A stretch of DNA of 44,516 bases, taken from NCBI GenBank assembly GCA_944322885.1, contig CALUQH010000007.1:1-44516 (forward strand). Reading direction: 5' to 3'. The translations under genes were made by a program, and so were the position numbers. Positions 1-44,516 of the stretch are shown in pieces (the first letter of the stretch is position 1; every line of letters begins with the position of its first letter). The DNA comes from Candidatus Gastranaerophilales bacterium (lineage in GTDB: Bacteria; Cyanobacteriota; Vampirovibrionia; Gastranaerophilales; Gastranaerophilaceae). Below the pieces are notes generated by a model. It was not told the DNA's origin, made no database searches, and worked only from the letters and a program-made list of their open reading frames with translations.

Positions 1-131
1 AAGAGTGAAACCCAAAAGGTGAAACTCGTCCAGGTGAAAAACGTGATGGATTGGAGTAATTTGTTAAAATTACGAAATGGAATGAAACGTTTTGAACCGC
101 GAATAATCCAAGAAAAATGAAAGGTAAGAAT
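1..131 (+). other. Spacer upstream of rplC
   Basis: No recognisable gene. One forward frame is open from base 1 to the TGA at 118-120, but its translation resembles no ribosomal protein I know, including the S10 C-terminus expected upstream. GGTGAAA-like words recur at about 19-40. The string AATAATCCAAG near 104-114 recurs at about 882-892, before rplD, so related spacer sequence may have been copied. I see no clear promoter; transcription probably enters from outside the window. Confidence 0.5.
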
Positions 132-767
132 ATGACACTAGGTGTAATAGGAAAGAAACTTGGAATGACACAAATCTTTGATGAACAAGGTTTGGCAATT
201 CCCGTAACTGTAATTAAAGTTGACCCGATTGTTGTTACTCAGGTTAAAACAGTTGAAACAGACGGTTACAACGCTATTCAGGTTGGTACTGTTGCTGCAA
301 AAGAAAAACATTTAACAAAAGCAGAAATCGGCCACTTTAAGAAAAATAATCTTGAAAACTTCAGACACCTTCAGGAATTCAGAGTTGACAATCCTGAAGC
401 ATACAAAGTAGGTGACAAAATCGAATTATCAGTTCTTGATAACGTAGAAAAAGTTGATGTAACAGGAAAATCAATAGGTAAAGGTTTCCAGGGTACAGTA
501 AAAAGATGGAACTTCTCAAGAGGACCTATGGGACACGGTTCTAAAAACCACAGAGAACCTGGTTCAATCGGTGCAGGTACAACCCCTTCACGTGTTATCA
601 AAGGTAAAAGAATGGCCGGTAACATGGGAAATGAAAGAGTTACAATAACTAAATTGAAATTAGTTAAAGTTGACGCAGCAAACAATCTGGTATTAATCAA
701 AGGTTCAGTACCCGGATGTGAAGGCAGACTTGTAACAATAGTTCCTACAAGAACTAAATGGAACTAG
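132..767 (+). CDS. rplC: 50S ribosomal protein L3
   Basis: L3 binds the 3' domain of 23S rRNA early in 50S assembly. The protein has the family N-terminus MTLGVIGKKLGMTQIF and the central loop RGPMGHGSKNHREPGSIG that reaches toward the peptidyl-transferase region. I chose the ATG at 132 (211 residues) over the in-frame ATG at 117. The sequence AAAGG at 120-124 lies seven bases before 132, whereas 117 has no such site, and homologues start at MTLG. It is the first S10-cluster gene in the window. The stop codon TAG begins a 225-base GC-richer spacer. Confidence 0.97.
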   Translation: MTLGVIGKKLGMTQIFDEQGLAIPVTVIKVDPIVVTQVKTVETDGYNAIQVGTVAAKEKHLTKAEIGHFKKNNLENFRHLQEFRVDNPEAYKVGDKIELSVLDNVEKVDVTGKSIGKGFQGTVKRWNFSRGPMGHGSKNHREPGSIGAGTTPSRVIKGKRMAGNMGNERVTITKLKLVKVDAANNLVLIKGSVPGCEGRLVTIVPTRTKWN

Positions 768-992
768 CGGATTTTGCGTAGGGTGCCGTGTGAGTGCGAA
801 GCACGAACCCAACCCGAAGTAGTGAGGACAAAAGCGAATGTCAGTAAAACGGAATGAGCGGCTTGTCCGAGTAAAGCAATAATCCAAGATAAAAACAGAA
901 TAAGTTTTAAAAATCCTGACTTGCCATATAAAACCAAGCGATACTACGGAAAGGGGTAAGCAGTAAAAGATAAGTATAAAGGAAAAACAAAA
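768..992 (+). other. Long structured spacer between rplC and rplD
   Basis: This gap of 225 bases is far longer than usual in an S10 operon. I see no convincing gene. It contains pairing segments such as TGCGAAGCA and a wider GGACAA/TTGTCC pairing spanning about 831-871. It also carries the word AATAATCCAAG shared with the spacer before rplC. It looks like accumulated palindromic repeat material rather than coding sequence. The rplD ribosome binding site AAAGGA lies at its end. Confidence 0.45.
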
Positions 993-1619
993 ATGTCAAA
1001 AGAAATATTAAGTACAAACGGAGAAAAATTAGGCGAAATTACATTGAACGAAAACGTATTCGGTGTAGAACCTAATATTCATGTAATGCACTTAGCATTA
1101 AGAAGACAATTAAACAATGCACGCCAAGGTTCAGCTTGCGCCAAAACAAGAGCAGAAGTATCCGGCGGCGGTAAAAAACCTTGGAAACAAAAAGGTACAG
1201 GCAGAGCAAGAGCAGGTTCTCTTCGTTCACCATTGTTTGCAGGCGGCGGCGTAATCTTTGGACCAAAACCGAGAAGCTACGCTTTCAATATGCCTCAAAA
1301 AGCAAGACAATTAGCCCTTAAATCAGCATTGTCTGCAAGAAGCGAACAAATGATTGTTGTTAAAGATTTTTCAGCAATCACTGAACCTAAAACAAAATTA
1401 ATGGTTAGTGCTTTGAAATCTTTAAATGTTACAGGTAAAGTTTTAATCGTTGCTGATGTTAAAGCTGAAGAAAATAAAAATCTTGAACTTTCAGCAAGAA
1501 ACATTCCGAGCGTAAAAATTATTTTACCTTCAAACCTAAATGTAAAAGATTTACTGGAAGCTGATTCTGTTGTAATTACCGAATCTGCTGTAAATGATAT
1601 AACAGAAAAGTTAAGCTAA
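993..1619 (+). CDS. rplD: 50S ribosomal protein L4
   Basis: L4 binds domain I of 23S rRNA and lines the nascent peptide tunnel through a long loop. The 208-residue protein has the conserved tunnel-loop region (about residues 45-90) with GGGKKPWKQKGTGRARAGS. AAAGGA lies ten bases before the ATG. In E. coli L4 also represses its own operon through the S10 leader; nothing in this window shows whether that holds here. It follows rplC after a long spacer and precedes rplW. Confidence 0.97.
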   Translation: MSKEILSTNGEKLGEITLNENVFGVEPNIHVMHLALRRQLNNARQGSACAKTRAEVSGGGKKPWKQKGTGRARAGSLRSPLFAGGGVIFGPKPRSYAFNMPQKARQLALKSALSARSEQMIVVKDFSAITEPKTKLMVSALKSLNVTGKVLIVADVKAEENKNLELSARNIPSVKIILPSNLNVKDLLEADSVVITESAVNDITEKLS

Positions 1620-1631
1620 TGTAGCCGAAGA

Positions 1632-1679
1632 AATGAGGCGTACAGAAGCTTAATCCCGAACTTGTTTCGGGACCTCATT
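1632..1679 (+). repeat. Palindromic repeat, CCCGAACTTGTTTCGGG type
   Basis: A hairpin with stem TCCCGAA/TTCGGGA lies at 1654-1672. An outer pairing AATGAGG (1632-1638) with CCTCATT (1673-1679) encloses it. The same core occurs at 8742-8760, and a version with changed but still paired stem bases occurs at 9342-9361 on the other strand. It sits between rplD and rplW without a T-run, so it is a dispersed intergenic repeat more than a terminator. Confidence 0.75.
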
Positions 1680-1701
1680 CAAAAATATAAAGGAAAAAAT
1701 A

Positions 1702-2010
1702 ATGAGTAAAGCAAGAACAAATATGGAAAAATTATATGATGTAATTAAAAAACCTATCATTACAGAAAAGTCTGTAGGTGCTACATCTCTTGGACAATAT
1801 ACTTTTGAAGTTGTAAAAGACGCAACAAAAGTTGAAATTGCTCAGGCTGTAGAATTAGCTTTTCCTGGAAGAAAGGTTAAAAAAGTAAGAACAGTTTATA
1901 TGCCTTCTCACGAAAAAAGAATGGGATATAAATTCGGAAGAACAGATTCTTCCAAAAAAGCCATCGTAACAATCGAAGGCGACCCGATTGAAGAATTAAT
2001 CGGTGCTTAA
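1702..2010 (+). CDS. rplW: 50S ribosomal protein L23
   Basis: L23 sits at the tunnel exit and docks trigger factor and SRP. The 102-residue length is normal. The family segment KKPIITEKS near residue 16 and the C-terminal GYKFGRTDSSKKAIVTI are recognisable. AAAGGA precedes the ATG. A slightly later ATG (MEKLYDV, residue 8) exists, but the ribosome binding site favours 1702. A 176-base spacer follows before rplB; it contains a small GGTG/CACC hairpin near 2079-2095. Confidence 0.96.
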   Translation: MSKARTNMEKLYDVIKKPIITEKSVGATSLGQYTFEVVKDATKVEIAQAVELAFPGRKVKKVRTVYMPSHEKRMGYKFGRTDSSKKAIVTIEGDPIEELIGA

Positions 2011-2186
2011 TTTAACTAATATCCTCGCCACTTAAGGCCGAGAAAGCGGTAGTATGAAGCAAAACGAGTTACAACCGCAGGTGATGGGTTAACACCTTCA
2101 CCAATGGCAACAGAAATGTCGCCAACAAACAGGGCGTAAGGCACAAGTCCCGTAAAAGTACAAAGCCAATCAAAGGAGAAAATAAA

Positions 2187-3014
2187 ATGGCAACTAGAAA
2201 AATAAACCCTACATCTCCCGGACAAAGAGGGATGATAAAAAGTGATTACCAGGAAATCACTTGCACAACTCCTGAAAAATCATTGTTAAAATCATTGAAA
2301 AAAACAGCAGGAAGAAATAATACAGGTAGAATTACATGCCGTCACAAAGGCGGCGGTGTAAAAAGAGCATACCGTATCATAGACTTTAAACGTGAAAAAT
2401 TCGGCGTACCCGCAACAGTTAAAACTATTGAATACGATCCGAACAGAAACGTTAGAATTTCTTTAGTATATTACGCAGACGGTGAAAAAAGATATATCTT
2501 GACACCGGAAGGACTTAATGTAGGCGACGTAATTGTTTCAGGTCCGGATGCACCTGTTCAGACAGGTAATGCATTGCCTCTTGAATTAATTCCGTTAGGT
2601 ACAATAGTTCACAATATTGAACTTACCCCGGGACGTGGCGGTGTTATGGTTAGATCTGCCGGAAACGCTGCACAAGTTATGGCTAAAGAAGGCAATTACG
2701 TAACAATTAAACTTCCATCTTCAGAAATGAGAATGGTAAGAAAAGAATGTATGGCTACAATCGGTACATTAGGCAACGCAGAATTCAAAAACCTTTCAAT
2801 AGGTAAAGCAGGAAGAAAACGTTACTTAGGTATCAGACCTACAGTTCGCGGTGTTACAATGAACCCATGCGATCACCCGCACGGTGGTGGTGAAGGTAAA
2901 ACAGGTCCCGGCGGACACCCGAAAACACCTTGGGGTAAACCAGCTCTTGGTTATAAGACAAGAAAAATCGGAAAAGCTTCTGATAAATTAATTGTTAGAA
3001 GAAGAAAGAAATAG
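2187..3014 (+). CDS. rplB: 50S ribosomal protein L2
   Basis: L2 is needed for subunit association and peptidyl-transferase activity. At 275 residues it is the usual length. It carries the RNA-binding OB-fold segment and the conserved C-terminal motif [14 protein letters not shown] with the histidine implicated in catalysis. AAAGGAG precedes the ATG. The TAG stop runs directly into a GC-rich repeat spacer (TAGCGCGAGCGAGC) not usually found between rplB and rpsS. Confidence 0.97.
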
Positions 3015-3090
3015 CGCGAGCGAGCTGAGGGCGTACGGCGTCGCGTAGGCGACAACGGGAGCCCCGTTAAAAGCGAGCGAGCAAGAAGCC
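3012..3090 (+). repeat. Stop-anchored GCGAGCGAGC spacer repeat, copy 1
   Basis: The spacer starts at the rplB TAG as TAGCGCGAGCGAGC and ends with AGCGAGCGAGCAAGA, so related GCGAGCGAGC words flank it. Inside are small hairpins GTCGC-GTAG-GCGAC and ACGG-GAGC-CCGT. A second copy with the same start and end words follows rplN (5937-6032). Its composition is visibly GC-richer than the flanking genes. I see no coding signal. Confidence 0.65.
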
Positions 3091-3124
3091 AAAACAAACC
3101 AAAACACAAAAGGAGAATAAATTA

Positions 3125-3406
3125 ATGGCACGTTCATTAAAAAAAGGTCCATACGTAGAAGAAGCTCTACAAAATAAAATTACTAAAATGAATGCAAACT
3201 CTGAAAAGAAAGTAATTAAAACTTGGTCCAGAGCATCTATGATTGTACCTGACATGTTAGGACACACCATCGCTGTTCACAACGGGAAAACTCACGTTCC
3301 TGTATATGTAACAGAACAGATGATAGGTCACAAATTAGGCGAGTTTGCACCTACAAGATTATTCAAAGGACACGCAGGCTCAGACAAAACTGCAAAAAGA
3401 AAATAA
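3125..3406 (+). CDS. rpsS: 30S ribosomal protein S19
   Basis: S19 binds the 3' major domain of 16S rRNA in the head of the small subunit. The 93-residue protein starts [11 protein letters not shown], the family hallmark, and contains [23 protein letters not shown] split across its central part. AAAGGAG lies nine bases before the ATG. It is followed after 37 bases by rplV. Confidence 0.97.
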
Positions 3407-3443
3407 GTAGTGCTACGCACACAATTTTAGAAGGAAAAAAACA

Positions 3444-3785
3444 ATGGAAGCTAAAGCAAGACAAACAGATATTAAAATGACAGCAAGAAAACTTCGCAGA
3501 GTAATCAACGAAGTTAGAGGTAAATCTGTCGTTGAAGCTCAGGATATGTTGCGTTTCATGCCTTATTTTGCAGCAAGAGTGGTTGAAAAAAACCTTAAAG
3601 CTGCTGTTGCAAATGCACAGGAAAAATATGGCGTAGGTGCTGAATCATTAAAAGTTTCAGAAATCTTCGCAGATGAAAGCGTTACATACAAAAGAGCCAG
3701 AACAAGAGCGCAAGGTCGTATGTACAAAAGACTTAAACGCACTTCTCATTTGACTTTAAAAGTAAGTGACATCACTAAAAAGTAG
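3444..3785 (+). CDS. rplV: 50S ribosomal protein L22
   Basis: L22 contacts all six 23S rRNA domains and shapes the tunnel constriction with its beta-hairpin. The 113-residue protein contains the family C-terminal region RARTRAQGRMYKRLKRTSHL. AAGGAA precedes the ATG. Two adjacent TAG codons end the gene, and rpsC starts 24 bases later, so coupling with rpsC is likely. Confidence 0.97.
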   Translation: MEAKARQTDIKMTARKLRRVINEVRGKSVVEAQDMLRFMPYFAARVVEKNLKAAVANAQEKYGVGAESLKVSEIFADESVTYKRARTRAQGRMYKRLKRTSHLTLKVSDITKK

Positions 3786-3809
3786 TAGTAATAACAAAAG
3801 GTAAATAAA

Positions 3810-4535
3810 ATGGGACAGAAAACACATCCAAAAGGATTTAGAATCGGTATAATTCAACCCTGGGTAAGCACATGGTTTGCTAAGGTTAAAGATTATAGCG
3901 AATTCGTTGCAGAAGATGCAAAAATCAGAAAATTTATTAAGAAAAAACTTTATACAGCAGGCATTTCTAAGATTTTAATCTCAAGAAAAGCTCAAAATAC
4001 AACCGTAACTGTTGTAACTGCTAAACCCGGTATAGTTGTTGGCAGAGGCGGGCAAGGTATTGAAGATTTGAAAAAAGAAGTTTCAAAATATATCGGCAAA
4101 CCTGTCGTAATCAATGTTGTAGAAGTTGCAAGAATTGATGCAGATGCACAGCTTGTAGCAGAAGCAATTGCCCAGCAATTAGAAAAACGTGTAGCTTTCA
4201 GACGTGCAATGAAACAAGCAATGCAGCGTACAATGAGAGCCGGCGCTCAGGGTATTAAAGTTATGGTATCAGGGCGTTTAGGCGGAGCAGAAATAGCTCG
4301 TTCAGAATGGGCTAAAGAAGGAAGAATTCCTCTTCAAACACTTCGTGCTGACGTAGATTACGGATTCACTGAAGCTGATACTATTATGGGTAAAATCGGT
4401 GTTAAGGTATGGATTTTCAAAGGCGATTTAATGCCTGGCGAAAAAGCAGACCAGAACATCAAAGCTAAAAGCGGCAAAGAAGGCTCCGACAAAGGCGGCA
4501 GACGTCCAAGACGCAGAGCAATCGAAGCTGAATAG
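3810..4535 (+). CDS. rpsC: 30S ribosomal protein S3
   Basis: S3 lies at the mRNA entry site. The 241-residue protein starts [13 protein letters not shown] and has the KH domain with the VGRGGQGIE loop near residues 75-85. A basic tail ends in [19 protein letters not shown] precedes the ATG. Length and order (rplV, rpsC, rplP) are standard. Confidence 0.97.
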
Positions 4536-4568
4536 TAAAAATGAAATAAGTAAATGGAGTAAATAAAA

Positions 4569-4988
4569 ATGTTACAGCCTAAAAAAACTAAATACCGCAA
4601 AATGATGAAAGGCAGAATGAAAGGCACAGAAACCAGAGGAACAAAATTGGAATTTGGCGGATATGCACTTCAAGCTGTTGAACCGGGCTGGATTACCAGC
4701 AGACAAATCGAGGCTGCACGTCGTGCAATGACTCGTGAAATCAAACGTGGCGGTAACGTTTGGATTAAAATATTCCCGGATAAACCGATTACTGCAAAAC
4801 CTGCAGAAACTCGTATGGGTTCAGGTAAAGGTAACTTGGAATACTGGGTAGCAGTTGTTAAACCGAACAGAATTCTATTTGAACTTGACTATTTCGACAG
4901 AAATGTTGCTGTTCACGCATTAGAATTGGCTGCTCAAAAACTGCCTATTAAAGTAAAAGTAGTAGAAAAAGCTAAGTTAGAAGCGTAA
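4569..4988 (+). CDS. rplP: 50S ribosomal protein L16
   Basis: L16 organises the A-site region of the 50S subunit. The protein is 139 residues and begins [19 protein letters not shown]. It contains [20 protein letters not shown], including the conserved arginine that is hydroxylated in E. coli; modification here is unknown. The gene starts 33 bases after rpsC with a GGAG ribosome binding site. Confidence 0.97.
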
Positions 4989-5018
4989 TAACGCTCAAAA
5001 CTATAAGGAAAATAAAAG

Positions 5019-5210
5019 ATGAAACTAAATGAAATGCGCGAAAAATCAGTTGAAGAGCTGCAAAGTGCAATAGTTGATTGGAAGAAAGATTTGTTTAACT
5101 ACAAATTACAACTTTCAACTCACAAATTAGAAAACACAGCGTTGATTTCTAAAACAAAAAGACTTATAGCTCAAGCAAAAACTGTATTACGTGAGAAGGC
5201 TAATGCATAA
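5019..5210 (+). CDS. rpmC: 50S ribosomal protein L29
   Basis: L29 is a small two-helix protein next to L23 at the tunnel exit. It has 63 residues, begins MKLNEMREKS and has the typical FNYKLQLSTHKLENTALI region (usually F.LRFQ...GQLEN). AAGGAA lies before the ATG. It sits between rplP and rpsQ with gaps of about 30 bases. Confidence 0.96.
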   Translation: MKLNEMREKSVEELQSAIVDWKKDLFNYKLQLSTHKLENTALISKTKRLIAQAKTVLREKANA

Positions 5211-5240
5211 TCTTATGCAAAATTAAGGAGAAAAAACAAA

Positions 5241-5486
5241 ATGCCTAAGAAAGAAAAACAAGGTGTTGTAATCAGTAATAAAATGGACAAAACAATTGTT
5301 GTAAAAGTCGCAGATTACGAACCACACCCGAAATACAAAAAGATTATAGAATCAAATAAACACTATAAAGCTCATGATGAAGGCAATGTTTGCAATGAAG
5401 GCGATACTGTAAGAATCGTTGAATCTAGACCTATCTCAGGCGGCAAACGTTGGACATTAGCTGAAGTAGTAGAAAAAGCAAGATAG
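5241..5486 (+). CDS. rpsQ: 30S ribosomal protein S17
   Basis: S17 is a primary 16S rRNA binder with an OB fold. The 81-residue protein carries the family pattern [14 protein letters not shown], the central HPKYKK, and [20 protein letters not shown] at the end. AAGGAG precedes the ATG. An 84-base gap without a recognisable repeat separates it from rplN. Confidence 0.97.
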
Positions 5487-5570
5487 TAAAATATCTTAGA
5501 GTCAACATTACCATAGCGTAATGAGAGGACTAAAAAGTAAACATTCTTTAAAAAATAAAGGAAAAGAAAA

Positions 5571-5939
5571 ATGATACAACAAGAAACCAGATTAGAAGTA
5601 GCAGATAACACAGGTGCAAAAGAACTTTTGTGTATACGCGTTATGGGAAGCTCTAACAAAAAATTTGCGGCAGTTGGCGATGAAATCGTTGCCGCAGTAA
5701 AAGATGCTAACCCGAATATGCCTGTAAAAAAATCTGAAGTTGTAAGAGCTGTTGTAGTTAGAACAAAAGCTGATATCAAACGTGCAGACGGATCTGTTAT
5801 CAGATTTGATGAAAATGCGGCAGTAATTATCAACAAAGACGGCAATCCGCGTGGAACACGTGTTTTCGGACCTGTTGCCCGTGAATTAAGAGACAAAGGA
5901 TATATGAAAATAGTTTCTTTGGCTCCGGAAGTTATTTAG
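5571..5939 (+). CDS. rplN: 50S ribosomal protein L14
   Basis: L14 sits at the subunit interface and binds the silencing factor RsfS in other bacteria. It is 122 residues, full length, with [19 protein letters not shown] at the start and the family motif [15 protein letters not shown] near the end. AAAGGAAAAG precedes the ATG. Its TAG stop begins a repeat spacer like that after rplB. Confidence 0.97.
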
Positions 5940-6032
5940 CGTGAGCGAGCGGAAGGCGAAGGCTTGAATACGGAATAAATGAAATTTATGTAGTATTCAA
6001 CCGCAGACCTGCTAAACGCGAGCGAACAAGAT
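5937..6032 (+). repeat. Stop-anchored GCGAGCGAGC spacer repeat, copy 2
   Basis: Beginning at the rplN stop codon the sequence reads TAGCGTGAGCGAGC, then a hairpin CTTGAATAC/GTATTCAA encloses an AT-rich loop. It ends with ACGCGAGCGAACAAGA. Both edges match the spacer after rplB, while the interior differs. This suggests a repeat pair flanking variable sequence, or a decayed element. Confidence 0.65.
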
Positions 6033-6072
6033 TAAAAAATCCTCATAACAAACAACAAAAGGAATATAAAAA

Positions 6073-6408
6073 ATGACTAAGAAAAAATTGCATGTAAAAA
6101 ATACTGACAGAGTAATGATTATTGCAGGCAAGGATAAAGGAAAAGCCGGAAACATTAAAAAAGTAAATGTTTCTGAAGGTACTGTAACTGTTGAAGGCTT
6201 AAATATGGTTACAAAAGCTCAAAAACCTCAGCCTATGGCAGGTATCCAGGGCGGATTAATCAAAATAGAAGCTCCTGTTGATGCTTCAAATGTTATGGTT
6301 ATCTGTCCAGCTTGCGACAAACCGACAAGGATCAAACATGAAGTCGTTGACGGCAAAAAAGTTCGTGTTTGTAAAAAATGTGGTGAACAATTAGATGCTA
6401 AATTATAA
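6073..6408 (+). CDS. rplX: 50S ribosomal protein L24
   Basis: L24 initiates 50S assembly by binding the 5' end of 23S rRNA. The protein has the KOW motif (DRVMIIAGKDKGKAGNIKKV, about residues 11-30). It also has a C-terminal four-cysteine cluster ICPACDKP...VCKKCGE seen in many bacterial L24 proteins. It has 111 residues. AAAGGAA precedes the ATG. Confidence 0.97.
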   Translation: MTKKKLHVKNTDRVMIIAGKDKGKAGNIKKVNVSEGTVTVEGLNMVTKAQKPQPMAGIQGGLIKIEAPVDASNVMVICPACDKPTRIKHEVVDGKKVRVCKKCGEQLDAKL

Positions 6409-6453
6409 TTCGTGTTATAATTTCAGTATCACAGAATTAAGGAAATTAAGAAA

Positions 6454-7014
6454 ATGACAACTAAAACCAAAAACTTAAAAGCTAAATATCAAGAAGAAGT
6501 AGTTCCTGCATTAAAGGAAAAATTTGGCTATAAAAATATCAACCAGATTCCAAAACTTCATAAAATTGTTTTGAATATGGGTGTTGGTGAAGCTTCTCAC
6601 AACTCTAAAATTGCAGAAGCAATCGAAGCCCAATTAACTAAAATTGCAGGCCAAAAATGCGTAGTTACTAAAGCTAAAAAATCAATCGCATCATACAAGT
6701 TAAGAGAAGGAATGCCTGTTGGTGCAATGGTTACATTGCGCGGAGAAAGAATGTATGACTTCTTACAAAAACTTATATGCGTAGTTCTTCCACGTATCCG
6801 TGACTTTAGAGGTGTAAGCCCGAAAAGTTTTGACGGCCGCGGCAACTATACATTAGGTTTAAAAGAACAAGCATTATTCCCTGAAATCACTTATGAAGAA
6901 GTTGATTTGGTTAAAGGTATGAACGTATCTGTAATCACGACTGCTGAAACAGATGATGAAGCAAGAGAATTATTAAGATTACTCGGTATGCCTTTCAAAG
7001 GGATGAACAAATAA
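6454..7014 (+). CDS. rplE: 50S ribosomal protein L5
   Basis: L5 forms the central protuberance with 5S rRNA. The 186-residue protein has the family segment VLNMGVGEA near residues 31-39 and [19 protein letters not shown] further on. AAGGAA precedes the ATG. The last codons and TAA stop (ATGAACAAATAAGGGAGC) recur almost unchanged 64 bases downstream together with a hairpin, so the spacer contains a partial duplication of the gene end. Confidence 0.97.
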
Positions 7015-7015
7015 G

Positions 7016-7110
7016 GGAGCGTAGCCGCTCCATCCGCCACTTGGATTTTACATAAATCTTTGAGGTAATGACCAAATAAGGAGCATAACCGCTCCACCCA
7101 AAATCAGGGT
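7016..7110 (+). repeat. Two stop-anchored GGAGCG hairpin repeats
   Basis: Two copies of a 16-base hairpin lie in tandem: GGAGCGTAGCCGCTCC at 7016-7031 and GGAGCATAACCGCTCC at 7080-7095. Each is followed by a CC-A/C-CC segment and later by GGNTTTNNAT-like sequence. Each is preceded by ACAAATAA or CCAAATAA, so the second copy brought along the stop codon context of rplE. The family recurs after rpsN, rpsH and fba. Confidence 0.75.
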
Positions 7111-7145
7111 TTTATTACAAGAAAAAATAAAAAAAGGAGAAATTC

Positions 7146-7352
7146 ATGGCTAAAAAAGCGATGATAAACAAAGAACTAAGACGCGAAAAACTTGTTGCAG
7201 TAGGTAAATACCCTGCAGTAAGACTTCATAACAGATGCAGTATCTGCGGAAGACCTCACGGTTACCACAGAGATTTCGGCCTTTGCAGAATTTGTTTAAG
7301 AAAAATGGCTCACGAAGGTTTACTTCCGGGCGTTACAAAAGCAAGCTGGTAG
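7146..7352 (+). CDS. rpsN: 30S ribosomal protein S14, zinc type
   Basis: S14 assembles late into the small-subunit head. The 68-residue protein is the short zinc-binding form. It has [26 protein letters not shown] divided into two CxxC pairs (about residues 31-34 and 47-50). AAAAGGAG precedes the ATG. Placement between rplE and rpsH is the ancestral S10/spc order; many photosynthetic cyanobacteria carry rpsN elsewhere. Its TAG stop supplies the first base of the following hairpin repeat. Confidence 0.96.
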
Positions 7353-7445
7353 GAACGTAGCCGTTCCATCCGACACACAGGTTTTGTATAAACTTGTAAA
7401 ATCTTCTAAGCTAAAAAAGGAGCGTAGCAATTCCACCAGCACTTA
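7352..7445 (+). repeat. Stop-anchored hairpin repeats after rpsN
   Basis: GGAACGTAGCCGTTCC occupies 7352-7367, with its first G being the third base of the rpsN TAG. Compared with GGAGCG...CGCTCC elsewhere, one G-C pair has become A-T on both sides, a compensatory change. A weaker copy, GGAGCGTAGCAATTCC, lies at 7419-7434. The stretch 7353-7674 holds these repeats, a terminator, a promoter and a leader, and no gene. Confidence 0.75.
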
Positions 7446-7458
7446 AATTTATAAATAA

Positions 7459-7498
7459 AAACCAAAGGACCGAGGGATGCGGTCTTTTTTGGTTTTTT
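7459..7498 (+). terminator. Intrinsic terminator inside the ribosomal cluster
   Basis: AACCAAA pairs with TTTGGTT, and within it GACCG pairs with CGGTC around the loop AGGGATG. A T-run (GGTTTTTTG) follows. It is the strongest terminator-like structure in the cluster. It separates rplC-rpsN from rpsH-rplF-rplR, so the downstream genes need read-through or their own promoter. Confidence 0.75.
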
Positions 7499-7521
7499 GT
7501 AAATAAAAATTACAACTAATA

Positions 7522-7550
7522 TTGTAAATTTAGTATATTCATGATAAATT
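7522..7550 (+). promoter_or_regulatory. Promoter for rpsH-rplF-rplR
   Basis: TTGTAA at 7522-7527 and TAAATT at 7545-7550 are spaced by 17 bases, a good sigma-70 arrangement just after the internal terminator. An overlapping alternative is TTACAA (7510-7515) with TATATT, spacer 18. Transcription would start near 7557, giving a leader of about 118 bases. Confidence 0.55.
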
Positions 7551-7556
7551 AATTGT

Positions 7557-7674
7557 ACAGTTCCGAACTGCCGAAAAACGTTTCAATATGAAGCAAAAAT
7601 TAATTCGGTAAGCGGTGTAATAGTTAAGTAAGGATACTGCCTTTAACTGGAGGTAAGTCCGGAGGAATTTTAAA
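7557..7674 (+). promoter_or_regulatory. Structured leader of rpsH
   Basis: The leader can form a stem CCGAA/TTCGG with further pairing around it (about 7570-7614). A second hairpin is AGTTAA(GT)AAGG-ATACTG-CCTTTAACT at about 7622-7648. Two GGAGG words follow, at about 7650 and 7662; only the second has proper spacing to the rpsH ATG. Such a leader could bind a ribosomal protein such as S8 for autoregulation, but I do not recognise a known leader family. Confidence 0.5.
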
Positions 7675-8073
7675 ATGTCAATGACAGATCCTATAGCAGA
7701 TATGCTAACAAGAATCCGAAACGCTAATCAGGTTTCACACCCGTCAGTTTCTATGCCGTCTTCTAAATTGAAAGTTCAATTAGCTAAATTATTAAAAGAA
7801 GAAGGTTACATTACTGACTACAGCGTAAAAGACGAAGGCAAATTCAAAGTTTTGGAAATTATTCTAAAATATGATGCTAAAAATAAACCTATCATCACTA
7901 AATTAGAAAGAATTTCTAAACCGGGTTTAAGAAACTACAGCAAAGCTAAAAATCTTCCTAAAGTATTAGGCGGTATGGGCATTGCTATTGTTTCAACAAG
8001 CAAAGGTCTTTTAACAGACAGAAAAGCTAGAAAAGAAAACCTCGGCGGAGAAGTTCTCTGCTACGTATATTAG
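7675..8073 (+). CDS. rpsH: 30S ribosomal protein S8
   Basis: S8 binds the central domain of 16S rRNA and is the translational repressor of the spc operon in E. coli. The 132-residue protein starts [17 protein letters not shown] and ends with the family motif [14 protein letters not shown] lies eight bases before the ATG. Its position as first gene after an internal terminator, promoter and structured leader fits a role as autoregulator, but that is inference. Confidence 0.97.
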
Positions 8074-8087
8074 GAACGTAGCCGTTC
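8073..8087 (+). repeat. Stop-anchored hairpin repeat after rpsH
   Basis: GGAACGTAGCCGTTC begins with the last base of the rpsH TAG stop, exactly as after rpsN. The stem carries the A-T variant. No T-run follows, so it is not a classical terminator. It may act as an mRNA 3'-end stabiliser or be a selfish palindrome. Confidence 0.7.
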
Positions 8088-8160
8088 AATTTTAAGTTTA
8101 AGTGCAATTGGTAGAAAAGCTTAAACATTGTACAAAATATACCCAAAGGAGAAAATTAAA

Positions 8161-8700
8161 ATGTCACGTATTGGTAAAAAACCTATAGAAATTCCGCAAG
8201 GAGTTGAAGTTAAAATTGAAGGTCATACAGTTACTGTTAAAGGCCCTCATGGAACAGAAACAGTACATATTCGCCCTGAAATTGAAGTGAAAGTTGAAGA
8301 TAACCATATTGTTTTATCAAAAATTGGTGATTCTAGAGAAACAGATGCTTTATACGGCCTTTCAAGAACTTTAGTTGCTAACGCTGTTCACGGTGTTAAA
8401 GAACAGTTTGAAAAAAGATTGGAAATTCAGGGTGTTGGTTACCGTGCAAACATGGAAGGCAAAAACTTAAACTTAGCTTTAGGTTATTCTCACCCTGTTA
8501 TTGTTGAACCGCCTGAAGGAATTACTATTTCTGTTGAAGCTAACACAAAAATTTCAGTAAAAGGCTCTAACAAACAAACTGTAGGTGATGTTGCAGCATT
8601 CATCAGATCTAAACGTCCTCCTGAAGTTTACAAAGGAAAAGGTGTTAGATATGAAGGCGAACACATCAGACGTAAAGCCGGTAAAGCAGGTAAAAAATAG
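8161..8700 (+). CDS. rplF: 50S ribosomal protein L6
   Basis: L6 lies near the sarcin-ricin loop and factor-binding site. The 179-residue protein has the usual duplicated fold. It starts MSRIGKKPIEIPQGVEV and ends with RPPEVYKGKGVRYEGE and a lysine-rich tail. The open frame extends upstream to 8128, but AAAGGAG right before the ATG at 8161 and the conserved MSRIGKKPI start settle the choice. Confidence 0.97.
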   Translation: MSRIGKKPIEIPQGVEVKIEGHTVTVKGPHGTETVHIRPEIEVKVEDNHIVLSKIGDSRETDALYGLSRTLVANAVHGVKEQFEKRLEIQGVGYRANMEGKNLNLALGYSHPVIVEPPEGITISVEANTKISVKGSNKQTVGDVAAFIRSKRPPEVYKGKGVRYEGEHIRRKAGKAGKK

Positions 8701-8740
8701 ATAGCAGTCAGCAAACGTAAGTGAGCTATACTGATATCTT

Positions 8741-8762
8741 ATCCCGAACTTGTTTCGGGGAT
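8741..8762 (+). repeat. Palindromic repeat, CCCGAACTTGTTTCGGG type, copy 2
   Basis: TCCCGAACTTGTTTCGGGG with flanking AT/AT pairing repeats the core seen between rplD and rplW. A wider CTTATC/GATAAG pairing encloses it. It lies in the 154-base rplF-rplR spacer. Confidence 0.7.
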
Positions 8763-8854
8763 TGCAAACCGAATATAAGATAAGAAAACAAAGCCCGTAT
8801 AAACCCTTGAAATGGTTCTTCAAGAAGGTTTGGGTACAAGAAAGGGAAAATAAA

Positions 8855-9223
8855 ATGATTAAACAAGAAGCCAGAAAACCAAAAGTTCAAAAAAGACACA
8901 GAACTATAAGAGTTAAATTGTCAGGAACGGCTGAATTTCCGAGATTGGCAGTTTACAGAAGCACAAAACACATTTACGCACAGTTAATTGATGACGTAAA
9001 CCATGTAACTTTAGCATCTGCTTCTTCCAATGACAAAGATTTAAAATCTAAATTGTCACATGGCGGAAATATTGAAGCTGCAAAAGTTGTAGGTGAAGCT
9101 ATAGCTCAAAAAGCTAAAAAAGCAGGAATTGAATGCGTAGTATTTGACCGCGGAGGTTTCTTATACCACGGTCGTGTAGCTGCTCTGGCTGATGCTGCAA
9201 GAGAAGCAGGCTTGATGTTCTAG
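8855..9223 (+). CDS. rplR: 50S ribosomal protein L18
   Basis: L18 brings 5S rRNA into the central protuberance. The 122-residue protein has the family segments [14 protein letters not shown] and the C-terminal [21 protein letters not shown] start at ATG 8855, preceded by AAAGGGA, not at the upstream open-frame limit of 8750, whose translation is repeat sequence. It is the last ribosomal gene of the cluster here; rpsE does not follow. Confidence 0.97.
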
Positions 9224-9299
9224 AAGCGGGCACCTACACCCACCACTAAGACGCTAAAGAAGGAGCTTGCTGCTCAACTCAATATATATAAATATAAGA

Positions 9300-9388
9300 A
9301 AACATTTTGTCATGCTGAATTTATTTCAGCATCCCTGTAGCTCCTGAAACAAGTTCAGGATGACAGGCGGGCAAAATGTTTTTTTATT
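9300..9388 (+). terminator. Compound hairpin repeat and terminator ending the ribosomal cluster
   Basis: AACATTTTG near 9301 pairs with CAAAATGTT near 9372-9380, enclosing two hairpins, GCTGAA/TTCAGC and TCCTGAA/TTCAGGA. A T-run follows. The second hairpin, read on the other strand, is TCCTGAACTTGTTTCAGGA. That is the repeat seen at 1654 and 8742 with C-G stem pairs changed to T-A. It likely ends the rpsH-rplR transcript. Confidence 0.65.
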
Positions 9389-9468
9389 ATTTTAATACTT
9401 AAAAAATAATTAATTATTTCAGGTTTTCAAATTTTTTATATTATCATATATAGTAGGAGATACTGAAT

Positions 9469-10515
9469 ATGGAATATAAAGATTACTATGATATATTGGG
9501 TGTAAAACGTGATGCAACCGAAGCCGAGATTAAATCAGCCTATAGAAAACTTGCACGTAAATATCACCCTGATGTTAATAAAACTAAAGAAGCCGAGAGT
9601 AAATTTAAAGATATTAATGAAGCTTATGAAGTTTTAGGAGATAAACAAAAACGTGACAGATATGACAGTTTAGGCTCTAACTGGCAAGGAGGTCAAAGTT
9701 GGACACCGCCTCCGGGATTTGAACAGTATGGTTTTGGCGGCGGTCAGGGCGGAAATTACCAGAGCTTCAGTTTTAACGGCGAAGATTTAGGTGGTTTCTC
9801 CGACTTTTTCAGCTCATTATTCGGTGATATGATGGGCGGAGGCGGCAGAACTCATGGTATGAACTTTGGCGGCTTTGATTTCGGCGGGGCGCAACAACAA
9901 AGAACAACTTCACGCAGAAGAACTACCGGACAGACCTCAAAATCAGAAGATCTTGATATCACAATGACTTTAAATGTCACTGTTAAGGATATTTTTGAGC
10001 AAAAACCAATAACTGTAAAGTTTAACAATATGGAACGCTGTACAAAATGTTCAGGCAACGGGGGCTATTGCAGTGAATGCGGCGGTACAGGTTTTAAATC
10101 AGAACCGAAATCTATAAAAGTTAAACTTCCGCCAAATATTACAGAAGGCCAGAAGGTCAGAATTAAAGGCGAAGGGAAATCTGATTCTTACGGAAGAAAG
10201 GGCGATTTATACCTTATAGTTAATATAAAAGATAAAGAATATGAGGTTAACGGCTCTGACTTAACTAAAGAAATAGAAATTACACCGCCTGAGGCAGTGC
10301 TCGGGACAAAAAAAGAAATAGATACGCTGCATGGTAAAATAAGTATTAAGATTCCCCCCAGAACATCTTCCGGCCAATCTTTAAGATTAAAAGGGCTTGG
10401 ATTACCCCAAAAAGCAGGCGGATACGGAAATTTAAATGCAAAAATTAAAATTGTAATACCGAAAAACTTATCGGATAAACAAATTGAGCTTTACAAAAAA
10501 ATTGCAGAGTTATAA
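9469..10515 (+). CDS. DnaJ-type cochaperone with reduced zinc finger
   Basis: J-domain proteins stimulate the ATPase of DnaK and hand over clients. The 348-residue protein has an N-terminal J domain (about 1-70, HPD at 33-35) and a Gly/Phe-rich linker (about 85-140). Only two CxxC pairs follow (C191/C194 and C201/C204), where canonical DnaJ has four. Two C-terminal substrate-binding beta domains run from about 160 to 340. It therefore lies between DnaJ and CbpA types and could bind one zinc. GGAG lies before the ATG. The nearby terminator suggests independent transcription. Confidence 0.9.
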
Positions 10516-10530
10516 AACTAAACAAAAACA

Positions 10531-10559
10531 TTGACAATATCCCTCAATATATGCACAAT
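10531..10559 (+). promoter_or_regulatory. Likely promoter of the gcv genes
   Basis: A perfect TTGACA at 10531-10536 is followed after 17 bases by CACAAT at 10554-10559, in the gap between dnaJ and gcvT. A start near 10566 leaves a leader of about 20 bases containing the ribosome binding site GGGGGA. No glycine riboswitch is present, as the leader is too short. Confidence 0.5.
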
Positions 10560-10587
10560 ATACATATACAAATTGGGGGATATTTTT

Positions 10588-11691
10588 ATGACAAAAGAAA
10601 CATTCTTACACGACAAACATATTGCACTGGGCGCCAAAATGGTTGACTTCGCGGGGTGGGAAATGCCTGTTCAGTACACATCAATCATTGAAGAACACAA
10701 AAATGTCCGCGAAAATGTCGGTCTGTTTGATGTTTCCCACATGGGGGAAGTGTTTGTTTCGGGAAAAGATTCAGTTGAGTTTCTTAATAAAATTGTTCCT
10801 CAGGATATTTCCAAACTTAATTATGAAAAAGCTGTTTATTGCCAACTTACAAACAAAAACGGCGGTCTTATTGATGATTTGATTATATACAAACTCGGAA
10901 TTTTAGAATATCTTGTAATCTGTAACGCCTCGCGAATTGATGAGGATTTAAACTGGATGGTAAGAAACAGCAAGGAATTTGATGTAAAAATAGATAACCA
11001 GTCACATAATTATTCACTTCTTGCCGTTCAGGGGCCGAAGGCTGACGCTTTAATGAGAAAACTCGGTCTTACAACACAACAGGAATCTTTTACTATTAAA
11101 CCTGATAAAGTTGGATGGATTAAGGTGCTTGTGTCCCGTACAGGATACACGGGCGAGGACGGTTACGAAATTCTTGTTGAAAACAAACATTCCGAATACC
11201 TATGGGATAAAATTCTTGAAGAGGGTAAGCATTTCGGAATCAAACCAATAGGCCTCGGAGCCCGCGATACATTGAGATTAGAAGCAGCATTACACCTGTA
11301 CGGCAACGATTTGGATGAAAATACGACGCCTGTTGAAGCTGGTTTGAGCTGGTCAATCCCCAAAGATAAAAAAGAATATTATAACGGAAAAGAAGTTATA
11401 GAAGAACAGCTAAAAAACGGCGGGACAAAAAAACTTGTAGGTTTAAAAATGCTTGATAAATCAATTGCACGCCACGAATATGAAGTTTTCTATAAGGGAG
11501 AAAAAACCGGAGTTATTACAAGCGGTGCACCGTCTCCCATGCTTGGGACAAATATAGCATTAGCTTATGTAAAAAATAATAACGAAATTTGCACAGGGAC
11601 AGTTGTTCAAGTTATGATAAGAGAAAAACTTCATGATGCGGAAATCGTAAAAAGACCGTTTATACAAAAAAGAAATAAAGTTAAGTTATAA
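10588..11691 (+). CDS. gcvT: Aminomethyltransferase (glycine cleavage T protein)
   Basis: GcvT moves the aminomethyl carbon from lipoylated GcvH to tetrahydrofolate, releasing ammonia. The protein starts MTKETFLHDKHIALGAKMVD and contains VGLFDVSHMGEV, characteristic of the folate-binding family, and GYTGEDGYEI near the middle. I start at ATG 10588 (367 residues), after a strong GGGGGA. The upstream in-frame extension to 10531 overlaps the promoter. gcvH follows after 19 bases. Confidence 0.95.
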   Translation: MTKETFLHDKHIALGAKMVDFAGWEMPVQYTSIIEEHKNVRENVGLFDVSHMGEVFVSGKDSVEFLNKIVPQDISKLNYEKAVYCQLTNKNGGLIDDLIIYKLGILEYLVICNASRIDEDLNWMVRNSKEFDVKIDNQSHNYSLLAVQGPKADALMRKLGLTTQQESFTIKPDKVGWIKVLVSRTGYTGEDGYEILVENKHSEYLWDKILEEGKHFGIKPIGLGARDTLRLEAALHLYGNDLDENTTPVEAGLSWSIPKDKKEYYNGKEVIEEQLKNGGTKKLVGLKMLDKSIARHEYEVFYKGEKTGVITSGAPSPMLGTNIALAYVKNNNEICTGTVVQVMIREKLHDAEIVKRPFIQKRNKVKL

Positions 11692-11710
11692 AAAATGGAG
11701 AATGAAAATT

Positions 11711-12091
11711 ATGCCGGAAAATCTATTATGTTCTAAATCACATGAATACCTATCAGACAACGGAGATAATACATTTACAATAGGTTTAACTGATTATGCT
11801 GTTGAGCAACTCGGTGATATAGTATTTTTAGAACTTCCTGAGGAGGGAACTGAATTCAAAAAGGGCGAAACTTTCGCGACTGTAGAATCCGTCAAAGCAG
11901 CATCTGAAATTTATATGCCTATCAGCGGTAAAATTATTGAAGTCAACAATAATGCTGTCGAAACTCCTGAAATTTTAAATGAAGACAGTCTTGAAAAAGG
12001 ATGGCTTGTTAAAATTGAAGCTACAGGCAATGTAGAAGCAGAAGAAGCTGATTTATTGGAATACGAAGATTACAAAGAAGAATTGGAATAA
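11711..12091 (+). CDS. gcvH: Glycine cleavage H protein
   Basis: GcvH carries the lipoyl arm that shuttles the aminomethyl group between P, T and L proteins. The lipoylation site is the lysine of ATVESVKAASEIY (about K62). I prefer the ATG at 11711 (126 residues) because GGAG at 11697-11700 is ten bases away. The in-frame ATG at 11702 is only one base from it. No lipoate ligase or dihydrolipoamide dehydrogenase is nearby. Confidence 0.94.
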   Translation: MPENLLCSKSHEYLSDNGDNTFTIGLTDYAVEQLGDIVFLELPEEGTEFKKGETFATVESVKAASEIYMPISGKIIEVNNNAVETPEILNEDSLEKGWLVKIEATGNVEAEEADLLEYEDYKEELE

Positions 12092-12093
12092 AA

Positions 12094-13332
12094 ATGAAAA
12101 ACTTTTTAGTACACAGTGATGAAGTAAAACGTGAAATGCTTGATAGTATAGGAGTTTCCAGTATAGAAGATTTATTCAGGCAAATTCCTAAACAAGCACG
12201 CATGGCACAAATGAAATTAGAACCTGCCATTAGCGAAATGGATGTACAAAAACGGATTAAAGCTCTTGCGAAAAAAAATAATACAGATTTTACAACATTT
12301 CTCGGAGCAGGGGTATATAACAAATTTATTCCCGCCTGCATTTCACAGGTTGCTGGCAGATTTGAATTTCTGACGGCATACACGCCTTACCAGCCGGAAA
12401 TCTCACAGGGTACTCTTCAGGTTATGTACGAATTCCAAACAATGATATGCCGTTTAACTGGAATGGATGTTTCCAATGCTACCGTATATGACGGCGCAAC
12501 AGCCTGTGCGGAAGCAATTTTGATGGCTGTAAGAATATCTAAAAAAGATAAAGTGCTTGTATCAAACAAACTTAACCCCGAATATATTAATGTAATCAAG
12601 ACTTACTGCTGGGCAAGCAATATTCAAATTAACATGTTTGATGAAATTCCAGAAAATACGTCAGACTTTGCCTGTATAATGATACAAAATCCTGATTTTT
12701 ACGGAGAAATTATACAAACACCTGCAGTTGATACATTATTAATTGTTTGTACAAATATATCAGCACTCGCACTTATTGAACCGCCATACAACGCGAATAT
12801 TGTTGTAGGAGATATTCAAACTTTAGGTCTGCCTATGTCTTATGGCGGGCCGTATGCAGGTTTTATAGCCTGTAAAGAAAAATATTTACGCCAAATTCCC
12901 GGACGTCTTGCAGGCAGAACAGTTGATGCAGAAGGCAATCCTGCATATTGTTTAACTATTCAAACCAGAGAACAACACATAAAACGGGAAAAAGCCACAA
13001 GCAACATTTGTTCAAATCAGGCTTTAATGGGCTTATGTGCAACTTTATATCTCACGGTTATGGGGGAAAAGGGCTTCAAACAGGCATCATATCTGTCAGC
13101 AAAAATGGCTCACAAACTGTCAGAAAAACTTGCACAAAAAGGTATAAAAACTCTAAATAAACAGTTTTTTAATGAATTTGTTATTCAAGTAAAAGACGCA
13201 GAGAAAACTCTTTCAAAGCTTAAAGAAAATAATATTATAGGCGGTCTAAAGCTGGATAACAGCAAAATACTTGTTGCTGCAACAGAAATGATTACAGACG
13301 AAGATATAGAAAAATATTCAAACTGCCTTTAA
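12094..13332 (+). CDS. gcvPA: Glycine dehydrogenase (decarboxylating) subunit 1
   Basis: GcvPA is the N-terminal half of the two-subunit P protein, which decarboxylates glycine with PLP. The sequence (412 residues) shows the family segments FLGAGVYNKFIP, YTPYQPEISQGTLQ and MSYGGPYAGFIACKEKYLRQ (20 residues). It starts two bases after the gcvH stop. In this split form the PLP lysine resides in GcvPB, which is not downstream; the next gene is on the other strand. It is somewhat shorter than the usual 440 or so but reads as complete. Confidence 0.94.
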   Translation: MKNFLVHSDEVKREMLDSIGVSSIEDLFRQIPKQARMAQMKLEPAISEMDVQKRIKALAKKNNTDFTTFLGAGVYNKFIPACISQVAGRFEFLTAYTPYQPEISQGTLQVMYEFQTMICRLTGMDVSNATVYDGATACAEAILMAVRISKKDKVLVSNKLNPEYINVIKTYCWASNIQINMFDEIPENTSDFACIMIQNPDFYGEIIQTPAVDTLLIVCTNISALALIEPPYNANIVVGDIQTLGLPMSYGGPYAGFIACKEKYLRQIPGRLAGRTVDAEGNPAYCLTIQTREQHIKREKATSNICSNQALMGLCATLYLTVMGEKGFKQASYLSAKMAHKLSEKLAQKGIKTLNKQFFNEFVIQVKDAEKTLSKLKENNIIGGLKLDNSKILVAATEMITDEDIEKYSNCL

Positions 13333-13673
13333 GCCTGCTTAAATGAATTATAAAAAACTGAAAACACCTTTTTAGGGCTTTCAAATTTCTTAAGAGAACA
13401 GCCCTTTATAAAATACATGTTTTCATCAGTTTCAATCATTAAATTAATTCTTTTTTTTGAACTTTTCCAAGAATTTAGAAAATCAGCAACTTCACCATCC
13501 GGATTGTCAGCCTTTACATCAATTAAACCGCTGGATTGGGTAACAGTAGGACGTTTAACCTCTTTTTCATCAATATATACCGTTGTATAATTTTGTTTTG
13601 TTTCCGGTGGATTGTCAATTTTAGCCCTAAATGATAAATTTGAATCCAATTCTGTAATTGTAACGTCCTGCAT
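13329..13673 (-). CDS. Unknown 114-residue protein
   Basis: I do not recognise this protein. It has no signal peptide or membrane segment and looks like a small soluble beta-rich domain, with charged middle and C-terminal parts. Its stop overlaps the gcvPA stop by four bases in tail-to-tail orientation. A GGGA lies nine bases before the ATG. It lies downstream of tRNA-Val on the same strand. It could be lineage-specific. Confidence 0.6.
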   Translation of the reverse strand: MQDVTITELDSNLSFRAKIDNPPETKQNYTTVYIDEKEVKRPTVTQSSGLIDVKADNPDGEVADFLNSWKSSKKRINLMIETDENMYFIKGCSLKKFESPKKVFSVFYNSFKQA

Positions 13674-13807
13674 AATAAAATCCCGTTTTAATATCCTTAT
13701 GTTGCTTTTTTAGTTGTACAACAGTATGTAGTGATCTTTTCTTTTTTGCCTCTTCTTTAATATGAATAAACATAAGCAAAAAATATTTAAGTGTTGCTTT
13801 CTTTTGG

Positions 13808-13840
13808 GTTACTTTTTCTTTATGCTAAAGAAAAAGTAAC
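13808..13840 (-). repeat. Perfect hairpin touching the tRNA-Val 3' end
   Basis: GTTACTTTTTCTTT pairs perfectly with AAAGAAAAAGTAAC around the loop ATGCT (14 base pairs). On the minus strand it begins immediately after the discriminator base of tRNA-Val. It lacks a strong T-run after the stem, so it may be a palindromic repeat inserted at the tRNA end or a processing or termination signal. Confidence 0.6.
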
Positions 13841-13913
13841 TGGGCGATACGTGACTCGAACACGTGACCCTCACAACGTCAATGTGATGCGCTACCAACT
13901 GCGCTAATCGCCC
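13841..13913 (-). tRNA. tRNA-Val (GAC)
   Basis: Read on the minus strand it folds as a complete cloverleaf. The acceptor stem is GGGCGAT/ATCGCCC, the D arm GCGC/GCGC, and the anticodon stem TCACA/TGTGA with loop TTGACGT (anticodon GAC). The T arm is ACGTG-TTCGAGT-CACGT, with discriminator A. CCA is not encoded. The start of the same tRNA is partly duplicated just upstream. Confidence 0.93.
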
Positions 13914-13929
13914 GTATTTTAAATGTGCT

Positions 13930-14016
13930 GTAAAAACTTTCAGTTTTTACGCGATGCGCTACCCCTCTCACAAAACAATTATCAATTGTTTTGCTCGGCA
14001 GAGTGCTAATCGCCCG
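13930..14016 (-). pseudogene. Broken tRNA-Val copy carrying palindromes
   Basis: On the minus strand the 5' end CGGGCGATTAGC and the D-arm remnant GGTAGCGCATC of tRNA-Val are repeated. The D-loop is replaced by about 41 bases containing the hairpin CAAAACAATT-ATC-AATTGTTTTG within CTCT/AGAG. Everything after the D arm is replaced by a second hairpin, GTAAAAACT-TTC-AGTTTTTAC (13930-13950). The anticodon and T arms are missing, so it cannot be a tRNA. Confidence 0.75.
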
Positions 14017-14039
14017 TAAATTAATTGTAGCACAAAAAT

Positions 14040-14741
14040 TTAAAAATGCATAGCATCAACTTGTTTTAAAATAGTTTGAATATCTTTTAAAAGCTCGCTT
14101 TCCATAAATAACAATTCCTGCTTGTTACAGTCATCGTTTTCATACTTCATTTTAGCAAGTTTTGTCATGACAACTTTGTTAAAAGATAAATATTCCGAAC
14201 AGTGTTCAATAATGTCAACGGCTCTATAAGGCACAGGGCGGTCATACAACCTCAATACAGACCTGAATATAACAACTAAAGTTTTAATTACATTATTTAG
14301 AACTTTTTTCATTTCTCTATCTGAGCGAATATTCATTAAGAAATTATTTTTATATTTTAAAAGAAGATTTTTAATCTCTGATTCGCATTCCAGACGTAAA
14401 AAATATTTATTTATATTGATTGACGGAACAAGGTCTTCTCCGTACAAAAGGCGGTAATTATCTTTCATATCAGAGTATTCAATAGTGTATACGTCGAACG
14501 AAGAATACCATTCATCTCTGTTCATAATTACAGGGACAGGATTTTTTGCCTTAACCCATTTTTGAACAGGTTTTGATATCGCATACAAATTCTCAGCAGT
14601 TAGCTGATTGGTAACAATCATAAGATTGAGATTATTTTTAGCATCCTCAACATTAGCCTGAGATCCGAACGCGAAAACAGATACTAAATTGTCACCTAAA
14701 TTAAATTTCAATTCCTCTAAAAATGTATCCAAATTTTTCAT
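14040..14741 (-). CDS. Degenerate nucleotidyltransferase-fold protein
   Basis: The N-terminus resembles polymerase-beta-type nucleotidyltransferases: SVFAFGSQAN carries the GS motif (about residues 26-27). The following Asp-x-Asp that would bind metal is N-L-N (about N37, N39), so classical catalysis is doubtful. The remainder is helical with a predicted HEPN-like or regulatory helical domain; that is a guess. I start at the ATG at 14741, eight bases after GGAAAGGG, rather than the TTG at 14762. It sits between the TPM gene and tRNA-Val on the same strand. Confidence 0.7.
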   Translation of the reverse strand: MKNLDTFLEELKFNLGDNLVSVFAFGSQANVEDAKNNLNLMIVTNQLTAENLYAISKPVQKWVKAKNPVPVIMNRDEWYSSFDVYTIEYSDMKDNYRLLYGEDLVPSININKYFLRLECESEIKNLLLKYKNNFLMNIRSDREMKKVLNNVIKTLVVIFRSVLRLYDRPVPYRAVDIIEHCSEYLSFNKVVMTKLAKMKYENDDCNKQELLFMESELLKDIQTILKQVDAMHF

Positions 14742-14839
14742 TCTTTTTGCCCTTTCCGCCAATATTCATCAGACTTTATATATTATCGTCAGTCACTCAC
14801 TTCCGTTCGTTCCAGCTTTTGCGCTACCGCCAACTATTT

Positions 14840-15535
14840 TTACCAACTTCCGGAACAGCCGCTTCCGCCAAAGCCTCCGCCTCCGCCAAAACCGCCGAAA
14901 CTGCCAGAATTAAATCTTCTGCGGCGTGGTGAACATAACGCTCCTAATATAACTATAGGCCAAGCCCACCAGGGAATATCACCTCTGCTGTTTTGGGAAC
15001 TTGAAGATGATAATGCCGGCGGACAGACACCTTGCTTTTTGATTTTAACACCTTCTGCCTGAGCAACAGTTTGCGCTAATAAGTAAGTACCTCTTCTTAT
15101 ACCTGATTCATAATTATTCTGCTTATAATAGGGCAAAATATCATTATTCATAATATTTTCAAGGGCGCTTACTGGAATTTTACTTTCAAGCCCCAGACCT
15201 TGCTCAATACGCATTCTGCGTTCACTTAATGCTGTTAAATAAACCATACCGTTATTTTTGCCGACAGCTCCAAGTTTGTACGACCTTCCGATATCAAGGG
15301 CTACATCTTCAACAGTTCTGCCATTCAAGGAAGGCAATGTCACAACAACAAGGTCTGCTCCGGATTTTTTCTGCAAATCCCAAAGTGTCATATTCAAATC
15401 ATTTTCAACTTCTTCAGAGAGCAAATTTGCCTCATCTGCAATAAATCCGTTAAACTTCAATGTAATATCTGCATTTGCGCCCAACGGCAAAAACACCAAA
15501 AGGAATAAAATTAATAACCAACTTTTCTTAAACAT
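14840..15535 (-). CDS. TPM-domain membrane protein
   Basis: The 231-residue protein has a signal peptide (about 1-22, cleavage after ANA). A TPM domain of the YgcG type follows (about 30-165, with ADLVVVTLPSLNGRTVED and YGL-like QGLGLESKIP). Then come a transmembrane segment (WWAWPIVILGAL) and a glycine-rich tail with FGGGGGFGG. That layout matches the TPM/YgcG family, whose members include phosphatase-like and photosystem II repair proteins; the function here is unknown. The domain would face outside the cytoplasm. Confidence 0.85.
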   Translation of the reverse strand: MFKKSWLLILFLLVFLPLGANADITLKFNGFIADEANLLSEEVENDLNMTLWDLQKKSGADLVVVTLPSLNGRTVEDVALDIGRSYKLGAVGKNNGMVYLTALSERRMRIEQGLGLESKIPVSALENIMNNDILPYYKQNNYESGIRRGTYLLAQTVAQAEGVKIKKQGVCPPALSSSSSQNSRGDIPWWAWPIVILGALCSPRRRRFNSGSFGGFGGGGGFGGSGCSGSW

Positions 15536-15589
15536 AAAAAAATTATATCAGTATATAAAGATTATGTCAAGCATAGATAAAATAAAAAA

Positions 15590-15661
15590 AGGCGACACCC
15601 AGATTCGAACTGGGGGATAAGAGCTTTGCAGGCTCCTGCCTTACCACTTGGCCATGTCGCC
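15590..15661 (-). tRNA. tRNA-Cys (GCA)
   Basis: On the minus strand it folds with acceptor GGCGACA/TGTCGCC, D arm GCC/GGC and anticodon loop CTGCAAA (anticodon GCA). The T arm is CCAG-TTCGAAT-CTGG, with discriminator U, normal for tRNA-Cys. CCA is not encoded. A run of T follows the 3' end and could terminate it. Confidence 0.93.
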
Positions 15662-15712
15662 TTATTCGTTTCTTTATAATAAAAAAGACATGATAAAAAG
15701 TCAAGGCAAGTA

Positions 15713-15741
15713 TTGACAAATATCCCAAAATAGTAAATAAT
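15713..15741 (+). promoter_or_regulatory. Promoter of the first prepilin-like gene
   Basis: TTGACA at 15713-15718 and AATAAT at 15736-15741 are spaced by 17 bases. A start near 15748 gives a leader of about 20 bases with GGAGG at 15755-15759, eight bases before the ATG at 15767. Strong signals upstream of a frame-shifted gene argue that the gene is not decaying. Confidence 0.7.
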
Positions 15742-15766
15742 AAAAGAAAAATTTGGAGGTTAAAAA

Positions 15767-16572
15767 ATGTTGTATAGAGAAGCTTTTAGAATACCCCCCC
15801 CCCGAAAAATCTAAGCAGCAGTAAGGGGTTTACCTTAGCTGAAGTTTTAATTACCCTTGGAATTATAGGTGTAGTAGCTGCTTTAACTATTCCGTCATTG
15901 ACAGTCTTTTACAGACATAAAGTTCTAGAAACTCAATTCAAAAAAAATTACTCTGTCTTAAGCCAGATAGCAGCTATTATTAAATATGAATATAATGAGT
16001 GCACATTTGAACAAACAGAAGAAATAAAAAAGACTATTATCGAACAACTTAATGCTGCCGCCAAAATAAAATATGAAGGGAAAAATTCTAATAACACAAT
16101 CCCGCCGAAAGATTATAAACAATATACATTTACAGGTTCGGAAGCAAATGACAATTTGCATATGAATTGTCTAATAGGAAACAAAAACTATGTTGCAAAA
16201 TGGGGGCCTAATTATCAAGCTACTCTTAATGACGGAAGTTTTATAGGCATTTGCTCACACCCGTCTTCAGATGCAGGAACGCTAATAACAATTGATGTAA
16301 ATGGGATGAAAAGTCCAAACAGATTTGGACATGATATATGGGGATTTCATCTGGCAAAAGATACATGCAAATTAGAACCAACTTTTACTTACCGAAACTT
16401 TAAAGAAGACGAAGCAGGATATGGATCAAACAGGGATAATGTCTCAGTTGAAAAACGATGTTCTTTAACTGACACCAGTGATTCTAACGGATTTTATTGT
16501 GCATATTATGCAATGAAAAATGAATGTCCCGATAATTCGGGGGAATCATACTGGAACTGTCTGCCCAGGTAA
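15767..16572 (+). CDS. Prepilin-like protein, off-frame at a C10 tract
   Basis: With the tract as given, translation from ATG 15767 ends after 15 codons. If the tract had 11 C (or 8) the frame would continue as about 268 (267) residues. It would read a short basic leader, then the class III prepilin signal SSKG-FTLAEVLITLGIIGVVAAL (cleavage after G, E at +5), then a secreted domain. That domain has IDVNG...PNRFGHDIW in the middle and a Cys-rich end, NECPDNSGESYWNCLPR. The pilin frame has a TAG at 15787-15789 and no usable start before the signal. Function: minor pilin or pseudopilin-like surface protein. A matching gene lies at 33531-34300. Confidence 0.85.
15794..15803 (+). repeat. Homopolymer C10 in prepilin-like gene
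   Basis: Ten consecutive C between codon 9 and the prepilin signal. In AT-rich DNA such a run is conspicuous. Length 8 or 11 would join start and pilin frames; 10 separates them. Runs of this kind change length by slipped-strand mispairing in phase-variable genes of other bacteria and can also cause transcriptional slippage. Confidence 0.9.
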
Positions 16573-16586
16573 AAATAACATAAAAA

Positions 16587-16618
16587 AGAACCGCTTTAAA
16601 AGCGGTTCTTTTCTTTTT
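16587..16618. terminator. Bidirectional terminator between prepilin gene and adhE
   Basis: AGAACCGCTT pairs with AAGCGGTTCT around TAA, followed by TTTCTTTTT on the plus strand and by a T-run on the minus strand. It serves the two convergent genes that end on either side. Confidence 0.85.
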
Positions 16619-16630
16619 ATCAAGATATGT

Positions 16631-19306
16631 TTACTTGGTTTTGTAATAATCTCTTACAATGCCTTCGTAAGCATCTTTGTAAATAGCCTTAATATCTTCC
16701 ATCAACGGATAAGCAGGGTTAGCACCTGTACATTGATCGTCGAATGCAAGTTCTACCATTTGATCCAGCTTAGCGTTAAAGTCTGCTTCTTTTACGCCAA
16801 AGTCTTTGATAGAATTCGGAAGATTTACTGCTTTCATCAATTTGTCGATTGCCTGAATTAACAATTCAACTTTTTCATCGTCGTTCTTTCCGCCTAAACC
16901 GAGTTCATCAGCAATTTGAGCATATTTTGCCTTTGCATTCGGGAATTTGTATTGCGGGAAGATACATTGTTTTTTCGGACAATCAACAGCATTGTATTTG
17001 ATTACCTGTCTGATTAATAATGCGTTTGCAACACCGTGAGGTACGTTAAACATAGCACCAAGTTTGTGAGCCATAGAGTGGCACAAACCTAAGAATGCGT
17101 TTGCAAATGCCATACCTGCGATTGTTGCGGCATAGTGCATTTTTTCTCTTGCAATCGGATCGTTTGCGCCTTCAGACCATGATCTTTCAAGATATCTGAA
17201 TACTAATTTTGCGGCTTCTAATGCATTAGAATTTGTAAAGTTTGTAGCCATTGAAGATACATAAGCTTCAATTGCGTGAACTAATGCATCAATACCTGAC
17301 GCTGCTGTTAATCCTTTTGGCATACCGTCAACAAAGTTTGGATCAATGATTGCCATGTTAGGAGTTAAAGCATAATCGGCAATTGCGTATTTTACGTGAG
17401 TTTCATCATCTGTAATGATTGCAAACGGTGTAACTTCAGAACCTGTACCTGATGTTGTAGGAATTGCAACCATTGTTGCTTTTTTACCTAATTCAGGGAT
17501 ACGACAGATTCTCTTTCTGATATCCATAAATCTCATTGAGATATCTTCAAATACCGTATCTGGCTGTTCATACATTAACCACATAATCTTAGCAGCATCC
17601 ATCGGAGAACCGCCACCGAGAGATATAATTACATCAGGTTCGTAAGGTCTGATAATTTCCATTGCCTGATTAATTGTAGACAATGTCGGATCCGGTTTAA
17701 CATCAAAGAAGATTTGATGGTCAATACCGATTTCATCCAATACATTAACGATACTGTCAACAGCTCCTGAATTGAATAAGAATCTGTCTGTAACGATAAA
17801 TGCACGTTTTTTGCCTTCAAGTTCACGAAGAGCTAAATCAACTGCCCCTCTTTTAAAGTAAACTTTTGGCGGAACTTTGAACCAGAGCATATTTTCTCTC
17901 CTTTCAGCAACTGTTTTATAGTTCAGTAAGTTTTCAACACCGATGTTACCTGAAACGGCGTTTTTACCCCATGAACCGCATCCGAGTGAGAGTGACGGTT
18001 CAAGTTTGAAGTTATATAAATCACCGATACCGCCCTGTGCAGATGGTGAGTTAATCAATACACGGCAAGCCGGCATTTTTTCCGCGAATTTATCAACTCT
18101 TTCCTGGCTGCGTGTATCAGTATAAAGGTCTGCACTGTGACCTGCTCCGCCTTTTGAAACAAGCTCATAAGCCATTTCAGAAGCTTCTTCAAAGTCTTTT
18201 GCTCTATACATAGTTAAAATCGGTGATAATTTTTCTCTTGAGAACGGATCCTCCCAATCTACAGAAGGTCTTTCAGCAAGTAGAAGTTTTGCAGTTGAAG
18301 GAACTTTAAACCCTGCCAATTCTGCAATCTTATGAGCAGTCTGCCCTACAATTGCAGGATGAGCTGTTCCGCGTTTCGGGTCGATAAACGGAAGATCTAT
18401 TAATTTCTTTTCATCAGAAGCACTTAAAAGATGTGCTCCTCTGTATATGAATTCTTTTTTAACTTCTTCATATATTTCGTCAACAACAATAACTGACTGT
18501 TCAGAAGCACAAATCATACCGTTATCGAAAGTTTTTGACATAATAATTGAAGAAACAGCCATTTTGATATCAGCAGTTTCATCAATAACAGCAGCGGCAT
18601 TACCTGGGCCTACACCCAATGCAGGGTTACCTGATGAGTATGCAGCCGTAACCATTCCCGGGCCACCTGTTGCCAATATACATGAAATAGATTTATGCTT
18701 CATCAGCTGACTGGACAGTTCAATTGACGGAACATCAATCCATCCGATAATATCTTCCGGAGCACCAGCCTTAACTGCAGCTTCCAAAACAACTTTTGCA
18801 GCAGCAATTGTACATTCTTTTGCTCTGGGGTGTGGTGAAAAGATTATTGCGTTTCTTGTTTTTAAAGCAATTAAAGATTTGAAAATTGCAGTAGAAGTCG
18901 GGTTAGTTGTAGGAACAATACCTGCGATTACGCCTAAAGGTTCTGCAACAACTTTAATACCGTTCATTTTGTCTTCTTTAATTATACCGCAAGTTTTTGC
19001 GTGCTTATGTTTGTTATAAATGTATTCTGATGCAAAATGGTTTTTGATAATTTTGTCTTCCAAAACGCCCATTCCTGTTTCTTCAACAGCCATTCTTGCT
19101 AGAGGAATACGAGCTTTGTCTGCAGCAGTAGCTGCTGCTTTAAAAATTGCATCAACCTGTTCTTGAGAATAAGTTGAGTAAATCTTTTGAGCTTTCTTAA
19201 CTCTTTCAATTAACAATTCCAATTGTTCAGCGGTTTCAACTTTACCTGAATCGCTTTTTAAAGCTTTTTCAAGATTTTCAACCGTCTTTTTGCTTTTTGT
19301 TGTCAT
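16631..19306 (-). CDS. adhE: Bifunctional aldehyde-alcohol dehydrogenase
   Basis: AdhE converts acetyl-CoA to ethanol in two NADH-dependent steps, the main electron sink of many anaerobes. The 891-residue protein has an N-terminal CoA-acylating aldehyde dehydrogenase (catalytic Cys about 266 in NGMICASEQ). The linked C-terminal iron alcohol dehydrogenase has GGGSPMD near 564 and likely iron ligands D673, H677, H743 and H757. Length is typical. AAGGAG precedes the ATG. A promoter with perfect TATAAT and a Rex-like operator lie upstream, suggesting derepression at high NADH. AdhE usually assembles into spirosome filaments. Confidence 0.97.
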   Translation of the reverse strand: MTTKSKKTVENLEKALKSDSGKVETAEQLELLIERVKKAQKIYSTYSQEQVDAIFKAAATAADKARIPLARMAVEETGMGVLEDKIIKNHFASEYIYNKHKHAKTCGIIKEDKMNGIKVVAEPLGVIAGIVPTTNPTSTAIFKSLIALKTRNAIIFSPHPRAKECTIAAAKVVLEAAVKAGAPEDIIGWIDVPSIELSSQLMKHKSISCILATGGPGMVTAAYSSGNPALGVGPGNAAAVIDETADIKMAVSSIIMSKTFDNGMICASEQSVIVVDEIYEEVKKEFIYRGAHLLSASDEKKLIDLPFIDPKRGTAHPAIVGQTAHKIAELAGFKVPSTAKLLLAERPSVDWEDPFSREKLSPILTMYRAKDFEEASEMAYELVSKGGAGHSADLYTDTRSQERVDKFAEKMPACRVLINSPSAQGGIGDLYNFKLEPSLSLGCGSWGKNAVSGNIGVENLLNYKTVAERRENMLWFKVPPKVYFKRGAVDLALRELEGKKRAFIVTDRFLFNSGAVDSIVNVLDEIGIDHQIFFDVKPDPTLSTINQAMEIIRPYEPDVIISLGGGSPMDAAKIMWLMYEQPDTVFEDISMRFMDIRKRICRIPELGKKATMVAIPTTSGTGSEVTPFAIITDDETHVKYAIADYALTPNMAIIDPNFVDGMPKGLTAASGIDALVHAIEAYVSSMATNFTNSNALEAAKLVFRYLERSWSEGANDPIAREKMHYAATIAGMAFANAFLGLCHSMAHKLGAMFNVPHGVANALLIRQVIKYNAVDCPKKQCIFPQYKFPNAKAKYAQIADELGLGGKNDDEKVELLIQAIDKLMKAVNLPNSIKDFGVKEADFNAKLDQMVELAFDDQCTGANPAYPLMEDIKAIYKDAYEGIVRDYYKTK

Positions 19307-19356
19307 AATTTAATATCTCCTTGTGCTCAGCACATTTTATAAAATAAAACATTTTA

Positions 19357-19375
19357 TTCGTGATTTATTTCACAA
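19357..19375 (-). promoter_or_regulatory. Rex-like operator at adhE
   Basis: On the minus strand the site reads TTGTGAAATAAATCACGAA. It matches the Rex pattern TTGTGAA-N4-TTCACAA at 12 of 14 specified positions by my count. It starts five bases downstream of the -10 box, where binding would block transcription. adhE is a classic Rex target. A CRP/FNR-family site (TGTGA-N6-TCACG) is an alternative reading. Confidence 0.55.
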
Positions 19376-19379
19376 TTAC

Positions 19380-19408
19380 ATTATAAAACAACAACAGATA
19401 AAAAGCAA
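19380..19408 (-). promoter_or_regulatory. adhE promoter
   Basis: On the minus strand TTGCTT (19403-19408) and TATAAT (19380-19385) are separated by exactly 17 bases. The leader is about 65 bases and contains the operator and a small TGTGCT/AGCACA palindrome just before the ribosome binding site. Confidence 0.75.
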
Positions 19409-19446
19409 GTGTATTTTTTACAATCTTTATACAAATTTAATATTTT

Positions 19447-19766
19447 CATAAAGAATATTATCGGAAACTAAAAACAAACTAATCGTACTTTCTTTGCCTC
19501 CGGCGGGTCTTCCAGACAGGGGCACTTTTGGTGGCAAAAGTGCCTCAAAACCAGCGAACACGCTTCATTCACTAATAATCTCAAAAGGCTCAGCTATAAG
19601 GCGTGTAAACTCGTTACACTCAAACAATACACGCCTTTGTCATATGCTTCGCCTGAGATTATTGTTCATTACGCTATCGTCGCAATAGAACAAAAATCCG
19701 GCTGTTAGTAGAGTGAACAATCATATATATTAACAGATTATTTTGATTCCGATAATATTCTTTATG
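19447..19766. mobile_element. 320-bp element with 20-bp terminal inverted repeats
   Basis: CATAAAGAATATTATCGGAA at 19447-19466 is the exact reverse complement of 19747-19766. Inside lie nested palindromes: GGCACTTTTG/CAAAAGTGCC, GGCGTGTA/TACACGCC, and AATAATCTC/GAGATTATT enclosing the latter. No convincing gene lies inside. I see no clear target duplication. It looks like a MITE or a large structured repeat, and it fills the 504-base gap between adhE and the next gene. Confidence 0.65.
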
Positions 19767-19810
19767 TAAAATATATTTACAAGAATTAAATAATATAATA
19801 TATTTGTATT

Positions 19811-20512
19811 ATGAATATGTTTCAGAAAATAGTTTACTTTCTTTTGCAAATGCAGGAAAAAGCGCTTACAAAAAAGCTTGACAAGCATTTGAAAGCCTCA
19901 AGCTCGAATTCTACATCTAAAACAGTGCTTTCAACCGGCGTAACTATGACTTTGAAGGCCGAAACAGAAAAAAATATAGAGCTTGTCAAAAAAAATGTAT
20001 CAGACATTGTACAAAGTTGTAACAATGACCCTGACAAACTTTTGGCCTATGTAGAAAGCAAAGGGACAAAAATTGTTAAACTCGATAACGCGGATAAGTT
20101 ACTCGCCGTTATTAAGGAAGAAGAAGGGCTTATAACAGAACTGCAAGGAATAGAAGCTTTATATATTAATACTATTACCAATTCGGGCTTTTCCTTTAAA
20201 TCAAAACCCATGTTCGTTATGCGTAACGGGAATATTGATCCGTACTATATGACCCATCAATTTTATAAATGGTATGCACTTGAAATGAAGCTTCCGGGAT
20301 ATGATTTTCTTTCGCAAAAACTTTTCAAAATTTACTTAAATTCAGATGAAGCAATACTTTCAAACCTTAATCTTGATGAAATGATCGGTTTGAAAGAAGC
20401 AATTAACCGCGATCAGGAAGCCACAAATTTTGCTCTTGAAATTGCAAAGGCAAAAGAAGGCTCCAAAAAAGTTCTTGATAAAATGAAAAACGATGGCGGA
20501 GCCAATATTTAA
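19811..20512 (+). CDS. Unknown 233-residue protein
   Basis: I do not recognise it. It has a short hydrophobic start (MNMFQKIVYFLLQMQEKALT), then a charged, mostly helical body rich in Lys and Glu, with no Cys-based motifs. A second ATG lies two codons later. There is no ribosome binding site. TATAAT at 19794-19799 is so close to the ATG that the mRNA may be nearly leaderless. It follows the 320-bp element directly. Confidence 0.65.
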   Translation: MNMFQKIVYFLLQMQEKALTKKLDKHLKASSSNSTSKTVLSTGVTMTLKAETEKNIELVKKNVSDIVQSCNNDPDKLLAYVESKGTKIVKLDNADKLLAVIKEEEGLITELQGIEALYINTITNSGFSFKSKPMFVMRNGNIDPYYMTHQFYKWYALEMKLPGYDFLSQKLFKIYLNSDEAILSNLNLDEMIGLKEAINRDQEATNFALEIAKAKEGSKKVLDKMKNDGGANI

Positions 20513-20534
20513 AAGGACAGTTAAACTGCCCTTT
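20512..20534. terminator. Weak hairpin between convergent genes
   Basis: AAAGG(A)CAGTT pairs with AACTG(C)CCTTT, overlapping both stop codons. The T-run is short, so termination would be weak. Both converging genes end within it. Confidence 0.45.
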
Positions 20535-20913
20535 AAGTTGTAGTAAAACGGAAATCTTCACTCCAGGTCTTGAAGCCGCCTTCCAAAAGCATGACAGGAT
20601 AACCGTAATCCGCAAGTATCAGACATGCCTCTGCACCAAGATGACACTGCTGATTATAGCAATAAACTACAGTTGTTTCATCTTTAGAGAACTTATCTGT
20701 ATTATTTTCCAATTCATCTTTTGGGACGGACACAGCTCCGGGAATATGGGAAATATCGTAATCTTCTTTCCTTCTTACATCCAAAAGTTTAACCTTACCT
20801 TCATCCATAAGTGTTTTAAGCTCGACAGGTCCTAAGGAAAAAGCCAGAATTTTTGAAAAATAACAGCGTGCCTTTTCAGGGTCAAAACGTATTTCTTTAA
20901 TTTTTTCGTTCAT
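20533..20913 (-). CDS. Single-domain rhodanese-like protein
   Basis: Rhodanese domains carry sulfane sulfur on an active-site cysteine. The 126-residue protein has LLDVRRKEDYDISHIPGAVSV split over residues 43-63. The catalytic loop CYNQQCH (C85-H91) follows VVYCYNQ, as in active rhodaneses. The end (GYPVMLLEGGFKTWSE) is typical. A N-terminal 30-residue segment precedes the domain. AAAGGA lies before the ATG. Sulfur acceptor unknown; no thiamine or molybdopterin genes are nearby. Confidence 0.9.
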   Translation of the reverse strand: MNEKIKEIRFDPEKARCYFSKILAFSLGPVELKTLMDEGKVKLLDVRRKEDYDISHIPGAVSVPKDELENNTDKFSKDETTVVYCYNQQCHLGAEACLILADYGYPVMLLEGGFKTWSEDFRFTTT

Positions 20914-21029
20914 AAATGAATATCCTTTCTATGTTTCCACAGAAAGGATAAATCAATTTATTAAATAAGTACTTAGCAACATGTATATAATCACTGCAGT
21001 AAGTTTTACGGGGTAAATACATCAGCAGC

Positions 21030-21317
21030 CTAGCCTAAAAAAGATATATGTTTAGGACTTTTGCTTGCTCTGTCGTAACTGGGTGAAAATAGTATATTAT
21101 AAGTCTTGCGAAGTTTAGCACCTAAAGCGTTAAACATATTCGGGTTTTGAACCATATCAGCTCTTTGAGTACGATTTAAATCATTTTCAAAATTGATTTT
21201 CGCATTCGGGTTTTGCAGTGATAAGATTGCCAAGCTTGGCGTTATATTATTCAAATTACCTTCGCCAAAAGTAATTGTTTTTACTGTATTAAATTTTACT
21301 GGATTTACTGTTATCAT
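21030..21317 (-). CDS. Unknown 95-residue protein
   Basis: Not recognised. Strong AGGAGGG before the ATG, a good promoter and a palindrome in the leader support it as real. The N-terminus MITVNPVKFNTVKTITFGEG resembles in style that of the protein at 39336-40067 (ITSVSYGKNYNNLAFEG), with an early Phe-x-Gly or Phe-Gly motif. The protein is Asn-rich and ends SKSPKHISFLG. Confidence 0.65.
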   Translation of the reverse strand: MITVNPVKFNTVKTITFGEGNLNNITPSLAILSLQNPNAKINFENDLNRTQRADMVQNPNMFNALGAKLRKTYNILFSPSYDRASKSPKHISFLG

Positions 21318-21346
21318 TTTAGCCCTCCTCTCGTGAGGTTTTTATT

Positions 21347-21365
21347 AAGTGTTTAATTAACACTT
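21347..21365 (-). promoter_or_regulatory. Palindromic operator-like site
   Basis: AAGTGTTTAATTAACACTT is a palindrome (seven-base arms). A third half-site AACACTT lies at 21371-21377. It sits just downstream of the -10 box of the 95-residue gene, where a repressor dimer could act. I know no regulator for it. Confidence 0.45.
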
Positions 21366-21379
21366 CATCTAACACTTTT

Positions 21380-21408
21380 AATATAAACTATAAAAAACAT
21401 TTTGTCAA
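21380..21408 (-). promoter_or_regulatory. Promoter of the 95-residue gene
   Basis: On the minus strand TTGACA (21403-21408) and TATATT (21380-21385) are separated by 17 bases. This is the best sigma-70 match in the 446-base gap 21318-21763. The rest of that gap is AT-rich and holds two terminators near its far end. Confidence 0.7.
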
Positions 21409-21671
21409 CCCCTCTTATAAAGTTTTATTAAGTACCCCTAAAACCCTGTAGTTACAGTACTTTATAAATAAGTGCAGAATATACACTTATTTATAATCTT
21501 AAATTTTTTTTGCTTTTATTTTTGCAGGAGCATGCTTTTATTTTTGATAATTTTGTATAGGTAAACTGATTTTTTAGAACTAGCCATGCTGGCAATTGTA
21601 AAAATAACACTTATTCTGTTAAATATAACCATAAATCTTTTTCATACTTCCAGCTATTCTTAATTCCAACA

Positions 21672-21697
21672 GGGAGCTATTCAGCTCCCGTTTTTTT
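21672..21697 (+). terminator. Orphan plus-strand terminator
   Basis: GGGAGCT-ATTC-AGCTCCC, then G and seven T. No plus-strand gene lies upstream until 20512, so it may end a small RNA. TTGTAA (21596-21601) with TTAAAT 17 bases later is a weak candidate promoter giving a transcript of about 70 bases. Confidence 0.65.
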
Positions 21698-21702
21698 ATA
21701 CA

Positions 21703-21730
21703 AAAACTCCGGTATGTGTACCGGAGTTTT
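21703..21730 (-). terminator. Terminator of the lysC transcript
   Basis: ACTCCGGTA pairs with TACCGGAGT around a four-base loop. The AAA/TTT extension on the minus strand gives the T-run. It lies 34 bases after the lysC stop. Confidence 0.8.
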
Positions 21731-21763
21731 GTTACTAAAACCGTTTAATAATGTTTCAATATC

Positions 21764-23032
21764 TTATACATCAGGCAAATCGCCCTTTACATCCGCTGTT
21801 TCTTCACAATCAAGATTAAAGGCTTTATGAAGAGCTTTTACCGCAGCCGAGGATTGATTTTTGTCAACAAGACAGCTGATTTTTATTTCACTTGTTGAAA
21901 TCATTCTGATGTTTACCCCTTGCTCTGCCAGAGTTTCAAACATTAAAGATGCAACACCGGGTCTGTCAATCATTCCCGCACCTACTATAGATACCTTAGA
22001 AATATCTTCATCAACCTCTATATCACCTGTAGCGCCAATTTCTTCCTTTAAAACTTTCAGAGTTTCTACTGTTTTATTTAAATCGGTTTTATCTACAGTA
22101 AAAGCAATATCATTTGTGTTAGAAACTTTACGAGCATAGGATTGAATAATCATATCTACAGAAATATTTTCCTGCGCAAGTTTACTGAATAATTTGGCCG
22201 CAACACCGGGCTTATCAGGGACATCGCAAACAACAATTCTTGCCTGAGATAAATCTTGCGCTACACCTGCTACAGGGTTATTTAATTCCATTTTATCAAC
22301 TCCTAATATTAAAGTACCTAAATTATCGAGTTTAAAACTGCTTCTTACTCTTAGAGGAACATTATTAAGTTTAGCGGTTTCAACACTCCTCGGATGTAAA
22401 ACATTTGCCCCCGCATGTGCTAATTCCAGCATTTCCTCATAAGAAATTTCATCCAATTTTGAAGCATGCGGAACAACTCTCGGATCGGTTGTATAAACGC
22501 CTTCCACATCCGTATAAATATCGCATCTCTCGGCATTTAAAGCTGCAGCTAAAGCCACGGCGGAAGTATCTGAGCCTCCTCTGCCGAGCGTTGTAATTTC
22601 ACCGTCTTCCGTTACTCCCTGAAATCCGGCTATAACAATAATTTTACCTTCTTTCAAATTCTGTTTTAATTTATCTGTTTTAATATCTAAAATTCTGGCT
22701 TTTGAATGAATATTTTCAGTCAAAATCCCGACCTGCATTGCGTTGTAACTGACAGCATCATACCCTTGAGCCTGAATTGCCATTGCAAGAAGGGCAATAG
22801 AAACACCTTCACCTGTTGAAAGGAGCATGTCCATCTCTCTTTCCGAAGGATTCGGGGATAAATCTTTAGCCATCTTAACAAGATAATCTGTTGTATGCCC
22901 CATAGCAGAAACCACTACAACAACATCATTTCCGTTTTCTTTTTCCCTTATAACTATTTTGGCTACATTTTTAATTTTTTCAGTATCTGCAACCGAGGTT
23001 CCGCCAAATTTTTGAACTATAATTTTTCTCAA
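21764..23032 (-). CDS. lysC: Aspartate kinase
   Basis: Aspartokinase phosphorylates aspartate, the first step to lysine, threonine and methionine. The 422-residue protein starts MRKIIVQKFGGTSVAD (KFGGTS at 8-13) and has TTLGRGGSDTSAVALAAAL. Two C-terminal ACT domains (about 265-335 and 345-410) would give feedback inhibition. The start is TTG, three bases after the TPR gene stop, so it is translationally coupled. It is the last gene of the KdsC-TPR-lysC run and has a strong terminator. Confidence 0.96.
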   Translation of the reverse strand: MRKIIVQKFGGTSVADTEKIKNVAKIVIREKENGNDVVVVVSAMGHTTDYLVKMAKDLSPNPSEREMDMLLSTGEGVSIALLAMAIQAQGYDAVSYNAMQVGILTENIHSKARILDIKTDKLKQNLKEGKIIVIAGFQGVTEDGEITTLGRGGSDTSAVALAAALNAERCDIYTDVEGVYTTDPRVVPHASKLDEISYEEMLELAHAGANVLHPRSVETAKLNNVPLRVRSSFKLDNLGTLILGVDKMELNNPVAGVAQDLSQARIVVCDVPDKPGVAAKLFSKLAQENISVDMIIQSYARKVSNTNDIAFTVDKTDLNKTVETLKVLKEEIGATGDIEVDEDISKVSIVGAGMIDRPGVASLMFETLAEQGVNIRMISTSEIKISCLVDKNQSSAAVKALHKAFNLDCEETADVKGDLPDV

Positions 23033-23035
23033 GGT

Positions 23036-24529
23036 TTATTCTCTTTCTGAACTGTTTTGCAAAAGCTTTTCCAATTCCGCCTTTTGCTCAGGGTACTCAA
23101 ACAAGTCCGGATTAATTTCTTCTATTTTTTGAGCAATTTTAATTGTTTCTTTTACATTATATTCATAAACCTCATCTTTGACAAGTACATAACTTGCAAA
23201 AAACAGCAGGTTTAGAATCGTAATATTATTTTCATCTGCCTTCAAAGCCTTGCGCAGTTTACGACGAGCCTCATCAAATTCCGATTTTGATATAAGATAT
23301 TTTGCATAATCTATGAATGCAGTTATATATTTGGGATTACGGTCTATAGCGGCTTCGTAATAATCTTTAACTTTTGTATCGTTATTTTTCTTTTCATAAC
23401 ATTTGGCAAGATAATAGCAATTTGTACTATCTTCATCATTACTTTTAAACAATTCTATTGCCTTATCAATATTACTGTTTTCATAATCAATAATTCCAAG
23501 AGCCTGCTTTACAACAGCATTATCAGCATCCTGTTCAATAGCCTGTTCAAGAAGCGGACGTGCTTCCTCAAATTCTTTTCCGGCCACACAGCATAACCCG
23601 AGGTTTGCCTTTACCTCTGTATTGGTGTTATCCAATTCAAAAGCTTTCAAAAGTTTTTGTTTTGCATCAGCATAGTCCCCAAACTTTTCCAGAACCTTTG
23701 CCCACTCAAGGTAAAGAGCAGAACTAATAAGATTTCTTTGTTCGGCCTTTACAAAATATTCAAATGCCTTTTCTTTATCAAAATTATGTGCATATAACTG
23801 TCCTAACAAAATATATGCAGGAAGCATATCAGGATTATATTCCAACGATTTTTTAGCATAGTGAATAGCATTTTGAACGTCATTTTTCAAAGCTTTCAGC
23901 CTTGCATATTCAAAAGTATTGCTCTCGTTAGGACAAACATTTGCAAGAAATGTAAGTTTTACCTCGGCCTTATCATACATTTCAAGCTTTATTTCAACAA
24001 CAGCGCACAAAAAAACAGCAGAAAAATTATACCTGTTTATTTTAACTGCATTCATAAATTTGTCGCGCGCCTGAGCAAATTTTTTTTGTTTCATTAAAGC
24101 CATGCCCCAGCCCGTAAAAGTATCTGTGTTTGAACCTTGAATTTTATCAGCATTCTCAAAAGATTTTTCAGCCTGCTCAAATTTCCCTGCAGAAATTAAT
24201 GCAAATCCCAGCTTTTTCCATATCTCTTTATCCTGAGGTTCAATATCCGCGGAAATTTGATAATTTTCTACGGCCGAGGCTTTATCTCCGAGTTTTTCGC
24301 TGATAACGCCAAGATATTTATAAACAAGTGCGTCTTTTTGCGGAAGTGAAAGAGCTTTTTCAAGAACAGTTTTTGCATCTTCCAGTTTATTTTGCTCAAT
24401 AAGTTTTTTGGCTCTGCTCACGCAGGAATACGACGGCAAAGATTGAATTATAGTGTCTTGTTTGTATTTATCAATAGAACCGCTTATCTGTTTAATCTTA
24501 TTTAGTATCTGAGCTAACCAATCAAACAA
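23036..24529 (-). CDS. TPR-repeat protein
   Basis: The 497-residue protein is built of about a dozen tetratricopeptide repeats, recognisable by patterns such as YKYLGVISEKLGDKASAVEN and WGMALMKQKKFAQARDKF. It has no signal peptide or membrane segment. TPR proteins scaffold complexes; the partner is unknown. The start is TTG with GAGGTGG six bases upstream, overlapping the end of the KdsC-like gene by 16 bases. The context between kdsC and lysC gives no clear function. Confidence 0.85.
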   Translation of the reverse strand: MFDWLAQILNKIKQISGSIDKYKQDTIIQSLPSYSCVSRAKKLIEQNKLEDAKTVLEKALSLPQKDALVYKYLGVISEKLGDKASAVENYQISADIEPQDKEIWKKLGFALISAGKFEQAEKSFENADKIQGSNTDTFTGWGMALMKQKKFAQARDKFMNAVKINRYNFSAVFLCAVVEIKLEMYDKAEVKLTFLANVCPNESNTFEYARLKALKNDVQNAIHYAKKSLEYNPDMLPAYILLGQLYAHNFDKEKAFEYFVKAEQRNLISSALYLEWAKVLEKFGDYADAKQKLLKAFELDNTNTEVKANLGLCCVAGKEFEEARPLLEQAIEQDADNAVVKQALGIIDYENSNIDKAIELFKSNDEDSTNCYYLAKCYEKKNNDTKVKDYYEAAIDRNPKYITAFIDYAKYLISKSEFDEARRKLRKALKADENNITILNLLFFASYVLVKDEVYEYNVKETIKIAQKIEEINPDLFEYPEQKAELEKLLQNSSERE

Positions 24530-24996
24530 TCTGCCACCTCTCTAAAAGCACCATCGCCGGCATTACTTTGCGTAATCTGAATACCTTCCAGACCTTTCAC
24601 TTTTTCAACAGCATGCGGTACGGTAATCTTGTACTTTGCGAAGTTAAGACACTCAATATCATTGATATCATCACCTATATAAAGGAATTCATCCTTTGAA
24701 AGCTTATATTTTTCAATAATATTTTTTAAAACGTCAATTTTTATTCTGATATTCTGATGAACCTCATCAATTGCAAATTTTTTAGCAAGAATTTCTATTG
24801 CCGCATTTCCTTCTCCTGAAATTATCCCGATTTTATAACCATTCTTTTTTAAAATAGAAAAAGCCATAATATCCTTGAAATTCAGCCTTCTTGCCATCGT
24901 AAAATCATCTTTTATATAAACACAGTTATCAGTAACTACTCCGTCAAAATCAGTGATAACCATTTTTATGGTGTTAGGTAATTTTAATTTTCCCAT
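24514..24996 (-). CDS. KDO-8-phosphate phosphatase-like HAD protein
   Basis: HAD phosphatase of the KdsC/YrbI type, which hydrolyses KDO 8-phosphate in LPS core synthesis. It shows motif I DFDGVVTD (D16 and D18), motif II IISGEG, and motif IV GDDINDIE (about 108-115). At 160 residues it lacks a cap domain, as KdsC does. I start at ATG 24996; the open frame reaches 25083, but AAGGG lies about ten bases before 24996. Related family members act on sialic acid or other sugar phosphates, so the substrate is inferred. Confidence 0.82.
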   Translation of the reverse strand: MGKLKLPNTIKMVITDFDGVVTDNCVYIKDDFTMARRLNFKDIMAFSILKKNGYKIGIISGEGNAAIEILAKKFAIDEVHQNIRIKIDVLKNIIEKYKLSKDEFLYIGDDINDIECLNFAKYKITVPHAVEKVKGLEGIQITQSNAGDGAFREVADCLIG

Positions 24997-25024
24997 ATAC
25001 AAAATATCCCTTATCTGGTATAAT
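24996..25024 (+). promoter_or_regulatory. Promoter of the histidine kinase gene
   Basis: TATACA (24996-25001) and TATAAT (25019-25024) are 17 bases apart, with an extended -10 element TGG just before TATAAT. The minus-strand promoter of the KdsC-like gene probably overlaps it (TTGTTT-16-TAAAAT). Confidence 0.6.
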
Positions 25025-25051
25025 TTTAACATAAAGAGAGGGAAAAACAAA

Positions 25052-26323
25052 ATGCTCTGGTATATTTTAAATTTAAGTATCATCCTGATATTTCTGGTTC
25101 TGTTTTTAGTGGCAAGACAGACAAACAGACGCTGGTCAAAAATTAATGATTATTTAGGCATGGTTACAAATACCGTAAATTCCGTACGTTACGGAAACCT
25201 ATCGACAAAAATTGAAGAAATAAATCACCCGTCATACAAAAATGTTACAGAAAGTATTAACAGGATGGTTGAAACCCTCAATGACAGAGAAAAAATGATT
25301 GTTGAATATCAGGCAGAGCTTATGCGTCAGAATAAACTTCTTGAATCAGTCATTAATTCGCTTTCTGATGGTATCTTAATCATAAACGATAAATACAATA
25401 TCCTACGTGTAACCCCGAAAGTCGGAACATGGTTCGGACTAAAAGGACAGGAAATTGTCGGCACAAATATATTTGAATACATACAAATAAGCGATGACAC
25501 CCCGCTTGAAAGAGTAAAAAATAAAGACGTTTTTATTAAACACACCCCTACAAACAACTTCGTGATGAATGTTATAAAACTTTCGCTTGATGATGATAAA
25601 AAACGTTATGTAATCCTGATAAAAGACGTAACAAAAGAAAGAGAAATTGAAACTTTAAAAGAAGATTTTGTTGCGACTCTGACACATGACTTAAAAGTTC
25701 CGATTGTAGCAGAATCTAATATTTTAAATTTTCTTCTGAACGGCACTTTTGGAGAAATTACGGAAAAACAGGAAGTAGCCCTGCATAACATGAAAAAATC
25801 AAATGAAGAACTTGTAGAACTTGTACAGATAATTCTTGATACTTACAAAATCAAAGAAACAGGTATAAAACTTTTAAAAGAAAACATTATGCTTAATAAA
25901 TTCATCTCGGGAATTGTTGAAAGCACACAGCCTATTGCAAATAATTCCGGCATAACAATTTACTTTACACCTTCACGTGATATTAAAGTAACGGCAGACC
26001 CGCTTCAGCTTGAAAGAGTTATTAAAAACCTTATATCAAACGCAATATCACACAGCAATACAAAAGACAGAATAGATATAACAACGGGTGAAATTCCCGG
26101 TTATATAACAATTTCCATAATAGATTACGGTCAGGGAATACCCCCTGAGGAAATAAAACTTATCTTTAACAAATACTACTCTGCCGCAAAAAAATTCCGC
26201 AAAATAGGAACAGGTTTGGGGCTTTATCTTTCACAGCAAATTGTAAAATCTCACGGCGGAGAAATTATTGTTGAAAGCGAAGAAAATGTCAGAACCGAAT
26301 TTTGTATAAAACTCCCGATGTAA
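25052..26323 (+). CDS. Membrane-anchored sensor histidine kinase
   Basis: The 423-residue protein has one N-terminal membrane segment (about 3-21) and a HAMP-like linker (30-80). A PAS domain follows (about 92-195, SLSDGILIINDKYNILRV). The HisKA domain has H212 in TLTHDLKVP, and the HATPase domain has an N box near 326-331, DYGQG at 358-362 and GTGLGL at 386-391. No sensor domain outside the membrane is evident, so PAS probably senses a cytoplasmic cue. The response regulator is not adjacent. GAGGG precedes the ATG at 25052; the longer frame upstream overlaps the kdsC promoter. comF follows after 23 bases. Confidence 0.93.
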   Translation: MLWYILNLSIILIFLVLFLVARQTNRRWSKINDYLGMVTNTVNSVRYGNLSTKIEEINHPSYKNVTESINRMVETLNDREKMIVEYQAELMRQNKLLESVINSLSDGILIINDKYNILRVTPKVGTWFGLKGQEIVGTNIFEYIQISDDTPLERVKNKDVFIKHTPTNNFVMNVIKLSLDDDKKRYVILIKDVTKEREIETLKEDFVATLTHDLKVPIVAESNILNFLLNGTFGEITEKQEVALHNMKKSNEELVELVQIILDTYKIKETGIKLLKENIMLNKFISGIVESTQPIANNSGITIYFTPSRDIKVTADPLQLERVIKNLISNAISHSNTKDRIDITTGEIPGYITISIIDYGQGIPPEEIKLIFNKYYSAAKKFRKIGTGLGLYLSQQIVKSHGGEIIVESEENVRTEFCIKLPM

Positions 26324-26346
26324 AATCCTTGTAGTATAATTTTATT

Positions 26347-26994
26347 ATGTTTAAAAGCTTAATAAATCTTCTAGACTGGATATACAAAAAGAAATGCTAT
26401 TTTTGCAAAAGTTCAAAAGAAGCTGTCAGAATGTGCTCAGCCTGCTATAACACTCTTGATTATCTGCCGGTCAGAGTAAACAGAATTATTGACGGTAAAA
26501 AAGTTTACTGCGCAGGAGTTTACTCAAAAAACCTGCAAAAACTTATCAGAGGACTAAAATATCATAACCAGAAAGATTTAGCATATTACCTTGCCAAATT
26601 TATGGCAGAGTGTTTTGAAAAAATAACAGATAAAAAAGACTTTGAAGTTGTTCCCGTACCAATTTACCCTAAACGGGAGAAAAAACGAAAATACAACCAC
26701 ATGAACCTTGTTGGAGAAGAATTTTGCAGACTTACTTCAAATGAACTTAACAAAGATTTGATAATAAGAGTTAAAGATACAAAACCTCAGTACAAACTTA
26801 AACGAGCAGAAAGGATGCTAAATCTTTCAAATGCTTTTAAAGTAAACAAAGAAAATTACAAAGGAAAAACAGTTTTACTCATAGATGATATTTGTACAAC
26901 AGGCTCAACATTTGAAGAAATGATAAAAGAACTTACCGGAAACGGAATAACAGATATAGTATGTCTGGCAGCAACAACCCCGTTTGAAAATTAA
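26347..26994 (+). CDS. comF: ComF family phosphoribosyltransferase-like protein
   Basis: ComF is required for DNA uptake in transformable bacteria and acts at the cytoplasmic face. The 215-residue protein has a zinc ribbon (C17, C20, C30, C33). The PRPP-binding motif VLLIDDICTTGST lies at about 176-188. No ribosome binding site precedes the ATG, and TATAAT at 26335-26340 places a possible start right at the ATG, so it may be leaderless. Together with the type IV pilus platform nearby, it is compatible with competence, but no other com genes are visible. Confidence 0.9.
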   Translation: MFKSLINLLDWIYKKKCYFCKSSKEAVRMCSACYNTLDYLPVRVNRIIDGKKVYCAGVYSKNLQKLIRGLKYHNQKDLAYYLAKFMAECFEKITDKKDFEVVPVPIYPKREKKRKYNHMNLVGEEFCRLTSNELNKDLIIRVKDTKPQYKLKRAERMLNLSNAFKVNKENYKGKTVLLIDDICTTGSTFEEMIKELTGNGITDIVCLAATTPFEN

Positions 26995-26998
26995 TATT

Positions 26999-27313
26999 AT
27001 GATACTAAAAGAATTTTCCAAATATATACAATTAAAAACAGACGACATAATAAACAACAGGACAACTTGCACAAAACTTTTATGCGAGTGGATACAATTT
27101 GTTATAAATAAAAATCCCAAAAATCATGCTGACAAAATTGTTCACAGAGAAATAATGCTTGCCCAAAATAAATCGGGAGATTTTTTGATAGTGGGGAAAT
27201 CAGAAAGCGGAAGAACCCTTGTAAATGCTCTATATAATTACGCCCAAAGTTATGAACACTATATAATGAGCAAATGGCTGGAAGATAAAAAGCCCGACGA
27301 TTTTCAAAAATAA
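26999..27313 (+). CDS. Unknown 104-residue protein
   Basis: Not recognised. A small soluble-looking protein with a mixed N-terminal half and a short hydrophobic patch around FLIVGKSESGRTLVNALY. The ATG lies four bases after the comF stop without its own ribosome binding site, so translational coupling with comF is likely. The TTG at 26984 is an alternative start overlapping comF. Confidence 0.6.
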   Translation: MILKEFSKYIQLKTDDIINNRTTCTKLLCEWIQFVINKNPKNHADKIVHREIMLAQNKSGDFLIVGKSESGRTLVNALYNYAQSYEHYIMSKWLEDKKPDDFQK

Positions 27314-27389
27314 TTACCCTGTAGGAGAATTTTTTTTTAAGTTTTACAAAACTAAAATATCAATAACTAAAAAGAGGAGTTGATATTAT

Positions 27390-28247
27390 ATGAAAAATGC
27401 GATTTTCCAAACACCCGCCTGTAAACTAAAAGAATTAAACAATCTTTTTATTGAATTGACAGAAAAAAACTGCAATCAGCATTGCAAACACTGTTATATA
27501 GATTTTCCGCTAAGCAAAAATATAAAAGATTTTATTCCGCTTGATATCGTAAAAAATGCACTTGCTGACACAAAAAACGAAAATATTGAATGTATATACC
27601 TTACAGGGGCAGAACCAATGACACATCCCGATTTCAACTCAATCTTACGCGCCTGTCTAAAACGTTCAAATGTGTGTATTTTTACCAACGGAACTTTTAT
27701 AAACGAAAAGAAAGTCCGTTTCTTAAAACGTGTAGAAGAAGAAAGTTCTTTTGAAATTATATTTAAACTAAGTATTGATCATTACAATGAAATTAAAAAT
27801 GATGATATTAGGGGCAGAGGCTCATACAGGCAAAGTATACACGCAATAAAAAGCCTTGTTAAATATGGTTTTAATCCGATAATATGCATAACAAATTATT
27901 ATAACGAAGACAAAAAAACTCTTATCAATGAGTTTAAACAGGTTTGCCTTAAAGCGGGATTTAATGCTAAAGACAGTAACTTTACAATAAACTTGTTCTA
28001 TGACAAAAACAAACCATTTGAAGATTTTCCGGAACTGGACTGGAACAGTTTAGATTGCGAATACGGAAGGATTTTAACCGCCAAAGGGGTTTACACATGT
28101 CCGTTTCTTGCAAATGATCACAGGGGAAGGTGCGGTTCAGATTTTAAAGATTATGCCAAACATAACTCTCTTGAAACGTCATTCTGCACAACATGCATAA
28201 ACAATAAAGAAAAATTGTTCGGAATAAATTATAAATTGTTTCAATAA
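27390..28247 (+). CDS. Radical SAM protein with C-terminal Cys cluster
   Basis: Radical SAM enzymes use a 4Fe-4S cluster and SAM to make radicals. The cluster motif is CNQHCKHC (C28, C32, C35), and the SAM-binding motif is TGAEP in place of GGEP (about 72-76). Four cysteines near the C-terminus (C237, C248, C266, C269) suggest an auxiliary cluster of SPASM/twitch type. That type is common in enzymes that modify peptides or sugars. AAGAGGAG precedes the ATG. No obvious substrate peptide gene is adjacent. Confidence 0.88.
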   Translation: MKNAIFQTPACKLKELNNLFIELTEKNCNQHCKHCYIDFPLSKNIKDFIPLDIVKNALADTKNENIECIYLTGAEPMTHPDFNSILRACLKRSNVCIFTNGTFINEKKVRFLKRVEEESSFEIIFKLSIDHYNEIKNDDIRGRGSYRQSIHAIKSLVKYGFNPIICITNYYNEDKKTLINEFKQVCLKAGFNAKDSNFTINLFYDKNKPFEDFPELDWNSLDCEYGRILTAKGVYTCPFLANDHRGRCGSDFKDYAKHNSLETSFCTTCINNKEKLFGINYKLFQ

Positions 28248-28249
28248 AG

Positions 28250-28963
28250 CTATTGTGTAGCTTCCGGAGAAATACCGCCTGATGTATCCACTTTTTGAGG
28301 CGAAGGCACTTTAGCCCCGTCTGCACCGGCTTTGGCGTTACTGTCCGCAGGAGCCGCAGGAGGAATATAAGTTGAAGGATCTCTCTGGGCATATAATTTT
28401 AGCTGCATATTTATAAGCAATATTCTTTTATTTTTTTCATAAGGTAATATTTCAATTTTGGCAATTTCAAGATAGTGCTCATGTTTATATAAATCTCTTA
28501 AAAAATTCTCAAAATTACTGTAATTAGCAATCATTTCCGCGGTTATACGACATACCTGATATTTTTCAGGAACATTTTTAACGAAATTATCATCTTTCGG
28601 ATCATATTCATAAACAATTGATCGAGTTTTGATTTTATTTTCTCTGATTAGCTGTAATATTTCAGCAAATTCTTCTGATATGGCGGCTTCAGTATCCAGT
28701 CCCATATTAACAGGTTTGAAAAACAATTTTGGCAGATTTTCATTTTCAACTTTTCGTCTTTCCGAATCTGCACGCAGATTTGCCAGCTTTCTTTCAGCAT
28801 CAGCAAGAGCCGCAGATTGAGTTTTTTGCTGCTCTTGTATATCAATTATTTTTTGAACAACAGGGACAGTTTTATATATTAGAAAAATAATTGCTAGTAT
28901 TGCACCAACAAAAATCAATATGGCAATTTGAAATTTTTTAAAATATATATTATACTTTTCCAC
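28250..28963 (-). CDS. pilO: PilO-like type IV pilus assembly protein
   Basis: PilO is an inner membrane protein of the pilus alignment complex with PilM, PilN and PilP. The 237-residue protein has one N-terminal membrane segment (about 12-30) and a coiled coil (about 35-72). A ferredoxin-like domain follows, and a Pro/Ala-rich tail may take the place of a missing PilP contact. Assignment rests on architecture and position after the PilM-PilN fusion. Start is GTG with AGGA about ten bases upstream. Confidence 0.75.
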   Translation of the reverse strand: MEKYNIYFKKFQIAILIFVGAILAIIFLIYKTVPVVQKIIDIQEQQKTQSAALADAERKLANLRADSERRKVENENLPKLFFKPVNMGLDTEAAISEEFAEILQLIRENKIKTRSIVYEYDPKDDNFVKNVPEKYQVCRITAEMIANYSNFENFLRDLYKHEHYLEIAKIEILPYEKNKRILLINMQLKLYAQRDPSTYIPPAAPADSNAKAGADGAKVPSPQKVDTSGGISPEATQ

Positions 28964-28994
28964 GTTTTATATTTCCTATCTATATTATTAAATT

Positions 28995-30650
28995 TTATTT
29001 AGTAGCATTTTTATTTTGAGTATTATCCTGAGCGTTAGCAGCAGGTTGTACCAGAGCATTTACTTCTGCATCTGTCATATTGGTTATTTCAAATTCATAA
29101 TCCGTAGGCATATTAGGATCCACCGTGACGGCTTCGTCTACAGAATCAGATTTCATTTCCAATTTATGCAGTCTTAGTTTTGTATTAATTAATGAATCTT
29201 TCATGTTTTTGAAGAAAGTATATATCTCTTCTACATTATCCGACTGACCTTTTATGTCAATCTTAGCATCATCTTTTGCAGTAAAATACGTAATCCACAA
29301 ATTTTTAGGAACTGACTCTCCTAATGCAGTATATGCCATCAATTTTGATCGATTAAACCCAAGAACTTTCTTAATCTCTGCATTTGCATCAAAATCATTC
29401 AATCTGTTTTGTTCTTCCTGAATTCGTTTAATTTCGTTATTTGTCTGTTCCAGCTTAGAATTTATATCATCAAGCTGAGCCTGCTTTTGTTTCTCAAACA
29501 TCGGAACAACAATATATATTGCTAACACAGGTATCAAAAGTAATATTGATATTAATAATGATATATTTCTGGCAGCATTTGGCGAAATATCAAATTCATG
29601 CGATCCAAGTTCAACATGGAAAGGCTCATTTGGATCTTCCACACCCGAATCTGTAGATTTTGTAAGAAAATTAAATTTCACGGGCATACCGGCATTTGAA
29701 CCGACAGCTATACCAATAGCCTCTAAAGAAATTTTGTGCGCTGTATCTTCTATAACCTCAAGACTTACAGGAAGCGGATTGTCTTTTTTAAAGTCATTAT
29801 TGTCATAATAACTTATCATGGCGTCAATATTAAGCCGTTTTGAAAGCAACTCCGCACTAACCATATCTGTAGTTGATATAATATACAAATAGTTAGCAGG
29901 ATAGCTCATTAATGTAATTTGAGCGGAAGCGTTAATTGCATTGTAAATTTCATCCCCCTCAAATGATTTTATAGCAAGAGGTTCTTCATAGTATTCGACA
30001 ATATTTTTACCAACCATTGAACATATTGAATATCCGTTTTGATTGATAAGCATTAAATCCCAAGTAACATTGTCTTTCATCTGAGCTTCAGCAAGGCCCG
30101 TAAATGCCAGAGCCTTCAAAATTGAGGTCAAAGAAACTTCAACACCGGCAAGGCCTATTCCGAGTTCTGCCAAAGCATTTTTAATTTCATCAACTGCATT
30201 TTTTTGCAAAGCAGAATAAAATAACCTTCTTGAATCACCCGATTGGGAAGCAGTAGCATCACACCAGCTGACTATTGGTTCATATCTTTTAAAGATATAT
30301 GATTGCTCTACTTCAGACGTCAATGCTTCGGTTACTGCATCATCCGCAAGTAAAAGCGGGAGTTCTTTGCTTCCGAAAAGTACCATCGGCAAGTTTAAAA
30401 CAACATTAGTTTTAGGGTTAATTCTAAGTTCCGCAAAAAGATCCTCAACGCCCCTTTTAAATTCATCTATACTTGCAATCTCTCTTAATGACTCGTTATA
30501 TTCTAAGGGACGGTAAGCATAATTCTTAACCGTACGTGAATTTATATCTAATTGTATAAGTTCCAGTCCTACACTGGGGGTAACTGAAAGATAAACAACT
30601 TCCTTTCCAGCACCCAAACCTAATTGTGAAAGTATTCCGTTTAAATCCAT
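28995..30650 (-). CDS. PilM-PilN fusion protein
   Basis: The first 350 or so residues resemble PilM, an actin-like cytoplasmic protein. A membrane segment (about 362-383) and a coiled coil with a ferredoxin-like domain, as in PilN, follow. In other bacteria PilM binds the N-terminal tail of PilN; here the two appear joined in one 551-residue chain. The tail is Asn/Ala-rich. pilO starts 31 bases downstream. No pilP or pilQ follows, so the secretin lies elsewhere or is absent. The operon faces away from nadA. Confidence 0.75.
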   Translation of the reverse strand: MDLNGILSQLGLGAGKEVVYLSVTPSVGLELIQLDINSRTVKNYAYRPLEYNESLREIASIDEFKRGVEDLFAELRINPKTNVVLNLPMVLFGSKELPLLLADDAVTEALTSEVEQSYIFKRYEPIVSWCDATASQSGDSRRLFYSALQKNAVDEIKNALAELGIGLAGVEVSLTSILKALAFTGLAEAQMKDNVTWDLMLINQNGYSICSMVGKNIVEYYEEPLAIKSFEGDEIYNAINASAQITLMSYPANYLYIISTTDMVSAELLSKRLNIDAMISYYDNNDFKKDNPLPVSLEVIEDTAHKISLEAIGIAVGSNAGMPVKFNFLTKSTDSGVEDPNEPFHVELGSHEFDISPNAARNISLLISILLLIPVLAIYIVVPMFEKQKQAQLDDINSKLEQTNNEIKRIQEEQNRLNDFDANAEIKKVLGFNRSKLMAYTALGESVPKNLWITYFTAKDDAKIDIKGQSDNVEEIYTFFKNMKDSLINTKLRLHKLEMKSDSVDEAVTVDPNMPTDYEFEITNMTDAEVNALVQPAANAQDNTQNKNATK

Positions 30651-30764
30651 AATTTCTTTTTTCTTATAATTTATTTACTCTCTCGTATTTTTATTATACA
30701 ATATATTTTACAAAGTTCGTAAAATTAACATAAATTTACACTAAATGTAGGAGAATTTACCCGA

Positions 30765-31688
30765 ATGAAAGAGCTGATTGAAAAAATTAATAAATTAAAA
30801 GAAGAAAAAAAAGCAGTAATACTGGCACACTGTTACCAGAATGCGGAAATAGACGAAGTTGCTGATTTTGTAGGGGATTCTCTTTACTTAAGCCAGATGG
30901 CCGCAAAGACAAATGCAGATATAATTCTTTTTGCAGGTGTATATTTTATGGCGCAGACCGCAAAAATTCTTTGTCCAAATAAAAAAGTCCTTCTTCCCCG
31001 TCTTGAATCAGGCTGCAGAATGGCAGATATGATTTCACTAAACCAATTGAGAGAATTCAAAAGCAAAAACCCTGATATTCCGACTGTATGTTACATAAAT
31101 TCAACAGCAGAAGTTAAATCCGAATGCGACATTTGCTGCACAAGTTCTAATGCGGTAAAAATAGTTAAAAGTCTTAATGCCGAAAAAGTTTTATTTCTTC
31201 CGGATACATATTTAGGCAAATGGGTAGAAGCACAGCTCGGGAATGTAAAAGTTATTACATATCCGGGATTTTGCCCGACACATCTGCAGATTAGACCTGA
31301 AGATATTGAAAATGCCAGAAAAAAATATCCGGACGCACCGGTTTTATCGCATCCGGAATGCCATCAGTCGGTTACTGCGCTTGCGGATTATGTTGGTTCG
31401 ACAACAGGGATTATGAAATATGCAATAGAAAGCGACAAAAAACGTTTTATTATTGCAACAGAAAAAGGGGTTGTCGAAAGGCTTGAAAGAGATTATCCTG
31501 AAAAAGAGTTTATTCTTATTAAAGATAACATAATATGCCCGAATATGAAATGGCATACACTTGTTGATATTTATAATGCGCTTGAAAAAGAAGAGCATGA
31601 AATAGATGTAGATAAAGATATTGCATCAAAAGCGCTAAATTGTATAAACAGAATGCTTGATGTGTCCAAAAATGGAGCTGTGAAATAA
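30765..31688 (+). CDS. nadA: Quinolinate synthase
   Basis: NadA condenses iminoaspartate with dihydroxyacetone phosphate to quinolinate in de novo NAD synthesis and needs a 4Fe-4S cluster. Likely cluster ligands are C84 (ESGCRMAD), C170 (GFCPTH) and C258 (IICPNMKW). Histidines of AHCYQN near residue 22 and HPECHQS near 196 fit the active site. It has 307 residues. GGAG lies eleven bases before the ATG. nadB and nadC are not adjacent. The stop TAATG overlaps the start of rlmB. Confidence 0.96.
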   Translation: MKELIEKINKLKEEKKAVILAHCYQNAEIDEVADFVGDSLYLSQMAAKTNADIILFAGVYFMAQTAKILCPNKKVLLPRLESGCRMADMISLNQLREFKSKNPDIPTVCYINSTAEVKSECDICCTSSNAVKIVKSLNAEKVLFLPDTYLGKWVEAQLGNVKVITYPGFCPTHLQIRPEDIENARKKYPDAPVLSHPECHQSVTALADYVGSTTGIMKYAIESDKKRFIIATEKGVVERLERDYPEKEFILIKDNIICPNMKWHTLVDIYNALEKEEHEIDVDKDIASKALNCINRMLDVSKNGAVK

Positions 31689-32425
31689 TGGATGATATAA
31701 TTTTCGGCAAAAATTCGGTAATGGAAGCTTTAATTGCCGGCGACAGAGAAATTAACAAAATCCTTATTTCAAAAAATATCCATTCCGATAACAAACTTAA
31801 TAAAATAAAGGAACTTGCAAAAGCTAACGGGATTGTTTTTCAGTTTGTTGCAAAAGAAAAATTCCTGCCTTATACTGAATTTAACCATCAGGGTATAATC
31901 GCCCAAATATCCCCCGTAAAATATCAAGATCTTGATGAATTTTTAGAAAAACCACATGAAAATTCCTCGCTTGTAATTCTTGACGGCGTTGAAGATTCTC
32001 ACAATCTGGGAGCAATTATCAGAACATGTGTATGCGCAGGGGTTGAAGGTATAATAATACCTTCAAGACGCAATGTTCAGGTTAACGCAATCGTTGAAAA
32101 AACAAGCGCGGGAGCGATTAATCATATTCCGATTATAAAAGTAAACAGTCTGGTCAGTGCAGTCCAAAGTTTAAAAAATTCAGACTGGTGGGTAGTTGCA
32201 ACTGACGCCTCAGCAAAAGATAATTATTATGATATAAACTATAATGATATGAATTTTGCAGTCATTATGGGCGCAGAACATGCAGGAGTTTCAAAATCAC
32301 TTCTAAAACTTGCGGACTTTACGGTCAAAATTCCCATGCTAAAAGATTTTAACTCCCTTAATGTGTCAAATGCCCTGAGCGCAATAATTTTTGAGACAGT
32401 AAGACAGAAACTTACAAAAAAATAA
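31688..32425 (+). CDS. rlmB: 23S rRNA 2'-O-methyltransferase, RlmB/TrmH family
   Basis: SPOUT-class methyltransferase; RlmB methylates G2251 of the P loop in 23S rRNA. The 245-residue protein has the N-terminal substrate-binding domain (FGKNSVMEAL) and the knot motifs LDGVEDSHNLGAIIRTC (about 97-113). It also has MGAEHAGVSKSLL and IPMLKDFNSLNVSNALSAI towards the end. The start ATG overlaps the nadA stop by one base, so the pair is coupled. TrmH-family members with other targets are the alternative. Confidence 0.93.
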   Translation: MDDIIFGKNSVMEALIAGDREINKILISKNIHSDNKLNKIKELAKANGIVFQFVAKEKFLPYTEFNHQGIIAQISPVKYQDLDEFLEKPHENSSLVILDGVEDSHNLGAIIRTCVCAGVEGIIIPSRRNVQVNAIVEKTSAGAINHIPIIKVNSLVSAVQSLKNSDWWVVATDASAKDNYYDINYNDMNFAVIMGAEHAGVSKSLLKLADFTVKIPMLKDFNSLNVSNALSAIIFETVRQKLTKK

Positions 32426-32445
32426 AATATAGTCCAAATATTTGA

Positions 32446-32474
32446 TTGCAAAATTTTATTATAATCTGTATTAT
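32446..32474 (+). promoter_or_regulatory. Promoter of the sigma factor gene
   Basis: TTGCAA (32446-32451) and TATTAT (32469-32474) are separated by 17 bases in the gap after rlmB. A start near 32481 gives a short leader ending in GAGAGAGA before the ATG at 32500. Confidence 0.55.
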
Positions 32475-32499
32475 AAGATTAAGAGAGAGAATTTGCAAA

Positions 32500-33501
32500 A
32501 TGAAAAAAGAATTAGAAAAATACGGACTTTTAACCGAAGATATATCTGATGAAAATGTTGATTTTCACTCAATAGAAATTCCCGATGAAGATGAAGATGT
32601 ACTTGAATCAGTTGAAGATCCAAAGGTTCAAGAAAATCTTTCTAGCGTAAGCTCAGATGACAGTGTTCGGATTTATTTACAGCAAATAGGAAAAATTCCG
32701 CTTTTATCATCTGAACAGGAACTCGATCTTGCTAAAAAAATATATGAAGAACATGATGAATTTTCAAAAAATCTTCTTGTTAACGCTAACTTAAGACTTG
32801 TTGTAAGTATTGCAAAAAAGTATATAGGCAGAGGACTGTCTTTTCTTGATTTAATTCAGGAAGGGAATATGGGCTTGATGAAGGCTGCCGGAAGATTTGA
32901 TTATACAAAAGGCTACAAATTTTCAACCTATGCAACATGGTGGATTCAACAGTCAATTACACGCGCAATTGCTGATAAAGCACGAATCATCAGACTTCCT
33001 ATCCACATGATAGAGTCACTCGGAAAAATCCGCCGTGCAACAATAGATTTGACAACAGAACTCGGTCATTCTCCGACAAAACAGGAAATTGCTTACAGGC
33101 TTGGAGTTCCCGTAAATAAATTAACCCAGATTATTAAATCTGCGCAATCAACAATTAGTATGGAAACTCCGGCAAATTCTTCGGAGGATTCTTCCAAAAT
33201 CGCGGATTTTATTGTTGATGAGGACTCTATAACTCCTGACAGCAGGGTTTCTCAGGAAAATTTGTTTGAAGATATAAGAAAAATGCTTAATCAGTTAAGC
33301 CCTAAAGAACGGGATGTTCTGATATTACGTTACGGGCTTGATAACAACGGGACGAAAAAGACGTTAGATGAAATCGGCTCGCAATACGGAGTATCAAGAG
33401 AACGTATAAGACAAATCGAAAACCGTGCAATTGCAAAACTCAAAAAACTTTGCAAAAACAAGAAACTTGCAGTCGGTTTGAAAAACTATTTTGGAGAATA
33501 A
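32500..33501 (+). CDS. Sigma-70 family RNA polymerase sigma factor
   Basis: The 333-residue protein has a short acidic N-terminus without region 1.1 and region 1.2 (about 53-85, [17 protein letters not shown]). Region 2 contains [19 protein letters not shown] (about 144-162), followed by region 3. Region 4.2 has [20 protein letters not shown]. It is a group 1 or group 2 factor; the lack of region 1.1 suits primary factors of the cyanobacterial lineage as well as group 2. I start at 32500, not at the upstream ATG at 32446, which lies in the promoter. Confidence 0.93.
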
Positions 33502-33528
33502 AAAAGGAGATTATCTAATCTCCTTTTT
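33502..33528. terminator. Bidirectional terminator between sigma gene and prepilin gene
   Basis: AAAAAGGAGATTA pairs with TAATCTCCTTTTT around TC, flanked by A and T runs on both sides. It ends both convergent genes. Confidence 0.85.
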
Positions 33529-33530
33529 TA

Positions 33531-34300
33531 TTACGGTAAACATTCCCAGTAAGTTTTTGAATTATCGTCAGGACAAATATTTTTTACTGCATAAGGTGTA
33601 CAGCCAAAACCATTAGAGAGTTTTGTGCTAGTTTTACTGCATTCTCCGGATGTTTCAAAATAAACATCATCATCAGGCGTAAAGGAATTTCCGTCATCGT
33701 CAGTCTTGTGTGCAAGCTCTCTGTCAACGGCCTCCAATCTAGGAGAAGCAGCAGATTTAATAACAAATATAAAAAGATCATGTCCGTATGCATTCGGACC
33801 TTTTTGGGGACCATTTGTATCTATCGTAAAATACCAGCCTCCTGAATTTTTCATCCCTCCAATCGCACTACCGTCTGCAAGTATATGCCCAATTCGAGTT
33901 TGCGATTGTGTTGGTGACGCCCCTTTTATAGATTTTTTAGTATAACCTTTAAGATCAATTTTTGTCGAATAATATTTATCCGATATAGTTTCAATAGTTT
34001 TTAATTTAGTATAAATACTGACATAAAACTCATTATTATTATAAGCGACAAAATCCGGTGCCATATTGGGCGCTCCAAGTTCAAAAATTGTCAAATTCAC
34101 AGCATTATAAAGATTTGCATAACTTTTTTTAAAAGCAGCTTCAAGAACTTTTTGTTGATGTTTTGAAATCAATGTCGGCATAGTCATTGCAGCAACTACA
34201 CCGATAATACCAAGAGTTATTAAAACCTCAGCCAGAGTAAATGCGTTTTGGAAGCCTAGAGCTGCCCCCCCCCCGATTTAATAAATCTTAATACTTCCAT
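33531..34300 (-). CDS. Prepilin-like protein, off-frame at a G10 tract
   Basis: From the ATG at 34300 (AGGAGA seven bases upstream) translation runs 14 codons through ten G and stops at TAG (34258-34256). With 11 G (or 8) it would continue for about 256 (255) residues. These are a leader, then the prepilin signal FQNA-FTLAEVLITLGIIGVVAAM, a secreted domain with FTIDTNG...PNAYGHDLF, and an end ICPDDNSKTYWECLP. The end closely parallels the gene at 15767-16572. A TAA in the pilin frame just before the tract removes other starts. Cleavage after Ala rather than Gly would be atypical. Confidence 0.85.
34265..34274 (-). repeat. Homopolymer G10 in prepilin-like gene
   Basis: Ten C on the plus strand, thus ten G in the coding strand, starting at the last base of codon 9. 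The pilin frame needs one more or two fewer, the same offset as in the C10 gene at 15794-15803. Confidence 0.9.
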
Positions 34301-34328
34301 ATTACTTCTCCTCTCATTTTTGTTATTT

Positions 34329-34357
34329 ATTATAACAAAAAATACCGGGCTTTTCAA
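34329..34357 (-). promoter_or_regulatory. Prepilin gene promoter embedded in the rpsA terminator
   Basis: On the minus strand TTGAAA (34352-34357) lies in the loop region of the rpsA terminator. TATAAT (34329-34334) follows after exactly 17 bases, the spacer being the terminator's 3' arm and T-run. A start near 34322 gives a leader of about 22 bases including AGGAG. Confidence 0.65.
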
Positions 34358-34368
34358 GCCCGGTATTT
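34335..34368 (-). terminator. rpsA terminator
   Basis: AAATACCGGGCTT pairs perfectly with AAGCCCGGTATTT around a three-base loop. A T-run follows on the minus strand, twelve bases after the rpsA stop. Confidence 0.9.
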
Positions 34369-34380
34369 AGAAGTTGTAAA

Positions 34381-35457
34381 CTATTCAGCATCTTTGTTAA
34401 TATCTTTAATGCTCAATGCAATTCTGTGTTCCTGCGGAGTGAATTTCTTAATAAGAACTTCTACACTGTCTCCAACTTTGAAAGTGTTAAAAGGATTAAC
34501 ATTTTCTTCTGCCATTTCAGAAACCGGCAGCAATGCTTCAACTCCCGGGAATATGTTAATAAATGCACCAAAACCCGTTACCTTATTAACAGTTCCTTTA
34601 ATAACCTGTCCTTCTTCAAACTGGCCTTCAATTTGATGCCATGGATCTTCACCCATTCTTTTTAAAGAAAGAGAAATTCTTTTCAATTCATTATCAATTT
34701 TGATAATTTTAACTTCAATAGTTTCGCCAAGAGAAATCACGTCAGAAGGATGTTTAATTCTTGACCATGAAATTTCCGAAATCGGAAGCAATCCGTCAAT
34801 ACCGTTTATATCAACAAATGCACCGAAATCAGCAATTCTTACAACTTCACCTTTTACAACCTGTCCTTCTTCCAATTCTGACAAGATGTTATCAACAACC
34901 TGATCTCTTTGTTCTGCTACTGCCTGTCTTTGAGAAAGAATAAGTTTATTTTTCTTAGGATCAGCTTCCAAAACTTTTACTTCAATTTTTGTATCAATTA
35001 AACCGTCAAAAGGAGTGCCGGTTCTTAATTGAGAAGACGGTATAAAACCTTTCAAATCAGCTACATCAACAAGAACACCGCCTTTAACGATTGAAACAAC
35101 TTTTGCCAAAATAGTATCACCCTGAATTTTGGCATCATTAAGCTGTGCCCAAGCTTGAGCATTTGCAAGTCTTTTCAGAGAAAGAACCATTCCGTCCTCA
35201 TCATTTTCTTCTTTTAATACATAAAATTCTCTTTCATCACCAATCTCTAAAGATTCAGCACCTTCTGATGAAGAAATTTCCTTCAAAGGTAAAAATGCTT
35301 CAGTTTTAGCACCTTTAACGCTTATTAAATAGCCGTCATTTTCTTTTTTCATAACAGTACCTTCAACGATATCTGCTACTGAAAAAGATTTTGAAAAAGA
35401 TTCTTCCAATAATCTTTCAAATTCATCTAAATTTGTTTTTTCTAATGTTGTTGTCAT
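34381..35457 (-). CDS. rpsA: Ribosomal protein S1-like, four S1 domains
   Basis: S1 unfolds mRNA and helps 30S binding. The 358-residue protein has four S1 OB-fold repeats (about 27-98, 113-178, 195-264, 281-351). Examples are VVKGEVVRIADFGAFVDI and VIKGTVNKVTGFGAFINI. That is fewer than the six in E. coli, as in cyanobacteria and Gram-positives. AAAGGA precedes the ATG. It follows ispH by 18 bases; that gene pair (sometimes fused) is known from Clostridia. Confidence 0.93.
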   Translation of the reverse strand: MTTTLEKTNLDEFERLLEESFSKSFSVADIVEGTVMKKENDGYLISVKGAKTEAFLPLKEISSSEGAESLEIGDEREFYVLKEENDEDGMVLSLKRLANAQAWAQLNDAKIQGDTILAKVVSIVKGGVLVDVADLKGFIPSSQLRTGTPFDGLIDTKIEVKVLEADPKKNKLILSQRQAVAEQRDQVVDNILSELEEGQVVKGEVVRIADFGAFVDINGIDGLLPISEISWSRIKHPSDVISLGETIEVKIIKIDNELKRISLSLKRMGEDPWHQIEGQFEEGQVIKGTVNKVTGFGAFINIFPGVEALLPVSEMAEENVNPFNTFKVGDSVEVLIKKFTPQEHRIALSIKDINKDAE

Positions 35458-35475
35458 TATTTTATTTTTCCTTTC

Positions 35476-36375
35476 TTAGTATAAATTCAATGTATTTAAA
35501 ACTTTTTCTATAATATCTTGCGGAGTGGAAGCTCCTGCAGTAACCGAAAGCTTATTTGACTTTGCGATTAAATCTTTATAATTTTCAAGTTCCCCGGCAT
35601 TTTCAATATGAATAGTGTTTGTAATATCTTTCAAAATTTCTGCCAAATGTGTTGTATTAGCACTTTTCTTAGAACCTACAACAATCACAAGGTCGCTTTC
35701 CTGAGCAAGTTTTTTTGCTTCAGCCTGACGCATAGCGGTACTCTGACAAATAGTATTTGCAATATGAATTTCTTTTGCAACAGATGTAAGATATTCAACA
35801 ATTGAGTTTAATGTTGAAATTCTTTGCGTAGTCTGTACAACCACTCCGACGCGCTTATGAGCTTTTATTTTGTCTTTATAAGGAGCAAGTTGTTCGGTAT
35901 TTGCAGCAACAATCACTTTATCTGACCACAATTTTGCATTCGCTTTAATTGCAATAACCTCGGGGTGTTCTTCCTTACCGACTATTACAAGGAAATAACC
36001 GTCTTTAGCAAGTTCAACAGCTTTTTGCTGAACTTTTTTAACATCGGGGCAGGTTAAATCAACAGGCTCAAAACCTGCCTGTTTAATTTTTTCAATCACT
36101 TCCGGACTCTCACCGTGGCTTCTGATAACACAAATTCCTTCACCTTTTTCAGGAATTTCCGTTAATGTTTTGATACCGAGTTTTTCAAGTTCCTGAATAA
36201 CGTGAGCATTATGAATTAATTCTCCAAGCACAAAAACATTTTTATCAGGGTTTTCTGATTTTAATTTTTTAACTGTTTCAACGGCTCTTTTCACGCCGTA
36301 ACAGAAACCTGCATATTTTGCTAATTTAATATCTTTTGCTATTTTATCGGGCAATTTGTAATTGTCTTCTTTCAA
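35476..36375 (-). CDS. ispH: 4-hydroxy-3-methylbut-2-enyl diphosphate reductase
   Basis: IspH makes IPP and DMAPP in the last step of the MEP isoprenoid pathway using an iron-sulfur cluster. Cluster cysteines are C25 (AGFCYGVKRA), C109 (LTCPDVKK) and C210 (NTICQST). Substrate-binding histidines lie in ELIHNAHVI and VIRSHGE. Length is 299 residues from the TTG at 36375. The start is uncertain, since no clear ribosome binding site precedes it and homologues begin near KIAKDIKL. A shared transcript with rpsA is likely. Confidence 0.95.
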   Translation of the reverse strand: MKEDNYKLPDKIAKDIKLAKYAGFCYGVKRAVETVKKLKSENPDKNVFVLGELIHNAHVIQELEKLGIKTLTEIPEKGEGICVIRSHGESPEVIEKIKQAGFEPVDLTCPDVKKVQQKAVELAKDGYFLVIVGKEEHPEVIAIKANAKLWSDKVIVAANTEQLAPYKDKIKAHKRVGVVVQTTQRISTLNSIVEYLTSVAKEIHIANTICQSTAMRQAEAKKLAQESDLVIVVGSKKSANTTHLAEILKDITNTIHIENAGELENYKDLIAKSNKLSVTAGASTPQDIIEKVLNTLNLY

Positions 36376-36438
36376 ATGAACTCGCGAAAATTATCGCTGT
36401 AAGTTTATTTAAATATAAACATCCGCAAAAATCAAGCA

Positions 36439-39240
36439 TCAAGAAAGGATATTTCCATAACGGTCTTTAGGATACATATCATATTTAGGATTTTGAGAGT
36501 TTAATCGTCCTAAAGTTTCGGGAGAAGATGTATAAGATACATTTTCTTTTGCCATTCTCGACGACAAATTCTGAGTATTTTCAAACTCATCTTTGTTAAT
36601 CTCTTTCAATAATTCGCTGAAAGATATATCAGAAGCGGCTTTTCTTTCTGCAGTCTGTTTAACAATTCCTCTTGCAGAATCAATGTTATTATAAATAAAC
36701 TTAGCTGTATCTGCGCTGCTTTCAACAATACTCTGGAATAAAGCGCTGTTACTGTTCATTATTAACTGATAAATTGTTTTTTTCTGGTTGCTGTCAGAAA
36801 TAGAAGCCAAGAGTTTAATTTGTTTAGCTGGAGATAAGTTTTTGAAATAAATTGCCTGATATTCGATTTTTTCACGGTGTGATAATGATGCGTATTCCTG
36901 CGGAGTCAGCTGTGCTCCTGAATACACCTTATCCAGAATTGCACTTTTTATAGTTCCGGGCAGCTCAGTTTCATTTTGAATATAACCGCGTGTTTCAGAA
37001 GTTGTATTAGAACCTAAACTGCTCCAAGCCGATTCAATTGCTTCCTGATTACCTGTAGCATAGACAGAATCCATTGCTTCAGATTGAACACCCGGATCAT
37101 AATTTCCGATATTGCCTGCAGCGTGTTCCTGAACTTCGGAGTATTGTGAGCCCATCATACGATTGTGCATATCAAGCTGATTTTCTTTAGCACAATCAGG
37201 AATTTGATCAGATAAATTGTTTAAATATTTTACAGCTTCATCACCTTCAAAATATTCATTTAATCTGTTATATAATAAATCAAAACCTTCAGTTTGATTT
37301 TCAGTAGCCATTTTAGAAACAGAACCGTTTTCGGAAGCATGCGCTGCAGCATCCTTATCTCCGGTAATTGCTGCTTCATAAGTTGCAAGCTGATTTTTTG
37401 TATGAAACTCACCGATATGATCAGTTGTATAATTTCTTACAGTAGTGTTGAAAACAGAACTTTTTTCTAAATTAGCCTGAGCCTGACGTTCTTTCTCTAC
37501 ATCATCAATTGATATGTTCAAATCTACTGCTTTACAGGCTAATGTATCATTTTCGTCCTGAGAGTATACACCCAACTCTGCCATATCAATCATATTTGTA
37601 GAAACAACAGATTTCTGATCATCATTTCCATCTGCTACTATTTTATCAGCTCTATAAATAGCTCCATCCATAGCTATGGACTTCATATAGGAATTACCAG
37701 AAGATGCAGCTCCTGCCAAAGCTTTAGACTGCATATTTAATGCTTCAACACTTGTATTTCCATCTGTTGCTGCAATACTTTCAGAAATGGTATTTGTATC
37801 TCCATACAAACTCGGAATTTTGTCACCAAAATGTTTTATAATTGAAACAGATGTAGTATCATTGTTAAATTTAAGAAAAGTCTGAATATACTTTTCTTTT
37901 TCTGCCTGACTCATACTGGAAGTTTTGTTTTCAATGTATTTATTAGTAAATGCATTTATTAATCTGCTGTCATTTGTATAGGCTGTTAACTTGCTTTTTA
38001 ATTCGTCTATTTCAGCTGCAATACCTTTTTCATATTCAGTTTCAGGCTGAGGTAAATTAGGGATAACTTCTTCCCTTAAATATTTTGCTTCATCTGAACC
38101 TAAATATTGAGAAAGGGTATTATATTTGCCCTGGTCATCCACATCAAGTACTTGGCCTGATGCCATTTTTTCATTTAATTCGTCAAATTCTTTTTGTAGT
38201 TCTATTAAATTAGCAGCTTTTGATTTTTCTATAATATGTTTACCATTACCGGTACCAAATTTGCTTAATTCTTTAAACCACTGTTCTTCTTCCTTAGACA
38301 GGCCGGATTGTTCTTTTTTAGTCTTTAATTTTCGCAAAGCTTCTTCTGTAGGATCAAGGTTACACAGGCGGGCATATTCTGCTACCTCTGACATAGAAGG
38401 TTCTTCACGTAAACCCACACCGCGATTCTCTAGAGATTTAAGCATCTCTGATTTAACAAAATTATTTATATTTAAATAATTTTCATCGCTTGCATTTAAA
38501 GTATCTTTATTTTTATTCAAATATTTTTCCGTGGCATCTATTTTGTCATATTCGTCTAAACCCATAAATTCTAAAAATGATAAATTTTGAGAATTTGCGA
38601 CCTGAACAGTACGCATAGTTGAATCTATTAAACCAATTTGCGCACTTTCAGACATACCTTGGACAAAATTTTTGATAGATTTTCCTATTTCTTGTAAATT
38701 AGCATCATTCTTCATACCATCCATCAAATGAGTGATAAACTGTTGTTTCTGAGCTTCTGACATGTTATCCCATTCTTCCACAGAATGAGGAGTCAAACCT
38801 GCAACTGTATTTCCGTCTTTGTCTTTGATGCCATAAATAAATATATTTTTTGCAAATTCATATTTTAAACTATCAAACTTTTCGTCTTTACTCTTTGAAT
38901 TGTATGCAGCTCTATCAAATTCTGAAGAAGCAACCTGTGCGTCTTCTTTGACAGATATTTCAGTCGGAGCAGAGATTTGTTTTTCTCTATATTGTTCGAC
39001 AATTTCTAATTGTTTTGCTTCATCTAAAGTCGGAAAGTCACGATTATTCTTAACAATTGCAGCATATTCATCAGAAGTTAGATTTAAACGTTTTAATAAT
39101 TCCTGCTTTTTAGCATCTACCAAGTCAATTGGAGCATTAGATCCACTGCCGGATACTGATGACGAACCAACCAATTGTCCGGCAGAGCCTACAGCTCCTG
39201 TATTAATATTATAATTTGGATTATTAAATTCAACTGACAT
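36439..39240 (-). CDS. Large unknown protein, 933 residues
   Basis: Not recognised. I start at the ATG at 39240 (MSVEFNNPNYNINTG); the 22-residue extension upstream lies in leader sequence. The N-terminal 55 residues are Ser/Gly/Asn-rich and probably disordered. The remainder is acidic, almost wholly helical, with almost no cysteine, and has loosely repeated helical hairpins (for example VQEHAAGNIGNYDPGVQSEA). No signal peptide or membrane segment. It may be a structural or scaffolding protein peculiar to the lineage. A terminator-like hairpin separates it from the gene upstream on the same strand. Confidence 0.7.
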   Translation of the reverse strand: MSVEFNNPNYNINTGAVGSAGQLVGSSSVSGSGSNAPIDLVDAKKQELLKRLNLTSDEYAAIVKNNRDFPTLDEAKQLEIVEQYREKQISAPTEISVKEDAQVASSEFDRAAYNSKSKDEKFDSLKYEFAKNIFIYGIKDKDGNTVAGLTPHSVEEWDNMSEAQKQQFITHLMDGMKNDANLQEIGKSIKNFVQGMSESAQIGLIDSTMRTVQVANSQNLSFLEFMGLDEYDKIDATEKYLNKNKDTLNASDENYLNINNFVKSEMLKSLENRGVGLREEPSMSEVAEYARLCNLDPTEEALRKLKTKKEQSGLSKEEEQWFKELSKFGTGNGKHIIEKSKAANLIELQKEFDELNEKMASGQVLDVDDQGKYNTLSQYLGSDEAKYLREEVIPNLPQPETEYEKGIAAEIDELKSKLTAYTNDSRLINAFTNKYIENKTSSMSQAEKEKYIQTFLKFNNDTTSVSIIKHFGDKIPSLYGDTNTISESIAATDGNTSVEALNMQSKALAGAASSGNSYMKSIAMDGAIYRADKIVADGNDDQKSVVSTNMIDMAELGVYSQDENDTLACKAVDLNISIDDVEKERQAQANLEKSSVFNTTVRNYTTDHIGEFHTKNQLATYEAAITGDKDAAAHASENGSVSKMATENQTEGFDLLYNRLNEYFEGDEAVKYLNNLSDQIPDCAKENQLDMHNRMMGSQYSEVQEHAAGNIGNYDPGVQSEAMDSVYATGNQEAIESAWSSLGSNTTSETRGYIQNETELPGTIKSAILDKVYSGAQLTPQEYASLSHREKIEYQAIYFKNLSPAKQIKLLASISDSNQKKTIYQLIMNSNSALFQSIVESSADTAKFIYNNIDSARGIVKQTAERKAASDISFSELLKEINKDEFENTQNLSSRMAKENVSYTSSPETLGRLNSQNPKYDMYPKDRYGNILS

Positions 39241-39276
39241 GATTATATTTCTCTTAGTTTCTCTCTTACCAATATA

Positions 39277-39311
39277 AAAACATGCCAAAACCATGGATTT
39301 CAGCATGTTTT
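39277..39311 (-). terminator. Hairpin ending the 243-residue gene
   Basis: AAAACATGC pairs with GCATGTTTT around a loop of 17 bases, followed on the minus strand by a short T-run. It overlaps the leader of the 933-residue gene. Confidence 0.55.
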
Positions 39312-39335
39312 CTCATGTTTACAAAAATTTACAAA

Positions 39336-40067
39336 TTAATAAAAACTACCTCCAGTAAGAGCATCTAAAAATTGATCCGTTTCCTCATCTCCGTCAATAG
39401 TTTTTGTTGTTGTCTTATATTCAACCATATCAGCATCTTTTAACAAATTTGCAAGATAGTCATAAAACTCTTTTGTTACTTCTTGTTTTTGAGTGCCTTT
39501 TCTATCAAAATTACCGGTATTATAACAGTTACCATCTAAATCATAAAAATATGATCTTGCATATGAACCGGGTCCTATAACAAAATAGCGTTCACTCAGT
39601 TTATCAGGAGCACCATCATATTTTCTTATTTCTTTACATAGTTCAAGTGCTTTAAGCTCCATAGTCGTTGTATAAGTATACTCACATTCAGTTCTGACTC
39701 CATTGATAAACTCCTCACCTTTTTGAGGATCAAAAAACATCAATTGTATAATCTCTGCATTATTATTATTCCCGTCAGTACTTATAAAATCAATATCACA
39801 CTCACCATATTTACCAACAGCATCAGGCGGAGTTGCATTTCTTACTTTTCCTGACATAACAATTTCTTTTTGCACAGGTTCTTGTGCATACACATTCATA
39901 CTGCTATTCAACGGGCTCATTGCCAATATTGCCGCAAGCGGTACGGATTTTATTGTATTTGAAACATAGGACGGCCTGTGATTATTTTGCCTGTCCTTTT
40001 TTCCTTCAAACGCCAGGTTGTTGTAATTTTTGCCATAGGAAACTGATGTAATTGGTCTAATAGTCAT
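39336..40067 (-). CDS. Unknown probably exported protein, 243 residues
   Basis: Not recognised. It begins with about 40 polar residues containing LAFEGKK. A hydrophobic stretch SVPLAAILAMSPLNSS and VYAQEP follow, resembling a signal peptide placed unusually late with a site after VYA. The rest is a soluble domain with an acidic end. The early Phe-x-Gly motif recalls the 95-residue protein at 21030-21317. The strand and a weak GGGG precede the ATG. It may be a lineage-specific secreted protein. Confidence 0.65.
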   Translation of the reverse strand: MTIRPITSVSYGKNYNNLAFEGKKDRQNNHRPSYVSNTIKSVPLAAILAMSPLNSSMNVYAQEPVQKEIVMSGKVRNATPPDAVGKYGECDIDFISTDGNNNNAEIIQLMFFDPQKGEEFINGVRTECEYTYTTTMELKALELCKEIRKYDGAPDKLSERYFVIGPGSYARSYFYDLDGNCYNTGNFDRKGTQKQEVTKEFYDYLANLLKDADMVEYKTTTKTIDGDEETDQFLDALTGGSFY

Positions 40068-40336
40068 AATAATTTACCCCACTTTATATTTTATTTTCAC
40101 CATTTTTTGTATATAGAATTAAGACTTGTCAAAATATTTTTTGACAGCCGTATTTTCATTAATTCCCCTATAATCGTATTATAGCAAGTCATTTCAGATT
40201 TTGTAAAATAGTATATACGATATTAATATTTCTTTACACTTGCGCCCTTTTTTTGTTTGTTGTAACCTGCTATTGTAATATCTCTGTTTAGAAGCTGACT
40301 TTTGTCAGGATATAGTATAAAAGAAGGAGAACTCAA

Positions 40337-41296
40337 ATGAGTGAAAGAAAATTAGTTGGAACAGGAGAAATGTTCAAAAAAGCACTCGCAGGCGGTTATG
40401 CTATCGGTGCTTACAATGTTAACAACATGGAAATTTTACAAGGTATTGCAGAAGCTGCTGAAGAAACTCAATCACCTATCATTTTACAGGTTTCTGCAGG
40501 CGCAAGAAAATATGCAAACCAAACTTACTTAATCAAACTTGTTGAAGCTGCTTTAGCTACAACTACTGTACCTATCGCATTACACTTAGACCACGGTGCT
40601 GATTTCGATATTTGTAAAGCTTGTATCGACGGCGGTTTCTCATCTGTTATGATTGACGGTTCAAGATTCCCGCTTGAAGAAAACATCAGAGTAACTAAAG
40701 AAGTTGTTGATTATGATCATCAACGCGGTGTTTCTGTAGAAGACGAACTCGGTAAACTTGCAGGAGATGAAGATGATGTAAAAGTACATGCTAAAGATTC
40801 AACATACACAGACCCTGAAGAAGCTGCAAGATTTGTAAAAGAAACAGGCTGCGATTCTTTGGCTGTTGCTATCGGAACTTCTCACGGTGCTTACAAATTC
40901 AAAGGCGAAGCTAAATTAGACTTTGAAAGACTTGCAGAAATTAAAAAAGCTGTAAATGAAATTGTAGGATATGATTATCCGCTGGTTCTTCACGGGTCTT
41001 CATCTGTTCCTGCAGAATTCGTTGCTAAATGTAATAAATTCGGCGGTCAACTGCCTGATGCTCAAGGTGTTCCTGAAGAAATGCTTAACTACGCTTCTAA
41101 ACACGGTGTTGCTAAAATCAATATCGATACAGACTTGAGATTGGCAATGACTTCAACAATCAGAGAATTCTTTGTTGAACATCCTGAAAAATTTGACCCG
41201 AGAGAATATATGGGACCGGGCAGAACTGCTGTTAAAGAAATGGTTATGCACAAAATGCGCGATGTATTGGGAACAGCAGGTCACGCTAAAGACTAG
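40337..41296 (+). CDS. fba: Class II fructose-bisphosphate aldolase
   Basis: This aldolase splits fructose 1,6-bisphosphate in glycolysis using zinc. The 319-residue protein has IALHLDHGADF (D85 catalytic, H86 zinc ligand). It also has VSVEDELGKLAG, the normal VEAELG motif with Asp for Ala, and LHGSSSVP near residue 222. It ends with RDVLGTAGHAKD. AAGGAG precedes the ATG. The 269-base gap upstream (40068-40336) is AT-rich, with no gene and a small CTGAC/GTCAG hairpin just before the start region. Confidence 0.96.
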   Translation: MSERKLVGTGEMFKKALAGGYAIGAYNVNNMEILQGIAEAAEETQSPIILQVSAGARKYANQTYLIKLVEAALATTTVPIALHLDHGADFDICKACIDGGFSSVMIDGSRFPLEENIRVTKEVVDYDHQRGVSVEDELGKLAGDEDDVKVHAKDSTYTDPEEAARFVKETGCDSLAVAIGTSHGAYKFKGEAKLDFERLAEIKKAVNEIVGYDYPLVLHGSSSVPAEFVAKCNKFGGQLPDAQGVPEEMLNYASKHGVAKINIDTDLRLAMTSTIREFFVEHPEKFDPREYMGPGRTAVKEMVMHKMRDVLGTAGHAKD

Positions 41297-41330
41297 GAGC
41301 GTAGCCGCTCCACCCGTCAATCAGGATTTG
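41296..41330 (+). repeat. Stop-anchored GGAGCG hairpin repeat after fba
   Basis: GGAGCGTAGCCGCTCC begins with the last base of the fba TAG stop and is followed by CACCCGTCAATCAGG. The copy is identical in its stem to that after rplE, more than 34 kb away. It is the only family member in this window outside the ribosomal cluster that I found. Confidence 0.8.
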
Positions 41331-41387
41331 GATAAAACTCGATTAGTACGGACTAAGACTGGGAGCATTTAATCCGCTCATTAATAC

Positions 41388-41418
41388 AAAAAGACCGCTT
41401 TTTTAAAGCGGTCTTTTT
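41388..41418. terminator. Terminator after fba
   Basis: AAAAAGACCGCTTT pairs with AAAGCGGTCTTTTT around TTT. Both strands carry a T-run, so it can also serve the convergent LysM-protein gene that ends at 41438. Confidence 0.88.
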
Positions 41419-41437
41419 TAATTTATACTGTTTTGAT

Positions 41438-42952
41438 TTATGCTGCAATCCTTATAGTATCACCCGGCATTAGCATTGGATCAGGGAACCAGTGGTTTTC
41501 ATCTAACTTGAAATTATTATCTTTCATTATTTTTTCAGCTAATTTGAAAATTTCTTTGTCTGTTGGTTTGTAATCCGGTTCATCTTTATGAGCTTCTTTT
41601 AATTTTCTTTCGGCTAATCCCCAGAAATGATCACCTTTTTTAACTATATATTCTTCAGTTTCAGGCTGTTCTGTTGGCTCCGGTTTTTCTGCAACAGGTT
41701 GTTCAGGTTTTGCAGGTTGTTCTGTTTTGACAGGCTGTTCGGGCTGCTTTGCTACCGTATCAACCGGAGTTTCCGGCTTAGCCTCAGGAACAGAAGGAAG
41801 TTCCTGTGTAGCTGCTTTTTTATCATCTGAACCATTGCAAGCTTTTATACCTATACCCAATAATACAGCTGCTCCTGCTGCTATTAAGGCAACTTTTCCT
41901 TTTTTACCTTTCATAGCATTTTTAACGTTTGACAAAAATCCTGTAGATTTTGTATGTTCTGCACCTTTTGCTACGTCGTCTGCTAAATTGTCAGCTATAT
42001 CGTCAGCTGTATTTGTAAATGATTTTACTGCATCATCTGTTATATCATCAACTATATTAACGGCTGCATCATCAACTAAATTAGCTCCTGGCTTTGCTAT
42101 GTCGTCGATAATTTGTTTCGGAGCTTCCTGTATCTGAGGTTTCGATTCAGCCGGAATCTTTGATGCTAGTTCATTTCTTGCAATAATTTCTTGTGCCCTT
42201 TTTTCGGCTTCTATTATGCCGGATTTAACCGGTGCCTTATAATTTGTACCATGGGCTTCTGCATATTGTTTCCAAGTCTTGGGAGCCTCAGGTTTTTGAG
42301 GTTCTGCTTTTATTTGCGGTTCAACAACTGCAGGTTTATTTTCCTGTAAAACCTTGTTAAATACAGCTTTATCATTTCCGCCTCTGAATTTTGCAACTCT
42401 TTCTTCCAAAAGTTTTCTTTCTTCAGGTGTTTTAGCTAATTTTGATAATTTTTCAATTTCTTTTGCAATTTGTTCCTGTTTTCTTTTCCCTAATTTATCA
42501 ACGGAGTTTCCGCCTGTTGATTTATATAACTGAGATTTTTCAAAAGCTTTTTCAAATTCGGACTTCACCGGAATTTCCGGAGCAATATTACCCAGAGGTG
42601 CAGCTTCTCTAAGTTGTTCCGGTGTCCCAAAATATGTAGTTGATGTAGCACCATTTCCTAATTCTGTATTTAACTTCTGCAACTGTTTTTGAGCTTCTTG
42701 AAGTTTTGTATTAAGCTGATTTGGATTTGTTACCACGTAAGATTGAGGATTTTTTGCGACATCTTTGCCGAACTGAATACGATCAGGTTCGACCTGCATC
42801 TTTTGTTGTAAGCCTAATGAATAACGGCCCAGTTGTTCCTCTACTTGGGCAGGCGACAAACCTAATTTTTCAGCATTTGCTCTTAAATAAGTCTCATAAT
42901 TTCTGTACCTAGTGTAATAATCTGCATTTCCCTCAAGTTTCCATCTGGACAT
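41438..42952 (-). CDS. Membrane protein with C-terminal LysM domain
   Basis: The 504-residue protein starts MSRWKLEGNADYYTRYRNYE. A long charged, helical N-terminal half precedes Asp-rich repeats (IVDDITDDAV, IADNLADDVA). One membrane segment follows (ALIAAGAAVLLGIGI, about 350-370), then a Pro/Glu/Lys-rich linker and a LysM domain (about 434-504, EYIVKKGDHFWGLAE...PGDTIRI) for peptidoglycan binding. It would link cytoplasm and wall. I start at 42952, eleven bases after GGGG; the longer frame to 43018 is leader. It lies next to ftsZ, so a role in envelope organisation is possible. Confidence 0.8.
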   Translation of the reverse strand: MSRWKLEGNADYYTRYRNYETYLRANAEKLGLSPAQVEEQLGRYSLGLQQKMQVEPDRIQFGKDVAKNPQSYVVTNPNQLNTKLQEAQKQLQKLNTELGNGATSTTYFGTPEQLREAAPLGNIAPEIPVKSEFEKAFEKSQLYKSTGGNSVDKLGKRKQEQIAKEIEKLSKLAKTPEERKLLEERVAKFRGGNDKAVFNKVLQENKPAVVEPQIKAEPQKPEAPKTWKQYAEAHGTNYKAPVKSGIIEAEKRAQEIIARNELASKIPAESKPQIQEAPKQIIDDIAKPGANLVDDAAVNIVDDITDDAVKSFTNTADDIADNLADDVAKGAEHTKSTGFLSNVKNAMKGKKGKVALIAAGAAVLLGIGIKACNGSDDKKAATQELPSVPEAKPETPVDTVAKQPEQPVKTEQPAKPEQPVAEKPEPTEQPETEEYIVKKGDHFWGLAERKLKEAHKDEPDYKPTDKEIFKLAEKIMKDNNFKLDENHWFPDPMLMPGDTIRIAA

Positions 42953-43118
42953 AATCTTAATTTCCCCTTTCTGTTTTCCTCGTTTAATAAATTTTTGTAC
43001 AGGTTTACCCCGCAGCAAAAAACATCATTTTTGCTGTAAGATAAATTGTTTTCTCTTTAAAAGATTAATCCCCTATGTATTTAATAAAAAATTCAGGCTT
43101 GAATAATTGCCCAAAAGC

Positions 43119-43152
43119 TCCCCATCCATATCCTGTCCGATCCTATCCTATA
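43119..43152 (-). promoter_or_regulatory. GGAT-repeat leader segment
   Basis: On the minus strand the leader of the LysM-protein gene has a tandem purine-rich run (AGGAT AGGAT CGGAC AGGAT ATGGAT GGGG). The gap 42953-43290 otherwise holds the ftsZ terminator and AT-rich sequence and no gene. The run could bind the ribosome's anti-Shine-Dalgarno sequence or form a protein site; nothing decides this. Confidence 0.3.
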
Positions 43153-43225
43153 CTGGATTTTAGGCTATTTTAAATTTATTTTTACAATTCGTAACAATAT
43201 ACAAATTATATTGAAAATAAGAAAA

Positions 43226-43251
43226 GAGAACCGATTAAACAATCGATTCTC
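43226..43251 (-). terminator. ftsZ terminator
   Basis: GAGAA(C)CGATT pairs with AATCG(A)TTCTC around AAAC, followed on the minus strand by TTTTCTTATTTT. It lies 39 bases after the ftsZ stop. Confidence 0.75.
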
Positions 43252-43290
43252 CTTCTATCTTTTTCATATTCCAGCTGTTGTTAGTGTGAT

Positions 43291-44472
43291 TTATTTCTTT
43301 AAGAAATCCGGAATTTCAATGTTTGTGAAGCTAGGTGAAACATCCGGCATTGAAGATCTTCTAACCTGCGGCTGAGAAGAAACAGGTGAATTATTAAATG
43401 TTCCTGCAAAGAAATCAGAAGCACTCAACTGTTTTACATCTGTTTTTTCTTCAGGTTTAGAAGAATTTTTTAATTCAAAACCTGTTGCGATAACAGTAAT
43501 CTGAATTTCACCCTGAATATTTTCATTAACAGCAGTACCGATAATAACAGTTGCATCATCATTAACAGCGTCGTGAATAATATTTGCAGCATCAGAAATT
43601 TCGTGTAAAGTCATATCAGGACCGCCTGTAATATTAACAATTACACCGGTTGCACCGTTGATTGAAGATTCAAGAAGCTGTGAATTGATAGCAATTTCAG
43701 CAGCTTTAACAGCTCTGCCTTCACCCTGACCGCGGCCAATACCCATAAGAGCGGAGCCAGAAGCCTGCATAACGCACTTAACATCAGCAAAGTCAACGTT
43801 AATAAGTCCGGGAACCGTAATGATGTCAGAAATACCCTGAACACCTCTTAAAAGAACTTCATCAACAATAATGAAGGATTCTGTTAAAGACACCTGTCTG
43901 TCGACAACCTGTAATAATTTGTCATTCGGTACTACAATAACTGCATCAACAGCTTCTCTAAGTTTTTCCAAACCTTGATTAGCCTGATTTTGTCTTTTTC
44001 TTCCTTCCCATGTAAATGGTTTTGTAACAACTGCAATTGTTAAAATTCCTAATTCTTTAGCAATTTTAGCAACAACAGGAGCAGCACCGGTACCTGTTCC
44101 ACCACCCATTCCGGCAGTAATAAATACCATATCTGCACCATCTAAAGCTTCTGTAATTTCCTGTTGAGCTTCTTCAGCAGCTTTCTCACCTACTGAAGGA
44201 TCACCACCAGCGCCAAGACCGTTTGTAGATTTAGCACCCAATTGGATTCTATTTTTAGTCTGGCCGTATTCCAAAACCTGTAAATCTGTATTCATTAACC
44301 AGAATTCAACACCTGAAAGTCCGGCTTTTATCATTCGGTTAACGGCATTACCACCGCCGCCGCCAACACCTATAACTTTTATTTTTGTAGGGTTAACAGG
44401 AGACCTTTGAGCTTGATCATTGCTTGTTGTTTCATCTTTTTTAGCAAAGATATCTGATACGAAATTTTCCAC
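43291..44472 (-). CDS. ftsZ: Cell division protein FtsZ
   Basis: FtsZ is the tubulin-like GTPase that forms the division ring. The 393-residue protein has the nucleotide-binding [13 protein letters not shown] and the tubulin signature GGGTGTG (about 123-129). The T7 synergy loop is VDFADVK, and a variable linker leads to the C-terminal peptide IEIPDFLKK that binds FtsA/SepF-type partners. Start is GTG with GAGG seven bases upstream. It is monocistronic at its 3' end, with its own terminator. Confidence 0.97.
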
Positions 44473-44516
44473 TTTTTTACCTCTTTATATAATTGTATAA
44501 TTAGACATCTACAATA
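44473..44516 (-). other. ftsZ leader to window edge
   Basis: Contains the ftsZ ribosome binding site AAAGAGG. It is too short to judge a promoter or any upstream gene. Confidence 0.5.

Follow-up and report, generated by a model that had tools for sequence, protein, structure and literature searches.

Prepilin-like genes set one base out of frame by G10 or C10 runs: a probable phase-variable repertoire in a Candidatus Gastranaerophilales bacterium

The window, a stretch of 44,516 nt from a Candidatus Gastranaerophilales bacterium, carries a type IV prepilin-like gene on its reverse strand at 33531–34300. A Shine-Dalgarno (SD) sequence, AGGAG (34308–34312), lies 7 nt 5′ of the ATG (34300–34298). 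This start codon opens a leader of eight codons and two bases, MEVLRFIK + TC (34275–34300), which runs into ten G (34265–34274). The G10 run occupies codons 9–12 and is a slippage-prone repeat near the 5′ end of the reading frame. With ten G, the ATG frame continues as CAG CTC TAG and stops at this TAG (34256–34258), 9 nt 3′ of the run. The prepilin frame instead reads (GGG)3 GCA GCT CTA GGC TTC CAA AAC GCA and then TTT ACT CTG GCT GAG GTT, which gives ALGFQNA/FTLAEV. A run of n = 8 or 11 G joins the two frames, whereas a run of ten does not. Since a TAA in the prepilin frame (34278–34280) lies three bases 5′ of the run, the prepilin frame cannot begin upstream at n = 10. No ATG, GTG or TTG was found in the prepilin frame between the run and the signal. 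The original prediction had described a ribosome binding site, an ATG, eight and a half codons, ten G and an off-frame prepilin signal, with a TAA of the pilin frame directly before the tract, and this arrangement was confirmed at 34312–34242 on the reverse strand.

The 23-nt linker (34242–34264), read as AALGFQNA, would form the end of a cleaved leader, with putative cleavage after the A preceding FTLAEV as judged from the motif. The mature prepilin body, FTLAEVLITLGIIG...YWECLP, comprises 236 aa and a stop codon (33531–34241). It had been described as intact, and its frame is indeed open from FTLAEV to the TAA at 33533–33531. The protein matches PF07963 (N_methyl) above the cut-off (E 1.2e-4) and has the G/A-F-T-L-x-E signal followed by a hydrophobic helix. 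An AlphaFold2 model of the mature pilin, built from two sequences only, had a mean pLDDT of 31 and was too poor for a fold search.

A good promoter had also been proposed. The predicted sigma-70-type promoter, TTGAAA-17-TATAAT (34329–34357, reverse strand), matches the consensus at 11 of 12 positions, has a TG 5′ of the -10 element and is strong by consensus. The gene is flanked by an S1-domain (rpsA-like) gene on one side and a sigma-70-family factor gene on the other. The terminator hairpin of the upstream S1-domain gene (34329–34368, reverse strand) contains the -35 element of the prepilin promoter, so that the end of one transcript and the start of the next overlap. Elsewhere in the window, a reading frame of 955 aa (36439–39306, reverse strand) had no Pfam match.

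A second prepilin gene lies on the forward strand of the window. Its start codon and leader, MLYREAFRI (15767–15793), are followed by a run of ten C on the coding strand (15794–15803) and by the mature part, FTLAEV...YWNCLPR (15829–16572). Its frames join at 8 or 11 and are off at 10. The C-termini of the two genes are alike (YWNCLPR and YWECLP), as had been noticed before. The original prediction gave this gene the same design as the first. The opposite strand and the off-frame run held up, but its coding strand has ten C rather than ten G. A second gene of this design does exist, but the two do not form a pair; both are members of a set of 61.

Counting both strands, the genome (G000; 1.86 Mb, 97.7% complete) contains 70 runs of G≥8, of which 58 have a length of exactly ten. 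Runs of G≥9 number 66, against about 0.5 expected from base composition, and in the window 6 G8 words were found, against a mean of 0.26 in shuffles. The runs were examined in stretches of about 3 kb, and start codons were picked by SD strength and ATG. Sixty-one of the 70 runs pair one-to-one with 61 of the 91 prepilin (PF07963, N_methyl) matches in the genome and lie 10–366 nt 5′ of the signal. On the coding strand, 36 of these genes have a G run and 25 a C run. In nearly all of the 61, an SD-ATG lies 20–38 nt 5′ of the run (∼9 codons). For the other 30 prepilin genes, the 1 kb upstream contains no run. When 12 of their upstream regions were read, 11 had an ATG a few codons 5′ of the signal and one was a linker-like exception. 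The N-terminal domain of a prepilin peptidase (PF06750) is also present in the genome (E 1.6e-36).

Both orientations have common flanks. Across all runs of this genome, the pattern is TTC-G10-C(A/G)NT(C/T)(C/T), followed by a weaker TAAGC. The flanks are conserved in one DNA orientation, whichever direction the gene takes, which suggests a DNA-level element or an exchange of cassettes. We also searched for a phage or mobile-element origin, and the run with its flanks had no exact match among viral contigs.

Where translation starts can be read from the linkers between run and signal. In the prepilin frame they are free of stops in 59/61 genes of G000 and in 68/70 genes of the nearest relative (G023). 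Among linkers of at least 150 nt, 57/59 are open in the prepilin frame and 0/59 in each of the other frames. Because the linkers are open just in the prepilin frame, translation appears to enter them from beyond the run. A start downstream of the run was ruled out for at least 35/61 genes, whose linkers have no in-frame ATG, GTG or TTG. Judged from the reading frames, the SD-ATG 5′ of the run is the only start that would account for the open linkers.

The linkers differ widely in content. Those of G023 reach 694 nt and consist largely of dispersed repeats of that species, and they are still open. At loci L202–L287 of that genome, repeats in the leader linkers, such as TGAAACGAACTTATTC in 30 genes, are read through without stops. 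The long cleaved leaders seem to be landing sites for repeats in G023. About ten linkers of G000 (e.g. L023, L027, L059 and L080) have a recurrent TATAATAGTGAT...CATCAT between run and signal, read as NSD..HH. This stretch resembles a former promoter and operator that has come to be translated as part of the leader.

The frame offset is nearly constant. As assembled, 54/61 prepilin genes of G000 are off. The frames join only at n = 8 or 11 in 53/61 genes of G000, 65/70 of G023 and 22/24 sampled genes of G026, and the assembled length is 10 in 52/61, 59/70 and 22/24, respectively. Depending on the gene, the distance from ATG to run is 0, 1 or 2 modulo 3, and the length of the linker compensates. 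When linkers were shuffled among genes, the permutation maxima were 38 and 44, against the observed 53/61 and 65/70, and 0/20,000 permutations reached the observed values; start and linker modules are common to genes of one species, so the genes are not all independent evidence. Lengths of 8, 9, 11, 12 and 16 are also present among the loci of G000 and G023, several with joined frames. For runs in the G orientation at n = 10, the ATG frame reaches its stop a median of 8 nt past the run, compared with 35 nt at n = 9.

We compared these genes with relatives, using one assembly per species throughout. In a related genome, the orthologue of the window gene (L031) encodes a protein 91% identical, has the same S1-domain and sigma-70-family neighbours and keeps a G10 run that is off by one. 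Absence of the tract from close relatives had been named as evidence against the original prediction, and this closest orthologue retains it. The window gene has a dN/dS of 0.09 relative to its G023 orthologue, and both copies are off as assembled. Such purifying selection indicates that the gene is no pseudogene. Over 20 orthologue pairs, dN/dS ranged from 0.09 to 0.33. Since these prepilins are under selection though off as assembled, the genes must be expressed at times.

Among 28 reciprocal best pairs of G000 and G023 (34–94% identity), the start distance and the linker usually differ; the linker of the window gene has 23 nt in G000 and 352 nt in its G023 counterpart. Run length and offset are mostly kept in these pairs despite the replaced start regions. 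In the best match from G020 (78% identical), C9 stands in place of the G run, and 8 or 11 is again needed. The expectation that expression depends on the length of the G run between start and signal is thus strongly supported by comparison, that is by the 61 genes, the open linkers, the conserved proteins and the run lengths of relatives.

The 33 genomes of the genus have 0–176 runs each (median 63), and most have dozens. The number of runs correlates with the number of prepilins across these genomes (rho 0.75). In genomes from the order's other families, the number of runs does not exceed 6. One of these (G038) has 89 prepilin matches and no run of G≥9, a prepilin expansion without runs. Within the genus, G030 has 100 prepilin genes and 9 runs of G≥9. 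Several of the latter are found at the ends of contigs, and runs may therefore be points where the assembly breaks. G022 has 134 prepilin genes and 4 runs of G≥9. Of its prepilin genes, 30 were read, and most have an SD-ATG a few codons 5′ of the signal, a plain short leader. G022 is therefore a tract-free relative with its start directly 5′ of the signal. As this genome lacks runs almost altogether, we take this as loss or absence there, not as a flaw in the reading of the run as a switch.

A sister genus (G033) has the same design with lengths of 9–14 and a mixture of on and off states. Its near-identical start modules are on at 9 and off at 10, or on at 11 and off at 12. Such differences in length and state between like modules, here seen between assembled sequences, are the usual mark of slipped-strand phase variation.

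Six further genes of G000, which are not prepilins, also have a run in the coding sequence. They encode two family 2 glycosyltransferases, an FrhB/polysaccharide pyruvyl transferase fusion, a starch-synthase-like protein, a DUF2963 protein and a radical SAM protein (L001, L032, L040, L043, L058 and L084, on contigs C1, C8, C12, C13, C19 and C35). All six are in frame as assembled, five at length 10 and one at 8, compared with 7/61 prepilins (Fisher p = 1.7e-5). Because non-prepilin genes are in frame at ten, this is a genuine length, and it is specifically the prepilins that are set to be off at it. The six are likely switches with a default of on.

From the arrangement of these reading frames, the ∼60 type IV prepilin-like genes are probably a default-off repertoire that varies by slipped-strand phase variation, with the switch placed in the cleaved leader. 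Translation would begin at the SD-ATG 5′ of the run, cross the run and have to reach the prepilin frame to make the FTLAEV signal. At n = 10 the ribosome would meet a stop within a few codons, and the gene would be off. Replication slippage to 11 (or 8) would join the frames, and the prepilin would be made. The prepilin of the on state would then be cut by the prepilin peptidase just 5′ of F+1 and exported. With run and linker in the cleaved leader, neither the length of the run nor the content of the linker would affect the mature pilin. Off would be the default state of each gene and on the state in a minority of cells, so that the population as a whole would display a combinatorial mixture of pilins. 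The off/on phenotype, the cleavage, the role at the surface and slippage in living populations are inferred.

A one-sided offset would be expected if both of the commonest lengths (10, then 9) gave the off state and the on state were confined to the rare lengths 11 and 8. In Bifidobacterium breve, base addition in a G10 pilus run amounted to 0.1%, against 6.5% G9 (PMC9187656); a default-off offset is plausible in this light. Two observations do not fit simple forms of switching. With length 10 in 52/61 and 59/70 genes, the lengths peak more sharply than free switching would lead one to expect, and a shared off-by-one direction in about 90% of genes is not what plain random slippage predicts. 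A MutS domain was found in this genome and in almost every searched genome of the genus. Mismatch repair may thus dampen slippage, and its loss was rejected as the cause of the runs.

The constant offset fits phase variation and programmed recoding alike, and sequence alone cannot separate them. Under programmed recoding, G10 or C10 would be a slippery site whose length is kept at exactly ten, the off-by-one gene would constantly yield a small share of prepilin by -1 ribosomal frameshifting or by base addition by RNA polymerase, and changes of DNA length would be incidental. We consider this doubtful. It would explain why about 85% of prepilin runs have length 10, why the offset is one base short of 11 in 53/61, 65/70 and 22/24 genes while few need 9 or 12, though lengths 9 and 11 occur about equally often, and why orthologues with replaced start regions hold length and offset. 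The ATG-frame stop close behind the run at n = 10 (G orientation) also agrees with it. However, the offset is the same for G and C runs, which are not equivalent to the ribosome or to RNA polymerase. Among the six non-prepilin genes with coding runs, five are in frame at length 10, and G033 has lengths of 9–14 in mixed phases. A preference for the rarest phase (11 or 8, not 9) would also be expected if each prepilin were only rarely on. A wider form of this idea is similarly unlikely. It would make G10/C10 a family-wide recoding signal by which selection keeps dozens of prepilins one base out, frameshifting in either orientation sets a low expression, and DNA slippage adds a second heritable layer; cassettes of start, run and linker would be exchanged with length and offset kept.

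It is very improbable that the genes are decaying or silenced, with runs that inactivate prepilins on the way out or mark a silent store for recombination. The 54/61 genes off as assembled and the exchange of start regions and linkers between genes and species would agree with this, but the dN/dS of 0.09–0.33, the long intact frames, the hundreds of linker bases in which the prepilin frame alone has stayed without stops and the recurrence of runs in most genomes of the genus argue against it. An assembly artefact, in which true runs of 11 (on) were assembled one base short, is hardly credible and was rejected: a uniform error of one base would yield a uniform offset, but in the same assembly the non-prepilin genes are in frame at the same run length, runs of 8, 9, 11, 12 and 16 were assembled too, and several species agree. 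Insertion of a fixed-length element is conceivable as the source of the constant prepilin offset but is opposed by the in-frame non-prepilin run genes.

The reading as a phase-variable repertoire has several known counterparts. The sortase-pilus switch of B. breve (bbr_0113, bbr_1889) works by replication slippage; a run of G10–G11 near the start of the pilin precursor splits the gene into two frames, the gene is mostly off in culture, and the on length is enriched in mice (PMC9187656). As in the prepilins described here, a G run lies near the start of a pilin gene and a change of length joins the frames. However, B. breve has two sortase-type pilus clusters with Sec signals, two loci and one orientation, whereas here there are type IV prepilins, ∼60 loci and both orientations.

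In Neisseria, the contingency loci pilC, opa and pgl have homopolymers or short repeats in the frames of pilus and surface genes, with 9–20 G in pilC and about 15–19 poly-G runs per genome (PMC5953494). These are mostly single genes of different families with widely varying lengths, and no single prepilin family there has a run in most members. Campylobacter has G/C homopolymers in coding regions, settled at 9–10 by opposing insertion and deletion biases, and C. jejuni, also a gut organism, has 18–39 such loci (PMC8355987). Many coding G/C-run loci in a gut organism are a feature common to both. In contrast, the Campylobacter loci concern LOS, capsule and flagella, not prepilins, and a constant one-base offset is not described in the parts of PMC8355987 consulted.

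Programmed frameshift genes (dnaX, IS elements) combine a homopolymeric slippery site and a fixed offset with a stop close by in the starting frame (PMC5009743, PMC3711429). The prepilins resemble them in a conserved slippery site and a fixed direction of shift, with a run of 10 and an offset to 11 in most genes. Known bacterial frameshift sites are mostly A/T-rich, and a family-wide G10/C10 in either orientation is not described in the literature consulted.

Homopolymer phase variation, and a G-run switch in a pilus gene of a gut bacterium (B. breve), are thus already known. Our search of open-access papers on phase variation or prepilins in Gastranaerophilales returned nothing on a run-switched prepilin system. 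What appears to be new is the run in most members of a prepilin family, with dozens per genome, in both orientations and one base short, which was not found in the open-access literature searched.

Standard annotation would truncate the run-bearing prepilins or place their starts wrongly. The placement of the switch has its own logic, as a switch located in a removed peptide would be free to vary without harm to the pilin. If the phase-variable reading is true, bacteria that are common in the gut but uncultured possess a stock of switchable surface proteins among the largest known, and their switches look like one of the most extensive collections within a single gene family. The present genome has about 60 run-bearing prepilins, and a congener with a genome of about 2 Mb has as many as 176 runs of G≥9, compared with 15–19 poly-G runs per pathogenic Neisseria genome. 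With ∼60 genes, each rarely on, different cells would show different subsets of pilins.
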